A DNA stretch of 64,000 bases. Source: Arenimonas donghaensis DSM 18148 = HO3-R19 (lineage in GTDB: Bacteria > Pseudomonadota > Gammaproteobacteria > Xanthomonadales > Xanthomonadaceae). The DNA is taken from contig NZ_AVCJ01000050.1 of NCBI RefSeq assembly GCF_000743535.1, positions 62,001-126,000 of the forward strand. The letters are read 5' to 3'. Under the pieces are notes generated by a model that saw nothing but the letters and a program-made list of their open reading frames with translations, was not told the origin of the DNA and did no database searches. Both the position numbers and the translations under genes were made by a program. Within the stretch, counting starts at the first letter, position 1. Every line of letters starts with the position of its first letter. This document shows, one piece after another, positions 1 through 64,000 of the stretch.

Positions 1-23
1 TCGGTGATTGGCACGCCAGCTAC

Positions 24-3526
<3,503 letters not shown>

Positions 3527-3530
3527 GCGA

Positions 3531-4022
3531 ATGTCTCGTCTGGTCATCGTGTTGTGCCTGGCCCTGCTGGCCGCCGGCTGCGGCTTCAAGCCGCGCGCCT
3601 CGCTTGCCGTGGCCACCAGCCTGGGGCCGGTCGCGGTCAGCACCGCCGACCCCTACAGCCCGCTGGGCCAGGACCTGGCGACCGCGCTCGAGCGCGCCGG
3701 CGCCACCGCCGCCGTTGAAGGCCAGCCCGCGGCCACCCTGCAGGTGCTCACCGAAAACCTGCGCACCCGGCCGCTGACCTTCGAGAGCGGTGCCAGCGTG
3801 CGCGAGTACCAGAGCATCTATCGCGTCGAATTCCAGCTCAGGGGTGCCGACGGCAGCCTGCGGTTGCCGCGCCAGAGCGTCGAGCTGACCCGCGAATACA
3901 CCTACGACGCCATCGGCTCGATCGGCACGCCGGCCGAAGAGCGCCTGCTGCGCGACGAACTGCGCCGCGACATGGTGGCCGCCATCCTGCGCCGCCTGGA
4001 CGCCGCGCTGCGCACGGACTGA
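3531..4022 (+). CDS. lptE: LPS-assembly lipoprotein LptE
   Basis: 163 aa with a lipoprotein signal ending LLAAGCGF (Cys17), as expected for the outer-membrane lipoprotein that plugs the LptD barrel in LPS export. The LptE pattern of a short mature domain with a YRVEFQLRG strand and a C-terminal RRDMVAAILRRLDA helix is visible. It sits in the usual place between leuS and holA. Its TGA overlaps the holA ATG (TGATG), suggesting coupled translation. Confidence 0.93.
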   Translation: MSRLVIVLCLALLAAGCGFKPRASLAVATSLGPVAVSTADPYSPLGQDLATALERAGATAAVEGQPAATLQVLTENLRTRPLTFESGASVREYQSIYRVEFQLRGADGSLRLPRQSVELTREYTYDAIGSIGTPAEERLLRDELRRDMVAAILRRLDAALRTD

Positions 4023-5053
4023 TGGAGCTTCGCCCGGCCCAGTTCGCGCGCCAGCTGGCCGGCGAGCCACTGCGCCCGGTCTACCTGGTGGCCGGCTCCG
4101 AGCCGCTGCTGGTGCAGGAAGCCGCCGACGCCGTGCGCGCCCGCGCCCGCGACACCGGCTTCGGCGAGCGCGAGGTCTACGACGTCGAATCGGACTTCGA
4201 CTGGAACCGGCTCAGCCAGGGCATGGCGTCGATGAGCCTGTTCGCCAGCCAGCGCCTGTTCGAGCTGCGCATGCCGACCGGCCGGCCCGGCAAGGAAGGC
4301 GGCGAGGCGCTGCGGGAGTACTGCGAGAATCCCCCGCCCGACACCGTGCTGCTGGTCACTACCCAGGAATGGAGCAAGAAACACGCCGGGAAGTGGAGCG
4401 AGGCGATCGCCCGCGCCGGCCACCTGGTGGCGTTCTGGCCGCTCAAATCGCACGAGCTCGGCGACTGGCTGCTCCAGCGCCTGCGCAGCCGCGGCCTGGT
4501 CGCGACGCCCGACGCGGTCCAGCGCCTGGCCGACCGGGTCGAAGGCAACCTGCTGGCCGCCGCCCAGGAAGTGGACAAGCTGGCCCTGCTGGCCGGCGGC
4601 ACGCGCGAAGCCATCGATCTCGCGCAGATGGAGCAGCTGGTCGCGGATTCCTCGCGTTTCGACGTCTTCACCCTGGTTGACGCCGCCCTGGCCGGCGAAG
4701 CCGCCCGCGCCGTGCGCATGCTGGCCGCGCTGCGGGCCGAAGGCGACCAGGTCGCGGGCCTGATGCCGATGGTGGCCAGGGAAGTCCTGGGCCTTTGCGC
4801 GCTGGCACGGGCCGGGGAGGGCGGCCGGCTGGCGTCGGCGATGCGCGACGCCGGCGTCTGGCAGAACAAGCAGGCGGCGTACCGGCGCGCGCTTGAGCGC
4901 CACCCGACCTCGCGCTGGGAACGTTTCGTCGCCGAATGCGGCCGCATCGACCGCAGCGCCAAGGGTCGCGGCGACGGCGATCCCTGGCTGCAGCTCGAAC
5001 GCCTGCTGGTGGCGATCGCCGATGGCCGGGCCCGTGGATTGCTCGCTTCGTGA
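4022..5053 (+). CDS. holA: DNA polymerase III, delta subunit
   Basis: 343 aa, the same length as E. coli HolA. Delta opens the beta sliding clamp within the clamp-loader complex. The N-terminal RPVYLVAGSEPLLVQEAAD segment is the degenerate AAA+ start typical of delta, followed by the lid region and the C-terminal collar domain. It overlaps lptE by one base at its start, and the nadD GTG overlaps its TGA at the end. The conserved leuS-lptE-holA-nadD order supports the call. Confidence 0.96.
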   Translation: MELRPAQFARQLAGEPLRPVYLVAGSEPLLVQEAADAVRARARDTGFGEREVYDVESDFDWNRLSQGMASMSLFASQRLFELRMPTGRPGKEGGEALREYCENPPPDTVLLVTTQEWSKKHAGKWSEAIARAGHLVAFWPLKSHELGDWLLQRLRSRGLVATPDAVQRLADRVEGNLLAAAQEVDKLALLAGGTREAIDLAQMEQLVADSSRFDVFTLVDAALAGEAARAVRMLAALRAEGDQVAGLMPMVAREVLGLCALARAGEGGRLASAMRDAGVWQNKQAAYRRALERHPTSRWERFVAECGRIDRSAKGRGDGDPWLQLERLLVAIADGRARGLLAS

Positions 5054-5691
5054 GCCTGCGCGTGCTTTACGGCGGCACCTTCGACCCGGTCCACGCCGGT
5101 CACCTGGCCGTGGCCCGGGCCGCCCGCGACCGGCTGGGTGCCGCCGTGCGCCTGGTTCCGGCGGCGATTCCGCCCCACCGGGGTCCGACCGCGGCGAGTG
5201 CCGAAGACCGGGTGGCCCTGCTTGGCCTGGCCGTGGATTCCGAGCCCGGGTTGGGCGTGGACGCGCGGGAACTGGATCGCGAGGGGCCGTCCTATACCGT
5301 CGACACCCTGCGCGAAGTGCGCGCCGCCATCGGCCCGCAGGCACCGCTGGCCTGGCTGGTGGGGGCGGATGCGTTCCGCGGCCTGCCGGGCTGGCAGGCA
5401 TGGCGGACGCTGTTCGAGCTGGCGCATTTCGTGGTTGCGCTGCGGCCGGGCCACGGCCTGGACGACCTGCCGGACGAACTGGCCGACGCCTGCCAAGGTC
5501 GCTGGCTGGACGAACCCGCCGAACTGGCCGGGCTCGCGGCCGGACGCGTCTACCGGCTCGCGTTGCCGCCGCATCCGGCGTCGTCGAGCGAACTGCGCCG
5601 GCGCCTGGCCGAAGGGACCGACCCGGGTGACTGGCTGCCACCGGGCGTGGCGGCTGAAATCGCCCGGCGCGGCCTGTATCGGGCGGGCTGA
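5050..5691 (+). CDS. nadD: Nicotinate-nucleotide adenylyltransferase
   Basis: 213 aa. Transfers AMP from ATP to nicotinate mononucleotide in NAD synthesis. The nucleotidyltransferase fingerprint GGTFDPVHAGHL lies at the N-terminus and SSSELRRRL (ISSTxIR-like) near the C-terminus. The GTG start overlaps the holA stop (GTGA); upstream in-frame sequence belongs to holA in another frame and is excluded. The next gene is 48 nt away and has its own -10-like box. Confidence 0.96.
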   Translation: MSLRVLYGGTFDPVHAGHLAVARAARDRLGAAVRLVPAAIPPHRGPTAASAEDRVALLGLAVDSEPGLGVDARELDREGPSYTVDTLREVRAAIGPQAPLAWLVGADAFRGLPGWQAWRTLFELAHFVVALRPGHGLDDLPDELADACQGRWLDEPAELAGLAAGRVYRLALPPHPASSSELRRRLAEGTDPGDWLPPGVAAEIARRGLYRAG

Positions 5692-5703
5692 GCCCGCCCG
5701 GCG

Positions 5704-5709
5704 TATAAT
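5704..5709 (+). promoter_or_regulatory. -10-like box TATAAT upstream of rsfS
   Basis: A perfect TATAAT lies about 30 nt before the proposed rsfS TTG, in the only real gap of this operon. No convincing -35 is visible 16-18 nt upstream because that sequence is the end of nadD. It may be a secondary promoter giving rsfS separate expression. Confidence 0.4.
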
Positions 5710-5739
5710 CCGGCCCCGTATTCAATCCACGAGCTGCCC

Positions 5740-6159
5740 TTGACCACCCAAGCCCACGTCATCAAGACCCGGATGCCCGACCCGGCACCGTCCCCCGAAG
5801 CCCTGCTGACCCAGGTCCGCGCCGCGCTGGAGGAAATGAAGGCCAAGGACGCGGTGGAAATCGACGTGCGTGGCAAGACCAGCATCGCCGACTACCTGGT
5901 GGTCGTCTCCGGCACGTCCACCCGCCACGTCAAGTCCGTGGCCGACGAGGTGGTGAAATTCTCCAAGAAGTGCGGCGTCATGCCGCTGGGCGTGGAAGGC
6001 GAGCGCGAGGCCGAATGGGTCCTGGTGGACCTGGGCGACGTCATCGTCCACGTCATGCTGCCGCGCGTGCGCGAGTTCTATGCCCTCGAACGCCTGTGGA
6101 CCGTCGGCGACCAGCCGCCGGAGCCCGAGGCCGAAGCCGGGGACACGCCGGAGGCTTGA
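5740..6159 (+). CDS. rsfS: Ribosomal silencing factor RsfS
   Basis: Small DUF143/Iojap-family protein that binds ribosomal protein L14 and blocks subunit joining when nutrients are scarce. The family core runs from AKDAVEIDVRGKTSIADYLV through GTSTRHVKSVADEV to LGDVIVHVMLPRVREFY. The 139-aa reading begins at TTG. An ATG 33 nt later would give 128 aa and also keeps the whole domain, so the start is uncertain. rlmH follows after 28 nt, the usual neighbour. Confidence 0.94.
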   Translation: MTTQAHVIKTRMPDPAPSPEALLTQVRAALEEMKAKDAVEIDVRGKTSIADYLVVVSGTSTRHVKSVADEVVKFSKKCGVMPLGVEGEREAEWVLVDLGDVIVHVMLPRVREFYALERLWTVGDQPPEPEAEAGDTPEA

Positions 6160-6187
6160 GTCGTCCATCCGCCACCGGTGGCTACCG

Positions 6188-6658
6188 ATGAAGGCGCGAC
6201 TGATCGCGGTGGGTGAAAAAGCGCCGTCCTGGGTGGCGGAAGGCTTTGCCGAGTACCAGAAGCGTCTTTCGCACTGGTTGCCGCTGGAACTGGCCGAGGT
6301 CGCGCCGGGCATGCGCGGCAAGGGCCGCGACGCGCTGCGGGCCATGGCCGACGAGGGCGGTCGGGTGCAGGCCGCGCTGCCTCGTGGTGCCTGGGTCGTG
6401 GCACTGGACGGTCGCGGCAAGGCCTGGTCGTCCGAGGATCTCGCCGAACGCCTCGAGCACTGGCGCCAGCAGGGCCGCGACCTGGCCTTCCTGATCGGCG
6501 GCCCCGAAGGCCATTCACCCGAGGTGCTGGCCGCCGCAGACGAACGCTGGTCGCTGGGGCCGCTGACCCTGCCGCACATGCTGGTGCGGCTGCTGCTGGC
6601 CGAACAGCTGTACCGTGCCTGCAGCCTGCTCGCCAATCACCCCTACCACCGGGCCTGA
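6188..6658 (+). CDS. rlmH: 23S rRNA pseudouridine-1915 N3-methyltransferase
   Basis: 156 aa SPOUT-fold methyltransferase that acts on the assembled 70S ribosome, using SAM. The family start MKARLIAVGEK and the knot motif IGGPEGHSPEVL are present, and the length matches the family (155). The rsfS-rlmH pair is a conserved ribosome-linked unit. No strong Shine-Dalgarno precedes the ATG, so coupling to rsfS is likely. Confidence 0.96.
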   Translation: MKARLIAVGEKAPSWVAEGFAEYQKRLSHWLPLELAEVAPGMRGKGRDALRAMADEGGRVQAALPRGAWVVALDGRGKAWSSEDLAERLEHWRQQGRDLAFLIGGPEGHSPEVLAAADERWSLGPLTLPHMLVRLLLAEQLYRACSLLANHPYHRA

Positions 6659-6675
6659 CCGGCTATCCTTGGGCG

Positions 6676-7245
6676 ATGCTGCATCTCGCCTCGAAATCAC
6701 CGCGTCGCCAGGAACTGCTCGCCCAGCTGGGCATGGAGTTCGGCCTGCTCGACGTCGACGTCCCCGAACAGCGCGAACCGGGTGAGCCTCCCGCCGCCTA
6801 CGTGAGCCGCGTGGCCCGGGAAAAAGCCGGTGCCGGCCTGCTCAAGGTCGTGGCCAGCCGTGGCGCCGTGGTGCTCGGAGCCGACACCGAGGTGGTGCTC
6901 GACGACGAGGTCTTCGGCAAGCCCGCCGACGCCGCCGACGCCGCCCGCATGCTGCAGCGGCTCTCGGGCCGGGTGCACGAATGCATTTCCTCGGTCTGGG
7001 TGCTCAGCGCCGGCCGGGAACAGCACGCCACCTGCATTTCGCAGGTCCGGTTCGAAGTGCTCACCCAGGCCCGCATCGAGGCCTACATCGCCACCGGCGA
7101 ATGTTTCGGCAAGGCCGGCGCCTATGCCATCCAGGGTCGTGCCGCGGCCTTCGTCTCCCATCTTTCGGGCAGCCATTCGGGCGTGATGGGCCTGCCCCTG
7201 CACGAAACCGCGCGACTGCTGCGCGAATTCGGCCTCATGGACTGA
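6676..7245 (+). CDS. maf: Maf-family nucleotide pyrophosphatase
   Basis: 189 aa. Maf proteins hydrolyse nucleoside triphosphates such as dTTP/UTP or modified nucleotides to monophosphates. The signature LASKSPRRQELL is at the N-terminus, with GADTEVVLDDEVFGKP in the middle and AYAIQGRAAAFV near the end, all family hallmarks. Which subfamily substrate it prefers cannot be settled by eye. It lies directly upstream of rng, a frequent pairing. Confidence 0.93.
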   Translation: MLHLASKSPRRQELLAQLGMEFGLLDVDVPEQREPGEPPAAYVSRVAREKAGAGLLKVVASRGAVVLGADTEVVLDDEVFGKPADAADAARMLQRLSGRVHECISSVWVLSAGREQHATCISQVRFEVLTQARIEAYIATGECFGKAGAYAIQGRAAAFVSHLSGSHSGVMGLPLHETARLLREFGLMD

Positions 7246-7255
7246 GGAGCCCACC

Positions 7256-8746
7256 GTGTCGGAAGAAATCCTGATCAACGTCACCCCGCGCGAAACCCGC
7301 GTCGCGGTGGTCGAGAACGGCATGCTGCAGGAACTGCACATCGAGCGCACGTCGCGCCGGGGCGTGGTCGGCAACATCTACAAGGGGCGCGTGCAGCGGG
7401 TCATGCCCGGCATGCAGGCGGCCTTCGTCGAGATCGGCCTCGAGCGCGCCGCCTTCCTGCACGCGTCCGACATCATGCGCGTGCCGCCCGCGCCGGTCGG
7501 CGAAGGCGACGGGGAGGGTGACGTCATCGCGCCGTCGCCGCCGCCAGCCATTTCCTCGCTGGTGCACGAGGGCCAGGAAATCGTCGTGCAGGTGGTCAAG
7601 GACCCGATCGGCAGCAAGGGCGCGCGGCTCACCACCCAGGTTTCGATCCCCTCGCGCTACCTGGTCTTCCTGCCGCATTCGCGCGTGCTGGGCGTCTCGG
7701 CGCGCATCGAAAACGAAACCGAGCGCAACCGGCTCAAGACCCTGGTCGGCGAGCTGGCCAACGGCAGCGGCCAGGGTTACATCGTGCGCACCAATGCCGA
7801 GGGCCAGCCCGCCGAAGCCCTGGCCGAGGACGTGGACTACCTGCGCAAGGCCTGGGGTGCCATCCGCGAGGCCAGCGCCAGCACCCGGGTGGGCCAGCGC
7901 ATCTATGAAGACCTGGCGCTGCCGCTGCGGGCGGTGCGCGACCTGATGCGCAAGAACGTCGACACCGTGCGGGTGGATTCGCGCGAGGCCTACGACCGGC
8001 TCAACGCCTTCGCCCACCAGTTCATGCCCGAACTGGCCGCGCGCATCGAACACTACGCCGGCGAACGCCCGATCTTCGACCTCTACGGCGTCGAGGACGA
8101 AATCCAGCGGGCACTGCAAAAGGAGGTCCCGCTCAAGTCCGGCGGCTACCTGGTGATCGACCAGACCGAGGCCATGGCCACGATCGACGTCAACACCGGC
8201 TCGTTCCTGGGCCAGCGCAACCTGGAGGAAACCGTCTACCGCACCAACCTCGAGGCCGCGCAGTCGGTGGCGCGCCAGCTGCGGCTGCGCAACCTCGGCG
8301 GCATCATCATCATCGACTTCATCGACATGACCGACGACGAGCACAGGCGCCAGGTGCTGCGCACGCTCGAGAAGGGCCTGGCGCACGACCACGCTCGCAC
8401 CTCGTTCCACGAGTTTTCGCCGCTGGGCCTGGTCGAGATGACCCGCAAGCGCACCACCGACAGCCTCGAGCGACAGCTCTGCGAGCCCTGCCACGAATGC
8501 AACGGCCGCGGCACGCTCAAGACCACCGAAACCCTGACCTACGAGATCTTCCGCGAAATCACCCGTGCCGTGCGCCAGTTCGAGGCCCAGCAGCTGCTGG
8601 TGATCGCCTCGCCGAAGGTGGTCAACAAGATCACCGACGAGGAGTCGGCGGCCGTCGCCGAGCTCGAGGAGTTCCTGGGTAAATCCATCCGTTTCCAGGC
8701 CGACGAGCAGTACGCGCAGGAACAATACGACGTGGTCCTGCTCTAA
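7256..8746 (+). CDS. rng: Ribonuclease G
   Basis: 496 aa, close to E. coli RNase G (489), which trims 16S rRNA 5' ends and degrades mRNA. It starts with GTG behind an AGGAG site. An S1 domain is at residues about 35-130 (RRGVVGNIYKGRVQRVMPGMQAAFV), then the RNase E/G catalytic core with DVNTGSF and a Zn-link CEPCHECNGRG near residue 410. It lacks the long disordered C-terminal scaffold of RNase E. Confidence 0.96.
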   Translation: MSEEILINVTPRETRVAVVENGMLQELHIERTSRRGVVGNIYKGRVQRVMPGMQAAFVEIGLERAAFLHASDIMRVPPAPVGEGDGEGDVIAPSPPPAISSLVHEGQEIVVQVVKDPIGSKGARLTTQVSIPSRYLVFLPHSRVLGVSARIENETERNRLKTLVGELANGSGQGYIVRTNAEGQPAEALAEDVDYLRKAWGAIREASASTRVGQRIYEDLALPLRAVRDLMRKNVDTVRVDSREAYDRLNAFAHQFMPELAARIEHYAGERPIFDLYGVEDEIQRALQKEVPLKSGGYLVIDQTEAMATIDVNTGSFLGQRNLEETVYRTNLEAAQSVARQLRLRNLGGIIIIDFIDMTDDEHRRQVLRTLEKGLAHDHARTSFHEFSPLGLVEMTRKRTTDSLERQLCEPCHECNGRGTLKTTETLTYEIFREITRAVRQFEAQQLLVIASPKVVNKITDEESAAVAELEEFLGKSIRFQADEQYAQEQYDVVLL

Positions 8747-8752
8747 GCCGGC

Positions 8753-11700
8753 ATGAACAGCCCGCTGCGCCGCCGATTCCGCCATGCCCGCCGCGTGCTG
8801 GGCTACGGTTTCCTGGTGGTCCTGATCCTGCTCGCCACCGGCGTGGGTGCGCTCAACCAGCTGCTGCCCCTGGTCGAGCGCCACCCTGAAAAGGTCGCTG
8901 GCTGGCTGTCCGAACGCCTGGGCCAGCCCGTCGCCTTCGAAAGCGCCCGCGGCGAATGGACCCGCCGGGGACCGCGTTTCACCCTGGGTGGCCTGCGCAT
9001 CGGCGAGGGCGAACGCCAACTCGCGGTCGGCCACGCCGAGCTGCTGGTGGCGGTTTATTCCGGCCTGCTGCCGGGCGAGCCGCTGACCGCCCTGAAGGTG
9101 CGCGACTTGTCGCTGGTGCTCGAACAGGGCCCCGACCGGCGCTGGCGCCTGGCCGGCTTGCCGTTCGAGCCCAAGCCGGGCGCCGACCCCCTGGACACGC
9201 TCGAAGCCCTGGGCGAACTGCAGGTCGAGCGTGCCCGCCTGCAGGTGCGTTCGCCGGCCCTGCAGGCGCCGCTGGAGATGGCCCGGGTGGACCTGCGCCT
9301 GCGGGTCGACGGCGACAACGTGGTGGCCGGCGTGCGGGCCTGGGCCGACCCGGCCGCGCCGCCGCTGTCGGCGGTGGCCAGGCTGCGGCGCGACGACTGG
9401 TCCGGCGAACTGTGGGCCGGTGGCAAGCGCCTGGTGCTGCAAGGATGGTCGTCGCTGCTGGCCGACACCGGCCTGGTGCTTGCCGGCCAGGGCGACCTCG
9501 ACCTGTGGGCACGCATCGACGGCCAGCGGGTGATGGACGTACGCAGCCGCGCCGACTTCTCGCCGCTGGCCCTGGGGGCCCGCAGGCCCTGGTTGCCGGG
9601 CCCCGAAGGCCGCATGGGGTCACCGCCCGTGGCCTACGAGCGCGCCAGCCTGCTGGCTCGCTGGCAGGCCGACGAGCAGGGCGCCTGGCAGGTGCATGCG
9701 CCGCGCCTGCAGCTTCACGAGACCGGCCGGGAGCTGCCGCGACGCCTGGACGGCCTGTGGCTGGCCGGCGGCGAGCGGTTCGCACTGCGCGCGCCACGCC
9801 TTGACCTGGTGCCGGTGCGGCAATGGGCCAGCCTCAGTGCCCGGGTGCCCGACGGCCTGCGCCAGTGGCTGCATCGGGCCGCGCCCGAGGGCGAACTGCG
9901 CCAGGTGCGGGTGCAGGGCAGCGGCGACGACTGGCAGGCCTCGGCGGCCTTGCACGACATCGGCTGGCGACCCTACGACGCGCGCCCCGGGCTGCAGTCG
10001 CTGAGCGGCCATGTCGCCCTCGACCAGGACGGCGGCGTGCTGCAGTTGACCCCCGGGCCGACGTCCTTCCAGTGGCCGGGACGTTTCCGTGAAACCCTGG
10101 ACTTCCAGCTCGAAGGCCTGCTCGGCTGGTGGCGCGAAGGCGAGGGCTGGACCCTGGGCGCCAGCGGCCTGTCGATCCGCGGCCCCGACTACGGCACCCG
10201 GCTGCGCGCCGAACTGGCCTTCCAGGGCGACGGCAGCCTGCCGCGCCTGGACCTGGCGGCGGATGTCGACACCGCCCCGGTGACCGCGGCGGGACGCTTC
10301 TGGGTCCAGGGCAAGATGCCCGAGAAAACCATCGACTGGCTCGACCGGGCGCTGCTCGAGGGCGAGGTGCGCGAAGGCCGCATCAGCCTCGGCGGCGACC
10401 TCGATCATTGGCCGTTCCGCGAACGCGAGGGCCGCTTCGACGCCCGCGCCGAGGTGGCAGGCGCGCGGGTGAATTTCAGCGACGAGTGGCCTGACGCCGA
10501 AGCCCTGGACGTGGCCGTGGACTTCGACGGCGTCGGCATGGGCCTGGCGGGCCAGGCGGAGATCGCCGGCAATCCGGTCGACCAGCTGGCCGGTGGCATT
10601 CCCGATTTCCGCGACCCGCGGCTGCAGCTCGACGTCAGCTCGGCCACCCGCGGCGAAACCCTGCAGACCCTGATGCTGGCCAGCCCGCTGGCGGACCAGT
10701 ACGGCGAACACCTGCGCAAGGCCAGCGTGTCCGGACTGGCGCGGGTCTCGCTGCTGCTCGACCTGCCGCTCGTCGAGCGCCTGGGTGGCCGCCGCATCGA
10801 GGGCCACCTGGACCTGGCCGAGGCGCGCCTGGCCGATCCGCGCTGGGACATCGTCTTCACCCGGGTCAGCGGCCGGACCCGCTTCAGCGCCGGCGGCTTC
10901 TACACCGAAGACCTGCAGGTACTGTTCGACGACCAGCCCGGCGTCTTCAACCTCACCGTCGGCCACGACACCGACGACCCGGCCTTGGCGGCAAGGGCGC
11001 GCCTGCTGGGCGAATTCCCGATCAAGGACCTGCTGGCCCGGCACCCGCCGCTGGCCTGGCTGGACCCGCACGTGGATGGCCGGGGTTTCTGGGACATCCG
11101 CGTGGACGTGCCGGCGACGCCCGAAGGCCAGCGCGCGCCCCCCTCGCGGCTTCGGGTCGAAAGCGATCTCGGCGGCGTCCGCCTGGACTTGCCGGCGCCA
11201 CTGGCCAAGCCGGCTGACCAGGGCCTGCCCATGCGCCTGGACGTGCCGCTGCCGGTCACCGAGGGCGAAGTCCAGCTGCGGCTGGGGGCCCTGGCCCGGC
11301 TGCGCGGCAACATCGACGCCCAGGGCCGGCTCACCGGTGCCCTGCGCCTGGGTGAAGACGGACCGCTGGATCTTCCCGACTCGGGCCTGGTGGTGTTGGG
11401 CGAGAGCGAGACGCTCGACGCGCTGGGCTGGATCGGGTTTGCCGGTGGCCGCGGCGATGGCGATGGCGCGGACGGCGAAGGGGGCGGCACCGTGCTGCGC
11501 ACCGTGGACCTGCGGGTTGGTCAGCTGGACCTGATGGGTTCGCTGTTCGCCGACACCCACGTGCGCCTGGCGCGTGGCGCCGAGCGCACCCGGGTGACCC
11601 TCGATGGACCTCAGGTCGCGGGGTCGATCGTGATCCCGCTGGCGGAAGGGTCGACCGTCGAAGGCCGCTTCGAGCGCCTGTACTGGCCCGAGAAAAAACT

Positions 11701-12667
11701 GGTGGACGCGGACGGCAGCGAAGCTAGCGACGGCGCGCCCGTCGCCACGCCGCCGTCCCCGGCCATCGAAGGCACCGTGGAGGCCGTCGCCGCTCCCGAA
11801 AAGGCGGGCCAGGATCCGTCGGCCCTGCCGCCGCTCGACTTCCAGGTGCGCGACCTGCGCATGGGCGAACTGGTGCTGGGCGAAACGACGCTGCTGGCGC
11901 AGCCCGGGCCAGGCGGCCTGCACATCGACAGCTTCCGCACCCGGTCCGAGGGCTACCAGCTCGACGCCAGCGGCGACTGGCTGCGCACCGGCGACGGCAG
12001 CAGCCGCTCGAACTTCGACGTCCGCTTCACGGCCCGTGCACTGGGCGACCTGCTGGGTGCGTTCGGGCTCTCGGGCATGGTCGAGGAGGGCCCGACGATG
12101 GGAGAGCTCAAGGGCGGCTGGAACGGCTCGCCCGGCGAGTTCTCGCTGGCGCGTTTCGAGGGACGGCTGAAGGTGGACGTCGGTGAAGGCGCGCTGCTGG
12201 AAGTCGAACCCGGCGGCGGCGGGCGCGTGCTCGGGCTGATTTCGCTGGCCGAGATCCCGCGCCGGCTGACCCTGGATTTCAAGGACTTCTTCAACAAGGG
12301 CTTTGGATTCAACACCATCTCCGGCGAGTTCGAGTTCGCCGATGGCAAGGCCCGCACGGACCTGCTGCAGATCAACGGCCCGGCGGCGGAAATCCGGGTC
12401 AGCGGCTCGACCGACCTGCGCCGCCAGCAGTACGACCAGCGCATCGAGGTGCTGCCCAAGGCCGGCGGCGTGCTGCCCGCCATCGGCGCGATCGCCGGTG
12501 GCCCGGTGGGCGCCGCGGTCGGCGCGGTGGCGCAGGCCGTGCTGCAAAAGCCGCTCAAGGAAGCCGCGCGCACCGTGTACCACGTCACCGGCGACTGGGC
12601 CGACCCGGTGGTCGAAGTGGTGGAAAAAGGACCCTCGACGCCACCGCCCGCGCCGCGCCAGCCTTGA
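8753..12667 (+). CDS. yhdP: YhdP-family AsmA-like protein
   Basis: 1304 aa, slightly longer than E. coli YhdP (1266). One N-terminal membrane segment (about residues 17-36) is followed by a long beta-rich repeat body as in the AsmA-like/TIGR02099 family, implicated in carrying phospholipids from the inner to the outer membrane. The C-terminal part has the conserved [20 protein letters not shown] stretch. It follows rng by 6 nt and precedes tldD, a common order. An acidic/Pro-rich linker near residues 985-1020 is less conserved in character. Confidence 0.93.
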
Positions 12668-12689
12668 AGCCGGCGCCCACAGCCCGCAT

Positions 12690-14141
12690 ATGGAACCGAT
12701 GACCCAGACGCTCACCCTGGCGCAATCGCGCCTGCTCGCACCGACCGGCCTCGGCCTGGATGCGCTCGAACCCGTCTTCGGCCGCCTGATGGGCCCGGGC
12801 GTCGACTACGGCGACCTGTATTTCCAGCATTCGCGCCGCGAGAGCTGGGTGGTCGAGGACGGCATCGTCAAGGACGGTTCGCATGCCATCGAGCAGGGTG
12901 TCGGCGTTCGCGCGGTAAGCGGTGAAAAAACCGGTTTCGCCTATTCCGACGACATCCGCGCCGAAGCCCTGCTCGAATCCGCCGCCGCCGCCCGCGCGAT
13001 CAGCCGCGACGGCCGCGAGCAGCAGGCCGGCCACCGGGTGGTGGTGCCGGGCCGGGCGCTCTACCCGGCGATGGATCCGATCGACTCGATGGGCACCGAC
13101 GCCAAGATCACCGCCCTGCGCGAGGTCGACCAGTGGCTGCGCGACGCCGACCCGCGCGTGCAGCAGGTCATCGTCAGCCTGTCGGGCGGCGTCGACACCG
13201 TGCTGGTGGCCCGCAGCGACGGCGTGGTGGCCGCCGACGTGCGGCCGCTGGTGCGCTTCAACGTCCAGGTGATCGTCGAGCAGAACGGACGCCGCGAGCA
13301 GGGTTATGCCGGCGCCGGCGGCCGCTACTCCTACGAAACGCTGTTCAGCGACGGCAAGCCCCGCGACGTCGCCCGCGAGGCACTGCGCCAGGCGCTGGTG
13401 TGCCTGGACGCCGAAGACGCACCGGCCGGCACGCTGCCGGTGGTGCTGGGCCCGGGCTGGCCAGGCGTGCTGCTGCACGAGGCGGTGGGCCACGGGCTGG
13501 AAGGCGACTTCAACCGCAAGGGCACGTCGGTGTATGCCGGCCGCATCGGCGAACGCGTCGCCGCGCCGGGCGTCACCATCGTCGACGACGGCACCCTGGC
13601 CGGACGCCGCGGCTCGCTGAACGTGGACGACGAAGGCACGCCGACCCAGTGCACCACCCTGATCGAGGACGGCATCCTGCGCGGTTACCTGCAGGACACG
13701 CTCAATGCCCGCCTGATGGGCATGGCGCCGACCGGCAACGGGCGGCGCGAAAGTTTCGCCCAGCTGCCCATGCCGCGCATGACCAACACCTACATGCTGG
13801 CCGGGAACCACGACCCGGGCGAAATCATCGCCTCGGTGAAGAAGGGCCTGTATGCACCGAATTTCGGCGGCGGCCAGGTCGACATCACCAGCGGCAAGTT
13901 CGTGTTTTCGGCCTCCGAGGCCTACCTGATCGAAGACGGCAAGGTCACCCGGCCGGTCAAGGGCGCGACCCTGATCGGCAATGGCCCGGAGGTGATGAAC
14001 CGCGTCTCGATGGTCGGCAACGACCTCAGGCTCGACGAAGGCGTCGGCATCTGCGGCAAGGACGGCCAGTCGGTTCCGGTCGGTGTCGGCCAGCCGACGC
14101 TGCGCATCGACGCGCTCACGATCGGCGGCACGCGCGCGTGA
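12690..14141 (+). CDS. tldD: Metalloprotease subunit TldD
   Basis: 483 aa (E. coli 481). It forms a heterodimer with PmbA/TldE that degrades unfolded peptides and matures microcin-type peptides. The zinc-binding signature [11 protein letters not shown] is at residues 263-273. Two in-frame ATGs lie 9 nt apart; the first is used here. The partner pmbA lies about 590 nt downstream with darP between them on the other strand. Confidence 0.96.
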
Positions 14142-14161
14142 ACGCGCGTCGGATCAACCGG

Positions 14162-14692
14162 CTACTGCGGGTCCGACAGCAGGTCGCGAAGTTCGCGGAA
14201 GAGTTCACGGAAGGCGTGGGGCGGTTTGTTCTTCAGCTTTTCCTGGGCCGCGTTGCGGGCCAGCTGGCGCAGGTGCTGGCGATCGGCCGCCGGGTGCTTG
14301 TCGAGCAGTTCGGTCAAGGCCGGATCGCCCTCGGCGACCAGCCGGTCGCGCCAGTATTCGACCTGGTGCAGGGCCTGCGCCTCGCGCCGGTGGTCGGATT
14401 TGTCGTGGTCGAGCGCGGCGCGGATCGCGTCCAGCGCCTCGGGCTCTTCCCGGCGCAGGTGCTTGGCCAGGAACTGCACCTGCCGCTTGTGGGCGATCTG
14501 CGCGGTGATGCGCTGCGCCGCCCGCACGAGGTCGCGCAGGTCCTCGTCCATGGGGATCTGCTGCAGCCGCGCCTCGGGTTGTTCGACCAGGCGCTTGGCC
14601 AGCTCGAGCACCGCCAGCGCCTCCCGGCGCTCTTCGCTTCGGCTCGGGCCGGAATCGCCCGCGTCCTCGTTGAATTCGTCTTCTTCGTGCAT
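14162..14692 (-). CDS. darP: DarP/YjgA ribosome-associated protein (DUF615)
   Basis: 176 aa, highly charged and helical, of the YjgA/DUF615 family, a late 50S assembly factor. The start MHEEDEFNED was chosen because the family begins with an acidic tail; 18 more in-frame codons are possible but not family-like. It is convergent with tldD (20 nt) and divergent from pmbA (35 nt). Its location between the TldD and PmbA genes matches their usual neighbourhood. Confidence 0.93.
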   Translation of the reverse strand: MHEEDEFNEDAGDSGPSRSEERREALAVLELAKRLVEQPEARLQQIPMDEDLRDLVRAAQRITAQIAHKRQVQFLAKHLRREEPEALDAIRAALDHDKSDHRREAQALHQVEYWRDRLVAEGDPALTELLDKHPAADRQHLRQLARNAAQEKLKNKPPHAFRELFRELRDLLSDPQ

Positions 14693-14727
14693 CGTCCACC
14701 ATCCGTCCAAGGCGAAAGGATACGCCC

Positions 14728-16095
14728 ATGAGCCACCCCGCCGCACCGCCCGATGATTCCAGCCAGCGCATGCAGCGCCTTTCCGAGGCCGCGCGGGAAG
14801 TCCTGCGCCTGGCCGCGGCCCGCGGCGCCAGCCAGGCCGACGTCATCCTCAACGACGACACCGGCCTGTCGGTGAACGTGCGCATGGGCGAGGTCGAGAC
14901 CGTCGAACGCAACCGCGACCGGGGCGTCGCGGTGACGGTCTATTTCGGGCAAAAAAAGGGCAATGCCAGCACCGGCGACCTGCAGGCGGGCAGCCTGGCG
15001 GCGACGGTCGAACAGGCCTGCGCCATCGCCCGCCATACCGAACCCGACCCCTGCAACGGCCTGGCCGACGCGGCGCGCATGGCCACCCAGGCCCGTGACT
15101 TCGACTCCTGGCATCCCTGGCCGCTCGACGCCGACGCCGCCATCGCGCTGGCGCTGGAAGCCGAAGCCGCGGGTCGCGCCACCGATGCGCGCATCAGCAA
15201 TTCCGACGGTGCGTCGGTGCATACCGGCGACAGCGTCTCGGTGTACGCCAACAGCCACGGTTTCCTCGGCGCCGAGCGCGGCACCAGCCAATCGATCAGC
15301 GTGTCGATGATCGCCGGTCGCGGCGACGGCATGCAGCGCGACTACTGGTACACCAGCGCGGTGTCGCCCGACGACCTGGAATCGCCGGCCAAGGTCGGCC
15401 GCAAGGCGGCCGAGCGCGCGCTGGCGCGACTGGGCCCCAAGCCCATCCGCACCGGCGAATACCCGGTGCTGTTCGCGCCCGAGGTGGCGCGCAGCCTTAT
15501 CGGCCACCTGCTGCAGGCGGCCTCGGGCGGCGTGCTGTACCGGCGCGCCAGTTTCCTGGTCGACCATGCGGGCAAACGCATCCTGCCCGACTGGTTCCAG
15601 CTCGCCGAACGCCCGCACCTGCCGCGCGGGCTGCGCTCCTCGGACTTCGACCATGAGGGCGTGGCCACCGTGGACTCGGACCTGGTGCGCGACGGCGTTT
15701 TGCTGCGCTACCTGCTTTCGAGCTACTCGGCGCGCCGGTTGGGACTGGAAAGCACCGGCAACGCCGGCGGCGTGCACAACCTGGAAGTGGCCACCAATGC
15801 CGCCGGCCTGCATGAAATGGTCCGCGGCATGGGCACCGGCCTGGTGGTCACCGAGATGATGGGCCAGGGCGCCAACCTGCTCACCGGCGACTATTCGCGC
15901 GGCGCGGCCGGCTTCTGGGTCGAGAAGGGCCACATCGTGCACCCGGTCGACGGGCTCACCATCGCCGGCCACCTGCCGGCCATGTACCAGGCGATCGAGG
16001 CCGTGGGCGCGGACATCGACGTGCGTTCGCACATCGCCATGGGTTCGCTGCTGGTCGGCCGGATGATGGTGGCCGGGGAGGCCGGGGCGGCTTGA
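14728..16095 (+). CDS. pmbA: Metalloprotease subunit PmbA (TldE)
   Basis: 455 aa (E. coli 450), the non-catalytic partner of TldD. It has the shared fold but no HExxxH, with family segments SDFDHEGVATVDSDLVRDGVL and NLLTGDYSRGAAGFWVEKG towards the end. An AAAGGA site precedes the ATG. It is divergent from darP with a very short gap, so promoters must overlap the coding starts. Confidence 0.95.
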   Translation: MSHPAAPPDDSSQRMQRLSEAAREVLRLAAARGASQADVILNDDTGLSVNVRMGEVETVERNRDRGVAVTVYFGQKKGNASTGDLQAGSLAATVEQACAIARHTEPDPCNGLADAARMATQARDFDSWHPWPLDADAAIALALEAEAAGRATDARISNSDGASVHTGDSVSVYANSHGFLGAERGTSQSISVSMIAGRGDGMQRDYWYTSAVSPDDLESPAKVGRKAAERALARLGPKPIRTGEYPVLFAPEVARSLIGHLLQAASGGVLYRRASFLVDHAGKRILPDWFQLAERPHLPRGLRSSDFDHEGVATVDSDLVRDGVLLRYLLSSYSARRLGLESTGNAGGVHNLEVATNAAGLHEMVRGMGTGLVVTEMMGQGANLLTGDYSRGAAGFWVEKGHIVHPVDGLTIAGHLPAMYQAIEAVGADIDVRSHIAMGSLLVGRMMVAGEAGAA

Positions 16096-16170
16096 CAGCC
16101 CCTTCACGAGGCGGGACAGTTAGGAAATCGCGTCGCCTGGGGCGGCGCACCACTGAGAGAGGGGAATCTC

Positions 16171-16524
16171 GTGAACGACGAAGTAGTCCAGACCGCCGCA
16201 CCGCAAGAAGACAAGACCATCGCGCTGATCACCCACCTGTCGGGCATCATCGCCAGCTTCATCGTTCCGCTGATCATCTGGCTGATCAACAAGGACAAGC
16301 CGGAAAAGGCCTGGATCACCGGGCAGGCCAAGGAAGCGCTGAACTTCCAGATCACCATCGTGCTGGCCTGGATCGTCGCGATCGTGCTGTCCTTCGTCGC
16401 GATCGGCTTCCTGCTCTATCCGGTCATCTGGATCGGCAACCTGGTGTTCTGCATCCTCGCTGGCGTCGCCGCCAACAAGGGCGAGAACTACCGCTATCCG
16501 GTGACGATCCGCCTGATCTCCTGA
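16171..16524 (+). CDS. DUF4870 domain membrane protein
   Basis: 117 aa small inner-membrane protein of the DUF4870 (Tic20-like fold) type, with the usual EDKTIALITHLSGIIASFIVPLIIW start, a middle KEALNFQ motif and hydrophobic segments at about residues 28-44, 62-84 and 84-103. GTG start with a GAGAGGGG purine tract about 8 nt upstream. It is a single-gene unit followed by a strong terminator. The role is unknown. Confidence 0.85.
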   Translation: MNDEVVQTAAPQEDKTIALITHLSGIIASFIVPLIIWLINKDKPEKAWITGQAKEALNFQITIVLAWIVAIVLSFVAIGFLLYPVIWIGNLVFCILAGVAANKGENYRYPVTIRLIS

Positions 16525-16548
16525 TCGCGGCCCGACGCGGAATCGAAG

Positions 16549-16573
16549 AAAGCGGCCTCCGGGCCGCTTTTTT
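16549..16573 (+). terminator. Rho-independent terminator after the DUF4870 gene
   Basis: Perfect 7-bp GC stem AGCGGCC/GGCCGCT with tetraloop TCCG, flanked by AA on the 5' side and running straight into six T. It lies about 25 nt after the DUF4870 stop, so the following DUF1800 gene probably has its own promoter. Confidence 0.9.
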
Positions 16574-16667
16574 CTTGCCTGCCCGCGCCGGCTCCGGGGC
16601 AGCCGCGGTCAACGTCGGTGGACCTGGGCCGTTCTTGTCCTTGCAGGCACGCCTCGAGGACTCCGCG

Positions 16668-18086
16668 ATGACGAGCGAAACCGCGTTTTCGGCCCTCAAC
16701 CGGTTTGGCCTGGGCGCGCGCCCGGGCGAGGCGGACGGCCTGGGCGACGCCCGGGACTGGCTGCTGGGCCAACTCAGGCCTGGCATCCCCGGCAGCTTTT
16801 CCGGCCTGCCCGGCAGCCGCCAGTACCTGGCCCGCGAGCAGGCCTACCTGGCGCGGGCGCGGACGGGCCGGAACGCCGGCGACGACGGGCAGGAACCGGC
16901 CGTCGACGCGGTGGCAGGCTTCCGCCAGTCCTTCGGCGCCGACCTGCAGCGCGAATACGGCACGAGGCTGCGGCATGCGCTGGCGACCGACCAGGGTTTC
17001 CTGGAGCGGCTGGTGCGCTTTTGGTCCAATCATTTCGCCGTGTCCGTGGACAAGTTCGCGGCCCTGCTCTATGCCGCCCCGATGGAACGCGAGGCGATTC
17101 GTCCGCACCTGCTGGGGAAATTCGGCGACCTGCTGGTCTCAGCCAGCCAGCACCCGGGCATGCTGCGCTACCTCGACAACGCCCAGTCCATCGGCGAGCG
17201 GTCGCCGATGGCCGAACGGCGGGCGCGCCGCGGCCAGCAGCTGGGCCTGAATGAAAACCTGGCCCGGGAAATACTCGAGCTGCACACCCTGGGTGTCGAC
17301 GGCGGCTACACCCAGGACGACGTACGCGAACTGGCCCGCGCGCTGACCGGCTGGAGCACGCCCGCGCCGCTCGACGAGCGGGTGTCGGCGCGGCGGCTGC
17401 AGCGCGAACCCCTGGGCCCGCACGGCGCGGTCTTCCGTGGCGTTGCCCACGAGCCCGGGGCGCGCGTGGTGCTGGGCAAGCGCTATCGCGAAGCAGGCGC
17501 CGACCAGGCCGAAGCGATCCTGCGCGACCTGGCGCTGCATCCGTCGACGGCCCGGCACCTGGCGGGCAAGCTGGCGCGCCATTTCGTCGCGGACGACCCG
17601 CCGGCCGCCCTGGTGGACGCGCTCGCGGCACGCTATCTCGATAGTGGCGGCGACCTGGGTGCGATGACGCGGGCGCTGGTCGGGCACCCGCTGGCGTGGT
17701 CCGCGTCGGCACGCAAGTTCAAGACCCCGGACGATTTCCTGGTCTCGGCCCTGCGCGCCTTCGCCATCACCGACGTGCCCGATCCGCGCCGGGTCATCGG
17801 CCTGCTCGACCGCATGGGCCAGCCACCGTTCAACCCGCGCTCGCCCGCCGGTTTCGCCGACGACGCAGGCGCCTGGGCCGGGGCCGACGGCCTGTTCAAG
17901 CGCATGCAGGTGGCCGAGGTCCTGGCGGGCATGGTGCCGCCCGGCGCGACCCCCGGTGCGCGTGCGCAGGCAGTGATCGGGCCGCGGCTCGACGCCGAGA
18001 CGCGGCGCGCGATGGCCGGCGCCGAATCGCCCGCGCAAGGCATTGCCGTGCTGCTCGCCAGCCCGGCCTTCCAGTGGAGGACCTGA
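16668..18086 (+). CDS. DUF1800 family protein
   Basis: 472 aa. DUF1800 hallmarks are the N-terminal ALNRFGLGARPGE, then RLVRFWSNHFAVSVDK, ENLARELLELHTLGV-type sequence (here ENLAREILELHTLGVDGGYTQDDV) and a C-terminal GQPPFNPRSPAGF. These proteins are typically encoded next to a DUF1501 gene, as here (1-nt gap). The biochemical role is not established. Start set by GAGGA about 7 nt upstream. No clear signal peptide is seen. Confidence 0.9.
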   Translation: MTSETAFSALNRFGLGARPGEADGLGDARDWLLGQLRPGIPGSFSGLPGSRQYLAREQAYLARARTGRNAGDDGQEPAVDAVAGFRQSFGADLQREYGTRLRHALATDQGFLERLVRFWSNHFAVSVDKFAALLYAAPMEREAIRPHLLGKFGDLLVSASQHPGMLRYLDNAQSIGERSPMAERRARRGQQLGLNENLAREILELHTLGVDGGYTQDDVRELARALTGWSTPAPLDERVSARRLQREPLGPHGAVFRGVAHEPGARVVLGKRYREAGADQAEAILRDLALHPSTARHLAGKLARHFVADDPPAALVDALAARYLDSGGDLGAMTRALVGHPLAWSASARKFKTPDDFLVSALRAFAITDVPDPRRVIGLLDRMGQPPFNPRSPAGFADDAGAWAGADGLFKRMQVAEVLAGMVPPGATPGARAQAVIGPRLDAETRRAMAGAESPAQGIAVLLASPAFQWRT

Positions 18087-18087
18087 C

Positions 18088-19260
18088 ATGAGGATCGATC
18101 GTCGCCGTTTCCTCGGCGCCCTGGCCGCTACGGCCTGCGTGGGTGCCTGCCCCGGGCTCACGTTCGCAGCCGGCCCGGGCCCCGATGCCCGCCGCCTGGT
18201 CGTGCTGCTGCTGCGCGGTGGCCTCGACGGGCTGCACGCCGTCCCGGCCTACGCCGATCCCGCCTGGCAGCGGCTGCGCGGGAAATTCGAACTCGAATTG
18301 CCGGCCGCCACCCGACTGGACGGTCTGTTTGCCTTGCACCCGGCACTGGCCTTCAGTCGCGAACTTTACGGGCGCGGGCAACTGTTGCCGGTGCTCGGCG
18401 TGGCGCCGCCCTACCAGGGCCGGTCGCATTTCGACGCCCAGGACTGCCTGGAGAACGGCGGCCGCAAGCCGGGGGAACACCGCGACGGCTGGCTCAACCG
18501 CTGTGCCGGCGCCCTGGCCGGCAGCGAGGCGCTGGCCATCGCCAGCGTGACGCCGCTGATCTTCCGGGGACCGCAGCCGGTGGCCAACTGGTGGCCCGGG
18601 CTGCCGCGCGAGGTGTCGCCGGCCCTGATGCAGCGCCTGGCCCCCCTGTACGCGCGCGACCCGGTGCTGGCCGGTGCCTACGAAACGGCCATGGCGGCCG
18701 CCGAGGAAGGCATGGATCCGATGGATGTCCGGGCGGGCAGGCAATCGCGCCTGCCGATGCTGATGGCCCACGCGGGCCGCGTCATGGCCGAGCCGCAGGG
18801 GCCGCGGCTGGCCTTCGTCGAAGACACCGGCTGGGACAGCCACGGCAACCAGGCCAACCAGCTGCAGCGCAAGCTGGCCGAACTCGACGCCGCGCTCAAG
18901 GCGTTCCACGATGCCGCCGGCGCGCGCTGGGCGGACACGGCCGTGGTCGTGGTCACCGAATTCGGCCGCACGGCGGCGATCAACGGCACCCGCGGCACCG
19001 ACCACGGCACCGGCAGCCACGCCTTCCTCGCCGGCGGTGCGGTGCAGGGTGGCCGGATCGCCGGCCAGTGGCCGGGCCTGGCGCCCGCCGACCTCAACGA
19101 AGGCCGCGACCTGCGCGCGGGCACCGACCTGCGGGCGCTGTTCAAGGGCGTGCTGGCCTCGCACCTGGGCTTGTCCGAGGCGGTCCTGGCCGAACAGGTG
19201 TTCCCGGGCAGCGCCGGTTTGGCGCCCATGGAAGACCTGCTGCGCGCGCGTCCGGCCTGA
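18088..19260 (+). CDS. DUF1501 family protein with Tat signal
   Basis: 390 aa, sulfatase-like DUF1501 family. The N-terminus MRIDRRRFLGALAATACVG is a twin-arginine (Tat) signal, so export folded to the periplasm is likely. Family motifs LVVLLLRGGLDGLHAVPAY, GWDSHGNQ and VVTEFGRT...DHGTGSHAFL are clear. It lies 1 nt after DUF1800 in an obvious two-gene unit. Convergent with ispA, with a 1-nt gap, so antisense read-through either way is possible. Confidence 0.92.
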   Translation: MRIDRRRFLGALAATACVGACPGLTFAAGPGPDARRLVVLLLRGGLDGLHAVPAYADPAWQRLRGKFELELPAATRLDGLFALHPALAFSRELYGRGQLLPVLGVAPPYQGRSHFDAQDCLENGGRKPGEHRDGWLNRCAGALAGSEALAIASVTPLIFRGPQPVANWWPGLPREVSPALMQRLAPLYARDPVLAGAYETAMAAAEEGMDPMDVRAGRQSRLPMLMAHAGRVMAEPQGPRLAFVEDTGWDSHGNQANQLQRKLAELDAALKAFHDAAGARWADTAVVVVTEFGRTAAINGTRGTDHGTGSHAFLAGGAVQGGRIAGQWPGLAPADLNEGRDLRAGTDLRALFKGVLASHLGLSEAVLAEQVFPGSAGLAPMEDLLRARPA

Positions 19261-19261
19261 A

Positions 19262-20140
19262 TCAGGACCGGCGCTCGACCACCAGCCGGGACAGCGCCGA
19301 CAGCGGGCCGAGGTCGCCGGCGAGTTCTGCGAGCGATGCGTCCATGAGGCCAGCCTGCCGCGCCAGCGCCTCGCGGGCGCCGTCGGGGCCCAACAGGGCC
19401 GGGTAGGTCGACTTGCCCTGCGCCTGGTCCTTGCCGGCGGTCTTGCCCAACTGGTCGCTGCTCGCTTCGATGTCCAGCAGGTCGTCGCGGATCTGGAAGG
19501 CCAGGCCCAGCGCCGCGGCGAATCGGTCGAGGCTGGCCAGGCGGTCCGGGTCGCGGGTGCCGGCCAGGCCCCCCATGCGCACGGCGGCGCGGATCAGGGC
19601 ACCGGTCTTGAGCGCATGCAGGCGTTCGAGCTCGGGCAGGGCGAGCGTGGCACCGGTGCCGTCCATGTCCAGGGCCTGGCCACCGCACATGCCAGCGGCG
19701 CCGCTGGCCTCTGCCAGGGTCGCCAGCCAGTCCACGCGCAGGTCGGCGGGCACGTCGGCCCGTGCCAGTCGTTCGAAGGCCAGGGCCTGCAGCGCGTCGC
19801 CGGCCAGGATGGCCGTGGCTTCGTCGAAGGCGACGTGCACCGTCGGCTGGCCGCGACGCAGGGCGTCGTCGTCCATCGCCGGCAGGTCGTCGTGCACGAG
19901 CGAAAACGCGTGCACCAGCTCGACCGCGGCGGCGGCGGCGTGGAGATCGGCTTCGTTCGCATCCACCGCACAGCCCGCGGCGTACACCAGCAGTGGCCGC
20001 ACGCGCTTGCCGCCCCCGAGCACGGCGTGCCGCATCGCACGGTGCAGGCCATGCGGGGGCTGGTCGGGCGGGGGCAGGCTGGCTTCGAGTTCGACTTCGA
20101 CGCGCTGCAACCAGCGCGCGAGGCGCGGGTCAGCCGGCAT
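19262..20140 (-). CDS. ispA: (2E,6E)-farnesyl diphosphate synthase
   Basis: 292 aa polyprenyl synthetase that condenses IPP with DMAPP and GPP. The first Asp-rich motif is [10 protein letters not shown] (D84, D85, D90) and the second is [17 protein letters not shown] is the IPP-binding region. It overlaps xseB by 11 nt, the common xseB-ispA arrangement. The usual third member dxs is not next; a convergent DUF1501 gene is there instead. Confidence 0.95.
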
Positions 20141-20387
20141 CGGGCTGGAAGGGCTGGGCGCTGTCGGGTTCGGCGGGATCGGTCAGCAGTCGCACGCGCA
20201 ACTCGGCTTGTTCGAGCGCGCCCTGGCACTGCCGGTAAAGGCTGACACCGCGTTCGTAGGCGGCCAGCGATTCATCGAGCGACATTTCGCCCTTTTCCAT
20301 CTTCTGGACCAGGGTCTCGAGCTCGTCGAGCGAGGATTCGAACTGCGCGACGGGGGACGGCGGCGTTGCGGGGGTCTTGGCGGCCAT
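20130..20387 (-). CDS. xseB: Exodeoxyribonuclease VII small subunit
   Basis: 85 aa. The family pattern [40 protein letters not shown] is complete. It binds XseA to degrade single-stranded DNA; xseA is not in this window. Its end overlaps the ispA start, indicating translational coupling. Confidence 0.95.
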
Positions 20388-20429
20388 GGGCGAAGTTTGG
20401 TCGCTCGCGCGGCAAGGGTCAACGGGGTT

Positions 20430-21707
20430 TCAGGCGACGGTCCAGACCAGGCGCGCACCATGGCGCGTGAGCCAGTCGAGCAGGGTCGCCGAGACGGCCA
20501 GGTCGCCGGCGGCCAGCAGGCGGCCGTCGGGGTGGCTGAGCAGGGGCAGGCGCCGGCGCTCCCAGGGCGGGACGCCGAGGTCCTGCAGGACGTGCTTGAG
20601 CGTGGTGTGGTGGTCGCGGCCGGGAAGCTGCAGGCGTTCGCCGCCCCGGCGTGCGTGCACCTGCAGCGGTTGCTCGAAAGTGGTGGCGGGCGATACGGCG
20701 ATGTGGTCACCGGTGGGCAGGGCCAGGGGCGCGCTGCCGTCCCAGCAGGCCTGCCAGTCCGCCGGCAATGGCGTCGCGTCGGTGCCGGCATGCAGCAGGT
20801 CGCGCCAGCGGTGGATGACGGCCCCGGCCCAGGCATGGCGGGCTTCGGCATCGGGTGCGGCCGACAGCAAGTCGCGTTCGATGTTTGCCGGGGCATCGGC
20901 CGGCAAAGGGGGCAGGCCGCGTCCGGCGACCCAGGCCCGCAGCAGCCGGGCGCGCCAGGCGGCAGGTTCGGCCAGCAGGGCCGGCACCGACAGCGTGGCG
21001 GGGTCGAGGCCCTGCACGCGCGCCAGCCGCCGGCGGTCCTCGCCGGCCAGCAGGTCCGCCTGGGTGGCCAGCAGGGTTGCGCTGCGGGCCAGGGAAGTCC
21101 CGGCCTGTGGCCAGCGCTCGAGCAGGCGCGGAAAGACGTGGTGGCGCAGGAAGTTGCGGTCGTGCCGGTCCGAGGCGTTGGACGGGTCGTCCAGCCAGTG
21201 CAGCGCGTGCTCGCGCGCATAGGCCTGCAGCTGGGCGCGGGGCAGGTCAAGCAGTGGCCGCCACAGCCAGCCGGCGCCGAAACGACGGAACGGGCGCATC
21301 GCCGCCAGCCCGTCCCCGGCGCCACGGAGCAGGCGCAGCAGCACGGTTTCGGCCTGGTCGTCGCGGTGGTGGGCGGTCAACAGCAGCTCGCCGGGCGCCA
21401 GCTCCTCGGCAAAGGCGGCATGGCGGGCCTCACGGGCGGCGGCCTCCAGGCCGTCTCCGCGCTCTTCTACGGTCACGCGCCGTACGTGCAGCTCGATGCC
21501 CAGCCGGGCGCAGTTCTCCGCGCAGGCCTCGGCCCAGGCGCCGGAACGGGGGTGCAGGCCGTGGTCCACGTGCAGGGCGCGCAACCCGCGCGCGCGCAGG
21601 TGCGGGGCGGTGGCAAGCCCGTGCAGCAGCACGGTTGAATCCAGCCCGCCGCTGTAGGCCAGCAGCAGCGGGCCGTCGCGGGGTACCGGGGGCAGGGCCA
21701 GGACCAT
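20430..21707 (-). CDS. tilS: tRNA(Ile)-lysidine synthase
   Basis: 425 aa (E. coli 432). Modifies C34 of the AUA-reading tRNA-Ile to lysidine. The PP-loop ATP motif SGGLDS is at residues 19-24, followed by ALHVDHGLHP and HHRDDQAETVLLRLLRG, which are characteristic. The C-terminal TilS substrate-binding domain ends with a LPGRDHHTTLKHVLQDLGVPPWER-type stretch. It lies 31 nt after accA, presumably one transcript with dnaE-accA. Confidence 0.94.
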   Translation of the reverse strand: MVLALPPVPRDGPLLLAYSGGLDSTVLLHGLATAPHLRARGLRALHVDHGLHPRSGAWAEACAENCARLGIELHVRRVTVEERGDGLEAAAREARHAAFAEELAPGELLLTAHHRDDQAETVLLRLLRGAGDGLAAMRPFRRFGAGWLWRPLLDLPRAQLQAYAREHALHWLDDPSNASDRHDRNFLRHHVFPRLLERWPQAGTSLARSATLLATQADLLAGEDRRRLARVQGLDPATLSVPALLAEPAAWRARLLRAWVAGRGLPPLPADAPANIERDLLSAAPDAEARHAWAGAVIHRWRDLLHAGTDATPLPADWQACWDGSAPLALPTGDHIAVSPATTFEQPLQVHARRGGERLQLPGRDHHTTLKHVLQDLGVPPWERRRLPLLSHPDGRLLAAGDLAVSATLLDWLTRHGARLVWTVA

Positions 21708-21738
21708 GGGGGCGGGGCGGGGCGGGTTCGCCCCGGGC

Positions 21739-22698
21739 TCAGGCGGCCTCGTAGGCGCCGTAGCGGCGCAGGCGCTGGTAGCGCTGTTCGAGCAGGTCGG
21801 CGGACTCGAGGCGGTCGAGGGCGGCCAGCTCCATCTGGATCTGGCGCTTGAGCGTCGCGGCCATCGCGGCCGGGTCGCGGTGGGCGCCGCCCAGGGGCTC
21901 GGGCACGATGACGTCGACCAGGCCGTGTTCGTGCAGGCGCACGGCGGTCAGGCCCAGGGCCTCGGCGGCATCGCGGGCCTTGTCGGCCGATTTCCACAGG
22001 ATGGACGCGCAGCCTTCCGGCGAAATCACCGAATAGGTGCCGTATTCGAGCATCAGGGTGCGGTCGCCGACGCCGATGGCCAGGGCGCCGCCGGAGCCGC
22101 CTTCGCCGATGACGGTGCAGATGACCGGAATCCGGAGCTCGGCCATTTCCAGCAGGTTCCGGGCGATGGCTTCGGACTGGCCGCGCTCCTCGGCGCCGAC
22201 GCCGGGGTAGGCGCCGGGCGTGTCGATGAAGGTGAGCAGGGGCAGGCGGAAACGCTCGGCCATCTTCATCAGGCGCAGTGCCTTGCGATAACCCTCGGGC
22301 CGCGGCATGCCGAAGTTGCGGCGGATCTTGGCCTTGGTGTCCCGGCCCTTCTGGTGGCCGATGACCATCACCGCGCGCCCGTCCATGCGCGCCAGGCCGC
22401 CGACGATGGCGGCGTCGTCGGCGTAGGCGCGGTCGCCGGCGAGTTCATGGAACTCTTCGAACATCAGGCCGATGTAGTCGTTGGTGTAGGGCCGCTGCGG
22501 ATGACGGGCCAGCTGGGAAATCTGCCAGGGCGTGAGGGCCTTGAAGATTTCGGCGGTGCGCGCGCGCAGTTTCTCCTGCAGCCCGTTCACTTCGGTCTCG
22601 ATGTTCACCGCCGGGCCGGTGCTGGCCTTGCGCAGTTCCTGGATCTTGGCTTCCAGTTCGGCGATGGGTTGTTCGAAATCGAGGAAGTTCGGGTTCAT
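21739..22698 (-). CDS. accA: Acetyl-CoA carboxylase, carboxyltransferase alpha subunit
   Basis: 319 aa, identical in length to E. coli AccA. Catalyses the carboxyl transfer from biotin to acetyl-CoA as an alpha2beta2 complex with AccD. The N-terminal [19 protein letters not shown] start and the [20 protein letters not shown] and [12 protein letters not shown] segments are family signatures. The 142-nt gap to dnaE upstream holds a TAGAAT -10-like box on this strand with no clear -35, so extra transcription independent of dnaE is possible. Confidence 0.97.
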
Positions 22699-22840
22699 TC
22701 GGATACTCGGTTCGGCCCCGCGCAGCCTGCGGGCGGCGTCTGGAGCAAATACTCAGGACCGCGATTCTATCGGGCTTGGCCCCGGCAGGCCACGCCCGCG
22801 GCCCGCGAGCGCCGCGAACGCGGCGTGGGTGGTGCGGGCC

Positions 22841-26356
<3,516 letters not shown>

Positions 26357-26429
26357 GCCGGCAGCCGTGGGCGAGCCGGCAGTTTACCCCGAGGGCGACC
26401 GGGCCCGCCCCCCGGTCATGCCCCGGCCG

Positions 26430-27053
26430 TCACGAAACCCGGAACAGCGGTGGCAGCGGCTGGCTGGCGGCGTAGGGTCGGGCGCGCACGTCGCGACGCT
26501 GCTGCAGCAGCGCCAGTTCGGCCAGGCGGGTGTTCTCCCAGGCCTGGCGGCGTTCGGCGCCACTGCCACGCGGTTGTTCGTCGCGGCGGAAGGCACAGAA
26601 ATCGCCGTAATCCAGGGTCTGGTCGCGGAAGGCCGGCCAGGCCAGCTCCACCAGCAGGGCATCGTCGAGCTGGCCGACCAGCGGCAGGTCGTCCGGGATC
26701 AGGTCGTTGACCTCCTGCAGGTAGCTGATGAGCATGCGCGAGCGCTCGCGCAGTTCGGCGTCGAGCTCCCAGTCGCTGTCGTTGAGCATGCGGCGCAGGT
26801 GTTCGACACGGCGCAGGCGTTCGGCCAGGACCGCCACCGCGCGTTCGCGCGGCTGGTCCTGCAGCCAGCGGGCCAGGGTGACGAGCTGGTCGGCACTGAC
26901 GCGCGGCGCGTTCGGATCCAGCTGCGCCAGCAGCGCGTTGAAACGTGCCACCGCGGAGTCTTCCAGCGCCAGGTCGCCGACATGGCGGCGGCGGGAGTCG
27001 GTGGACTCGGGCGGCAGGCGCAGGGCGAGCGGATCGTGGAAGGTGGACTGCAT
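26430..27053 (-). CDS. DUF1232/YkvA-like domain protein, copy 1
   Basis: 207 aa, soluble and highly charged. Residues 117-140 read DLIPDDLPLVGQLDDALLVE plus LAWP, matching the DLIPDxIPxxGxxDDaxV core of the DUF1232/YkvA family. The first part (ALEDSAVARFNALLAQLDPNAP...VTLARWL) is shared with the neighbouring copy. The start is set by AAGGAGG about 7 nt upstream; a reading 15 codons longer lacks this. Function is not known. It lies between dnaE and its paralogue on the same strand. Confidence 0.8.
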   Translation of the reverse strand: MQSTFHDPLALRLPPESTDSRRRHVGDLALEDSAVARFNALLAQLDPNAPRVSADQLVTLARWLQDQPRERAVAVLAERLRRVEHLRRMLNDSDWELDAELRERSRMLISYLQEVNDLIPDDLPLVGQLDDALLVELAWPAFRDQTLDYGDFCAFRRDEQPRGSGAERRQAWENTRLAELALLQQRRDVRARPYAASQPLPPLFRVS

Positions 27054-27211
27054 GACGGCCTCCTTGGGCATGGGACGCAGGGTGGATTCCCTGCGCACCT
27101 GCCTGTTTCAGATGCCGTGCCAGCTTGCTTGGTTGCAGCGGATTTATCGCCCTCCGTAAGTCGGTGTGACCTTCGGCCCAATTCAGGCAGGCGACAGTTT
27201 CACCGCGTCGA

Positions 27212-27841
27212 TCACACCACGCGCAGGCCACCTTCGAGCGGGCCGTAGTCGACATAGTGCTGGTGACGGACCCGATGCAGCTGTTCCCAGAGCGCGCCTT
27301 CCTCGAGTCGCGTGTGCAGCCAGTCCTCGCGCGTGGGCTGGCCGTCGAAGCCATCGCCGGATTCGTCGCGGAAGCGCTGGAAATCGCGATAGTCCTCCAG
27401 CTCCTCGGCGACCATCGGCCACGCCAGTTCCACCAGCAGCGCATCATCGAGACGGCCAACGCGCGGCGTATCGTCGGGGATCAGGTCGCGCTCGCGTTCG
27501 ACGTACTCCAGCAGGCGGCCAATGCGCTGCGCCAGCGCCGGTTCGATGGCCCAGCCCGGATCCTGGGCCATGGCCTGCAGTTCGGCGAGGCGGCCAAGCC
27601 GTGCCTGCAGCAGGGCTTCACCCTGGGCCGGCGGCAGGTCCATCAGCCAGCGCGCAACGCTGGCGACGGCATCGGCGTCGACATGGGGTGCGTCCGGGTG
27701 CAGTTCGTGCAGCAGGTCGTTGAATTCCGCGATGTCGTGCGGGGCGATCGGCACGGGGCCGGCGAAGGCCGGGCCGTCGTGGTGGACATGGCGGGGCAGG
27801 GGCAGGGGCGTGCCTGCCGGGAGCGGGGGGTCGTGGCGCAT
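27212..27841 (-). CDS. DUF1232/YkvA-like domain protein, copy 2
   Basis: 209 aa paralogue of the next gene downstream: same order of segments (IAEFNDLLHELHPDAPHVDADAV, then VARWLMDLP, then DLIPDDTPRVGRLDDALLVE at 119-138). The N-terminal 30 residues are Pro/His-rich and differ from copy 1. The Shine-Dalgarno is weak (GAGAA), so the start is less certain than for copy 1. The pair looks like a tandem duplication between rnhB and dnaE. No function can be assigned. Confidence 0.78.
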   Translation of the reverse strand: MRHDPPLPAGTPLPLPRHVHHDGPAFAGPVPIAPHDIAEFNDLLHELHPDAPHVDADAVASVARWLMDLPPAQGEALLQARLGRLAELQAMAQDPGWAIEPALAQRIGRLLEYVERERDLIPDDTPRVGRLDDALLVELAWPMVAEELEDYRDFQRFRDESGDGFDGQPTREDWLHTRLEEGALWEQLHRVRHQHYVDYGPLEGGLRVV

Positions 27842-27908
27842 GGCAGTTCTCGCTGCCGGCCGGGTGGGGGCGCGGTGCGCGGCTGGTCGGCAGTGGCCGC
27901 GGGCCGCC

Positions 27909-27934
27909 GCATCCGCCGGGATGCAAGGTTTTTT
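27909..27934 (+). terminator. Stem-loop with T-tract on the plus strand
   Basis: A perfect 6-bp stem GCATCC/GGATGC with tetraloop GCCG is followed by AAGG and six T on the plus strand. All genes here run leftward, so it would stop rightward (antisense) transcription. It sits between rnhB and YkvA-like copy 2. A role in the leftward direction is not apparent. Confidence 0.35.
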
Positions 27935-27972
27935 CTACGCCTGCAGGGCGCGGGTGTCCAGTGCCTGCGCGT

Positions 27973-28560
27973 TCAGTCGACCAGGGACGGCGACAGCAAC
28001 ACGCGCACCGGCGCGAAGCTGCGGCGGTGCACGTCGCAGGGCCCGAGGCGGCGCAGTGCGTCGAGGTGTTCCGGCGTCGGATAACCCTTGTGCAGGGCGA
28101 AGCCGTAGCCCGGGTGCGTGTGCTCGAGTTCGCGCATGTAATCGTCGCGGGCCACTTTCGCCAGGATCGAAGCCGCCATGATCGCCGGCTCCCGCGCATC
28201 GCCCTTCACCAGTGCTTCCGCCGGGCAGGGCAGGTCGCGGGGCAGGCGGTTGCCGTCGATCAGGGCCGCCCCGGGCGAGGGCGAAAGCGCGCGCAGCGCG
28301 CGCGACATGCCGGCCATCGTCGCGTGCAGGATGTTGAGTCGGTCGATCTCGTCCGGCCACACCCATTCCAGGTGCCAGGCCAGTGCCTGGGACTGGATCA
28401 GCGGTGCCAGTCGTTCCCGGCGCTGGGCGGAAAGGGCCTTGGAATCCCCCAGGCCGGCGACCGGCCGGGCCGGGTCGAGGATGACCGCCGCGACCGCGAC
28501 CGGCCCCGCCAGCGGGCCGCGTCCGGCCTCGTCCACGCCGGCGACCAGGACCGCAGTCAT
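27973..28560 (-). CDS. rnhB: Ribonuclease HII
   Basis: 195 aa (E. coli 198). Removes ribonucleotides from RNA-DNA hybrids. The catalytic start [15 protein letters not shown] has Asp10 and Glu11; a further acidic site falls in [18 protein letters not shown]. The ATG overlaps the lpxB stop (ATGA) at the end of the lpx cluster, matching the usual lpxB-rnhB order. Confidence 0.96.
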
Positions 28561-29720
28561 CGCGCCGGCATCAGTTCGGCCACGGCGTCGGCCGCCGCGG
28601 CGTCGGCGTCGCCGCGCAGCTTGGCGTGGATGTGTTCGTAGCGGGGCAGCAGCGCGTCGCGTGCCTGCGGATCGCGGAACCACAGCATCACCGCCTCGGC
28701 CAGGTTTTCCGGCGTGCAGTCGTGTTGCATCAGCTCGGGCACGATCGGTTCGTTGGCCAGCACGTTGGGCAGGCTGTAGCGGCTGACCCGCATCAGGCCC
28801 AGGGCCATCACCAGCCGGTAGGTGAGCGCGGAAATGCGGTAGCCCACGACCATCGGCCGCTTGGCCAGCATGGCTTCCAGCGCCGCCGTGCCCGAGGCCA
28901 GCAGCACCACGTCGGACGCCACCATCACGTCATGGGCCTGGCCGTCGAATAGCGCGACGTTGGCCAACTGCGACTGCGCCAGGCCGCGTTCGATGGCCTC
29001 GCGGCAGCCGGGGTCGGCGGCCGGGACCGCGACGGCCAGGCCGGGCAGCTGCAGCGTGACCTGGCGCGCCGCGTCGATGAAGGTCGGCCACAGGCGCTCT
29101 ATCTCGCCCTGGCGGCTGCCGGGCAGCACGGCCAGCACCGGGATGTCGGGTGCCAGGCCCAGGCGTTCGCGCGCCGCCGCGCGGTCGGGCACGGCGGCGA
29201 ACGCCTCGGCCAGGGGATGGCCGACGAAACGCGCGTCGACGCCATGGCGCTGGTAGATCGGCGGCTCCATCGGGAACAGGCACAGCACGCGGTCGGCGCT
29301 GCGGCCGATCTTCGCCGCGCGTCCTTCGCGCCAGGCCCAGACCGAGGGGCTGACGTAGTGCACGGTGGTGATGCCGGCCTGCTTGAGCTTGCGCTCCAGG
29401 CCCAGGTTGAAATCGGGGGCGTCGATGCCGACGAAAACATCGGGCTGCCAGTCCAGCAGGCGCCGGCGCAGCCTGGCGCGCAGGCGCAGCAGGCGGGGCA
29501 GGTGGCGCAGCACCTCGGCCAGGCCCATCACCGCCAGTTCCCCGCTTTCGTGCCAGGCCTCGAAGCCTTCCGCGCGCATGCGCGGGCCGCCGATGCCGGC
29601 GAACTGCGCGTCCGGGAAACGGCGCCTGAGCTCGCGAACGAGTCCGGCACCCAACAGGTCGCCGGACGCTTCCCCGGCGACCAGGGCGATGCGGGGGCGG
29701 CGTGCCGGACGTTCGGCCAT
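28557..29720 (-). CDS. lpxB: Lipid-A-disaccharide synthase
   Basis: 387 aa (E. coli 382). Joins UDP-diacylglucosamine and lipid X to the tetraacyl disaccharide at the inner membrane. The N-terminal [21 protein letters not shown] and the [13 protein letters not shown]-type segment (here [19 protein letters not shown]) are typical. Followed by rnhB with a 4-nt overlap; lpxA precedes by 7 nt. Confidence 0.97.
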
Positions 29721-29727
29721 GCCGGGC

Positions 29728-30498
29728 CTAGCGCAGCAGGCCGCGCCCGCTGTGTTCGATGAAATCGAGCATCAGCTGCACGTCCTGCGAATCGGCGGCG
29801 CCGGCGGCCAACTGCCCGCGCACTTCCGCCAGCGGCTTGCCCGAGAGGTACAGTGCCCGGTAGGCGCGCTTGATGGCCGAGATGCGCTCGCTGTCGAAGC
29901 CCCGGCGCTTGAGCCCTTCGGCGTTGATGCCGCGAGGCCCGGCGTATTTGTCGGCGACCATCACGAACGGCGGCACGTCGGCGTTGACCAGGCTGCCCAT
30001 GCCGATGAAGGCGTGGGCGCCGATCTTGCAGAACTGGTGGATGCCGGCGAATCCGCCCAGGATCGCCCAGTCGCCGACCTGGGCATGGCCGGCCAGGGTG
30101 GCGTTGTTGGCCAGGATGCAGTGGTCGCCGACGACGCAGTCGTGGGCGATGTGCACGTAGGCCATGATCCAGTTGTGGCTGCCGATGCGGGTGATGCCGC
30201 CGCCGTCGCCGGTGCCACGGCTGAGGGTGGTGAACTCGAAGATGGTGTTGCCGTCGCCGATGACCAGTTCGGTGCGCTCGCCGGCGAATTTCTTGTCCTG
30301 CGGGTCGTTGCCGACCGTGGCGTGGGCGTGGATGACGTTGTCGCGGCCGATCCGGCAGGGGCCGCTGATCACCGCGTGCGGGCCGATCCTGCAGCCGTCG
30401 CCGATCTGCACGTCCGCGCCGATGATGGCGTAGGGCCCGATCTCGACCCGCTCGCCGAGCCGCGCCGTGGCGTCGACCAGGGCAGTCGGGTGGATCAC
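29728..30498 (-). CDS. lpxA: UDP-N-acetylglucosamine acyltransferase
   Basis: 256 aa, first enzyme of lipid A synthesis. Hexapeptide-repeat left-handed beta-helix from [20 protein letters not shown], with the catalytic His region [17 protein letters not shown], then a C-terminal helical domain with [21 protein letters not shown] start overlaps the fabZ stop (GTGA). Confidence 0.97.
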
Positions 30499-30962
30499 TC
30501 CTCCTTACCCTCCGCACACAGGATCTCGGCGCTGGCGACGACCTTGCCGTCGACGCGCGCCGAGCACTCGTACAGCGCCATGTTGCGGATGTTGCGCTTG
30601 AGCACGACCTCGATGTCGAGCTGGTCGCCCGGGACCACCATGCGATTGAAGCGGGCGTTGTCGACCTTCACCAGGTAGAACAGCTTGCCTTCGCCGATCG
30701 CGTCGCGCGGCAGCGAGAGCTGCGTGAGCAGGCCGCCGGCCTGGGCCATCGCCTCGATCACCAGCACGCCGGGCATCACAGGGCGGCCGGGGAAATGGCC
30801 CTGGAAATAGGGTTCGTTGAAGGTGACGTTCTTCAGCGCGCGGATGCGCTTGTGCGCGTCCAGCTCGACCACCCGGTCGATCAGCAGGAAGGGGTAGCGG
30901 TGCGGCAGCAGGTTCAGGATGCAGGCGACATCCACGGGCAGCTTGATGGCGTCTTGGCTCAT
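30495..30962 (-). CDS. fabZ: 3-hydroxyacyl-ACP dehydratase FabZ
   Basis: 155 aa hot-dog-fold enzyme of fatty acid elongation. The substrate channel motif [14 protein letters not shown] and catalytic [22 protein letters not shown] are complete. It sits between lpxD and lpxA, where fatty acid and lipid A synthesis compete for 3-hydroxymyristoyl-ACP. It is 21 nt downstream of lpxD. Confidence 0.97.
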
Positions 30963-30983
30963 CCTGGGGTTCCTTGGGGGACT

Positions 30984-32000
30984 TTAGTCCTTGGGCGGGG
31001 GTGCCATTCTACGCGCCAGCGCGTCCAATTGCCGGAATCGGGCGGCATTGCGGCGGAAATGCCGGCCTTCCTGCACGGTCATGGCCGAGGCGTATTCGCC
31101 CGGCTCGGTGATGGACGCGGTCACCAGGCTCATGGCGGTGATCGTGACCTTGTCGCAGACCGTAAGGTGCCCGGCGATGCCGGCGCCGCCGCCGACCAGG
31201 CAGTAGCGGCCGATACGCGCCGATCCGGCGACGGCGACGCAGCCGGCCATGGCGGTGTGGGCGCCGACGTGCACGTTGTGGCCCAGCTGCACCAGGTTGT
31301 CCAGGCGCACGTCTTCCTCGAGCACGGTGTCTTCCAGGGCGCCGCGGTCGATGCAGGTGTTGGCGCCGATCTCGCAGTCGTCGCCGATCGCGACGCCGCC
31401 GAGCTGGGGCACCTTGAGCCAGCGGCCGGCCTCCATCGCCAGGCCGAAGCCCTCCGCGCCCAGCACCGCACCCGGATGCACGCGGACCCGCGCGCCGAGC
31501 CGGACGCGGGCCACCAAGGTCACCCGGGCGATCAGTTCGCAGCCGGGCCCGACCACGCAGTCGTCGCCGATCACGCAGCCCGGGCCGATGATCGCGCCGG
31601 CCGCGATCCGGCTGCGGGCGCCGATGCTGGTGAAGGGGCCGACGTGGGCACCGGGATCAACGATGGCATCGTCCGCGACCACGGCGGCGGGATGCACGCC
31701 GGGCTCGCGCAGTGGCCGGGGTTCGAACAGGGCCGCGATGCGGGCGAAGGCCGCGTAGGGCGAGGCGGCCACCAGGCAAGGCACCGGGCAGTCGGCGGCA
31801 TCGGCCTCGGCCAGCACCACCGCCGCGGCGCCGGTGCCGGCGAGTTCGCGCCGGTAGCGGGGATTGGCCAGGAACGCCAGCTGGCCGGCGCCGGCCGCCG
31901 ACAGGGTGGCGACGCCGCGGATGCGGACATCGCCATCGCCGCGCAGGGCCAGGCCGAATTGCCCGGCGAGTTCGGCCAGCGTCGGCGACGGGGCCGGCAT
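30984..32000 (-). CDS. lpxD: UDP-3-O-acylglucosamine N-acyltransferase
   Basis: 338 aa (E. coli 341). Third step of lipid A synthesis. An N-terminal uridine-binding domain ([12 protein letters not shown]) leads into hexapeptide repeats with the catalytic region [14 protein letters not shown] and ends with an acyl-chain selecting helix. Start [11 protein letters not shown] follows the bamA stop by 10 nt. The chaperone gene skp, which often lies between bamA and lpxD, is absent. Confidence 0.96.
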
Positions 32001-32010
32001 CGCCCCGGTC

Positions 32011-34515
32011 TTAGAAGCTGCCGCCGAAGGTGAACTGCAGGCGTTCGATCTGGTCCGAACGCTCGCGCTGGATCGGCAGGGCATAGCTGATTTGGATCGG
32101 GCCCATGGGCGATTCCCACTGCAGCGCCACGCCGGTCGAGATGCGCAGGGTCTTGGCTTCCCAGTCGTCGAATCCGTTATAGACGTTGCCGTAGTCGATG
32201 AAGGTCGACAGGCGGGTGCCGCGGCTGTCGAACAGCGTCGGGAAGTAGAACTCGATCGTGCCGGCGGTCTTGAACGAACCGCCGATGGGCTGGCGGAAGC
32301 CGTCGGACGTGAACTGGTAGGTCGGGCCGACGGTGTTGACCTCGAAGCCGCGGATCGAGTTCGGGCCGCCCGCGTAGTAGTTGCGGAAGAACGGCAGGCC
32401 GCAGTTGGTGGTCGTGGTGATGATGTCGCCTTCGGTGTCGAAGCTCTGGCACAGCGCCTTGCTGGTGTCGCCGTAGCTGTCACCGAAGCCGATCTCGGCG
32501 CCGAACTTCATCACCAGCCAGTTGGTGAGCGGCATGTAGTGTTCGAAGTTGTAGCCGAGCTTGTAGTACTCGAGGTCGCTGCCGGGCAGCACGAACTCGG
32601 CGCTGATGCGGTGGTAGCTGCCGCGCGTGGGCAGCAGGAAGTCGTTGCGCGAATCGCGCACCCAGCCGGTCTGCAGGCGCCAGGCATTGACGTTCCACTT
32701 GCGCGAACCGCCGGACTGCAGCGGGTCGGTGGTGCTCGGGTCGTCGTCGTCGTTGTCCGCCGGCGTTTCGGGATCTTGGTCGTCGTCGATATGGAACTGC
32801 GGGAAGCGCTGGCGGTCGCCCAGGGTGCTGACCAGGTACTGGATCAGCGGTTCGGGCGTGAAGCCGTCCTGGGTGGTGATCGCGTTGCGATCGATGCCCA
32901 CCGAGAACTGGATCGAGTCGGTTTCGGTCAGGGGCAGGCCGACCAGGGCTTCGGCGGACGCGACGGCATTGTTGTACTGGGCCAGGTTGGCGTCCTGGCG
33001 CGAGTAGCTGTAGTCGCTGTAGCTGAGGTTGTAGCCCAGGCTGACGCCCGAATCGGTGAAGTACGGGTCGGTGTAGCCCAGCGAATACTGCTTGGAGAAG
33101 CTGTTGTTCTGCACCGCGATCGCGACGCGGTTACCGGTGCCGAGGAAGTTGTTCTGCACCAGCTGCAGGCTGGTGATCAGCCCGTAGGTCTGCTGGTAGC
33201 CCAGGCCGAAGGTGAACTGGCCCGAGTTGCGTTCCTTGACGTTGACGACCACGTCCACCATGTCCGGCGTGCCGGCCACTTCCGGGGTCTCGATGTCGAT
33301 TTCCTCGAAGAAGCCCAGGCGCTGCAGGCGGACCTTGGAGCGGTCCACCGCGGCCTGCGAGAACCAGGCGCCCTCGAACTGGCGCATCTCGCGGCGCAGC
33401 ACTTCGTCGGCGGTGCCGGTGTTGCCCTTGAAGACGATGCGGCGGACCTGCACGCGCGGGCCCGGTTCGACGAAGAAGTTCAGGCCGACGACGCGGTTCT
33501 CGCGGTCGATGTCCGGCACCGGGTTGACCTGGGCGAAGGCGTAGCCGATGTTGCCCAGCACCGCGATCATCGCGTCGGTGCTCAGCTCGACGCGGGCGCG
33601 GGAGAAGGTGGCGCCCTCGGCGACGAACAGCAGCTTCTCCATCTCCTCGACCGGCAGGATGGTGTCGCCGGAGACCTTGACGTCGCCGATGGTGTAGACC
33701 TCGCCTTCGGCGATGTTGGCGGTCACGAAGATGTCGCGCTTGTCCGGGCTGATCGCGACCTGGGTCGACTCGACGTTGAAGTCGACGTAGCCGCGGTCGA
33801 GGTAGTAGTTGCTCAGCTTCTCGAGGTCGCCGGAGAGCTTCTCGCGCGAGTACTGGTCGTCGCGGCGGTACCAGGACAGCCAGTTGCTGGTGTCCGACTC
33901 CCAGCTCTGGCGCAGGTCTTCCTCGAGGTAGGTCTCGTTGCCGACGATGTTGATGTCGCGGATGCGCGCGGCCTTGCCTTCCTCGACGACGATGGTGATG
34001 TCGACGCGGTTGCGGTCGAGGTTGGACACCGAGGGCAGGATCGAAACGTTGTACTTGCCGCGGTTGTTGTACTGGCGGATCAGTTCCTGGGTGATGCGGT
34101 CGAGGTTGAGCGGGTTGTAGGTCTCGCCCTCGGCCAGGCCGATGCTGCGCAGGCCGGCCATCAGGTCATCGGTCTTGATGTCCTTGTTGCCGCTCAGGGT
34201 GATGCTGTTGATCGCCGGGCGCTCGGTCACCACCACCACCAGGATGTCGCCCTGGCGTTCGAGGCTGACGTCGCTGAAGAAGCCGGTGCGGAACAGGGCG
34301 CGGATCGCGTCGCCGGACCGGCCGCGGTCCAGCGTGTCGCCACGCTCGACCGGCAGGTAGGTGAACACCGTGCCCGCGGAAATGCGCTGCAGGCCCTCGA
34401 CCCGGATGTCGGCGACCTCGAACGGCTCGTAGTTCTGGGCGTAGGCGGGGCCGGCAAGGGCGGCGGCGAGCGCAATGCTCAGGAGGCGGCGTCGGACAGT
34501 GGGTCGCGTCATCAT
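32011..34515 (-). CDS. bamA: Outer membrane protein assembly factor BamA
   Basis: 834 aa (E. coli 810). Signal peptide to AYA-QNYEPF, five POTRA domains from [20 protein letters not shown], then the Omp85 barrel ending in GGSF with a terminal Phe, the outer-membrane sorting signal. It inserts barrel proteins. Two adjacent ATGs start the gene. An unusual Asp-rich stretch (about residues 577-597, [16 protein letters not shown] and so on) lies in the barrel half and probably forms a surface loop. rseP is 44 nt upstream. Confidence 0.97.
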
Positions 34516-34559
34516 AAATCCGTGGAAACCGGGCCAGGTGGCCCGCAATGGGTGGAAGC

Positions 34560-35897
34560 TCAGGAACCGAGCCGCAAGATATCGTTGTAAAAGGCCAGGC
34601 CCATCAGGCCGGCCAGCATGGCCAGTCCGATGTATTGGCCTGCTACCAGGCCGCGTTCGCCGACCGGACTGCCTTTGACCAGCTCGATAAGGTAATACAG
34701 CAGGTGCCCACCATCCAAGACGGGGATGGGCAGCAGGTTCATGATGCACAGGCTCAGCGAGAGTATCGCGAGGAAGTTAAGAAACCATGCGGGGCCCAGG
34801 CTGGCGCTGCCGTTGGCGACCCGCGCGATGGTGATCGGGCCCGAAATATTCTTCAGCGATGCCTGGCCCGAGACCATGCGCCAGAGCATCCCGAGCACGT
34901 CCGAGGTCATCTGGCGGGTTTCCGCCAGGGCCGCCGGGACCGCGGCCAGGGGGCCGAAGCGAAGCAGGGCGTCCTGTTCGACCGGCGCGGCCAGCACGCC
35001 CAGCTGCCAGAGCCGGCGGCCATCGCGTTCGACCTGCAGCGGCCGGGCCTCGAGGTCCAGGCGGCGCCCGTCGCGTTCAACCTGAACAGCCAGCGGGGTG
35101 TCGGGACCGGCGAGCTGCTGGAGCAGCGGCGCGACCTGGTCGTAGGTGTCCACCGGCCGGCCGCCCAGGGCCAGGATGCGGTCGCCCGCCTGCAGGCCGG
35201 CCTGCGCGGCCGCCGAACCGGGCTCGACCTCGCCGATGACCGCCGGCCAGGCCAGGGCCAGGCCCAGGTCGGAAAACGGGCGTTCTTCGCTCAGGGCCAG
35301 GCCCGGGCGGTCCAGCGGCAGCAGCCGGACGCGTTCGTCGCCCCCGGCGGTGCGCACCCGCACGGGGGTGGCTTCACGGTCGATGATGGCCGTGGCCAGG
35401 GCGATGCCGGCCTCGCTCCAGGTGCGGGTCGGGCGGCCGTCGACGTCGAGCAGGCGGTCGCCGGCCTGGAAGCCGGCCTCGGCGGCGAGGCCCTGGACGC
35501 GGCCGACGTCGGGCTGGAAGTCTGGCTTGCCGACCACGAACATGGCCCAGAGCAGGCCGATGCACAGCAGCAGGTTGGCCACCGGGCCGGCGGCGACGAT
35601 GGCGATGCGCTGGCCGACCGGCTTGGCGTTGAAGCTTTCGTGGCGCTCCGAGGGCGCGACCTCGACCTCGCGTTCGTCGAGCATCTTCACGTAGCCGCCC
35701 AGCGGGATCCAGGCCACCACGTATTCGGTGCCGTCGCGGCCCACGCGCTTCCACAGCGGCTTGCCGAAGCCCACCGAAAAACGCAGCACGCGCACGCCGC
35801 AGCGCCGGGCGACCCAGTAATGGCCGAACTCGTGGAAGGTGACCAGGATGCCCAGGCTCACGATCAGCCACCACACCGAGCCGAAGAACTCCATCAT
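34560..35897 (-). CDS. rseP: Site-2 protease RseP
   Basis: 445 aa (E. coli 450). Intramembrane zinc protease that cuts the anti-sigma factor in the envelope stress response. The zinc motif HEFGH is at residues 22-26 in the first membrane segment; two PDZ domains (around [15 protein letters not shown] and [18 protein letters not shown]) occupy the periplasmic loop, and [14 protein letters not shown] is the third catalytic region. The start overlaps the dxr stop. Confidence 0.97.
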
Positions 35898-37078
35898 TGC
35901 AGCCGCATCCTCGTGATCAGTTCGCCGGCCAGGCGCCGGGCAGCGGCGTCGGTCTCGAGCAGGTCGTCCAGGGAATCGGCCGGGCCCGCCGGGGTCGCAT
36001 CCAGGCAGGCCTGGACCAGGTCCGGGATACCAAGGAAGCCCAACTGGCCCTGAAGGAAGGCTGAAACCGCCACTTCATTGGCGGCGCTGAGCACCGCCGG
36101 GGCGCTGCCGCCGGCTTCGAGCGCGCGGTAGGCCAGGGCCAGGCAGGGAAAGGTTTCCAGGTCCGGCGCTTCGAAATCGAAGCGGGCCAGGGAGGCCAGG
36201 TCAAGCGGCGCCACGCCCGAATCGATGCGTTCGGGCCAGGCCAGGCCGTAGGCCAGGGCCGTGCGCATGTCCGGATTGCCCAGTTGGGCCAGGACCGAAC
36301 CGTCGACGTAGTCGACCAGCGAGTGGATGACCGACTGCGGGTGCACCACCACCTCGATGCGTTCGGGCGGCAGGCCGAACAGGTGCCGGGCCTCGATCAC
36401 CTCCAGGCCCTTGTTCATCAGCGTCGCCGAATCGACGGAGATCTTCGGGCCCATGTCCCAGTTCGGGTGGGCGCAGGCCTGTTCGGGCGTCACCTTCGCC
36501 AGCGCGGCGCGGTCGCGGCCACGGAATGGCCCGCCGGAGGCGGTGAGCAGCAGCCGGCGCACGCCCTGGCGGCCGTCGTCGGCCGGCAGGCACTGGTAGA
36601 TGGCGTTGTGTTCGCTGTCCACCGGCAGGATGCTGGCGCCGCCTTCGCGGGCGGCGCGCATCAGCAGTTCGCCGGCCAGCACGACCGATTCCTTGTTGGC
36701 CAGCAGCAGCCGTTTGCCGCTGCGGGCGGCGGCCAGGGTCGAGGCCATGCCGGCGGCGCCGACGATGGCGGCGACGACGGTGTCGTTGCCGGGGTCGGCG
36801 GCGACCTCGTCCAGCGCTGCCGGACCGGCCAGGGCGCGGGTGGGCAGGCCGCGAGCGGCCAGGCCGTCGCGCAGGGCGGGGTAGGCGGCCGGGTCGGAAA
36901 CCACCGCGGCATCGGGACGGAAGCGCTCGCACAGCGCCAGCAGGGCGTCCACCCGGCCATGGGCGCTGAGCGCGCCGATGCGGAAGCGGTCCGGATGCCG
37001 GGCGACGACGTCCAGGGTCGAACGGCCGATCGAACCGGTGGCGCCGAGCAGGGCGACGGTTTTCAGAGGCCCAGCCAT
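35894..37078 (-). CDS. dxr: 1-deoxy-D-xylulose 5-phosphate reductoisomerase
   Basis: 394 aa (E. coli 398). Makes 2-C-methyl-D-erythritol 4-phosphate with NADPH. The nucleotide-binding start [17 protein letters not shown] and the metal and substrate segments [26 protein letters not shown] and [14 protein letters not shown] are clear. It supplies the isoprenoid path used by ispA and uppS in this window. It overlaps cdsA by 16 nt and rseP by 4 nt. Confidence 0.97.
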
Positions 37079-37890
37079 GCCTTGCCCACCACGAACACCG
37101 GCAGGGCGGCCAGGATGCTGTCGAGGCGGTCCATCAGGCCACCGTGGCCGGGGAACAGGTCGCCCGAGTCCTTCACCCCCGAGTGCCGCTTCATCAGGCT
37201 CTCGAACAGGTCGCCGACCACGGAGATGCCCGCCACGGCCAGCGTCACCAGCCAAAGCGCCGGCAATTGCGTCCAGGCCAGGCCCAGCAGCGGCAGCGCC
37301 GGAATGGCGAGCAGGGCGGTGGCCGCCAGGCCGCCGTAGACGCCTTCCCAGCTCTTGCCCGGGCTGATCGTGGGCGCCAGCTTGCGACGGCCCCATTTCG
37401 AGCCGGCGAAATAGGCGCCGATGTCGGCCATCCAGACGATGCCCAGGGCGTACAGGGTCCAGCGCGCGCCGTAGGGGTCTTCCGAATGCAGCCAGCCCAG
37501 CGCGCACCAGGCCGGGATGATGCCCAGGCTGCCGGCCAGCAGCTTGAGGCTGCGGTTGGCGGGGGTGTCGGCCTTGCCGAACGCCGGACGCGACAGCCAC
37601 AGGCAGACCATGGCCCACCAGAGCACGCCGAGCAGGCTCACCAGCTTGAGCGTGAACAGGCTCGGCCCACCGCCCCAGACCAGGGCGGCCATCAGCAGGG
37701 CGTTGGCGGCCAGGAAGGCGGCACGCGGCATCTTGTCGTGGATGCCGGCGAAATGCGTCCATTCCCACAGTCCGGCCAGCAGCACCAGGGCCACCATGGC
37801 CGCCAGCCAGGGCGTGGGCAGGAACAGCACGCCCAGGATCGGCAGGGGTGCCAGCACCAGGGCCGTGGTGACGCGCTGGCGGCGGCTCAT
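37063..37890 (-). CDS. cdsA: Phosphatidate cytidylyltransferase
   Basis: 275 aa integral membrane enzyme making CDP-diacylglycerol for phospholipids. Several hydrophobic segments cover the N-terminal two thirds. The C-terminal signature [20 protein letters not shown] followed by GLMDRLDS is diagnostic. The start [11 protein letters not shown] overlaps the uppS stop (ATGA). Confidence 0.96.
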
Positions 37891-38666
37891 GCAACCCCCC
37901 CGGCGGCCGGGGCCACCTGGGCGCTGGTGAGGCCGAAGCGGCGCTCGCGCTCGGCGAAATCCACCATGGCGGCATCGAGCACGCTGTCGTCGAGGTCGGG
38001 CCACAGGGTTTCGGTGAACCACAGTTCGGTATAGGCCAGCTGCCAGAGCAGGAAATTGCTGATGCGCAGGTCGCCGCCGGTGCGGATGAAAAGATCGGGG
38101 GCGGGCTGCCCGGCAAGGCTGAGGCGTTCGCCGAGCCGGGTTTCGTCGATGTCGGCGGGCGCCAGGCGGCCGGCGGCGACGTCTTCGGCCAGGCTGCGGC
38201 AGGCCTGGGCGATGTCCCAGCGACCGCCGTAGCCGACGGCGATGTTCAGCGCCAGCCGGACATCCGCCGGCACTTGCCGCTCGGCCTGGCGCATGCGTTC
38301 GCGGATCGTGTCGGGGAAACCGCTGCGGTCGCCGATGAAACCAAGGTGCACGCCGCGCCGGTGCAGTTCGTCCACTTCGCTGTCGAGCATGCGCAGGAAG
38401 AGCTTCATCAGCGCGCCGACCTCGTCCTCGGGACGGTTCCAGTTCTCGGAGGAAAAGGCGAAAAGCGTCAGCGCCCCGATGCCGTGCGCCAGGCAATAGT
38501 CCACGCACACCTGCACCGCCTTGGCGCCGGCGCGGTGACCCAGGGTGCGCGGGCGGTTGCGGCGCTGCGCCCAGCGACCATTGCCGTCCATGATGACGGC
38601 CAGGTGGCGCGGCAGGCGCGCAGCGGGCGGGGCGGCTGGGGCGGGCATCGTGGCGGCCTGGCTCAA
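37887..38666 (-). CDS. uppS: Undecaprenyl diphosphate synthase
   Basis: 259 aa cis-prenyltransferase giving the C55 lipid carrier for cell-wall and LPS glycans. Signature [18 protein letters not shown] with the catalytic Asp, then [14 protein letters not shown] and [19 protein letters not shown]. The TTG start overlaps the frr TGA (TTGA); an ATG 18 nt later (MPAPAAPP) is an alternative with no domain loss. Confidence 0.95.
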
Positions 38667-39220
38667 ACCGCCATCAGCTCCTGTTCCTTGGCCTTGACCA
38701 CCTCATCGACGTCCTTGACGGCCTTGTCGGTGAGCTTCTGGATCTCGTCTTCGCTGCGGCGCAGGTCGTCTTCGGTGACCTGCTTTTCCTTGAGCAGCTC
38801 CTTGACCTGCTGGATCGCGTCCCGGCGCACGTTGCGGATGGCGACCTTGGCGTTTTCGCCTTCGGCGTGCACGTGCTTGGACAGCTCCTTGCGGCGCTCC
38901 TCGGTGAGCGGCGGCAGGTTGATGCGGATCACGGTGCCGGCGGTGTTCGGGGTCAGGCCGAGGTCGGAGGCCAGGATGGCCTTCTCCACGGCCGCGACCA
39001 TGCCCTTTTCCCAGGGCGTGATGGTCAGCGACCGGGCGTCGGACACCGACACGCTGGCCACCTGGGTCAGCGGCATGTCCGAGCCGTAGTAGTTCACCTT
39101 CAGGTGGTCGACCAGGGCGGTCGTGGCGCGGCCAGTGCGCAGTTTGGTCAGGTCGTGGCGGAAGGCCTCGACGGACTTGTTCATGCGGGTCTGGGCGTCT
39201 TTCTTGATTTCTTCGAGCAT
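38663..39220 (-). CDS. frr: Ribosome recycling factor
   Basis: 185 aa, identical in length to E. coli RRF. Splits the post-termination ribosome with EF-G. The whole family pattern is present: an N-terminal [13 protein letters not shown] helix, [16 protein letters not shown], and the C-terminal [26 protein letters not shown] coiled helix. A TATAAT box lies about 43 nt upstream of the ATG, so frr may start the leftward lipid run independently of pyrH. Confidence 0.97.
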
Positions 39221-39262
39221 CGCTGGCTCCGCGGACGGGTCGGATTCTGGGGCAAGCCCGGG

Positions 39263-39268
39263 ATTATA
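39263..39268 (-). promoter_or_regulatory. -10-like box TATAAT upstream of frr
   Basis: A perfect TATAAT on the minus strand within the 82-nt pyrH-frr gap. No convincing -35 hexamer is seen at 16-18 nt. The same TATAATC context occurs before rsfS. It would drive frr-uppS-cdsA and the genes beyond. Confidence 0.4.
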
Positions 39269-39302
39269 GGCGCTAAACCCGGGGGCAGGCGCCTGCGGGC
39301 GC

Positions 39303-40028
39303 TCAGCCGGCGTCGACCAGGGTTCCCAGCGGCTCGCCGCGCAGGATGCGCATCAGGGCACCGGGCTGCATCATGTCGTAGATGCGCACGGGCACCTTGT
39401 TGTCGCGGCACAGTGCGAAGGCGGCGGTGTCCATCACCTGCAGGTTGCGGGCGATCACCTCGTCGTAGCTCAGGTGTTCGAAGCGCTTGGCGCCGGGGTT
39501 CTTCTTCGGGTCGGCGTCGTAGATGCCATCGACCTTGGTGGCCTTGAGCAGCAGGTCGGCGCCGATCTCGCTGGCGCGCAGGCCGGCGGCGGAATCGGTG
39601 GTGAAGAACGGGTTGCCGGTGCCGGCGGCGAACAGGGCGATGCGGCCCTTTTCCATGTGCCGGATCGCGCGGCGACGGATGTAGTCCTCGCAGACCTCGT
39701 TGATCTTGATCGCGCTCATCACGCGGGCGAAACCGCCTTCCTTCTCCAGCGCATCGGCCATGGCCAGGGCGTTGATGACGGTGGCCAGCATGCCCATGTG
39801 GTCGCCGGTGACCCTGTCCATGCCGGCTTCGGCCAGTCCGGCGCCGCGGAAGATGTTGCCGCCGCCGATGACCAGGCCAATCTCGGCGCCGGCCCGCTGG
39901 GCCTCGACGATGTCCTTGGCCATGGCCTGGATGACCTTGGGATCGATGCCGTAGTCCTCGTTGCCCATCAGGGCTTCACCGGAGAGTTTGAGCAGGATGC
40001 GGCGGTACTTCAGGGGCTGGGCGCTCAT
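39303..40028 (-). CDS. pyrH: UMP kinase
   Basis: 241 aa (E. coli 241). Phosphorylates UMP to UDP. Amino-acid-kinase fold start [15 protein letters not shown], then [31 protein letters not shown] and the [13 protein letters not shown] segment. A GGAGAG site precedes the ATG by about 6 nt. Unlike E. coli, it is separated from tsf by an EF-hand gene bounded by terminators, so pyrH must have its own promoter in the 67-nt stretch after that terminator. Confidence 0.97.
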
Positions 40029-40095
40029 GGAACTCTCCGGTGGCAGGGCAAACGGCGAAATTCTAGCCGATCGCGGGGTCCCAACGGCTGTTCCG

Positions 40096-40134
40096 GGAAA
40101 AAATTCGGCGGAGCGGCGACGCCGCCGCTCCGCC
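40096..40134 (-). terminator. Rho-independent terminator after the EF-hand gene
   Basis: A perfect 12-bp stem (GGCGGAGCGGCG and its complement) with a 4-nt loop. On the minus strand it is followed by GAATTTTTT. It ends the EF-hand transcript about 43 nt after the stop codon and separates it from pyrH. Confidence 0.92.
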
Positions 40135-40176
40135 AGGTTGCCCGGACCCCGGAGGGCCGGGCCACCATTCGGTGCC

Positions 40177-40488
40177 TTACTTCCAGTTCGCCAATTCGGC
40201 GTCGGTGACGTAGCCGTCGCGGTTGCGATCGACCAGCGACCACTCGAAGTGCAGGGCGTGGTCGTCGGGAACCTCGCTGCGGTCCAGGCGCTGGTCGCCA
40301 TTGGCGTCCAGGTCGGCCACCTTCACGGCGTACTCGTCGGCATTGGGCAGGGGCGGCTGCACGGAGGTGACGGTCACCGGGCCGGTGCTGGCCTCGAACT
40401 GCGCCTGCGGACCGGATTCGACGTTCTGGGCCAGGGCCGGGCCGGCAATCAGCAGGGCCAGGCAGGCCAGGGGGGCTCGGGTGCTCAT
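40177..40488 (-). CDS. Secreted EF-hand calcium-binding protein
   Basis: 103 aa. A signal peptide (to about GPALA-QN) is followed by two EF-hand loops: [12 protein letters not shown] at 61-72 and [12 protein letters not shown] at 87-98, both with Asp/Asn/Glu at the calcium positions. It is probably periplasmic or secreted. ATG with GGGAG about 8 nt upstream. It is flanked on both sides by strong terminators, so it is a single-gene unit set into the tsf-pyrH junction. The function is unknown beyond likely calcium binding. Confidence 0.85.
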
Positions 40489-40570
40489 CAACGTACTCCC
40501 TTGGGTTGGGGTGGTGCGGGGGAGACTTGCAAGCCTTGGCCAAACCCTCGATGAATCCGGAAATCATCGT

Positions 40571-40608
40571 TCAGAAAGCAGAAGGGCCGCGGTTCGCACC
40601 GCGGCCCT
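40571..40608 (-). terminator. Terminator after tsf
   Basis: A perfect 11-bp stem AGGGCCGCGGT/ACCGCGGCCCT with loop TCGC on the plus strand. On the minus strand the stem is followed by TCTGCTTTCTGA, only moderately T-rich. It closes the rpsB-tsf transcript about 25 nt after the tsf stop. Confidence 0.75.
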
Positions 40609-40632
40609 CCAGGTAACGCCCGTGGCGATGGA

Positions 40633-41511
40633 TCAGGCCAGGCCGGCCTGCTTCATCACTTCGGCGGCGTAATCCTCGACCACCTTCTCGATGCCCTCGC
40701 CAACGGCCAGGCGCTGGAACTGCACCACGTCGGCGCCGGCGGCCTTGAGCGCCTGCTCGACGCTCTGGTCGGTGTTGAGCACGTACGGCTGGCCGTAGAG
40801 CGTGACTTCGTTGACGATCTTGGCGACCTTGCCGCTCATGATCTTCTCGAGGATCTCGGCCGGCTTGGACTTGTCCTTGTCGGACATCTTGGCCATTTCG
40901 ATTTCCTTTTCCTTCGCCACGAAGTCGGCCGGCACGTCGGCGGCCTTGTTGTAGGGCGGGTTCATCGCAGCCACGTGCATGGCGATGCCGCGGGCCAGGT
41001 CGGCGTCGCCGCCCTTGAGCTCGACCAGCACGCCGATGCGGCCGCCGTGGATGTAGGCGGCGACGTGGTTGCTGCTGTCGATCTTGGCCAGGCGGCGCAC
41101 CTGGACGTTTTCGCCGACCTTGGCGATGACGGCGGCGCGGGCCTCTTCGACGGTATCGCCGGCGGCGACCTTGGCCGACTTCAGGGCTTCGGCGTCGGCG
41201 GCGCCGGAAGCCAGCGCGGCCTGGGCGACGGCGTCGGCGAAGGCGACGAAGTTGTCGTCCTTGGCCACGAAGTCGGTTTCCGAGTTGATCTCGACCAGCA
41301 CGGCCTTGCCGCCGTCCTGGGCCGCGACGATGCGGCCTTCGGCAGCCACGCGGCCGGCCTTCTTGTCGGCCTTGGCCAGGCCGGACTTGCGCAGGGCCTC
41401 GGCCGCGGCGTCGATGTCACCGGCGGACTCGGACAGGGCCTTCTTGCATTCCATCATGCCGGCGCCGGTGCGCTCGCGCAGTTCCTTGACCAGGGAAGCA
41501 GTAATTTCCAT
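40633..41511 (-). CDS. tsf: Elongation factor Ts
   Basis: 292 aa (E. coli 283). GDP exchange factor for EF-Tu. The family start [22 protein letters not shown] and the [17 protein letters not shown] segment are clear, and the C-terminal part ends with an [16 protein letters not shown] helix. GGAGA about 10 nt before the ATG. Cotranscribed with rpsB across a 100-nt gap that holds a strong stem-loop. Confidence 0.98.
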
Positions 41512-41573
41512 GGGGGTCTCCAAATTCAGTGGGTGGCGCGCCGGCGGATGGCCGGCGTGCGCGAAAGGGGGGT

Positions 41574-41599
41574 GCCGCGGCGCAGGTTGGCGCCGCGGC
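41574..41599 (-). promoter_or_regulatory. Stem-loop between rpsB and tsf
   Basis: A perfect 10-bp GC stem GCCGCGGCGC/GCGCCGCGGC with a 6-nt loop in the intercistronic gap, about 12 nt after the rpsB stop. On the minus strand it is followed by ACCCCCC and TTT, not a strong T-tract. It could be a weak attenuator or an RNA-stabilising hairpin that sets the S2 to EF-Ts ratio. Confidence 0.5.
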
Positions 41600-41611
41600 G
41601 TGACGCCGTTG

Positions 41612-42418
<807 letters not shown>

Positions 42419-42618
42419 GGTGTTTCCTTTGAAGACAGGGAGCCGGCCGCACGCTGGCGGCGTCGAAGCTCCGGGGTTGGGCCTCCGCCAGGCTGCCGCC
42501 TCGAACCCAGGACCGTGGTCCTTGGGCACCCCGGGGCGGGGGATGGCCTGGCGTGTGTATTCACCGGTGACGCCCGGCGTGGGCGGCCCTGAAGACCCCT
42601 TGGAGGGGTTTTCCGAGC
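42419..42618 (-). promoter_or_regulatory. Long structured 5' leader of rpsB-tsf
   Basis: About 200 nt separate the likely start of transcription from the rpsB ATG, far more than other gaps here. It carries a short CCCCT/AGGGG stem near its 5' end and several GC-rich inverted segments. In gammaproteobacteria S2 is known to repress its own operon through a structured rpsB leader. I infer the same here; I cannot fold the RNA or match the known model by eye. Confidence 0.45.
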
Positions 42619-42624
42619 CCCGGG

Positions 42625-42654
42625 AGTATAGCCGGCTGGTCCAATCGGCCGCAA
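42625..42654 (-). promoter_or_regulatory. rpsB-tsf promoter
   Basis: On the minus strand, TTGCGG (-35) and TATACT (-10) are 18 nt apart. This is the best promoter match in the map-rpsB divergent region and leaves a leader of about 200 nt to rpsB. Confidence 0.55.
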
Positions 42655-42660
42655 CTGGGC

Positions 42661-42666
42661 GATAAT
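42661..42666 (+). promoter_or_regulatory. -10-like GATAAT box abutting the map start
   Basis: GATAAT ends 7 nt before the map ATG, so transcription would begin at or next to the start codon. No Shine-Dalgarno is present (CGCGGCC precedes the ATG). A leaderless map mRNA is therefore possible. No good -35 is visible. Confidence 0.4.
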
Positions 42667-42673
42667 CGCGGCC

Positions 42674-43450
42674 ATGAACATCAGCCTGAAGACCCCCGAG
42701 GACATCGAGCACATGCGCGTGGCCGGCCGCCTGGCCGCCGAAGTGCTGCAGGTGGTCGCCCCCCACGTCAAGCCGGGCGTCACCACCGCCGAGCTCGACC
42801 GCATCTGCCACGACCACATCGTCGACGTGCAGGGCGCCGTGCCGGCCAACGTCGGCTACAAGGGCTTCCCGGCCACGGTCTGCACCTCGGTCAACAACGT
42901 CATCTGCCACGGCATCCCCAGCGACGCCAAGGTGCTCAAGGACGGCGACATCATCAATATCGACGTCACCGTCATCAAGGACGGCTGGCACGGCGACACC
43001 AGCCGCATGTTCTTCGTGGGCGAGCCCAGCGTGAAGGCCCGGCGCCTGGTCGAGGTCACCCGCGAGGCCATGTTCCGCGGCATCCGCGCCGTCAAGCCCG
43101 GTGCGACCCTGGGCGACGTCGGCCACGCGATCCAGAAGTACGCCGAAGGCGAACGCTTCTCGGTGGTGCGCGAGTACTGCGGCCACGGCATCGGCCGCGT
43201 CTACCACGACGACCCGCAGGTGCTGCACTACGGCCAGCCGGGCACCGGCGTGGTGCTGAAGAAGGGCATGACCTTCACCATCGAGCCGATGATCAACGAA
43301 GGCTCCCGGCACACCAAGCTGCTGGGCGATGGCTGGACCGTGGTCACCCGTGACAAGTCGCTGTCGGCCCAGTGGGAGCACACCGTGCTGGTGACCGACG
43401 ATGGCGTCGAGATCCTCACCCGCCTGCCCGGCGACGACAACGACCTGTGA
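42674..43450 (+). CDS. map: Type I methionine aminopeptidase
   Basis: 258 aa (E. coli 264). Removes N-terminal Met cotranslationally. The metal site residues lie in [20 protein letters not shown], the [12 protein letters not shown] segment, FTIEPM and [11 protein letters not shown]. Divergent from rpsB, the classical location. glnD follows after 13 nt. Confidence 0.98.
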
Positions 43451-43463
43451 CCCGGGCCGGCCG

Positions 43464-46112
43464 GTGAGCGCCGCCCCTGACATCCCCGAACTGGCGACGG
43501 CGCTGGCCGAGGCGGCCGACGATGGTGCCTGGCGCGACGCCGCCAAGGCCGGGCTGGCCGCCAGGCGCCAGTTCCTGCGCGAGCGTTTCGACGCCGGCGA
43601 GGCCATCGATCGCCTGGTCTCGCGCTGCGCCGACGCCGCAGACCTGGTGGTGCGCGCCGCCTGGCAGCGCTGCCTGGGCGACGAACCCGGCCTCGACCTG
43701 ATGGCCACCGGCGGCTACGGCCGCGGGGAGCTCTACCCGCAGTCGGACATCGACCTGCTGGTGCTGGCCGAACCCGGGCTCCAGCAGCGCCACCAGGTGG
43801 CCATCGGCCGCTTCTTCTCGCTGCTCTGGGACGCCGGCCTGGCCACCAGCCAGGCGGTGCGTTCCACCAGCCAGTGCATCGACGCCGCCCGCGACGACGT
43901 CACCGTGCTGACCTCGCTGATGGAGTGCCGTGCCCTGGCCGGCGATCCGGGCGCCCCCAAGGCCCTGGCCGCGGCGCTGGCGCCGACGGTGCTGTGGTCG
44001 CCCTCGGACTACTTCTTCGCCAAGCGCGAGGAGCAACAGGCCCGCCACGCGCGCTTCAACGACACCGCCCACAACCTCGAGCCGAGCATCAAGGAGGGGC
44101 CGGGCGGCCTGCGCGACCTGCAGACCATCACCTGGATGGGCATGCGCCTGTACGGCGTGCCCGGGCTGCGTGCCCTGGTTCCGCTGGGCCTGCTGGGCGA
44201 AGACGAATGCGCCAGCCTCGAGCGTGAATGGCGGGTGCTGGCCCGCCTGCGCTTCGGCCTGCACCTGCTGGCCGGCCGGCGCGAGGAGCGGCTGGGATTC
44301 GACTACCAGAAGAACCTGGCCGCCATGCTGGGCCTGAAGGACGAGCGCCGCGACAACCTGGCGGTCGAACAGATGATGCAGGGTTTCTTCCGCAGCGCCG
44401 CCACCGTGATGCGCATCAACGACCGGGTGCTGCAGCGCTACGAAGAGCAGCTCTCCGGCCAGGAAGCGCCGGTGCCGCTGGGCGAGGGCTACGAGCTTCG
44501 CCACGGCTACCTGGCGATGACCGAACCGGCGCGCCTGGGCCAGGGCCTGGCGCCGGTGCTCGAGCTGTTCGCGGCCTGGGACCGGCAGCCCGACGCGCGT
44601 GGCCTGCATTCGGAAACCGCGCGCGCGCTGGGGGAGTCCCTGGGCGCGATCGGGCCCTACGCCGGGCAGCCGGCGTCGCTTCGCGAGCAGTTCATGGCCT
44701 TGGTGCAGTCGCCCCACGCCGTGGCCACGCTGACGCGCATGGCGCGCCTGGGCGTGCTGGCGCGCTACCTGCCGGCGTTCGGCAAGGTGTCCGGGCGCAT
44801 GCAGTACGACCTGTTCCACGTCTACACCGTCGACCAGCACACGCTGACGGTGCTGGCGCACCTGGACGGTTTCGCGCGCAAGGCCGACGAACGTTTCGGC
44901 ATCGCCCACGAAATCTGGCCGCGCCTGCGCAAGCCGCACGTGCTGCTGCTGGCCGGCCTGTTCCACGACATCGCCAAGGGCCGCGGCGGCGACCACTCCG
45001 AACTGGGCGCCACCGATGCCCGCGAGTTCGCGGCGGCCCACGCCATGCCGCAGTCGGACGCCGACCTGCTGGCCTGGCTGGTCGAACAGCACCTGCTGAT
45101 GTCGACCACCGCCCAGCGCCAGGACATCTCCGACCCCGTGGTGGTGGCGCGCTTCGCCAACAAGGTCGCCGACCGCGAACACCTCGACTACCTGTACCTG
45201 CTGACCTGCGCCGACATCGCCGGGACCAGTCCCAAGCTGTGGAACGCCTGGAAGGACCGGCTGCTGGCCGACCTGCACGCGGCCACGCGCTTCGCCCTGC
45301 GCCGTGGCCTGGAAAACCCGGTGCACGCCACCGAGATCATGGCCGAGACCCGCGCCGCCGCCCTGTCGCGACTGCTCGGCGAAGGGCTTTCGCGCGAAGA
45401 GGTCGAGCGCATCTGGGAGGCCTACCCGGACGTCGGTTTCCTGCGCTACCGGCCCGAACAGATCGCCTGGCAGACCCATGGCATCGCCGCCTCGGGCGGC
45501 GCCGACACGCTGGTGATGGTGCGCCCGCACCTCGAGGATGGTGGCCTGGAGGTCTTCGTGCGCACGCCCGACCGTGACGGCCTGTTCGCGGCGCTGGTGG
45601 CCACCTTCGACCGCCTGGGCCTGAACGTGCTCGAGGCGCGCGTGCTCAATTCGATCGACGGCTTCGCGCTCGACAACTTCCAGCTGTTCGCGCCCCACGG
45701 CCGTGCGCCGGAACCGGCGGCGGTGGAGTCGGCGCTGAAGCTGGCGCTTCGCGATCCCGCCAGGGTGAAGCCGCCGCGCCGCGCCGCGCCGAGGCAGCTT
45801 CGCCACTTCCGGGTGCCGGTGAAGGTCGGCTTCGACGCTTCGGCCGACGGCCGTCGCACGCGCATGAGCCTGGTCTGCACCGACCAGCCGGGCCTGCTGG
45901 CATCGGTGGCCCAGGTGCTGCGAAAGTTCCGCCTGCGCGTGCACGATGCCCGCATCGCCACCTTCGGCGAGAAGGTGGAGGATTTTTTCCTGCTCACCGA
46001 TGAGGCCAACGCGCCCATCGATGACCCGGCCCTTTTGGATCAACTGCGCGAGGCCATCGTGGCCGGCGTCGACGGAGAGATGCACCATGGCAAGAAAGAA
46101 GCCCAGCACTGA
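43464..46112 (+). CDS. glnD: Protein-PII uridylyltransferase/uridylyl-removing enzyme
   Basis: 882 aa (E. coli 890), the glutamine sensor that modifies PII. The nucleotidyltransferase motif [18 protein letters not shown] is at residues 83-100. The HD uridylyl-removing domain contains [20 protein letters not shown]. Two C-terminal ACT domains follow ([20 protein letters not shown] and [17 protein letters not shown]). The GTG start gives [11 protein letters not shown]; the in-frame extension upstream lies inside map. Its last 26 nt overlap dapD. Confidence 0.96.
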
Positions 46113-46935
46113 ACAGCTGCAGGCGATCATCGAAGACGCCTTCGAGCGCCGGGCCACCCTGACGGCGATGGAGATCGACGGCTCCACGCGTCCGGCGGTG
46201 GAGGAGGCGATCGAGCTGCTCGAGTCGGGCAAGGCGCGCGTGGCGGCACCGCACGGCAAGCGTTGGGAGGTGAACGAGTGGCTCAAGAAGGCCGTGCTGC
46301 TGTACTTCCGCATCAACGACATGCAGATGATGGAAGGCTTCCCGGCGCCCTACTGGGACAAGGTGCGGCTGCGCTTCGACAACTTCGACGACGCCGACTT
46401 CCACAAGCTCGGTGCCCGCGTCGTGCCCGGCGCCATCGTCCGGTCGGGCGCCCACCTTGGCAAGGACGTGGTGCTGATGCCCAGCTTCGTCAACATCGGC
46501 GCCTACGTGGGTGCCGGCACCATGGTCGATACCTGGGCCACCGTCGGCAGCTGCGCCCAGATCGGCAAGCACTGCCACATCAGCGGCGGCGCCGGTATCG
46601 GCGGCGTGCTCGAGCCGCTGCAGGCCAGCCCGACCATCATCGAGGACGGCTGCTTCATCGGTGCCCGGGCCGAGGTCGTGGAAGGCGTGATCGTCGAGAA
46701 GGGCAGCGTGATCGGCATGGGCGTGTTCCTGGGCCAGTCCACCCGCATCTACAACCGCATGACCGGCGAGGTCACCCAGGGCCGCATTCCCGCCGGAAGC
46801 GTCGTCGTCTCGGGTTCGCTGCCTTCCGCGGACGGCAAGTACTCACTCTATTGCGCGGTGATTGTCAAGCAGGTTGACGCCAAAACCCGTGCGAAAACTT
46901 CTGTCAATGAACTGCTCAGGGGCGCCGTAGAGTAG
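46087..46935 (+). CDS. dapD: Tetrahydrodipicolinate N-succinyltransferase
   Basis: 282 aa (E. coli 274). Fourth step of the succinylase lysine/diaminopimelate path, for which dapE lies three genes on. Hexapeptide repeats run from [20 protein letters not shown], with the conserved [20 protein letters not shown] and [11 protein letters not shown]. The GGAGAG site lies inside the end of glnD, so its translation is probably coupled to glnD. Confidence 0.97.
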
Positions 46936-46959
46936 GTATCCCCCAAAAAACGGGATACC
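46935..46959 (+). promoter_or_regulatory. 8-bp stem-loop just before the S9 peptidase start
   Basis: GGTATCCC and GGGATACC form a perfect stem around a 9-nt A-rich loop. It starts on the last base of the dapD TAG and ends 5 nt before the next ATG. There is no T-tract after it. It covers the place where the ribosome binding site should be, so it may lower translation of the peptidase or protect the dapD 3' end. Confidence 0.5.
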
Positions 46960-46964
46960 ACGCC

Positions 46965-48929
46965 ATGTCCAGGTTCCATCGTTCGTGCCTTTGGGCGCTG
47001 CTGGCCAGCTTGTGCCTGGCCCTTCCGGTCCAGGCCCAGGTCGACCTGTCGGGTTTCATCAAGCTCGATGCCTTCAGCGACATCCAGCTTTCCCCCACGG
47101 GCGAGTACTACGCCGCCACCGTTCCGCTGGGCGACCGCACCGGGCTGGTGGTGCTGCGCCGCGCCGACAACGAGGTGACCGCGCGCTTCGCGCTGGGCAA
47201 GGACACCCACATCAACGATTTTTACTGGGTGAACGACCAGCGCCTGCTGCTGTCCATGGCCGAGGCCTACGGCATGGACGACACGCCCAGCAGCACCGGC
47301 GAGCTGTACGGCGTGGACGCCGACGGCAAGAACATCGAACTGCTGGTGGGTTACCGCGCGGTGGGCTCCGGCCCCGGTTCGCGCATCCAGACCCGCACCC
47401 AGGAGGCGGTGTCGGCCTTCCTGCTCGACACCCTGCCGGACGAGGAACACGACGTGCTGGTGGAAGTGTGGCCCTTCCACGACGACCCCTACACCCGCGT
47501 TGAGCGCATGGACGTGCGCAACGGCAAGCGCCGCCAGGTGGCGCGCTCGCCCGTGCAGCGCGGCGAGTTCACGGTCGACCATGCCCAGGAAGTCCGGTTC
47601 GTGCGCGGCTACGTCGACGGCAACGTCAGCCAGCTGTTCCACCGCAAGCGCGCCGGCGACGAATGGGAACTGGTGAACGACGAGCGCAAGTCGGGCCGCA
47701 TCGAGGTGCCGGTCGGCTTCTCGGCCGACAACCGCACCGCCTACCTGCAGGCCGACAGCCGCAAGGGCCCCGACAGCCTGGTGGCCTTCGACACCGCCAC
47801 CGGCGAGCGCCGCGCGCTGCTGCAGCACGAGGTCGTCGACCCGGTCGCCATCCTCTACACCCTGGGCGACCGCGGCATCCCGGTGGGTGCGCAGTACCTG
47901 GCCGACAAGGTCGAGCAGCGTTTCTTCGACGCCGAATCGGCCGAAGCCAGGCTCTACCGCATGCTGCAGGCGGCCTTCCCGGGCCAGTCGGTCTACGTCA
48001 CCTCGACCACCCGCGACGGCAAGCTGGCGCTGGTGCAGGTCACCAGCGGCACCAACCCGGGCGACTTCTATCTGTTCGACGTCGCCAACCGGAAGGCCGA
48101 CTACCTGCTCAGCCGCCGCACCTGGATCGACCCCGAGCAGATGGCCGCGGTGAAGCCGGTGTCGCTCAAGGCGCGCGACGGACTGCCGCTGCACGGTTTC
48201 CTCACCCAGGCCGCGGCGGGGCAGGGCAAGCCGGCCCCGATGGTGGTGTACGTGCATGGTGGTCCGTTCGGTGTCTTCGACAGCCTGGGCTTCGACACCG
48301 ATGCCCAGATCCTGGCAAGCGCCGGTTACGCGGTGCTGCAACTCAATTACCGCGGTTCCGGCAACTACGGCCGGGGCTTCCAGGAGGCGGGTGCCCAGCA
48401 GTGGGGCAAGGCCATGCAGGACGACCTGACCGACGCCACCCGCTGGGCGATCGAGCAGGGCATCGCCGACCCCGGCCGCATCTGCATCTACGGCGCCAGC
48501 TACGGCGCCTACGCGGCGATGATGGGCGTGGCGCGCGAGCCCGACCTGTACCGCTGCGCGGCCGGCTACGTCGGCGTCTATGACCTGGACCTGATGGTGC
48601 GCGAAGACCGCAAGGACAGCCGCATGATGGCCAGCTTCACCCGCCAGTGGGTGGGCGACGCCGGAACCCTCGCCGCCGTGTCCCCGAACCGCCTGGCCGA
48701 CCGGATCAAGGCGCCGGTGTTCCTGGCCGCCGGCGGCGAGGACCGCGTGGCCCCGGTCGAGCACACCGAGATGATGGAAAAGGCGCTGCAAAAGGCCGGT
48801 GCGCCGGTGGAGTCGCTCTATTACAAGAACGAAGGCCACGGCTTCTACAAGGGAGAGCACCGCACCGAGTACTATCGACGCCTGCTGGCTTTCCTGTCGC
48901 GCCACCTGGGGGGATCGCCGGCGAAATGA
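46965..48929 (+). CDS. S9-family prolyl-oligopeptidase-like peptidase
   Basis: 654 aa, secreted to the periplasm (signal peptide to about PVQA-QVDLSG). An N-terminal beta-propeller-like half is followed by an alpha/beta-hydrolase half with HGGPFG (oxyanion region), nucleophile Ser512 in YGASYGAYAAM, Asp593 in GGEDRVAP and His625 in NEGHGFY. Likely cleaves peptides after Pro or basic/hydrophobic residues; specificity is not predictable here. It sits between dapD and the ArsC-like gene and interrupts an otherwise Asp-family cluster. Confidence 0.9.
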   Translation: MSRFHRSCLWALLASLCLALPVQAQVDLSGFIKLDAFSDIQLSPTGEYYAATVPLGDRTGLVVLRRADNEVTARFALGKDTHINDFYWVNDQRLLLSMAEAYGMDDTPSSTGELYGVDADGKNIELLVGYRAVGSGPGSRIQTRTQEAVSAFLLDTLPDEEHDVLVEVWPFHDDPYTRVERMDVRNGKRRQVARSPVQRGEFTVDHAQEVRFVRGYVDGNVSQLFHRKRAGDEWELVNDERKSGRIEVPVGFSADNRTAYLQADSRKGPDSLVAFDTATGERRALLQHEVVDPVAILYTLGDRGIPVGAQYLADKVEQRFFDAESAEARLYRMLQAAFPGQSVYVTSTTRDGKLALVQVTSGTNPGDFYLFDVANRKADYLLSRRTWIDPEQMAAVKPVSLKARDGLPLHGFLTQAAAGQGKPAPMVVYVHGGPFGVFDSLGFDTDAQILASAGYAVLQLNYRGSGNYGRGFQEAGAQQWGKAMQDDLTDATRWAIEQGIADPGRICIYGASYGAYAAMMGVAREPDLYRCAAGYVGVYDLDLMVREDRKDSRMMASFTRQWVGDAGTLAAVSPNRLADRIKAPVFLAAGGEDRVAPVEHTEMMEKALQKAGAPVESLYYKNEGHGFYKGEHRTEYYRRLLAFLSRHLGGSPAK

Positions 48930-48947
48930 CGCCCCGGAGGGCCAGCG

Positions 48948-49307
48948 ATGACGGTGATCTACGGACTGGACAAGTGCGACACCTGCCGCAAGGCGCGCAA
49001 CTGGCTCGCGCGATTCGGGGTGGCGCATGAATTCGTGGATTACCGCGCCCGGCCCCTGCCGCCGGAAACGCTGAAGGCCTGGGCCGCGCAGCTTGGCGGC
49101 TGGGAAAAACTGGTGAACAAGGCGTCCACCACCTGGCGGCAGCTGCCCGAGGGCCGCAAGAACCCCGGTTCGGATCCCGAATGGAGCCTGCTGGTGCGCG
49201 AGCACCCGGCGCTTGTCAAGCGCCCGGTGGTAGTGACCGACGACGGCCAAGTCAGCGTCGGTTTCACTGACAACGGATTCAAGCAGCGCTTCGGGGTGGG
49301 TAAGTGA
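48948..49307 (+). CDS. ArsC/Spx-family protein (YffB-like)
   Basis: 119 aa thioredoxin-fold protein with the redox pair Cys10-x-x-Cys13 in [14 protein letters not shown] and a C-terminal [18 protein letters not shown] segment, typical of the YffB branch. This branch often sits next to dapE, as here. Arsenate reduction is not implied; the true substrate is unknown. Its TGA overlaps the dapE GTG. Confidence 0.88.
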
Positions 49308-50434
49308 GCGAGGTCCTGGCCCTGGCCCGCGAACTGATCGCCCGGCCTTCGGTCACGCCCGACGACGCCGGCTGCCAGGACGTGCTGGCCGCACGCCTCG
49401 CGCGCGCGGGTTTCACCATCGAGTGGCTCGATGCCGGCGAGGTGCGCAACCTGTGGGCCACGCATGGCGACGGCGGCGAAGTGTTCTGCCTGCTGGGCCA
49501 CACCGACGTGGTGCCGCCGGGTCCGCGCGAGGCCTGGGACAGCGACCCCTTCGCGCCGACCGAACGCGACGGCGTGCTCTACGGCCGCGGCGCCGCCGAC
49601 ATGAAGGGCAGCGTCGCCGCGTTCGTGGTGGCCGCCGAACAGTTCGTCGCCGCGCATCCGGACCATCCGGGCACGCTGGCCATCCTGTTGACCTCCGACG
49701 AAGAAGGCGACGCCATCGACGGCGTGCGCCAGGTCGCGCGGCGATTCCAGGAGCAAGGCCGGCCGATCCATTACTGCATCACCGGCGAGCCTTCGTCCAA
49801 GGCGGCGCTGGGCGACCTGCTGCGCGTCGGCCGCCGCGGTTCGCTGTCCGGCCGCCTGCGGGTGAAGGGTATCCAGGGCCACGTGGCCTATCCGGAAAAA
49901 GCCCGCAACCCGATCCACCAGGCGATGCCGGCCCTGGCCGAGCTGGCGGCGCGCCAGTGGGACACGGGCTACCCGGAATTCCCGCCGACCAGCTTCCAGG
50001 TCTCGAACATCCAGTCGGGCACCGGGGCCAACAACGTCATCCCGGGCGACTGCGAACTGCAGTTCAACTTCCGCTTCAATCCCGGTTGGCAGGCCGAGGC
50101 GCTCGAGCGCGAAGTGCACGCCGTGCTCGACCGCCACGGCCTGGACTACGAACTGCACTGGCACCGCAGCGGCGAACCCTTCCTGACCGGCGAAGGCCGG
50201 CTGCGCGCGGCTGCGCGCGAGGTCATCAGGGAACAACTTGGCCGGACACCGGAAGAAAACACCGGCGGCGGCACCTCGGACGCCCGCTTCATCGCGCCAC
50301 TCGGCGCCGAGGTGGTGGAGCTGGGGCCCATCAACGCCAGCATCCACAAGGTCAACGAACACGTCGCCATCGAAGAACTCGAGCGCCTCCCCGCGCTTTA
50401 CCGAGCCATCGTCGAGCGCCTGCTGCTCGCCTGA
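49304..50434 (+). CDS. dapE: Succinyl-diaminopimelate desuccinylase
   Basis: 376 aa (E. coli 375). M20 zinc peptidase of lysine and cell-wall diaminopimelate synthesis. Metal ligands lie in [20 protein letters not shown] and [10 protein letters not shown]; the dimerisation domain contains [13 protein letters not shown]. The C-terminus has [16 protein letters not shown] and the [10 protein letters not shown] His. GTG start overlaps the previous stop (GTGA). Confidence 0.97.
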
Positions 50435-50477
50435 TCCCCCCGCAATCCCTCCCTGGTGAAGTCCTGGGTTTCCTGGC

Positions 50478-50912
50478 TCAGGCGGCTGCCTTGAACCAGG
50501 CTTGTTCGGTGGCCGGCGCGCTGCGCTCGGTCGCGCGCAGTTCGCGCAGCGCACCCAGTACCTTGCGATGCACCGCCTGCAGCCCGGCGTGCGGCGTCTG
50601 CCGCGTCTCGTGGTAAACCACCGCCAGCCACAGCGCCACCGAACGCTGGCGCAGCTGGATGGAGCGGTCGCGCACGCGGCCGGCCGTCACCGACGCCACC
50701 GGGCTCCAGGGCCGGTAGAGCATCGATTCATTGGTGCCATGCCAGTGCGGGTGGGGCAATACCGAGGCCGCCTGGATTTCCGCCAGGGTCTGGTCTGCCG
50801 TGGTCTTTCGCTGCGCCGCGTCCATCGCGCGCACGGCCTTGAGCACGGCCGCCGCCTGGCGCTGCAGCATCAGCTGGCGGCATTGCGCCAGCGCGGAAAC
50901 GAACATATCCAT
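50478..50912 (-). CDS. Hypothetical 144-aa protein
   Basis: Soluble, Ala/Arg/Gln-rich and helical, with a PHPHWHGTNESMLYRPWSPV stretch in the middle that looks ordered. I do not recognise a family. The ATG is preceded by GAGGTAGG; a second Met lies two codons on. An AT-richer 150-nt region upstream carries a promoter-like pair and a 7-bp hairpin, which supports a real, separately regulated gene. Convergent with dapE (43-nt gap). Confidence 0.7.
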   Translation of the reverse strand: MDMFVSALAQCRQLMLQRQAAAVLKAVRAMDAAQRKTTADQTLAEIQAASVLPHPHWHGTNESMLYRPWSPVASVTAGRVRDRSIQLRQRSVALWLAVVYHETRQTPHAGLQAVHRKVLGALRELRATERSAPATEQAWFKAAA

Positions 50913-50946
50913 CGAACCTACCTCGCCGAAAAATAATCGGTGCGGT

Positions 50947-50971
50947 AGATCGCTCCCCCTGACGGCGATCT
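50947..50971 (-). promoter_or_regulatory. Stem-loop in the leader of the 144-aa gene
   Basis: AGATCGC and GCGATCT form a 7-bp stem with an 11-nt loop inside the predicted 95-nt leader, about 35 nt before the start codon. No T-tract follows. Function unknown. Confidence 0.4.
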
Positions 50972-51013
50972 CTCCGTCCCTGTTCCGGCGGAGCGCACCG
51001 GAGCAGCGCCCCG

Positions 51014-51042
51014 TTTATGTACCATTTAGTGACGGCTGTCAG
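51014..51042 (-). promoter_or_regulatory. Promoter-like pair for the 144-aa gene
   Basis: On the minus strand, CTGACA and CATAAA are separated by exactly 17 nt in an unusually AT-rich patch of this GC-rich window. The implied leader is about 95 nt. Confidence 0.45.
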
Positions 51043-51059
51043 GTTCTTGCGCTGGAAAT

Positions 51060-51073
51060 GTGAACTAGTTCAC
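51060..51073. repeat. 14-bp perfect palindrome over the acylase stop codon
   Basis: GTGAACTAGTTCAC is a perfect inverted repeat and contains the acylase TAG on the minus strand. With one mismatch it extends into flanking A and T runs. It could be a weak bidirectional terminator or an operator for the neighbouring leftward gene. Confidence 0.4.
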
Positions 51074-53455
51074 GTTTTCGGGGCGCAGCGCCAGCACGTG
51101 CACGGCGTCGCCGGGCAGGAAGGGCGTGGCCTCGCCGCGCACCCAGGCGGCGTGGCCGGCGCCCCAGAACGGCGACATCGGGTGCCCTGACTGCCCGCCG
51201 GGCATGTGCGCGAAGCCGTCGGCTTCGTGTCCCGGCGACACCACCATGCGCTCGCTGGCGCCGAAGGCCGGCGCCTGCACTAGCGGCATGTTGCCGTCAC
51301 CCGGCAGCGGCTCGGCCGGCATGCACAGCAGGCCGCGGGCCAGGCCGGGCAGGGCACCGGCCAGGGGATGGCAGATGCGCGCCGTGTTGCGTTCGCCCCA
51401 GGTGCGTTCGTCCAGCGGCCCGTGCGCTTCCAGCTGGCCGCGGATGTCCCGCGCCGCGTCGGCGAGCAGGGCTTCCCAGCTATCAAAGCGGCGCGGCAGC
51501 AGGTGCGCCGGCCGCTGCTGCACCAGCGGCCAGGCGAAAGCTTCGGCCTGCGGCAGGTCGGGCATCACGAAGTCCTCGCCCAGCGCGGCCTGGGCCGGTG
51601 CCAGCAAGCCGTTCTGGATGCGTTCGACCACCGCCAGGCGCCAGGCCCGGACAATGCGGTAGTCCACGGCGTCGACGCTGGCCCGGCCCGTCCACCGGGC
51701 GCTGGCCCTGGCCAGGGCGTCGAGGTCCGGGTCGTCGCCACGCCCGGCCTCGGCCTGCAGCAGGGCATGCCAGCGCTGCAGGAACAGCGCGCGGTCATCT
51801 CGCTGCAGGGCCAGCAGGTCGGCTTCGGTGAATTGCTCGGTGGCCTGGAGGGCGTCGCGGATTTGCCGGGCACGCGCGCCGTTCGCGTAACCGGCGTCGC
51901 CGACCAGGGCCAGCGCGTCGCCGTCCACGACCCGGGCGTTGGCGGTCCAGACGATGCCTTCGGGCGGGTCGACCAGGCTGGGGTTTTCCGTTGGCGCCAG
52001 CCAGCCGGCCCAGCGGCAGCCCTGTTCCACCCGCAGCGGCTGCTGGGGCGTGCAGTCGCCGGCACGTTCGGGCAGGCGGGCGGTCAGGCGCCAGGCGATG
52101 CGGCCCTGGCGATCGCCGATCACCAGGTTCTGGGCCGGGATGCCGGCGACGTCGGCGGCAGCCAGGCCTTCGTCGAGGTTGCCGGCACGGGCCAGTGCGG
52201 CCAGGCCGAAATCCAGCGCACCCGGCAGTTGCGCGGTCCAGCGCAAGGCCAGGGCATCGCCGTCCGCGAGATCCACGGTGATGGGTCCCCATCGGGTTTC
52301 GCGCACCTTGAGTTCGACTGGGTCCGCGCCCTTGACCTCGATCCACTCGCTGTCGGTGCGCAGCACGGCTTCGCCGCCCGGCACGCGATAGCGCAGCTTG
52401 TCGGCATCGGTGAACTCGACGCGGTAGAAGTCCAGCCAGTCGCCGTAGCTGTTGGTAAAGCCCCAGGCCACGTGGCCGTTGCTGCCGACGATCACCGCGG
52501 GGATGCCGGGCAGGGTGAAGCCGCTGACATCGACCTGCCCGCCGGGTGCCCGGGCGTCGGGGTAACGCAGGCGCGCGCGGAACCAGAGGTTGGGCGCGCC
52601 CAGGCCCAGGTGCATGTCGTTGGCGACGATGGCGCGGCCGTCGGCGGTGCGGCTGCCGGCGACGGCGAAGTTGTTGCTGCCCGGCGCGGCGGGCTCGGAG
52701 ACGTCGTAGTCGGTGTCCGCGGGTGGCATCGGCAGCTGGCGCAGGTCCACCTGGTCGGGGCCGGGCAGGGCGGGGTTGTCGCGGGCCTCGCCGAACAGGG
52801 GCGCGTCCCATTCGCTGCCATCCACGGCGACCAGCGCGTATAGCGCTTCGGGCAGCACTTCCCGGATGCGCCACAGCGCCAGTTCGCGTGAGTTCGACTC
52901 GTCCTGCAGGTCGAAGAACATGGCGTAGCCGGCGAGCGCGCTGTCTTCCACGGTCCAGGGCTGCGGGTCCACGCCCAGCAGCAGGTAGGGCCAGGGGGTG
53001 TTGTCGAGCGCGACCACGCCGGCGTTCACGCCGGCGGCATAGGCTTCGAGTGCCGGCAACTGGTCGCCGGCGATGCGGCCCAGGTGCTCGGAAAGTCGCG
53101 CCCGCAGCCGGTGCACCCGCACCTGCCTGTCGCGCTCGAGCGCGATGTCGCCGAACAGCGCCGACAGTTCGCCGGCCGCCGAGCGCCGCAGCAGGTCCAT
53201 TTCGAAGAAGCGCTCCTGCGCGTGCACGAAGCCCAGTGCGCGCGCCGCGTCGGTTTCGTTGGCGGCGTCGATGGTGGCGATGCCGAGCGCGTCGCGCGAG
53301 ACGGTGACCGGCGCCGACAGGCCCGGCAACGTAAGTTCGCCCTCGATCTTCGCCAGGCTTCCGCGCATCGCCCAAAGCCCCGCGAACACCGCGATGACGG
53401 CGATGATCACCACGACGGCGACCACGCGGATCAGGATTCGGGCGGCCTTGCGCAT
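51065..53455 (-). CDS. Penicillin acylase-family (Ntn) hydrolase
   Basis: 796 aa. One N-terminal membrane segment (residues about 8-28) acts as anchor or signal. The family processing site is APGSNNFAVAGSRT, placing the autocatalytic nucleophile at Ser260, with alpha chain before and beta chain after. VNAGVVALD and GLGAPNLWFRARL segments are also typical. Members hydrolyse beta-lactam side chains, acyl-homoserine lactones or cyclic lipopeptides; the substrate here is open. GGAG site 8 nt before the ATG. Divergent from the asnB leader. Confidence 0.9.
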   Translation of the reverse strand: MRKAARILIRVVAVVVIIAVIAVFAGLWAMRGSLAKIEGELTLPGLSAPVTVSRDALGIATIDAANETDAARALGFVHAQERFFEMDLLRRSAAGELSALFGDIALERDRQVRVHRLRARLSEHLGRIAGDQLPALEAYAAGVNAGVVALDNTPWPYLLLGVDPQPWTVEDSALAGYAMFFDLQDESNSRELALWRIREVLPEALYALVAVDGSEWDAPLFGEARDNPALPGPDQVDLRQLPMPPADTDYDVSEPAAPGSNNFAVAGSRTADGRAIVANDMHLGLGAPNLWFRARLRYPDARAPGGQVDVSGFTLPGIPAVIVGSNGHVAWGFTNSYGDWLDFYRVEFTDADKLRYRVPGGEAVLRTDSEWIEVKGADPVELKVRETRWGPITVDLADGDALALRWTAQLPGALDFGLAALARAGNLDEGLAAADVAGIPAQNLVIGDRQGRIAWRLTARLPERAGDCTPQQPLRVEQGCRWAGWLAPTENPSLVDPPEGIVWTANARVVDGDALALVGDAGYANGARARQIRDALQATEQFTEADLLALQRDDRALFLQRWHALLQAEAGRGDDPDLDALARASARWTGRASVDAVDYRIVRAWRLAVVERIQNGLLAPAQAALGEDFVMPDLPQAEAFAWPLVQQRPAHLLPRRFDSWEALLADAARDIRGQLEAHGPLDERTWGERNTARICHPLAGALPGLARGLLCMPAEPLPGDGNMPLVQAPAFGASERMVVSPGHEADGFAHMPGGQSGHPMSPFWGAGHAAWVRGEATPFLPGDAVHVLALRPENVN

Positions 53456-53524
53456 GCTTGAGCTCCGGGTTCGGGACACGAAGCGCCAAGGATGGCCCAT
53501 GCGCCGCCCGGCCGCCACGGGCGC

Positions 53525-53554
53525 TTGCGCACCCGGCCGGACCATGCCTATGCT
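53525..53554 (+). promoter_or_regulatory. Promoter-like pair for the asnB leader
   Basis: TTGCGC and TATGCT with an 18-nt spacer. The -10 ends 6 nt before the leader-peptide ATG, so transcription would start at or beside that codon. The same TTGCGx-18-TATxCT layout is seen before rpsB. Confidence 0.45.
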
Positions 53555-53560
53555 CGGCCC

Positions 53561-53626
53561 ATGCGCACCATCGTCGTGAACAACGCCAATAACAATAATC
53601 GTCCCCCACCGCGGGTCGACGACTAG
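53561..53626 (+). CDS. Asparagine-rich leader peptide of asnB
   Basis: A 21-residue ORF with the core NNANNNN (residues 7-13) followed by RPPPRVDD and TAG. Six of seven consecutive codons are Asn, with AAC and AAT used equally; AAT is otherwise rare in this GC-rich DNA. It ends 34 nt before a strong terminator stem and 102 nt before asnB. No Shine-Dalgarno is present, so a leaderless mRNA is inferred. This is the expected form of an attenuator peptide that senses charged tRNA-Asn. It has not been tested for translation. Confidence 0.75.
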   Translation: MRTIVVNNANNNNRPPPRVDD

Positions 53627-53669
53627 GCGCGCTCCACAAGAAAAACTGCCCCAGTCCCGAACGGCCCGC
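53571..53669 (+). promoter_or_regulatory. Alternative pairings of the asnB attenuator
   Basis: Segment 53571-53576 (TCGTCG) can pair with 53617-53622 (CGACGA), 6 bp: the 1:2 stem. Segment 53611-53618 (GCGGGTCG) can pair with 53662-53669 (CGGCCCGC), 8 bp with one G-U: the antiterminator. The two exclude each other at 53617-53618, and the second consumes the 5' arm of the terminator. A ribosome stalled on the early Asn codons would block the 1:2 stem and free the antiterminator segment. A ribosome at the stop codon would cover that segment and allow termination. Confidence 0.65.
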
Positions 53670-53698
53670 ACTGACCCCAGTGCGGGCCGTTTCCTTTT
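53660..53698 (+). terminator. Attenuator terminator upstream of asnB
   Basis: A perfect 14-bp GC-rich stem with a 4-nt loop (ACCC), followed by a TTCCTTTT tail. It lies between the Asn-rich leader ORF and the asnB AAGGAG site. No complete gene precedes it on this strand, so it only makes sense as a conditional terminator of the asnB transcript. Confidence 0.88.
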
Positions 53699-53727
53699 GC
53701 GCGTTTCGAATCCAAGGAGACCTGCCC

Positions 53728-55419
53728 ATGTGTTCCATCCTCGGCGTCCACGACGCCCGGCCCGGTGCCGACCTGCGCGGCCTGCGGCCACTGGCGCTGT
53801 CACTGTCGACGCTGCAGCGGCATCGTGGTCCGGACTGGTCCGGCGTGTACGAATCCCCTGCCTGCCTGCTGGTGCACGAGCGGCTGGCCATCGTCGACCC
53901 CGCCGGCGGCGCCCAGCCGCTTCGCTCGGCCGATGGCGGGCTGGCATTGGCGGTGAACGGGGAGATCTACAACCACCGCGAACTGGCCGATGCGCTGGCT
54001 GCACCCTACGCATTCACCACCGGCTCGGACTGCGAGGTCATCAACGCGCTCTACCGGCAGGAAGGTCCGGCGGCGTTCGCCAGGCTAAACGGCATCTTCG
54101 CGTTCGCGCTGTGGGACGCCGAGGCCAGCCGCCTGCTGGTGGCGCGCGACCCGATGGGCGTCTGCCCGCTGTACTGGGGCCACGACGGCGACGGCCGCCT
54201 GTGGCTGGCCTCGGAAATGAAGGCGCTGGCGCGGCTGTGCCCGGATGTCGCCGCGTTCCCGCCGGGCCATGTCTATGACAGCCATGGCGGCGAACTGCGC
54301 TGCTTCCACGAGCGACCCTGGCGCGAGCATGCGTCCACCGTCGGCGTGACCGTCGGACCCGGCGAACTGCGCGCCGCCTTCGAACAGGCGGTGCACCGGC
54401 AGATGATGACCGACGTGCCCTACGGCGTGCTGCTCAGCGGCGGCCTGGACTCGTCGCTGGTGGCGGCCTGCGCGGCGAAGTTCGCGCGCCAGCGGGTCGA
54501 GGACGATGATCGCAGCGAGGCCTGGTACCCGCGCCTGCACAGCTTCGCGATCGGGTTGCCCGGCTCGCCGGACCTGGCCGCGGCCGAACGTGCGGCCGCG
54601 GCCCTGGGCACCGTGCACCACGGGTTCACCTATGCGTTCGACGAAGGCGTGGACGCCCTGCCCGAGGTGATCCGGCACATCGAGAGCTACGACGTCACCA
54701 CCGTGCGCGCCTCCACGCCGATGTACCTGCTGGCGCGACGCATCAAGGCGATGGGCGTGAAGATGGTGCTCAGCGGCGAGGGCAGCGACGAAATCTTCGG
54801 TGGCTACCTGTACTTCCACAAGGCGCCCGACGCCCGCGCATTCCACGACGAATGCGTCCGGAAACTCGATGCCCTGCACCAGTACGACTGCCTGCGCGCC
54901 AACAAGGCGATGATGGCCTGGGGCGTCGAGGCGCGGGTGCCGTTCCTCGACCTGGGGTTCCTCGACCTGGCGATGTCGATCGACGCCGAGGCCAAGCGCT
55001 GCGGAAACGGCCGCATCGAAAAGGCGTTGCTGCGCGAGGCTTTCGTTGGCGCGCTGCCCGACGAAATCCTGTGGCGGCAAAAGGAACAGTTCAGCGACGG
55101 CGTCGGCTACGGCTGGATCGATGGCCTCAAGGCCTTGGCGGAAGCGCGCGTCAGCGACGCGATGCTGGCCGAGGCGCCGCTGCGTTTTCCGGTGAACCCG
55201 CCGGGGACGAAGGAAGCGTACTGGTACCGGGAACTCTTCGAGCGCCATTTCCCGGGCGAGGCCTGCGCGCGAACCGTTCCCGGCGGCAAGTCGATCGCGT
55301 GTTCCTCGCCGGCGGCGATCGCCTGGGACGCGGCCTTCGCCGCGGCCGCGGACCCGTCGGGTCGGGCCGTGGCCGGCGTGCACCGGGGCGCGGCCACCAA
55401 CGCGGCGGCCGTCGCCTGA
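53728..55419 (+). CDS. asnB: Asparagine synthetase B (glutamine-hydrolysing)
   Basis: 563 aa (E. coli AsnB 554). Converts aspartate to asparagine with ATP and glutamine. The class II amidotransferase nucleophile is Cys2 (MCSILGVHD), with RLAIVDPAGGAQPL and NGEIYNH in the glutaminase domain. The synthetase PP-loop SGGLDSS is at residues 237-243, and GEGSDEIFGGYLYF follows. The start is fixed by Cys2 and AAGGAG 8 nt upstream. It appears to be controlled by the attenuator just before it. Confidence 0.98.
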   Translation: MCSILGVHDARPGADLRGLRPLALSLSTLQRHRGPDWSGVYESPACLLVHERLAIVDPAGGAQPLRSADGGLALAVNGEIYNHRELADALAAPYAFTTGSDCEVINALYRQEGPAAFARLNGIFAFALWDAEASRLLVARDPMGVCPLYWGHDGDGRLWLASEMKALARLCPDVAAFPPGHVYDSHGGELRCFHERPWREHASTVGVTVGPGELRAAFEQAVHRQMMTDVPYGVLLSGGLDSSLVAACAAKFARQRVEDDDRSEAWYPRLHSFAIGLPGSPDLAAAERAAAALGTVHHGFTYAFDEGVDALPEVIRHIESYDVTTVRASTPMYLLARRIKAMGVKMVLSGEGSDEIFGGYLYFHKAPDARAFHDECVRKLDALHQYDCLRANKAMMAWGVEARVPFLDLGFLDLAMSIDAEAKRCGNGRIEKALLREAFVGALPDEILWRQKEQFSDGVGYGWIDGLKALAEARVSDAMLAEAPLRFPVNPPGTKEAYWYRELFERHFPGEACARTVPGGKSIACSSPAAIAWDAAFAAAADPSGRAVAGVHRGAATNAAAVA

Positions 55420-55432
55420 GCGCGGCGGGACG

Positions 55433-55837
55433 TCAGCGGTTGATGATGCGCGGGTCGCAGTCGCGGGTTTCGCCGGTGCTGCGGTTTTCGACGATGACCG
55501 AGTACTTCACGTCGGCCGGTCCGCTGTTGCGGTTGAAGATGTTGGCCACGCTTGCCTGGCCGCCGGCGGTGTAGGTCATCTGGTCCTGGCCTTCCCCGGA
55601 AAAGATGATGTCGCTGATGCCGTAATCGCGGCCGCCGCCCAGGCGCAGCTGGATCTTCTTGTTGCCGGTGTTGGCGGCCACCTCCACGTTGCCGGCCCCG
55701 TCGGAGCCCCCGGTGAAGACGCAGGTTTCGGGGTCGAGTTCGACCTTGAAGTCGGTGCCGCCCTGGCCCTGGGCGAGGGCGACCGGGGCGAGCAGGGCCA
55801 GCAGCAGGAGTGCGGGAACCAGGTCAGAACGTCGCAT
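55433..55837 (-). CDS. Small secreted protein of unknown function
   Basis: 134 aa. A signal peptide (LLLLALLAPVALA-QGQGG) leads to a beta-rich mature part with two Cys (in ETCVF and RDCDP) that may form a disulfide. I recognise no family. A GGAGGA site precedes the ATG by about 7 nt. It overlaps the end of the TIR-TPR gene by 14 nt, so the two are translated together. Convergent with asnB. Confidence 0.75.
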   Translation of the reverse strand: MRRSDLVPALLLLALLAPVALAQGQGGTDFKVELDPETCVFTGGSDGAGNVEVAANTGNKKIQLRLGGGRDYGISDIIFSGEGQDQMTYTAGGQASVANIFNRNSGPADVKYSVIVENRSTGETRDCDPRIINR

Positions 55838-57941
55838 GGGCAGGTCCTCCAGTCGTTTTTTCGTCCGGCGTGAAAGCGCCGGTGAGGGTGTAGGCCGGTT
55901 CCATGCGCGGGTCGCGATACCCGGCCTGGTCCAGCACCTCCTGCAACGCGACAAGCCGCCCGGACTGGCCAAGGTTGATGGCCAGCAGTTTGCGCACCGG
56001 GTGGAACTCGAAGGTGCCCTGGGGCTGCCGGTCGAGCAGGGCGGCGGCATCTGCCCAGGTGGCGTGCGCCGCCGCCGGGTCGCCGGCGGCGGCCTGCGCG
56101 GTGCCCAGGACCTCGGCGGCGCGGGCCAGCTGCGCCAGCCACTGGGCCGAATAATCCGTTGCGGTCACCAGGTCCGACATCCGCCGGTGGGCCTGCCCGG
56201 CCGCCGCCAGGGCACCGGCGGTGTCGCCGGTGGCCAGGGCCCGCAGCGCCCGCAGCCGCAGGCCGTGGGCCAGGTCCACCACCGCCCAGGCGTTGCTGGG
56301 GTCCTGCGCGGCCAGTGTTTCCAGGCCCTCCAGCAGGGCTTGCAGATCCGCCGCCTGCGCCGGCGTCCATCGTGCCGGGGCGATGATGCCCAGCTGGGTG
56401 AGCCGGGCGCGATGGTCGCTGCGCGACCAGGAGGCGTTTTGCGGGTCGAGGGCGGTCAGGCGGGCATACATTTCCACGCCCCGCTGGATGTGGCCGGTGG
56501 CGGCGGCGACGCGGCCCAGTTCCAGTTCGGCATTGGCCTGGAAGATCAGGTTGCGGCCCAGCAGGTCGCTGGCGTGCACGTTGTCGCCGCGTTCGTGCAG
56601 GGGCTGCAGCAGCCGCGTCACCTCGGCAAAGCCGTCCCCGCCACCGGCCAGGTCGCCGTCGTCGATGCGGGTGGAACCGATCCAGGACCAGGTTTCGGCC
56701 AGTGCAATGGTCAGCCCGGGGTCGTCGGGCGACTGCGCCAGGGCCTGCTCGGTGATTTCCCGGCACAGCCCGAAGTAGGCCAATGCCGTCTTGGCATCGC
56801 CGCGCGCGCGCGCCAGGCTGCCGAGGTTGGAATAGGCGTAGGACAGTTCCAGTTCGTAGTCGGCGTCGCCCGGCTCGCGGTGGTGCAGCACAAGGCTGTG
56901 GCGCAGGTAGTTGTGCATCGCGGCTTCGGCCTTGTCGAGCTGGCCGCGCTCCCAGGCCACGTAGCCGACCCAGAATTCGGCCTGGCCCAGCTCGAACAGG
57001 TAGTCGTTGTTGCCGGGTTCGGACTCGTGCAGCTGCCGCGCCTGCGCCAGGGCCTGCTCGAACGATTCCAGCGCCGCCTCGAGCTTGCCCTGGTTGAAGC
57101 GCACGTCGCCGACCTGCTTGAACGCCACGGCGCGCGAGAGCATCTCGCCGGGCGTGCCACGCTCGCCCAGGGTGCCGAAATAGCCCATCACTTCGTCGCC
57201 GACCGAATCGAGCAGTTCCAGCCTGCCGATGGGTTCGAGCTTCTGCCGCAGGTCGCCGAGCATGAATCCGACCAGCGCTTCGGCCTGCAGGCGCCTGAGC
57301 TCCGATTCCTGCCTGGACTTGAACGCATACACCGCCAGGCCCACCGTCACCGCCGCCACCACCAGCGACAGCGCGGCGATGCTGGCCCAGAAGCGTGCCT
57401 GGCGCTGCGCGTCGCGCCGCTTGAGTTCGTCCACGCCGACGTCGAGCAGGCCTGCGGCGATCTTGAGCATGGCGTTGCGCTGGCCATCGCCGGTGGCCGT
57501 GGCGTCGGCCGCCAGCGGTTCGTGCAGGGGGGTGCCGTCGTCATCGCGCAGCAGGGCCGGCGGGAAGGCGCAATCGGCCGACCCGGGGTCGGGCTGGCCC
57601 GCGACCAGGTAGCAAAAAATCCGGTGGCCGCGGCCGGAGCGGCGGAAATGGCGGATTTCCTCGTTGACCCAGCGCGAGCCCGCCGAGGCCGGCGAACACA
57701 CCACCACCAGCGCGTCGGAATCGTCCATCGCGTGGCGGATCGAATCGGACAGGTCGTGGGCCGATGCCAGTTCGTCCCGGTCGCGGAAGACGGGATAGAG
57801 CCGCGCAGGCAATTCGGGCCGGCTGGCGCGCAGCGTGGCGGGCGGCCGATAGCCTTCCAGGGCCCGCTGCAGCCAGCGCGCGGCGGGTTCATCGGCATGG
57901 CTGTAGCTGATGAAGGCGCGATAGCGCCGTGCAGGCGTCAT
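55824..57941 (-). CDS. TIR domain, transmembrane, TPR-repeat protein
   Basis: 705 aa. N-terminal TIR domain: YRAFISYSHAD at residues 7-17, BB-loop-like FRDRDELASAHDLSDSI, and SRWVNEEIRHF holding the conserved Glu (94/95) used by TIR NAD+ hydrolases. One membrane segment at about 184-207, then a juxtamembrane FMLGDLRQKLEPIGRLELLD motif and a long series of TPR-like helical pairs. The layout suggests cytoplasmic TIR and periplasmic repeats. An ATG 13 codons upstream is possible. Role could be signalling or defence; neither is shown. Confidence 0.82.
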   Translation of the reverse strand: MTPARRYRAFISYSHADEPAARWLQRALEGYRPPATLRASRPELPARLYPVFRDRDELASAHDLSDSIRHAMDDSDALVVVCSPASAGSRWVNEEIRHFRRSGRGHRIFCYLVAGQPDPGSADCAFPPALLRDDDGTPLHEPLAADATATGDGQRNAMLKIAAGLLDVGVDELKRRDAQRQARFWASIAALSLVVAAVTVGLAVYAFKSRQESELRRLQAEALVGFMLGDLRQKLEPIGRLELLDSVGDEVMGYFGTLGERGTPGEMLSRAVAFKQVGDVRFNQGKLEAALESFEQALAQARQLHESEPGNNDYLFELGQAEFWVGYVAWERGQLDKAEAAMHNYLRHSLVLHHREPGDADYELELSYAYSNLGSLARARGDAKTALAYFGLCREITEQALAQSPDDPGLTIALAETWSWIGSTRIDDGDLAGGGDGFAEVTRLLQPLHERGDNVHASDLLGRNLIFQANAELELGRVAAATGHIQRGVEMYARLTALDPQNASWSRSDHRARLTQLGIIAPARWTPAQAADLQALLEGLETLAAQDPSNAWAVVDLAHGLRLRALRALATGDTAGALAAAGQAHRRMSDLVTATDYSAQWLAQLARAAEVLGTAQAAAGDPAAAHATWADAAALLDRQPQGTFEFHPVRKLLAINLGQSGRLVALQEVLDQAGYRDPRMEPAYTLTGAFTPDEKTTGGPAHATF

Positions 57942-57989
57942 GCGATCCCCCAGGGCGGCGCCGGGCCGGGCCGGAGCCATCCTACGCCA

Positions 57990-58529
57990 TCAGAAGCTCG
58001 AGCCCGGCTGCTTGAGGAATTCGATCTCCTCGGCCGTGGATTCGCGGCCCAGGATCTTGTTGCGGTGCGGGTAGCGGCCGAAACGGTCGACGATGGCCTT
58101 GTGCCGGCGTTCGAAGTCGATGTTGTTGGCCGGCGCGTGTTCCCGGTAGAGCGCCTCGGCGACTTCGTGGATGCGCGCCGACTCGCTGTGCATGTAGGGC
58201 AGCAGCAGGAAACTGCGCTCGGTGGGCGTGAGTTCGGCCAGGGCGCCGGCGGCGACGGCTTCCTGCGCCAGCACCAGCGCCACCGGATCGTTGGCGAAGG
58301 CGCCCGGCGTTCCGCGGTGGATGTTGCGGGAAAACTGGTCGAGCACGATCACCTCGGCCAGGCGGCCGCGGCCATTGCCGCGCCATGCGTGCAGTTCGCC
58401 GGCCGCGGCGCGCTGCAGCAGGTCGAGGAAACGGTCGCGGATGACGGCGTCGAAGTCCGGGTCGACCTTCCACCACTTTTCCGGCGGGGTTTGTTCGAAC
58501 CAGAACTGCAGGACGTCCTGTGGCGACAC
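57990..58529 (-). CDS. DUF924 family protein
   Basis: 179 aa helical protein of the DUF924 (YodL-like) family: VLQFWFEQTPPEKWWKVDPDFDAVIRDRF at the start, VIVLDQFSRNIHRGTPGAFANDP in the middle and FLLLPYMHSE towards the end. GTG start with a weak ribosome binding site, next to the upstream membrane gene (3 nt). The biochemical function is unknown. Confidence 0.88.
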   Translation of the reverse strand: MSPQDVLQFWFEQTPPEKWWKVDPDFDAVIRDRFLDLLQRAAAGELHAWRGNGRGRLAEVIVLDQFSRNIHRGTPGAFANDPVALVLAQEAVAAGALAELTPTERSFLLLPYMHSESARIHEVAEALYREHAPANNIDFERRHKAIVDRFGRYPHRNKILGRESTAEEIEFLKQPGSSF

Positions 58530-58532
58530 CGC

Positions 58533-58958
58533 TCAGGCCCCCGTCGGCTTGCGTTGCCAGCGCCGCCCGACCATCGCCGCCAGCGCGGTGGCCACCAGCA
58601 CCGCCAGCACGCCGACGACGGCGACCCACGGCGGGTGCGGGATCATCAGCAGGTTGGCGACCACCGCGGCCAGCACCAGCGCGCCGATGACGCCGGCCAG
58701 CAAGGCGCGATGGGCGGGGGCGATGCGCGCGGCGACCAGCCCGCCGGCGTAGGCGCCGGCCGCCCAGGCGAACACCACGAACAGCAGTGCGCCGACCGGC
58801 AGCGTGGCCACCAGGGCCTTGAGCTGTTCCATGTCGCCGGGGTCGAGCCCGGCCGGCGGCGGGTACACCGCGTGGCCCAGCGATTCGATGCCGGCGACGA
58901 CGAAGCCGGCCACTAGGGCGCCGGCGAACAGGGCGATCAGGTAGCGCAGGGCTTTCAT
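58533..58958 (-). CDS. Small four-helix membrane protein
   Basis: 141 aa with four hydrophobic segments (about residues 5-24, 51-72, 80-101, 107-130). The start MKALRYLIALFAGALVAGF was preferred over an in-frame site ten codons upstream. A PPPAGLDPGDMEQ loop follows helix 1. It is probably cotranscribed with the DUF924 gene. No family name can be given with confidence. The 141 nt upstream show no clear feature. Confidence 0.72.
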   Translation of the reverse strand: MKALRYLIALFAGALVAGFVVAGIESLGHAVYPPPAGLDPGDMEQLKALVATLPVGALLFVVFAWAAGAYAGGLVAARIAPAHRALLAGVIGALVLAAVVANLLMIPHPPWVAVVGVLAVLVATALAAMVGRRWQRKPTGA

Positions 58959-59099
58959 GGTTGGCCTCGCAGGGTGTGAGGGCCGCACCGGACAAGGAGG
59001 GGAACGACCACGCCGGAAGTATGGCGGCTGCGCCGGGCCGCTTCCACCTTCAGCGCCGTCGCCGTCGTCGCGGGGCCAGGGTGGCCGTGGCCTGCCCCC

Positions 59100-59507
59100 T
59101 CAGGGCGTGAACCCCGGCGGCCATTCCGGGTGCTGGGGCAGGTTGTCGGTGATTTCGTGCCAGGGCGCCTTCGACGCCACGAAGATGTGCTCGCCCGGGC
59201 CCGACCCGGGGTGGTCGTCCAGCGTGCCGACGACGATTTCACCGACCTTGCCCTCGTGGGCGCTGGCCAGGGGCGAGCCGCACTTTCCGCAGAAGCAACG
59301 GGTCCTGCCGGGCGAGGATTCGCGATGGACCACGGCGTCTTCGCCCGTGACCCAGCGGAACTGCCCGGGCGCGATGATGCCCCAGGTGACGTAGGCGGCA
59401 CCGTGGGTTTTTCGGCAGATCGAACAGTGGCAGTTGCCGACCAGTTTCAGGGGGTCGGTGATCTGGTAGCTGACTTCGCCGCAGGCACAGCTTCCTTTCA
59501 GCGTCAT
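59100..59507 (-). CDS. GFA/CENP-V-type zinc protein
   Basis: 135 aa of the GFA (glutathione-dependent formaldehyde-activating) fold. Zinc-binding cysteines are visible as C7xC9, C26xC28xxC31 and C71xC73xxC76 in SCACGEVSY, GNCHCSICRK and RCFCGKCGSPL. Most such proteins are not proven formaldehyde enzymes, so the substrate is open. Single gene, leftward. Confidence 0.9.
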   Translation of the reverse strand: MTLKGSCACGEVSYQITDPLKLVGNCHCSICRKTHGAAYVTWGIIAPGQFRWVTGEDAVVHRESSPGRTRCFCGKCGSPLASAHEGKVGEIVVGTLDDHPGSGPGEHIFVASKAPWHEITDNLPQHPEWPPGFTP

Positions 59508-59573
59508 GGGTTGTCTCCGTTTGCAGCAGGGGATGAAGTGGGCAGGATGATGCTCGAGCGCGGACGCGCCGCG

Positions 59574-60044
59574 TCAGGCGGTAATCTCGCGCTTGTCGCC
59601 GGTGAAGGCGTCGAAGATGCGCCGATGGGCGTGGTAGGACCAGTCGTCGGTGCGTACGTAGTAGTCCGCCACCCAGGCCTGCAGGTTTTCCAGCATGGCG
59701 TCCTGGGCGGCCTTGGAGGCGTATTTGTGGGGCTCCCAGGGGCGCCGGCGGTTGTTGGCCAGGCAGGCTTCGAGCCCTGGGTTCAGGAACTCCAGCTGCG
59801 TGCAGTGCGCGGACGCGGCCTGCACCAGTTCGCCGTAACAGCCTTCCACGACCCAGCGCGCGTGGCCGGCAAGGAACTCCCGCAGCGAAGCCGTGATCGC
59901 CGCGGGCGGGCGCGGCACGGCCACCTGGCCCGGTTCCCAGACGATGCTGTCGAGATCGAGGTGTTCGAGCGCGTGTTGGATGGCGAGCTGCCTGGCCAGC
60001 GTGCTCTTTCCGGATCCGGAATTGCCGAAGATCAGTAGTCTCAT
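59574..60044 (-). CDS. P-loop kinase-like/AAA-type protein
   Basis: 156 aa. Walker A GNSGSGKST at residues 7-15 opens the protein, followed by LDLDSIVWEPG and WVVEGCYGELV. These match the small shikimate/adenylate-kinase-like P-loop proteins whose substrates are unknown. Complete and compact. Confidence 0.82.
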   Translation of the reverse strand: MRLLIFGNSGSGKSTLARQLAIQHALEHLDLDSIVWEPGQVAVPRPPAAITASLREFLAGHARWVVEGCYGELVQAASAHCTQLEFLNPGLEACLANNRRRPWEPHKYASKAAQDAMLENLQAWVADYYVRTDDWSYHAHRRIFDAFTGDKREITA

Positions 60045-60084
60045 GCGTTGCTTTCAAGTTTGGAACGAAGGCAGGCGCGGGTGC

Positions 60085-60798
60085 TCAGACCGGCGAGTGC
60101 TCCAGCAGCCATCGTGACAGGCGCAGCCAGGGTTCGCTGCGGATCGCCAGTATTTCGATGACGTGTACGGCGACCATGGCGCCGCCCGCCCACAGGTAGG
60201 TGGGATGCACCCGGCCCAGGGCCCGCCAGTCGCGCGCCATCACCACCAGCAGCAGCGAATCGGCCACCAGCGAGAAGGTGACGAAGGGGTCGGGCACGAA
60301 TGGCATGAAATGACGAAACCGCAGCCAGGCCGGCGCCAGGGCCGAGATCGTGGCAAGCATCATCAGGCGCTTGTGGACCTCGCCCTGTTTGCGGAAATGG
60401 ATGGCCGCCGCCACCAGGGCGCCGAACAGCAGCATCTCGACATGGATGTTCACCAACTGGCCCAGGACGAAGTCGTCCCCGCCCCTGGCCAGGTCGCGCC
60501 GGGTGGCATGGAAGCCTACCCAAAGACCGGACACCACCACGCCCAGGGCCACCACCGCGCCGGCGGCGCCCAGCTGGCGATGCGTGGCCAGCCGCCGCTT
60601 CTGCACCAAGGAAGCCTGCAGGATAAGCAGCAGCAGCCAGCCGAAAACAAACACCGCGTGGACGTAGATGACCAGGGGCGCCGAAAAGCTGCCCTTGGCC
60701 AGCGGTATGAAAAACGTGGTCGAGAATCCGGCCAGGGCCACGGCCATGAAGACGCAGGCCATGGACAGGAAAAACCTGCTTTTCGGAACTGGCGGCAT
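60085..60798 (-). CDS. Seven-helix membrane protein
   Basis: 237 aa with about six or seven hydrophobic segments. VIYVHAVFVFGWLLLLILQASLV and RRLATHRQLG are conserved-looking; the His residues in membrane segments recall heme-binding or cytochrome-b561-like proteins, but this is only a hint. The ATG was chosen over a GTG 9 nt upstream because AGGAT lies at a better distance. Role unknown. Confidence 0.75.
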   Translation of the reverse strand: MPPVPKSRFFLSMACVFMAVALAGFSTTFFIPLAKGSFSAPLVIYVHAVFVFGWLLLLILQASLVQKRRLATHRQLGAAGAVVALGVVVSGLWVGFHATRRDLARGGDDFVLGQLVNIHVEMLLFGALVAAAIHFRKQGEVHKRLMMLATISALAPAWLRFRHFMPFVPDPFVTFSLVADSLLLVVMARDWRALGRVHPTYLWAGGAMVAVHVIEILAIRSEPWLRLSRWLLEHSPV

Positions 60799-60940
60799 GG
60801 CGAACACATCCTGGGTGGAAACGTGACTGCATCCAGCCGGTGTCGCAGCCGACCATGCCGGGTTGGCGCGAAGATACCACGCCCCGCGGCGGCAGCCTGG
60901 TCCGGGTAATCAAGTGGGTAGCACGCCTAGCGGATGGGCT

Positions 60941-61156
60941 TCATGGGCGTGGAGGATTTCGCTGTGCCTTTTTCCAGTCGTCGGTGAGCATGCCGGCGAA
61001 GCCCCAGTCGGCTTCCGCGATTTCCTGGATCACGACATGCGTGTGTTCCGGCTTCTTGCCGAGCACGCGAACCAGCGAATCGGTGATGTCCCGCACCAGC
61101 TGGGCCTTCTGTTCGCGGCTGGCGCCGGCGGTGATTTGTACGTTGACGTAGGGCAT
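60941..61156 (-). CDS. 4-oxalocrotonate tautomerase-family protein
   Basis: 71 aa. MPYVNVQITAGASREQKAQL is the family start; Pro2 becomes the catalytic N-terminal proline after Met removal. The rest (ITDSLVRVLGKKPEHTHVVIQE) fits the beta-alpha-beta unit. Substrate unknown. AGGAA about 10 nt before the ATG. It follows the racemase gene by 41 nt. Confidence 0.9.
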   Translation of the reverse strand: MPYVNVQITAGASREQKAQLVRDITDSLVRVLGKKPEHTHVVIQEIAEADWGFAGMLTDDWKKAQRNPPRP

Positions 61157-61197
61157 GGCTCTGGATTCCTGGGGGAGTGGCCCGGGCCGGGCGATGT

Positions 61198-61890
61198 TCA
61201 GGCCAGCGCGGCATCCACGGCGGCACCGACATGCAGGGCCGTGGTGTCGAGCAGGGGCACGGTGGCGTCGGTCTGGTCGACCAGCATCCCGATTTCGGTA
61301 CAGCCCAGCACGATGGCCTGCGCGCCATGGGCCACCAGCGTGGCCATGATCTCGCGGTAGGCGTCGCGCGAGGCATCGCTGACCACGCCCCGGCACAGTT
61401 CGTCGTAAATGATCCGGTGCACGGTTTCGCGGTCTTCCGGCCCGGGCACGACCACCTGCAGGCCGTGTTCGTTGGTGAACCGGTCGCGGTAGAACGCCTG
61501 TTCCATGGTGAACCGCGTGCCCAGCAGGCCGACTACGGAACAACCGCGCCGCCTGGCTTCAACGCCCGTCGGGTCCGCGATATGGATGAACGGGATGGAC
61601 ACCGCCGCCTCGATGGCGGGCGCCACCTTGTGCATCGTATTCGTGCCCAGCAGGAAAAAATCCGCGCCGGCGGCTTCGAGCGCCCGTGCCGCGGCGGCAA
61701 GCAATTCGCCGGATTCTTCCCAGCGCCCTTCGCGCTGCATCTGCTCGATCTGCGCGAAATCCACCGAATAAAGCACGAGCCTGGCCGAATGGAAGCCGCC
61801 GAGGCGTTGTTTGACTGATTCGTTGAGCTGTCGGTAGTAGGCCAGGGTGGATTCCCAGCTCATGCCGCCGATAAGGCCGATGGTCTTCAA
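61198..61890 (-). CDS. ygeA: Aspartate/glutamate racemase family protein (YgeA-like)
   Basis: 230 aa, the length of E. coli YgeA. Family segments IGLIGGMSWESTLAYYRQLNE, GTNTMHKV and VLGCTEIGML are present. The active-site pair is Thr83 and Cys197, not two cysteines. This matches the unusual Thr/Cys pair described for the E. coli L-aspartate/glutamate racemase. It could interconvert L and D forms of Asp or Glu. Start and length agree with the family. Confidence 0.85.
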   Translation of the reverse strand: MKTIGLIGGMSWESTLAYYRQLNESVKQRLGGFHSARLVLYSVDFAQIEQMQREGRWEESGELLAAAARALEAAGADFFLLGTNTMHKVAPAIEAAVSIPFIHIADPTGVEARRRGCSVVGLLGTRFTMEQAFYRDRFTNEHGLQVVVPGPEDRETVHRIIYDELCRGVVSDASRDAYREIMATLVAHGAQAIVLGCTEIGMLVDQTDATVPLLDTTALHVGAAVDAALA

Positions 61891-61906
61891 ACTGTCTCCG
61901 GATGGA

Positions 61907-62125
61907 TCAGGCGGCAGCGGCCGTCGGGCGGTAACCCAGCAGGCGTGCCGGCAGGAACAGCAGCGCTCGCAGCAGCGCGAACACCGCGCCTACCGCGATA
62001 CCGACGGCCCGGAAGGGCAGGCTGAGCAGCCACAGCACCGGCCACGCCACCAGCACCAGCAGGGCCAGTGGCCAGGCCAGCACGAACAGCAGGCACCACA
62101 GCACGGCAACGAGCAGGGTCTTCAT
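61907..62125 (-). CDS. Small two-helix membrane protein
   Basis: 72 aa, nearly all hydrophobic: helices at about residues 4-38 and 40-62 with a short arginine break (LPFRAVG). GGAGG precedes the ATG by about 6 nt, which supports the start against a longer TTG reading. No family recognised. It is 16 nt upstream of the racemase gene on the same strand. Confidence 0.65.
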   Translation of the reverse strand: MKTLLVAVLWCLLFVLAWPLALLVLVAWPVLWLLSLPFRAVGIAVGAVFALLRALLFLPARLLGYRPTAAAA

Positions 62126-62285
62126 GGCAGGCCTCCAGGACGCAGTGGGCCGGATTCTCGCCCAAGACCGCGGGCCGGGACAGTGCCGTCCGTATACCCC
62201 GGCCGGCAAATTGCCCGCAAAATGCCAGTTATTGGCGGCCAGATTTCAGCTGCGCCGCTCCGGGCGAACGGCTCCGGCCTGGGCC

Positions 62286-62462
62286 GACAACAATGCCTAC
62301 CTGCTGGTGGCCGGGCTGCCGATGGCGGCAACCGAGGCGGCGCAGCTGACCGTTGGATGGCTGCTGGCTGCGGGCAGTGGCTGGCCCTCGCTGGCGTTCA
62401 CGGGTGGTCTGTGCGCGATTTGGCTGCTGTCGGCGGCGTTGTTCCGGCGGGCGGCTGGCTGA
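62286..62462 (+). pseudogene. Possible C-terminal remnant of a membrane transporter
   Basis: An open stretch of about 58 codons, beginning DNNAYLLVAGLPMAATEAAQ and ending WLLSAALFRRAAG and TGA, has two membrane-helix-like segments and varied, coding-like composition. The sequence before it in the same frame does not look coding, and there is no start with a ribosome binding site. I read it as the tail of a decayed membrane protein in an otherwise empty 371-nt gap. It may be chance. Confidence 0.3.
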
Positions 62463-62496
62463 TGTGTGCGAGTTGGGGCCTGTCGCCGGTTCCCGT

Positions 62497-63819
62497 TCAC
62501 TGCTGGCGGCAATCCGCCCGGGACAATCCCCGCTCGGCCAGCCAGGCCGCCATGCGATCAAAGTAGCCCGGGGAGAATCGCGGCGAGCCGTCGGCGTCGT
62601 GGAGCAGGAAGGCATGGTCGGCTCCCGGGAGCACGACGACACGCTGGTCGTCACCCGGGGACGCCGCGAAGGCCCTCTCCAGCGCGGCTCGCGTCGGAAC
62701 GAGCGGAACATTTTCGTCCGCGCCCGCAAGGAACCAAAGCACCCGCCCATCGAAGCGCTCCAGGTGTGGCGTTGCGGCGACTGCGAGGTTGTCTCGTGCC
62801 CAGGCCCACCAATGGGGCGACCAACGGCGGCTGATCGGACCTTCCCCAAAAGCAGTTGGGTACCAGGGTTGGTCCAGGTAGGGCGCGACCAGTGAATCCG
62901 TGGCGTCTATCGGTTCCCCCCTCATGGCGGTTTCGTAGATCTCGCGTCGCAGGTCCATGGCGTAGTCGAGGTCCCGTCCTTCCATGCCCTTGGCGCGCAG
63001 TTCCTGCCGGACTTCATGCAGCACGGTTTCAAGTTGGCTCGTGGCCGCGCCGGCCCGGAGGATGATGAAGGCGGCCCCTGGCGCCGCCATCGCGGCCCGG
63101 GGAACCACCCAGCCGGCCTGGCTGCTGCCGACGACACCGAGGCGCTTGTCGTCGAGTTCGGGTTGTGTCGCCGCCCATTGCACCGCGGCCTGGACGTCGG
63201 CCGACAGCTCGGCAAGGCCAGGTTCGCGCCAGGCGGCCCTGTCGTCGGTATAACCACGTTTGTCGTAGGCGAGGACGGCCAGGCCCTGGGCCAGGAAAAA
63301 CGTCTGGTAGGGGCCGCCGTAGCGATTCACCGGCCCCGAGCCATGCACCGAAACCACCACGGGATGGGGCCCCGCGCAATCGGGGGTCAGCAGGCGGCCC
63401 TGCAGTTCGGTGCCATCCCCGGACCTGAAGCGTGCGGGGCGGGAGTGGTGCCGGTGGACGCGCGCGCCCCGGATCGGCTCGCGACCCGCCTCCATCCACA
63501 CGAGCGTGTCTAGTGTCGCGTTGTCGCCGGCGACGAACTCGAGCTCCACCGCCTGGGAAGGCAGGATCGAGCGCAGGCGGGTGTCGCCTGTCCGTTCGAA
63601 CAGTCCGCCCTTCCCAAGGCGCGCGGTGTCCATGTAGAGAAAGCGGCCCTTGCCGTCTTCGACGAAATAGCCGCCGGTAATCAGCTCACCCGTATCGAGC
63701 AGGAAGGATCCGTCGAATGATTCCGCGCTGGGCTTGCCAGCCGCCGGTCCTGCAAAAGCCGATAGCGCCAGCAGGAGTATCAGTACGCGCAAGACGGGGA
63801 ACGGCAACAGGATAGACAT
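62497..63819 (-). CDS. Secreted alpha/beta-hydrolase
   Basis: 440 aa. Signal peptide (LILLLALSAFAGPAAG), then a 110-aa beta-rich N-terminal part, then an alpha/beta-hydrolase domain. The oxyanion segment is HGSGP at 159-163, the nucleophile Ser233 lies in VGSSQAGWV, and the acid and His are likely in LAGADENVPL and PGADHAFLL. It resembles peptidase S9/dienelactone-hydrolase-like esterases; substrate not predictable. GGAGGA 5 nt before the ATG. Confidence 0.85.
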   Translation of the reverse strand: MSILLPFPVLRVLILLLALSAFAGPAAGKPSAESFDGSFLLDTGELITGGYFVEDGKGRFLYMDTARLGKGGLFERTGDTRLRSILPSQAVELEFVAGDNATLDTLVWMEAGREPIRGARVHRHHSRPARFRSGDGTELQGRLLTPDCAGPHPVVVSVHGSGPVNRYGGPYQTFFLAQGLAVLAYDKRGYTDDRAAWREPGLAELSADVQAAVQWAATQPELDDKRLGVVGSSQAGWVVPRAAMAAPGAAFIILRAGAATSQLETVLHEVRQELRAKGMEGRDLDYAMDLRREIYETAMRGEPIDATDSLVAPYLDQPWYPTAFGEGPISRRWSPHWWAWARDNLAVAATPHLERFDGRVLWFLAGADENVPLVPTRAALERAFAASPGDDQRVVVLPGADHAFLLHDADGSPRFSPGYFDRMAAWLAERGLSRADCRQQ

Positions 63820-63839
63820 GGATTCCTCCGGAAAGGGTT

Positions 63840-64000
63840 TCAGCGAGCAACCTTGTCCGTGTGTTGTTCCGCGATCACGACCTGGTTCCCGTCCGGGTCT
63901 TCGATGGTTGCCGTGCTCACGTCGTCGGTCCGGGTTTGCTGCCCAATAGGGATTCCCTGCTGTTCGAATTGGGCGATATGTGCGTCAAGATCCAGCACCG
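63840..64000 (-). CDS. VOC-family protein, C-terminal part (cut by window edge)
   Basis: The last 53 codons of a leftward gene whose start lies beyond the window. The end TDDVSTATIEDPDGNQVVIA matches the final strand of the glyoxalase/bleomycin-resistance/dioxygenase (VOC) fold, where the Glu of IEDPDGN is often a metal ligand. Nothing can be said of the N-terminal half. It lies 20 nt upstream of the hydrolase gene and may share its transcript. Confidence 0.75.
   Translation of the reverse strand, partial: VLDLDAHIAQFEQQGIPIGQQTRTDDVSTATIEDPDGNQVVIAEQHTDKVAR

What the first reader, a model, noticed from the sequence alone, without database searches (positions are those of the whole stretch)
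55433..57941. TIR-TM-TPR protein coupled to a small secreted protein
The TIR domain keeps the Glu used by NAD+-cleaving TIRs and is fused through one membrane segment to TPR-like repeats that should be periplasmic. A 134-aa secreted protein overlaps its 3' end by 14 nt. This is an arrangement for sensing something outside the cytoplasm and triggering TIR activity inside. It could be a defence, death or signalling pair. Such TIR-TPR fusions are known in broad terms; the partner is not recognised.
Basis: partly seen in the sequence, partly recalled or inferred. Interest (0 to 1): 0.55.

Follow-up and report, generated by a model that had tools for sequence, protein, structure and literature searches.

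The report
TIR membrane receptor with small partner
Two overlapping bacterial genes encode a membrane protein with an inside NAD-cutting-type (TIR) domain and an outside repeat domain, plus a small secreted partner that looks like a distant relative of a self-cutting protein with a known structure but no known job; similar pairs occur in many bacteria and could be a membrane alarm system.

Summary
In detail: window 57941-55824(-) encodes a 705-aa TIR–TM–TPR protein (Glu95 kept) and 55837-55433(-) a 134-aa secreted protein, overlapping by 14 nt. The pair is a real unit. In 62 of 76 named TIR–TM–TPR loci a downstream ORF ends in a short tail, (D)PxIxN; the control rate predicts about 2 such ORFs. 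In Arenimonas the two genes sit as one cassette between asnB and DUF924, which lie side by side in two relatives lacking it.

The "unrecognised" partner has the fold of SO1698 (DUF1888/DP-EP), a Shewanella self-cleaving protein of unknown role. DP-EP genes also follow TPR-profile genes (30 of 30 loci read), but there the cytoplasmic part is wHTH–nSTAND-like; elsewhere a kinase. So the partner follows the TPR, not the TIR. A third gene (SLOG-like plus SLATT-type 2TM) follows the TIR: 42 of 78 TIR loci, 0 of 20 nSTAND-type loci; this genome has one at a paralogous locus.

Best reading: a modular single-pass receptor whose TPR–DUF1888 side controls a TIR that signals to a SLOG–SLATT membrane effector. 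Catalysis, binding, self-cleavage and defence are untested. Unexplained: most partners lack signal peptides although the TPR should face outward.

The parts
55824..57941 (-). TIR-TM-TPR protein, 705 aa
   Evidence: ORF and translation; Pfam
57600..57914 (-). TIR domain, residues 10-114
   Evidence: Pfam TIR_2 E 3.5e-13, ThsB_TIR 1.1e-9
57657..57659 (-). Glu95, position of the TIR catalytic Glu (W-x3-E)
   Evidence: 76 of 76 relatives keep it; catalytic role from established TIR knowledge
57321..57392 (-). single transmembrane segment, residues 184-207
   Evidence: hydropathy; one TM in 76 of 76 relatives, positive-inside bias in 68
57180..57296 (-). conserved segment just after the TM, residues 216-254
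   Evidence: many invariant columns among 10 proteins
55872..57131 (-). TPR region, about residues 271-690 (ends approximate), predicted periplasmic
   Evidence: Pfam TPR matches between 271 and 418; profile shared with TPR regions of nSTAND-type and kinase proteins
55433..55837 (-). DUF1888-fold partner protein, 134 aa, secreted
   Evidence: translation; AlphaFold model pLDDT 84.6; top fold matches SO1698
55772..55837 (-). Sec-type signal peptide, residues 1-22 (by inspection)
   Evidence: sequence; similar N-termini in aligned copies
55436..55456 (-). C-terminal tail D128-P129-R-I-I-N133-R134
   Evidence: D, P and N invariant in 63 aligned partners, some of which were chosen by the tail; only match of the tail pattern in the 2.98-Mb genome
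55824..55837 (-). 14-nt overlap of the two genes
   Evidence: coordinates

Best explanation
The pair is a single-pass membrane receptor and its dedicated partner. The TPR half outside the cytoplasm, together with the DUF1888-fold partner whose C-terminus carries the conserved (D)PxIxN tail, forms the sensing side. A change in that complex (ligand, damage, acidification, or cleavage at Asp128-Pro129) alters the assembly of the TIR half inside, which then cleaves NAD+ to an ADP-ribose-type signal. In many relatives, and through a gene elsewhere in this genome, that signal would be read by a SLOG-SLATT-type two-transmembrane effector that changes membrane permeability. Shown here: the anatomy, the conserved pairing, the partner's predicted fold, that the partner follows the TPR and the SLOG-SLATT gene follows the TIR. 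Inferred: that partner and TPR bind each other, that the TIR is active, that the SLOG-SLATT protein is its effector, and that the purpose is defence or stress response.
For: Pairing: 62 of 76 named loci; 68 of 203 downstream ORFs against 23 of 2297 control ORFs. Partner follows TPR: 30 of 30 PF08985 loci read follow a gene matching the TIR-TPR profile; of 20 re-read at length, TPR profile 20, TIR profile 0; kinase and nSTAND1 versions by Pfam; in a phylum-wide draw the tail follows 13 of 24 genes with the TPR and 0 of 6 TIR genes without it (Fisher p 0.024); partner distances follow TPR distances beyond TIR (partial r 0.61, permutation P 0.0005), the reverse is 0.11 (P 0.07); with length-matched TPR windows 0.54-0.59 against 0.18-0.22. 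Fold: the six best Foldseek hits are SO1698 chains, Z 11.3. Third gene: 42 of 78 TIR loci, 0 of 20 nSTAND-type loci; counted alike, starting within 2.0 kb downstream, 23 of 66 against 0 of 20, p 0.001. In the genus 8 of 9 genomes with the TIR-TPR hold it against 5 of 18 others (p 0.0044). Cassette. Topology.
Against: 58 of 68 partner ORFs show no signal peptide, so a periplasmic meeting with the TPR is not general. 14 of 76 loci show no tail-bearing ORF, nor do 4 of 11 TIR+TPR and 7 of 13 other TPR genes in the phylum draw. The Asp37 position of SO1698 is Asn50 in P0002 and Asp in only 10 of 63 partners, so cleavage may be absent; 16 of 63 tails lack Asp before Pro. This window's locus has no SLOG-SLATT gene beside it (its neighbours were read) and only one weak PADLOC match among seven neighbours; five genus genomes have SLOG-SLATT without this TIR-TPR, and G010 has the TIR-TPR without it. 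DUF4231/SLATT matches lie near or under cut-off, and the SLOG assignment rests on a sequence pattern. Distance correlations cannot fully exclude shared ancestry.
Confidence: 0.45

Rival explanations
1. Signalling, not defence: the family is a set of ToxR/CadC-like one-component envelope sensors. The wHTH versions regulate genes, the kinase versions phosphorylate, and the TIR version makes a mild NAD-derived messenger in response to envelope stress or pH.
For: Trans_reg_C-nSTAND1-TM-TPR and kinase-TM-TPR proteins share the partner; seven window neighbours gave one weak PADLOC match; SO1698 is cited as cleaving at low pH (PMC11655445 passages).
Against: SLOG-SLATT beside TIR in 42 of 78 loci resembles arrangements predicted for antiviral effectors (PMC9503650 passages); patchy, cassette-like presence.
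Confidence: 0.3
2. Toxin-antitoxin: the small protein is an antitoxin or immunity protein that holds the TIR inactive.
For: Operon with overlap; leaderless partners are common.
Against: The partner is retained with kinase and wHTH-nSTAND outputs, not seen after 6 of 6 TIR genes without the TPR, follows TPR rather than TIR distances, and is secreted here.
Confidence: 0.12
3. The partner is an independently acting self-cleaving or inclusion-forming protein that merely shares an operon; the tail is only the last structural strand.
For: The tail strand is part of the sandwich in the P0002 model; MakD and PixA share the fold, and I know of no TIR link for them; two tail-bearing genes have no TPR-profile gene beside them (L246, L251).
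Against: Linkage in 28 of 30 order-level loci, 16 of 17 family-level loci and 30 of 30 DP-EP loci; the tail is kept where the model leaves it disordered (L165).
Confidence: 0.1

Closest known systems
DUF1888 / DP-EP family (PF08985), SO1698 of Shewanella oneidensis
   Same: Fold (Foldseek E 1.8e-5; Z 11.3 over 104 residues), Asp-Pro at the same place, Lys111 at the Lys98 position, and gene position after a TPR-profile protein (for DP-EP relatives; SO1698's own locus was not read).
   Different: P0002 is below Pfam detection, secreted, lacks the Asp37 equivalent, and its TPR neighbour carries TIR rather than wHTH-nSTAND.
Thoeris (ThsB TIR plus SLOG-bearing effector)
   Same: A TIR with a ThsB-like Pfam match and, in relatives, a neighbouring SLOG-like membrane protein.
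   Different: TIR fused to TM-TPR, DUF1888-fold partner, no SIR2-SLOG or Macro effector seen among seven window neighbours; NCBIfam ThcB4 28 bits against a cut-off of 220.
TIR/SLOG-SLATT neighbourhoods predicted in earlier comparative genomics
   Same: TIR with a SLATT-type 2TM effector (PMC9503650 passages).
   Different: The passages seen do not mention a TM-TPR receptor or a DUF1888 partner.
ToxR/ToxS, VtrA/VtrC, CadC (recalled)
   Same: Cytoplasmic output, one TM, periplasmic sensor; in the first two a small partner gene downstream.
   Different: TPR sensor, TIR output, unrelated partner fold; analogy only.

Membership tests
DUF1888 / DP-EP (PF08985) | Match to the Pfam model over cut-off | tested here: not met
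   P0002: no Pfam family at E<=1; relative L067 19.3 bits against 25
DUF1888 / DP-EP (PF08985) | SO1698 beta-sandwich fold | tested here: met
   Predicted model: six best Foldseek chains and VIA Z 11.3
DUF1888 / DP-EP (PF08985) | Asp-Pro followed by xIxN at the C-terminus | tested here: met
   D128-P129-R-I-I-N133
DUF1888 / DP-EP (PF08985) | Asp37 and Lys98 of SO1698 | tested here: inconclusive
   Lys98 position is Lys111; Asp37 position is Asn50; the alignment is remote
DUF1888 / DP-EP (PF08985) | Self-cleavage at Asp-Pro | not testable with these tools
   Needs purified protein
NAD+-cleaving TIR | TIR domain with catalytic Glu | tested here: met
   Pfam, Glu95; 76 of 76 relatives
NAD+-cleaving TIR | NADase or cyclase activity | not testable with these tools
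   Needs an assay
Thoeris | ThsB/Thc TIR by curated model | tested here: not met
   NF058526 28.1 bits against 220; PADLOC ThsB 21.6 bits, weak
Thoeris | Adjacent SIR2-SLOG, Macro-TM or protease effector | tested here: not met
   Seven window neighbours scanned in PADLOC; four proteins beside relatives are SLOG-SLATT-like instead
Thoeris | Anti-phage protection | not testable with these tools
   Needs a plaque assay
Toxin-antitoxin | Antitoxin tied to the toxic domain | tested here: not met
   Partner stays when TIR is replaced, not seen where the TPR is absent

The most novel reading that the evidence does not exclude
A modular family of single-pass bacterial receptors with interchangeable outputs (TIR, wHTH-nSTAND, kinase) shares one sensing logic: the TPR side recognises the C-terminal PxIxN tail of a DUF1888-fold partner, and autocleavage at Asp-Pro, where present, arms or releases that tail. 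The orphan self-cleaving SO1698 would thus be the ligand of an innate-immune-like receptor, with the TIR branch signalling to a SLOG-SLATT pore. Leaderless partners could then report cell lysis or leakage of kin, secreted ones periplasmic damage.
Probability: 0.2. Interest if true: 0.82.

Novelty: new variant of a known kind. Interest (0 to 1): 0.62.

Why it matters
It gives a solved but functionally orphan self-cleaving protein family a genetic partner and a testable role. It also suggests a receptor chassis in which one sensor–partner pair is wired to immune (TIR), transcriptional (wHTH–nSTAND) or kinase outputs, with a separate SLOG–SLATT gene seen only with the TIR form in the loci read. 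If right, TIR signalling across a bacterial membrane, with a proteolysis-capable partner as input, becomes directly testable.

Tried and rejected
Tried without result: Pfam, NCBIfam and PADLOC on P0002; phmmer of P0002 in the PDB. A profile of the first partner set, A1, also missed SO1698 in the PDB; the wider A3 profile found it at E 0.008. Viral fold library: 1 match at E<=0.001, the rest mostly generic sandwiches. Plasmid tblastn: 9 records, none covering 80%. Promoter and terminator scan: none. PF08985 in a class-wide draw: 0 of 274 over cut-off, 2 weak. P0001 in the PDB by sequence: one designed TPR only. Literature: searches for DUF1888, 'DP-EP family', SO1698 with self-cleaving and endopeptidase, TIR with tetratricopeptide and NADase, PF08985/DP-EP/SO1698, TIR/TPR/nSTAND, Arenimonas with TIR, SLATT/SLOG/TIR listed no paper that I could see tying DUF1888 to TIR or TPR proteins. 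Seen: listings; passages of PMC11655445, PMC7159879 (section 33 whole), PMC8195603, PMC6653060, PMC9503650. The SO1698 paper (Osipiuk 2012, doi 10.1074/jbc.M112.358069) is not held; its content is recalled, plus PDB titles. Only the held open library was searched.

Rejected: antitoxin of the TIR (partner kept without the TIR); chance operon; secreted ligand as a general rule (most partners leaderless); 'the partner must self-cleave' (Asp37 not kept; 16 of 63 tails without Asp-Pro).

Weak points of method: the relaxed tail motif was widened after looking at the same loci, so the strict count is cleaner. The signal-peptide script misjudged four of 68 cases (two false, two missed); 10 of 68 is by inspection. 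In one search the script misplaced one signal-peptide copy (L026); by eye 6 of 6 such Arenimonas copies carry the Cys39 pattern and none of the 49 other rows does, but at least three of those 49 have a signal peptide in the genome and the six are one clade, so it weighs little. L098 and L100 (2 of 78) were dropped before counts of 76, as no complete TIR-TPR ORF was called. In one search one of 17 hits (L050) looks unrelated (no partner or TPR profile match). In one search several large ORFs are cut at their N-terminus, so 'no TIR' holds for the stretch held. Neighbour scanning of 123 proteins in PADLOC was prepared but not run.

Full report
Observation. The larger runs from 57941 to 55824 on the minus strand (705 aa), the smaller from 55837 to 55433 (134 aa), with a 14-nt overlap. 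Pfam gives TIR_2 and ThsB_TIR over cut-off and TPR models behind a single hydrophobic segment at 184-207. The nearest named relatives are Arenimonas.

Conservation of the pair. In the genus, the TIR-TPR protein matches 10 of 27 genomes (G021 only over a TPR stretch) and the small protein 6 of 27, each time directly downstream of a TIR-TPR gene. The pair lies between asnB and DUF924 in the window genome and G017, and next to asnB in G007, where DUF924 was not found. In G005 and G012, which lack the pair, the asnB and DUF924 matches end about 43 and 4 nt apart; in some other genomes without it the gap is about 0.7-1.2 kb and was not examined. So the two genes come and go as one cassette. At family level the small protein was found in 17 of 198 genomes at E<=0.01; 16 of the 17 loci have a TPR-profile gene beside it, and the other (L050) looks unrelated. 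At order level a profile found it in 36 of 299 genomes. Of the 30 loci read, 28 have a TPR-type gene upstream once longer stretches are included, one of them (L079) in pieces; L069/L246 and L075/L251 do not.

The tail. Aligned partners end in (C)DPxIxN. In 76 named TIR-TPR loci from a scan not based on the partner, the strict motif DPx[IV]xN was seen downstream in 42, with 4 of 2717 control ORFs. With the relaxed motif it is 62 of 76 loci, 68 of 203 downstream ORFs against 23 of 2297 control ORFs, where about 2 were expected. In the 63 of these ORFs with an xPxIxN form, the residue before Pro is Asp in 47, Asn in 10, another in 6, and the tail lies within six residues of the C-terminus in 62. 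In the window genome the DNA pattern for DPx[IVM]xN plus one residue and TAA or TGA occurs once, at P0002, with 0 in the control.

What the partner is. A profile of 25 diverse partners picks SO1698 of Shewanella oneidensis first in the PDB (E 0.008, aligned through the terminal DPQIINRP). The AlphaFold model of P0002 (pLDDT 84.6) has six SO1698 chains as its six best Foldseek hits and Z 11.3 to 3nji, ahead of MakD (9.8) and PixA (9.3). A second model is of L165, from a proteobacterial MAG, in a partner family also found in Rhodanobacter and Dyella that ends mostly in NPxIKN and that the P0002-based profiles did not pick up. It too has SO1698 as its three best hits; its best model has pLDDT 84.4, but two of the five fell to 46, and the last residues are near 50 or below, so the tail looks unstructured there. 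SO1698 is called an aspartic peptidase in PDB titles and a self-cleaving endopeptidase reported to work at low pH in PMC11655445 (passages). That it cuts itself at Asp116-Pro117 and links Lys98 to Asp116 is recalled from Osipiuk 2012, not read here. P0002 keeps Asp128-Pro129 and Lys111 but has Asn50 at the Asp37 position, so its own cleavage is open.

The partner belongs to the TPR. A search with the DP-EP model PF08985 in the order of a Glaciecola relative hit 35 of 394 genomes, 34 over cut-off. All 30 loci returned have a gene matching the TIR-TPR profile upstream of the partner. Of 20 fetched at length, 20 match the TPR profile and 0 the TIR profile in the stretch held; the one tested by Pfam is Trans_reg_C–nSTAND1–TPR (L201). 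In 20 order-level stretches, the large gene is TIR-TPR in 3, a kinase with the TPR profile in 2 (kinase by Pfam in both), a protein of over 1000 aa with the TPR profile and a wHTH–nSTAND-like start in 13 (one by Pfam, the rest by profile, length and sequence), and absent in 2. In a phylum-wide draw of 398 genomes, 31 held a match. Of 30 stretches read, the tail follows 7 of 11 TIR+TPR genes, 6 of 13 other TPR genes and 0 of 6 TIR genes without the TPR; five of those six other genes look like genomes already met, so they are not independent. Among 25 loci, partner distances follow TPR distances after removing TIR (partial r 0.61) far more than TIR after removing TPR (0.11); in TPR windows cut to TIR length the figures are 0.54-0.59 and 0.18-0.22.

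A third gene follows the TIR. About 570 aa long, it begins with a GxTGHRxL...GxDxLxAxxAL stretch that resembles SLOG domains (pattern recalled) and carries DUF4231 and SLATT matches near cut-off (four proteins tested). It is present in 42 of 78 named TIR loci, in 29 downstream on the same strand, and in 0 of 20 nSTAND-type loci. Those 20 stretches hold little upstream sequence; counted alike, within 2.0 kb downstream, it is 23 of 66 against 0 of 20. The window's cassette lacks it, but the genome has one directly upstream of a paralogous TIR-TPR gene (G000:C1), whose own partner ORF ends in DPPIVNRPPA. In G007 and G017, closest to the window cassette, it lies on another contig with no TIR, TPR or partner match within 1.5 kb. 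Of 9 genus genomes with a TIR-TPR covering the TIR, 8 have it, against 5 of 18 others. PMC9503650 (passages) states that SLATT is predicted to be an effector controlled by ADP-ribose derivatives and that the SLOG of ThsA recognises TIR products.

Topology and the open problem. In 76 of 76 relatives one TM follows the TIR, and the flank on the TIR side is more positive in 68. This puts the TPR outside. Yet only 10 of 68 tail-bearing partners have a signal peptide by inspection. Operons with a leaderless copy followed by a secreted copy occur in Arenimonas G022 and G025 and, by reading, in Shewanella-type loci such as L173, L185, L188 and L195. Either leaderless partners reach the outside by another route or on lysis, or they act at the cytoplasmic face. 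I could not decide this.

Judgement. The mechanism I favour is a TPR–partner sensor controlling a TIR, with a SLOG–SLATT effector in cis or in trans. I put the complete chain at 0.45; that partner and TPR work together I hold at about 0.75. Defence is plausible but unproven: window neighbours look like housekeeping genes, and one weak PADLOC match among seven means little.

Noticed in passing
L025:4489-8902 (G000:C1): Paralogous system in the same genome: SLOG-SLATT-type gene, TIR-TPR gene (40% identical) and a leaderless partner ending in DPPIVNRPPA.
   Followed up: yes
L035:2182-6770 and L036: G020: a gene with a SIR2-like start and a TIR-like end (by reading) beside an nSTAND1-TM-TPR-like gene (nSTAND1 by Pfam) and a TolB-like gene; in G021 (L036) the TPR part and the TolB-like gene are seen on a short contig.
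   Followed up: partly
L246:1500-1880, L251:1230-1691: Tail-bearing partner-like genes ending in CDPQI(T/I)N without a TPR-profile gene in the stretch held.
   Followed up: no
L173, L185, L188, L195: Second DP-EP-like copies (156-256 aa) with a signal peptide by reading, behind a leaderless copy.
   Followed up: partly
MakD (6tct) and PixA (4lzk) in the PDB: Both share the P0002 fold by Foldseek and VIA-align; MakD sits in a toxin operon, so the fold may be used more widely.
   Followed up: no
L049 (G168), L042 (G065), L044 (G100): Three tandem divergent partner genes behind one TPR-type gene.
   Followed up: no
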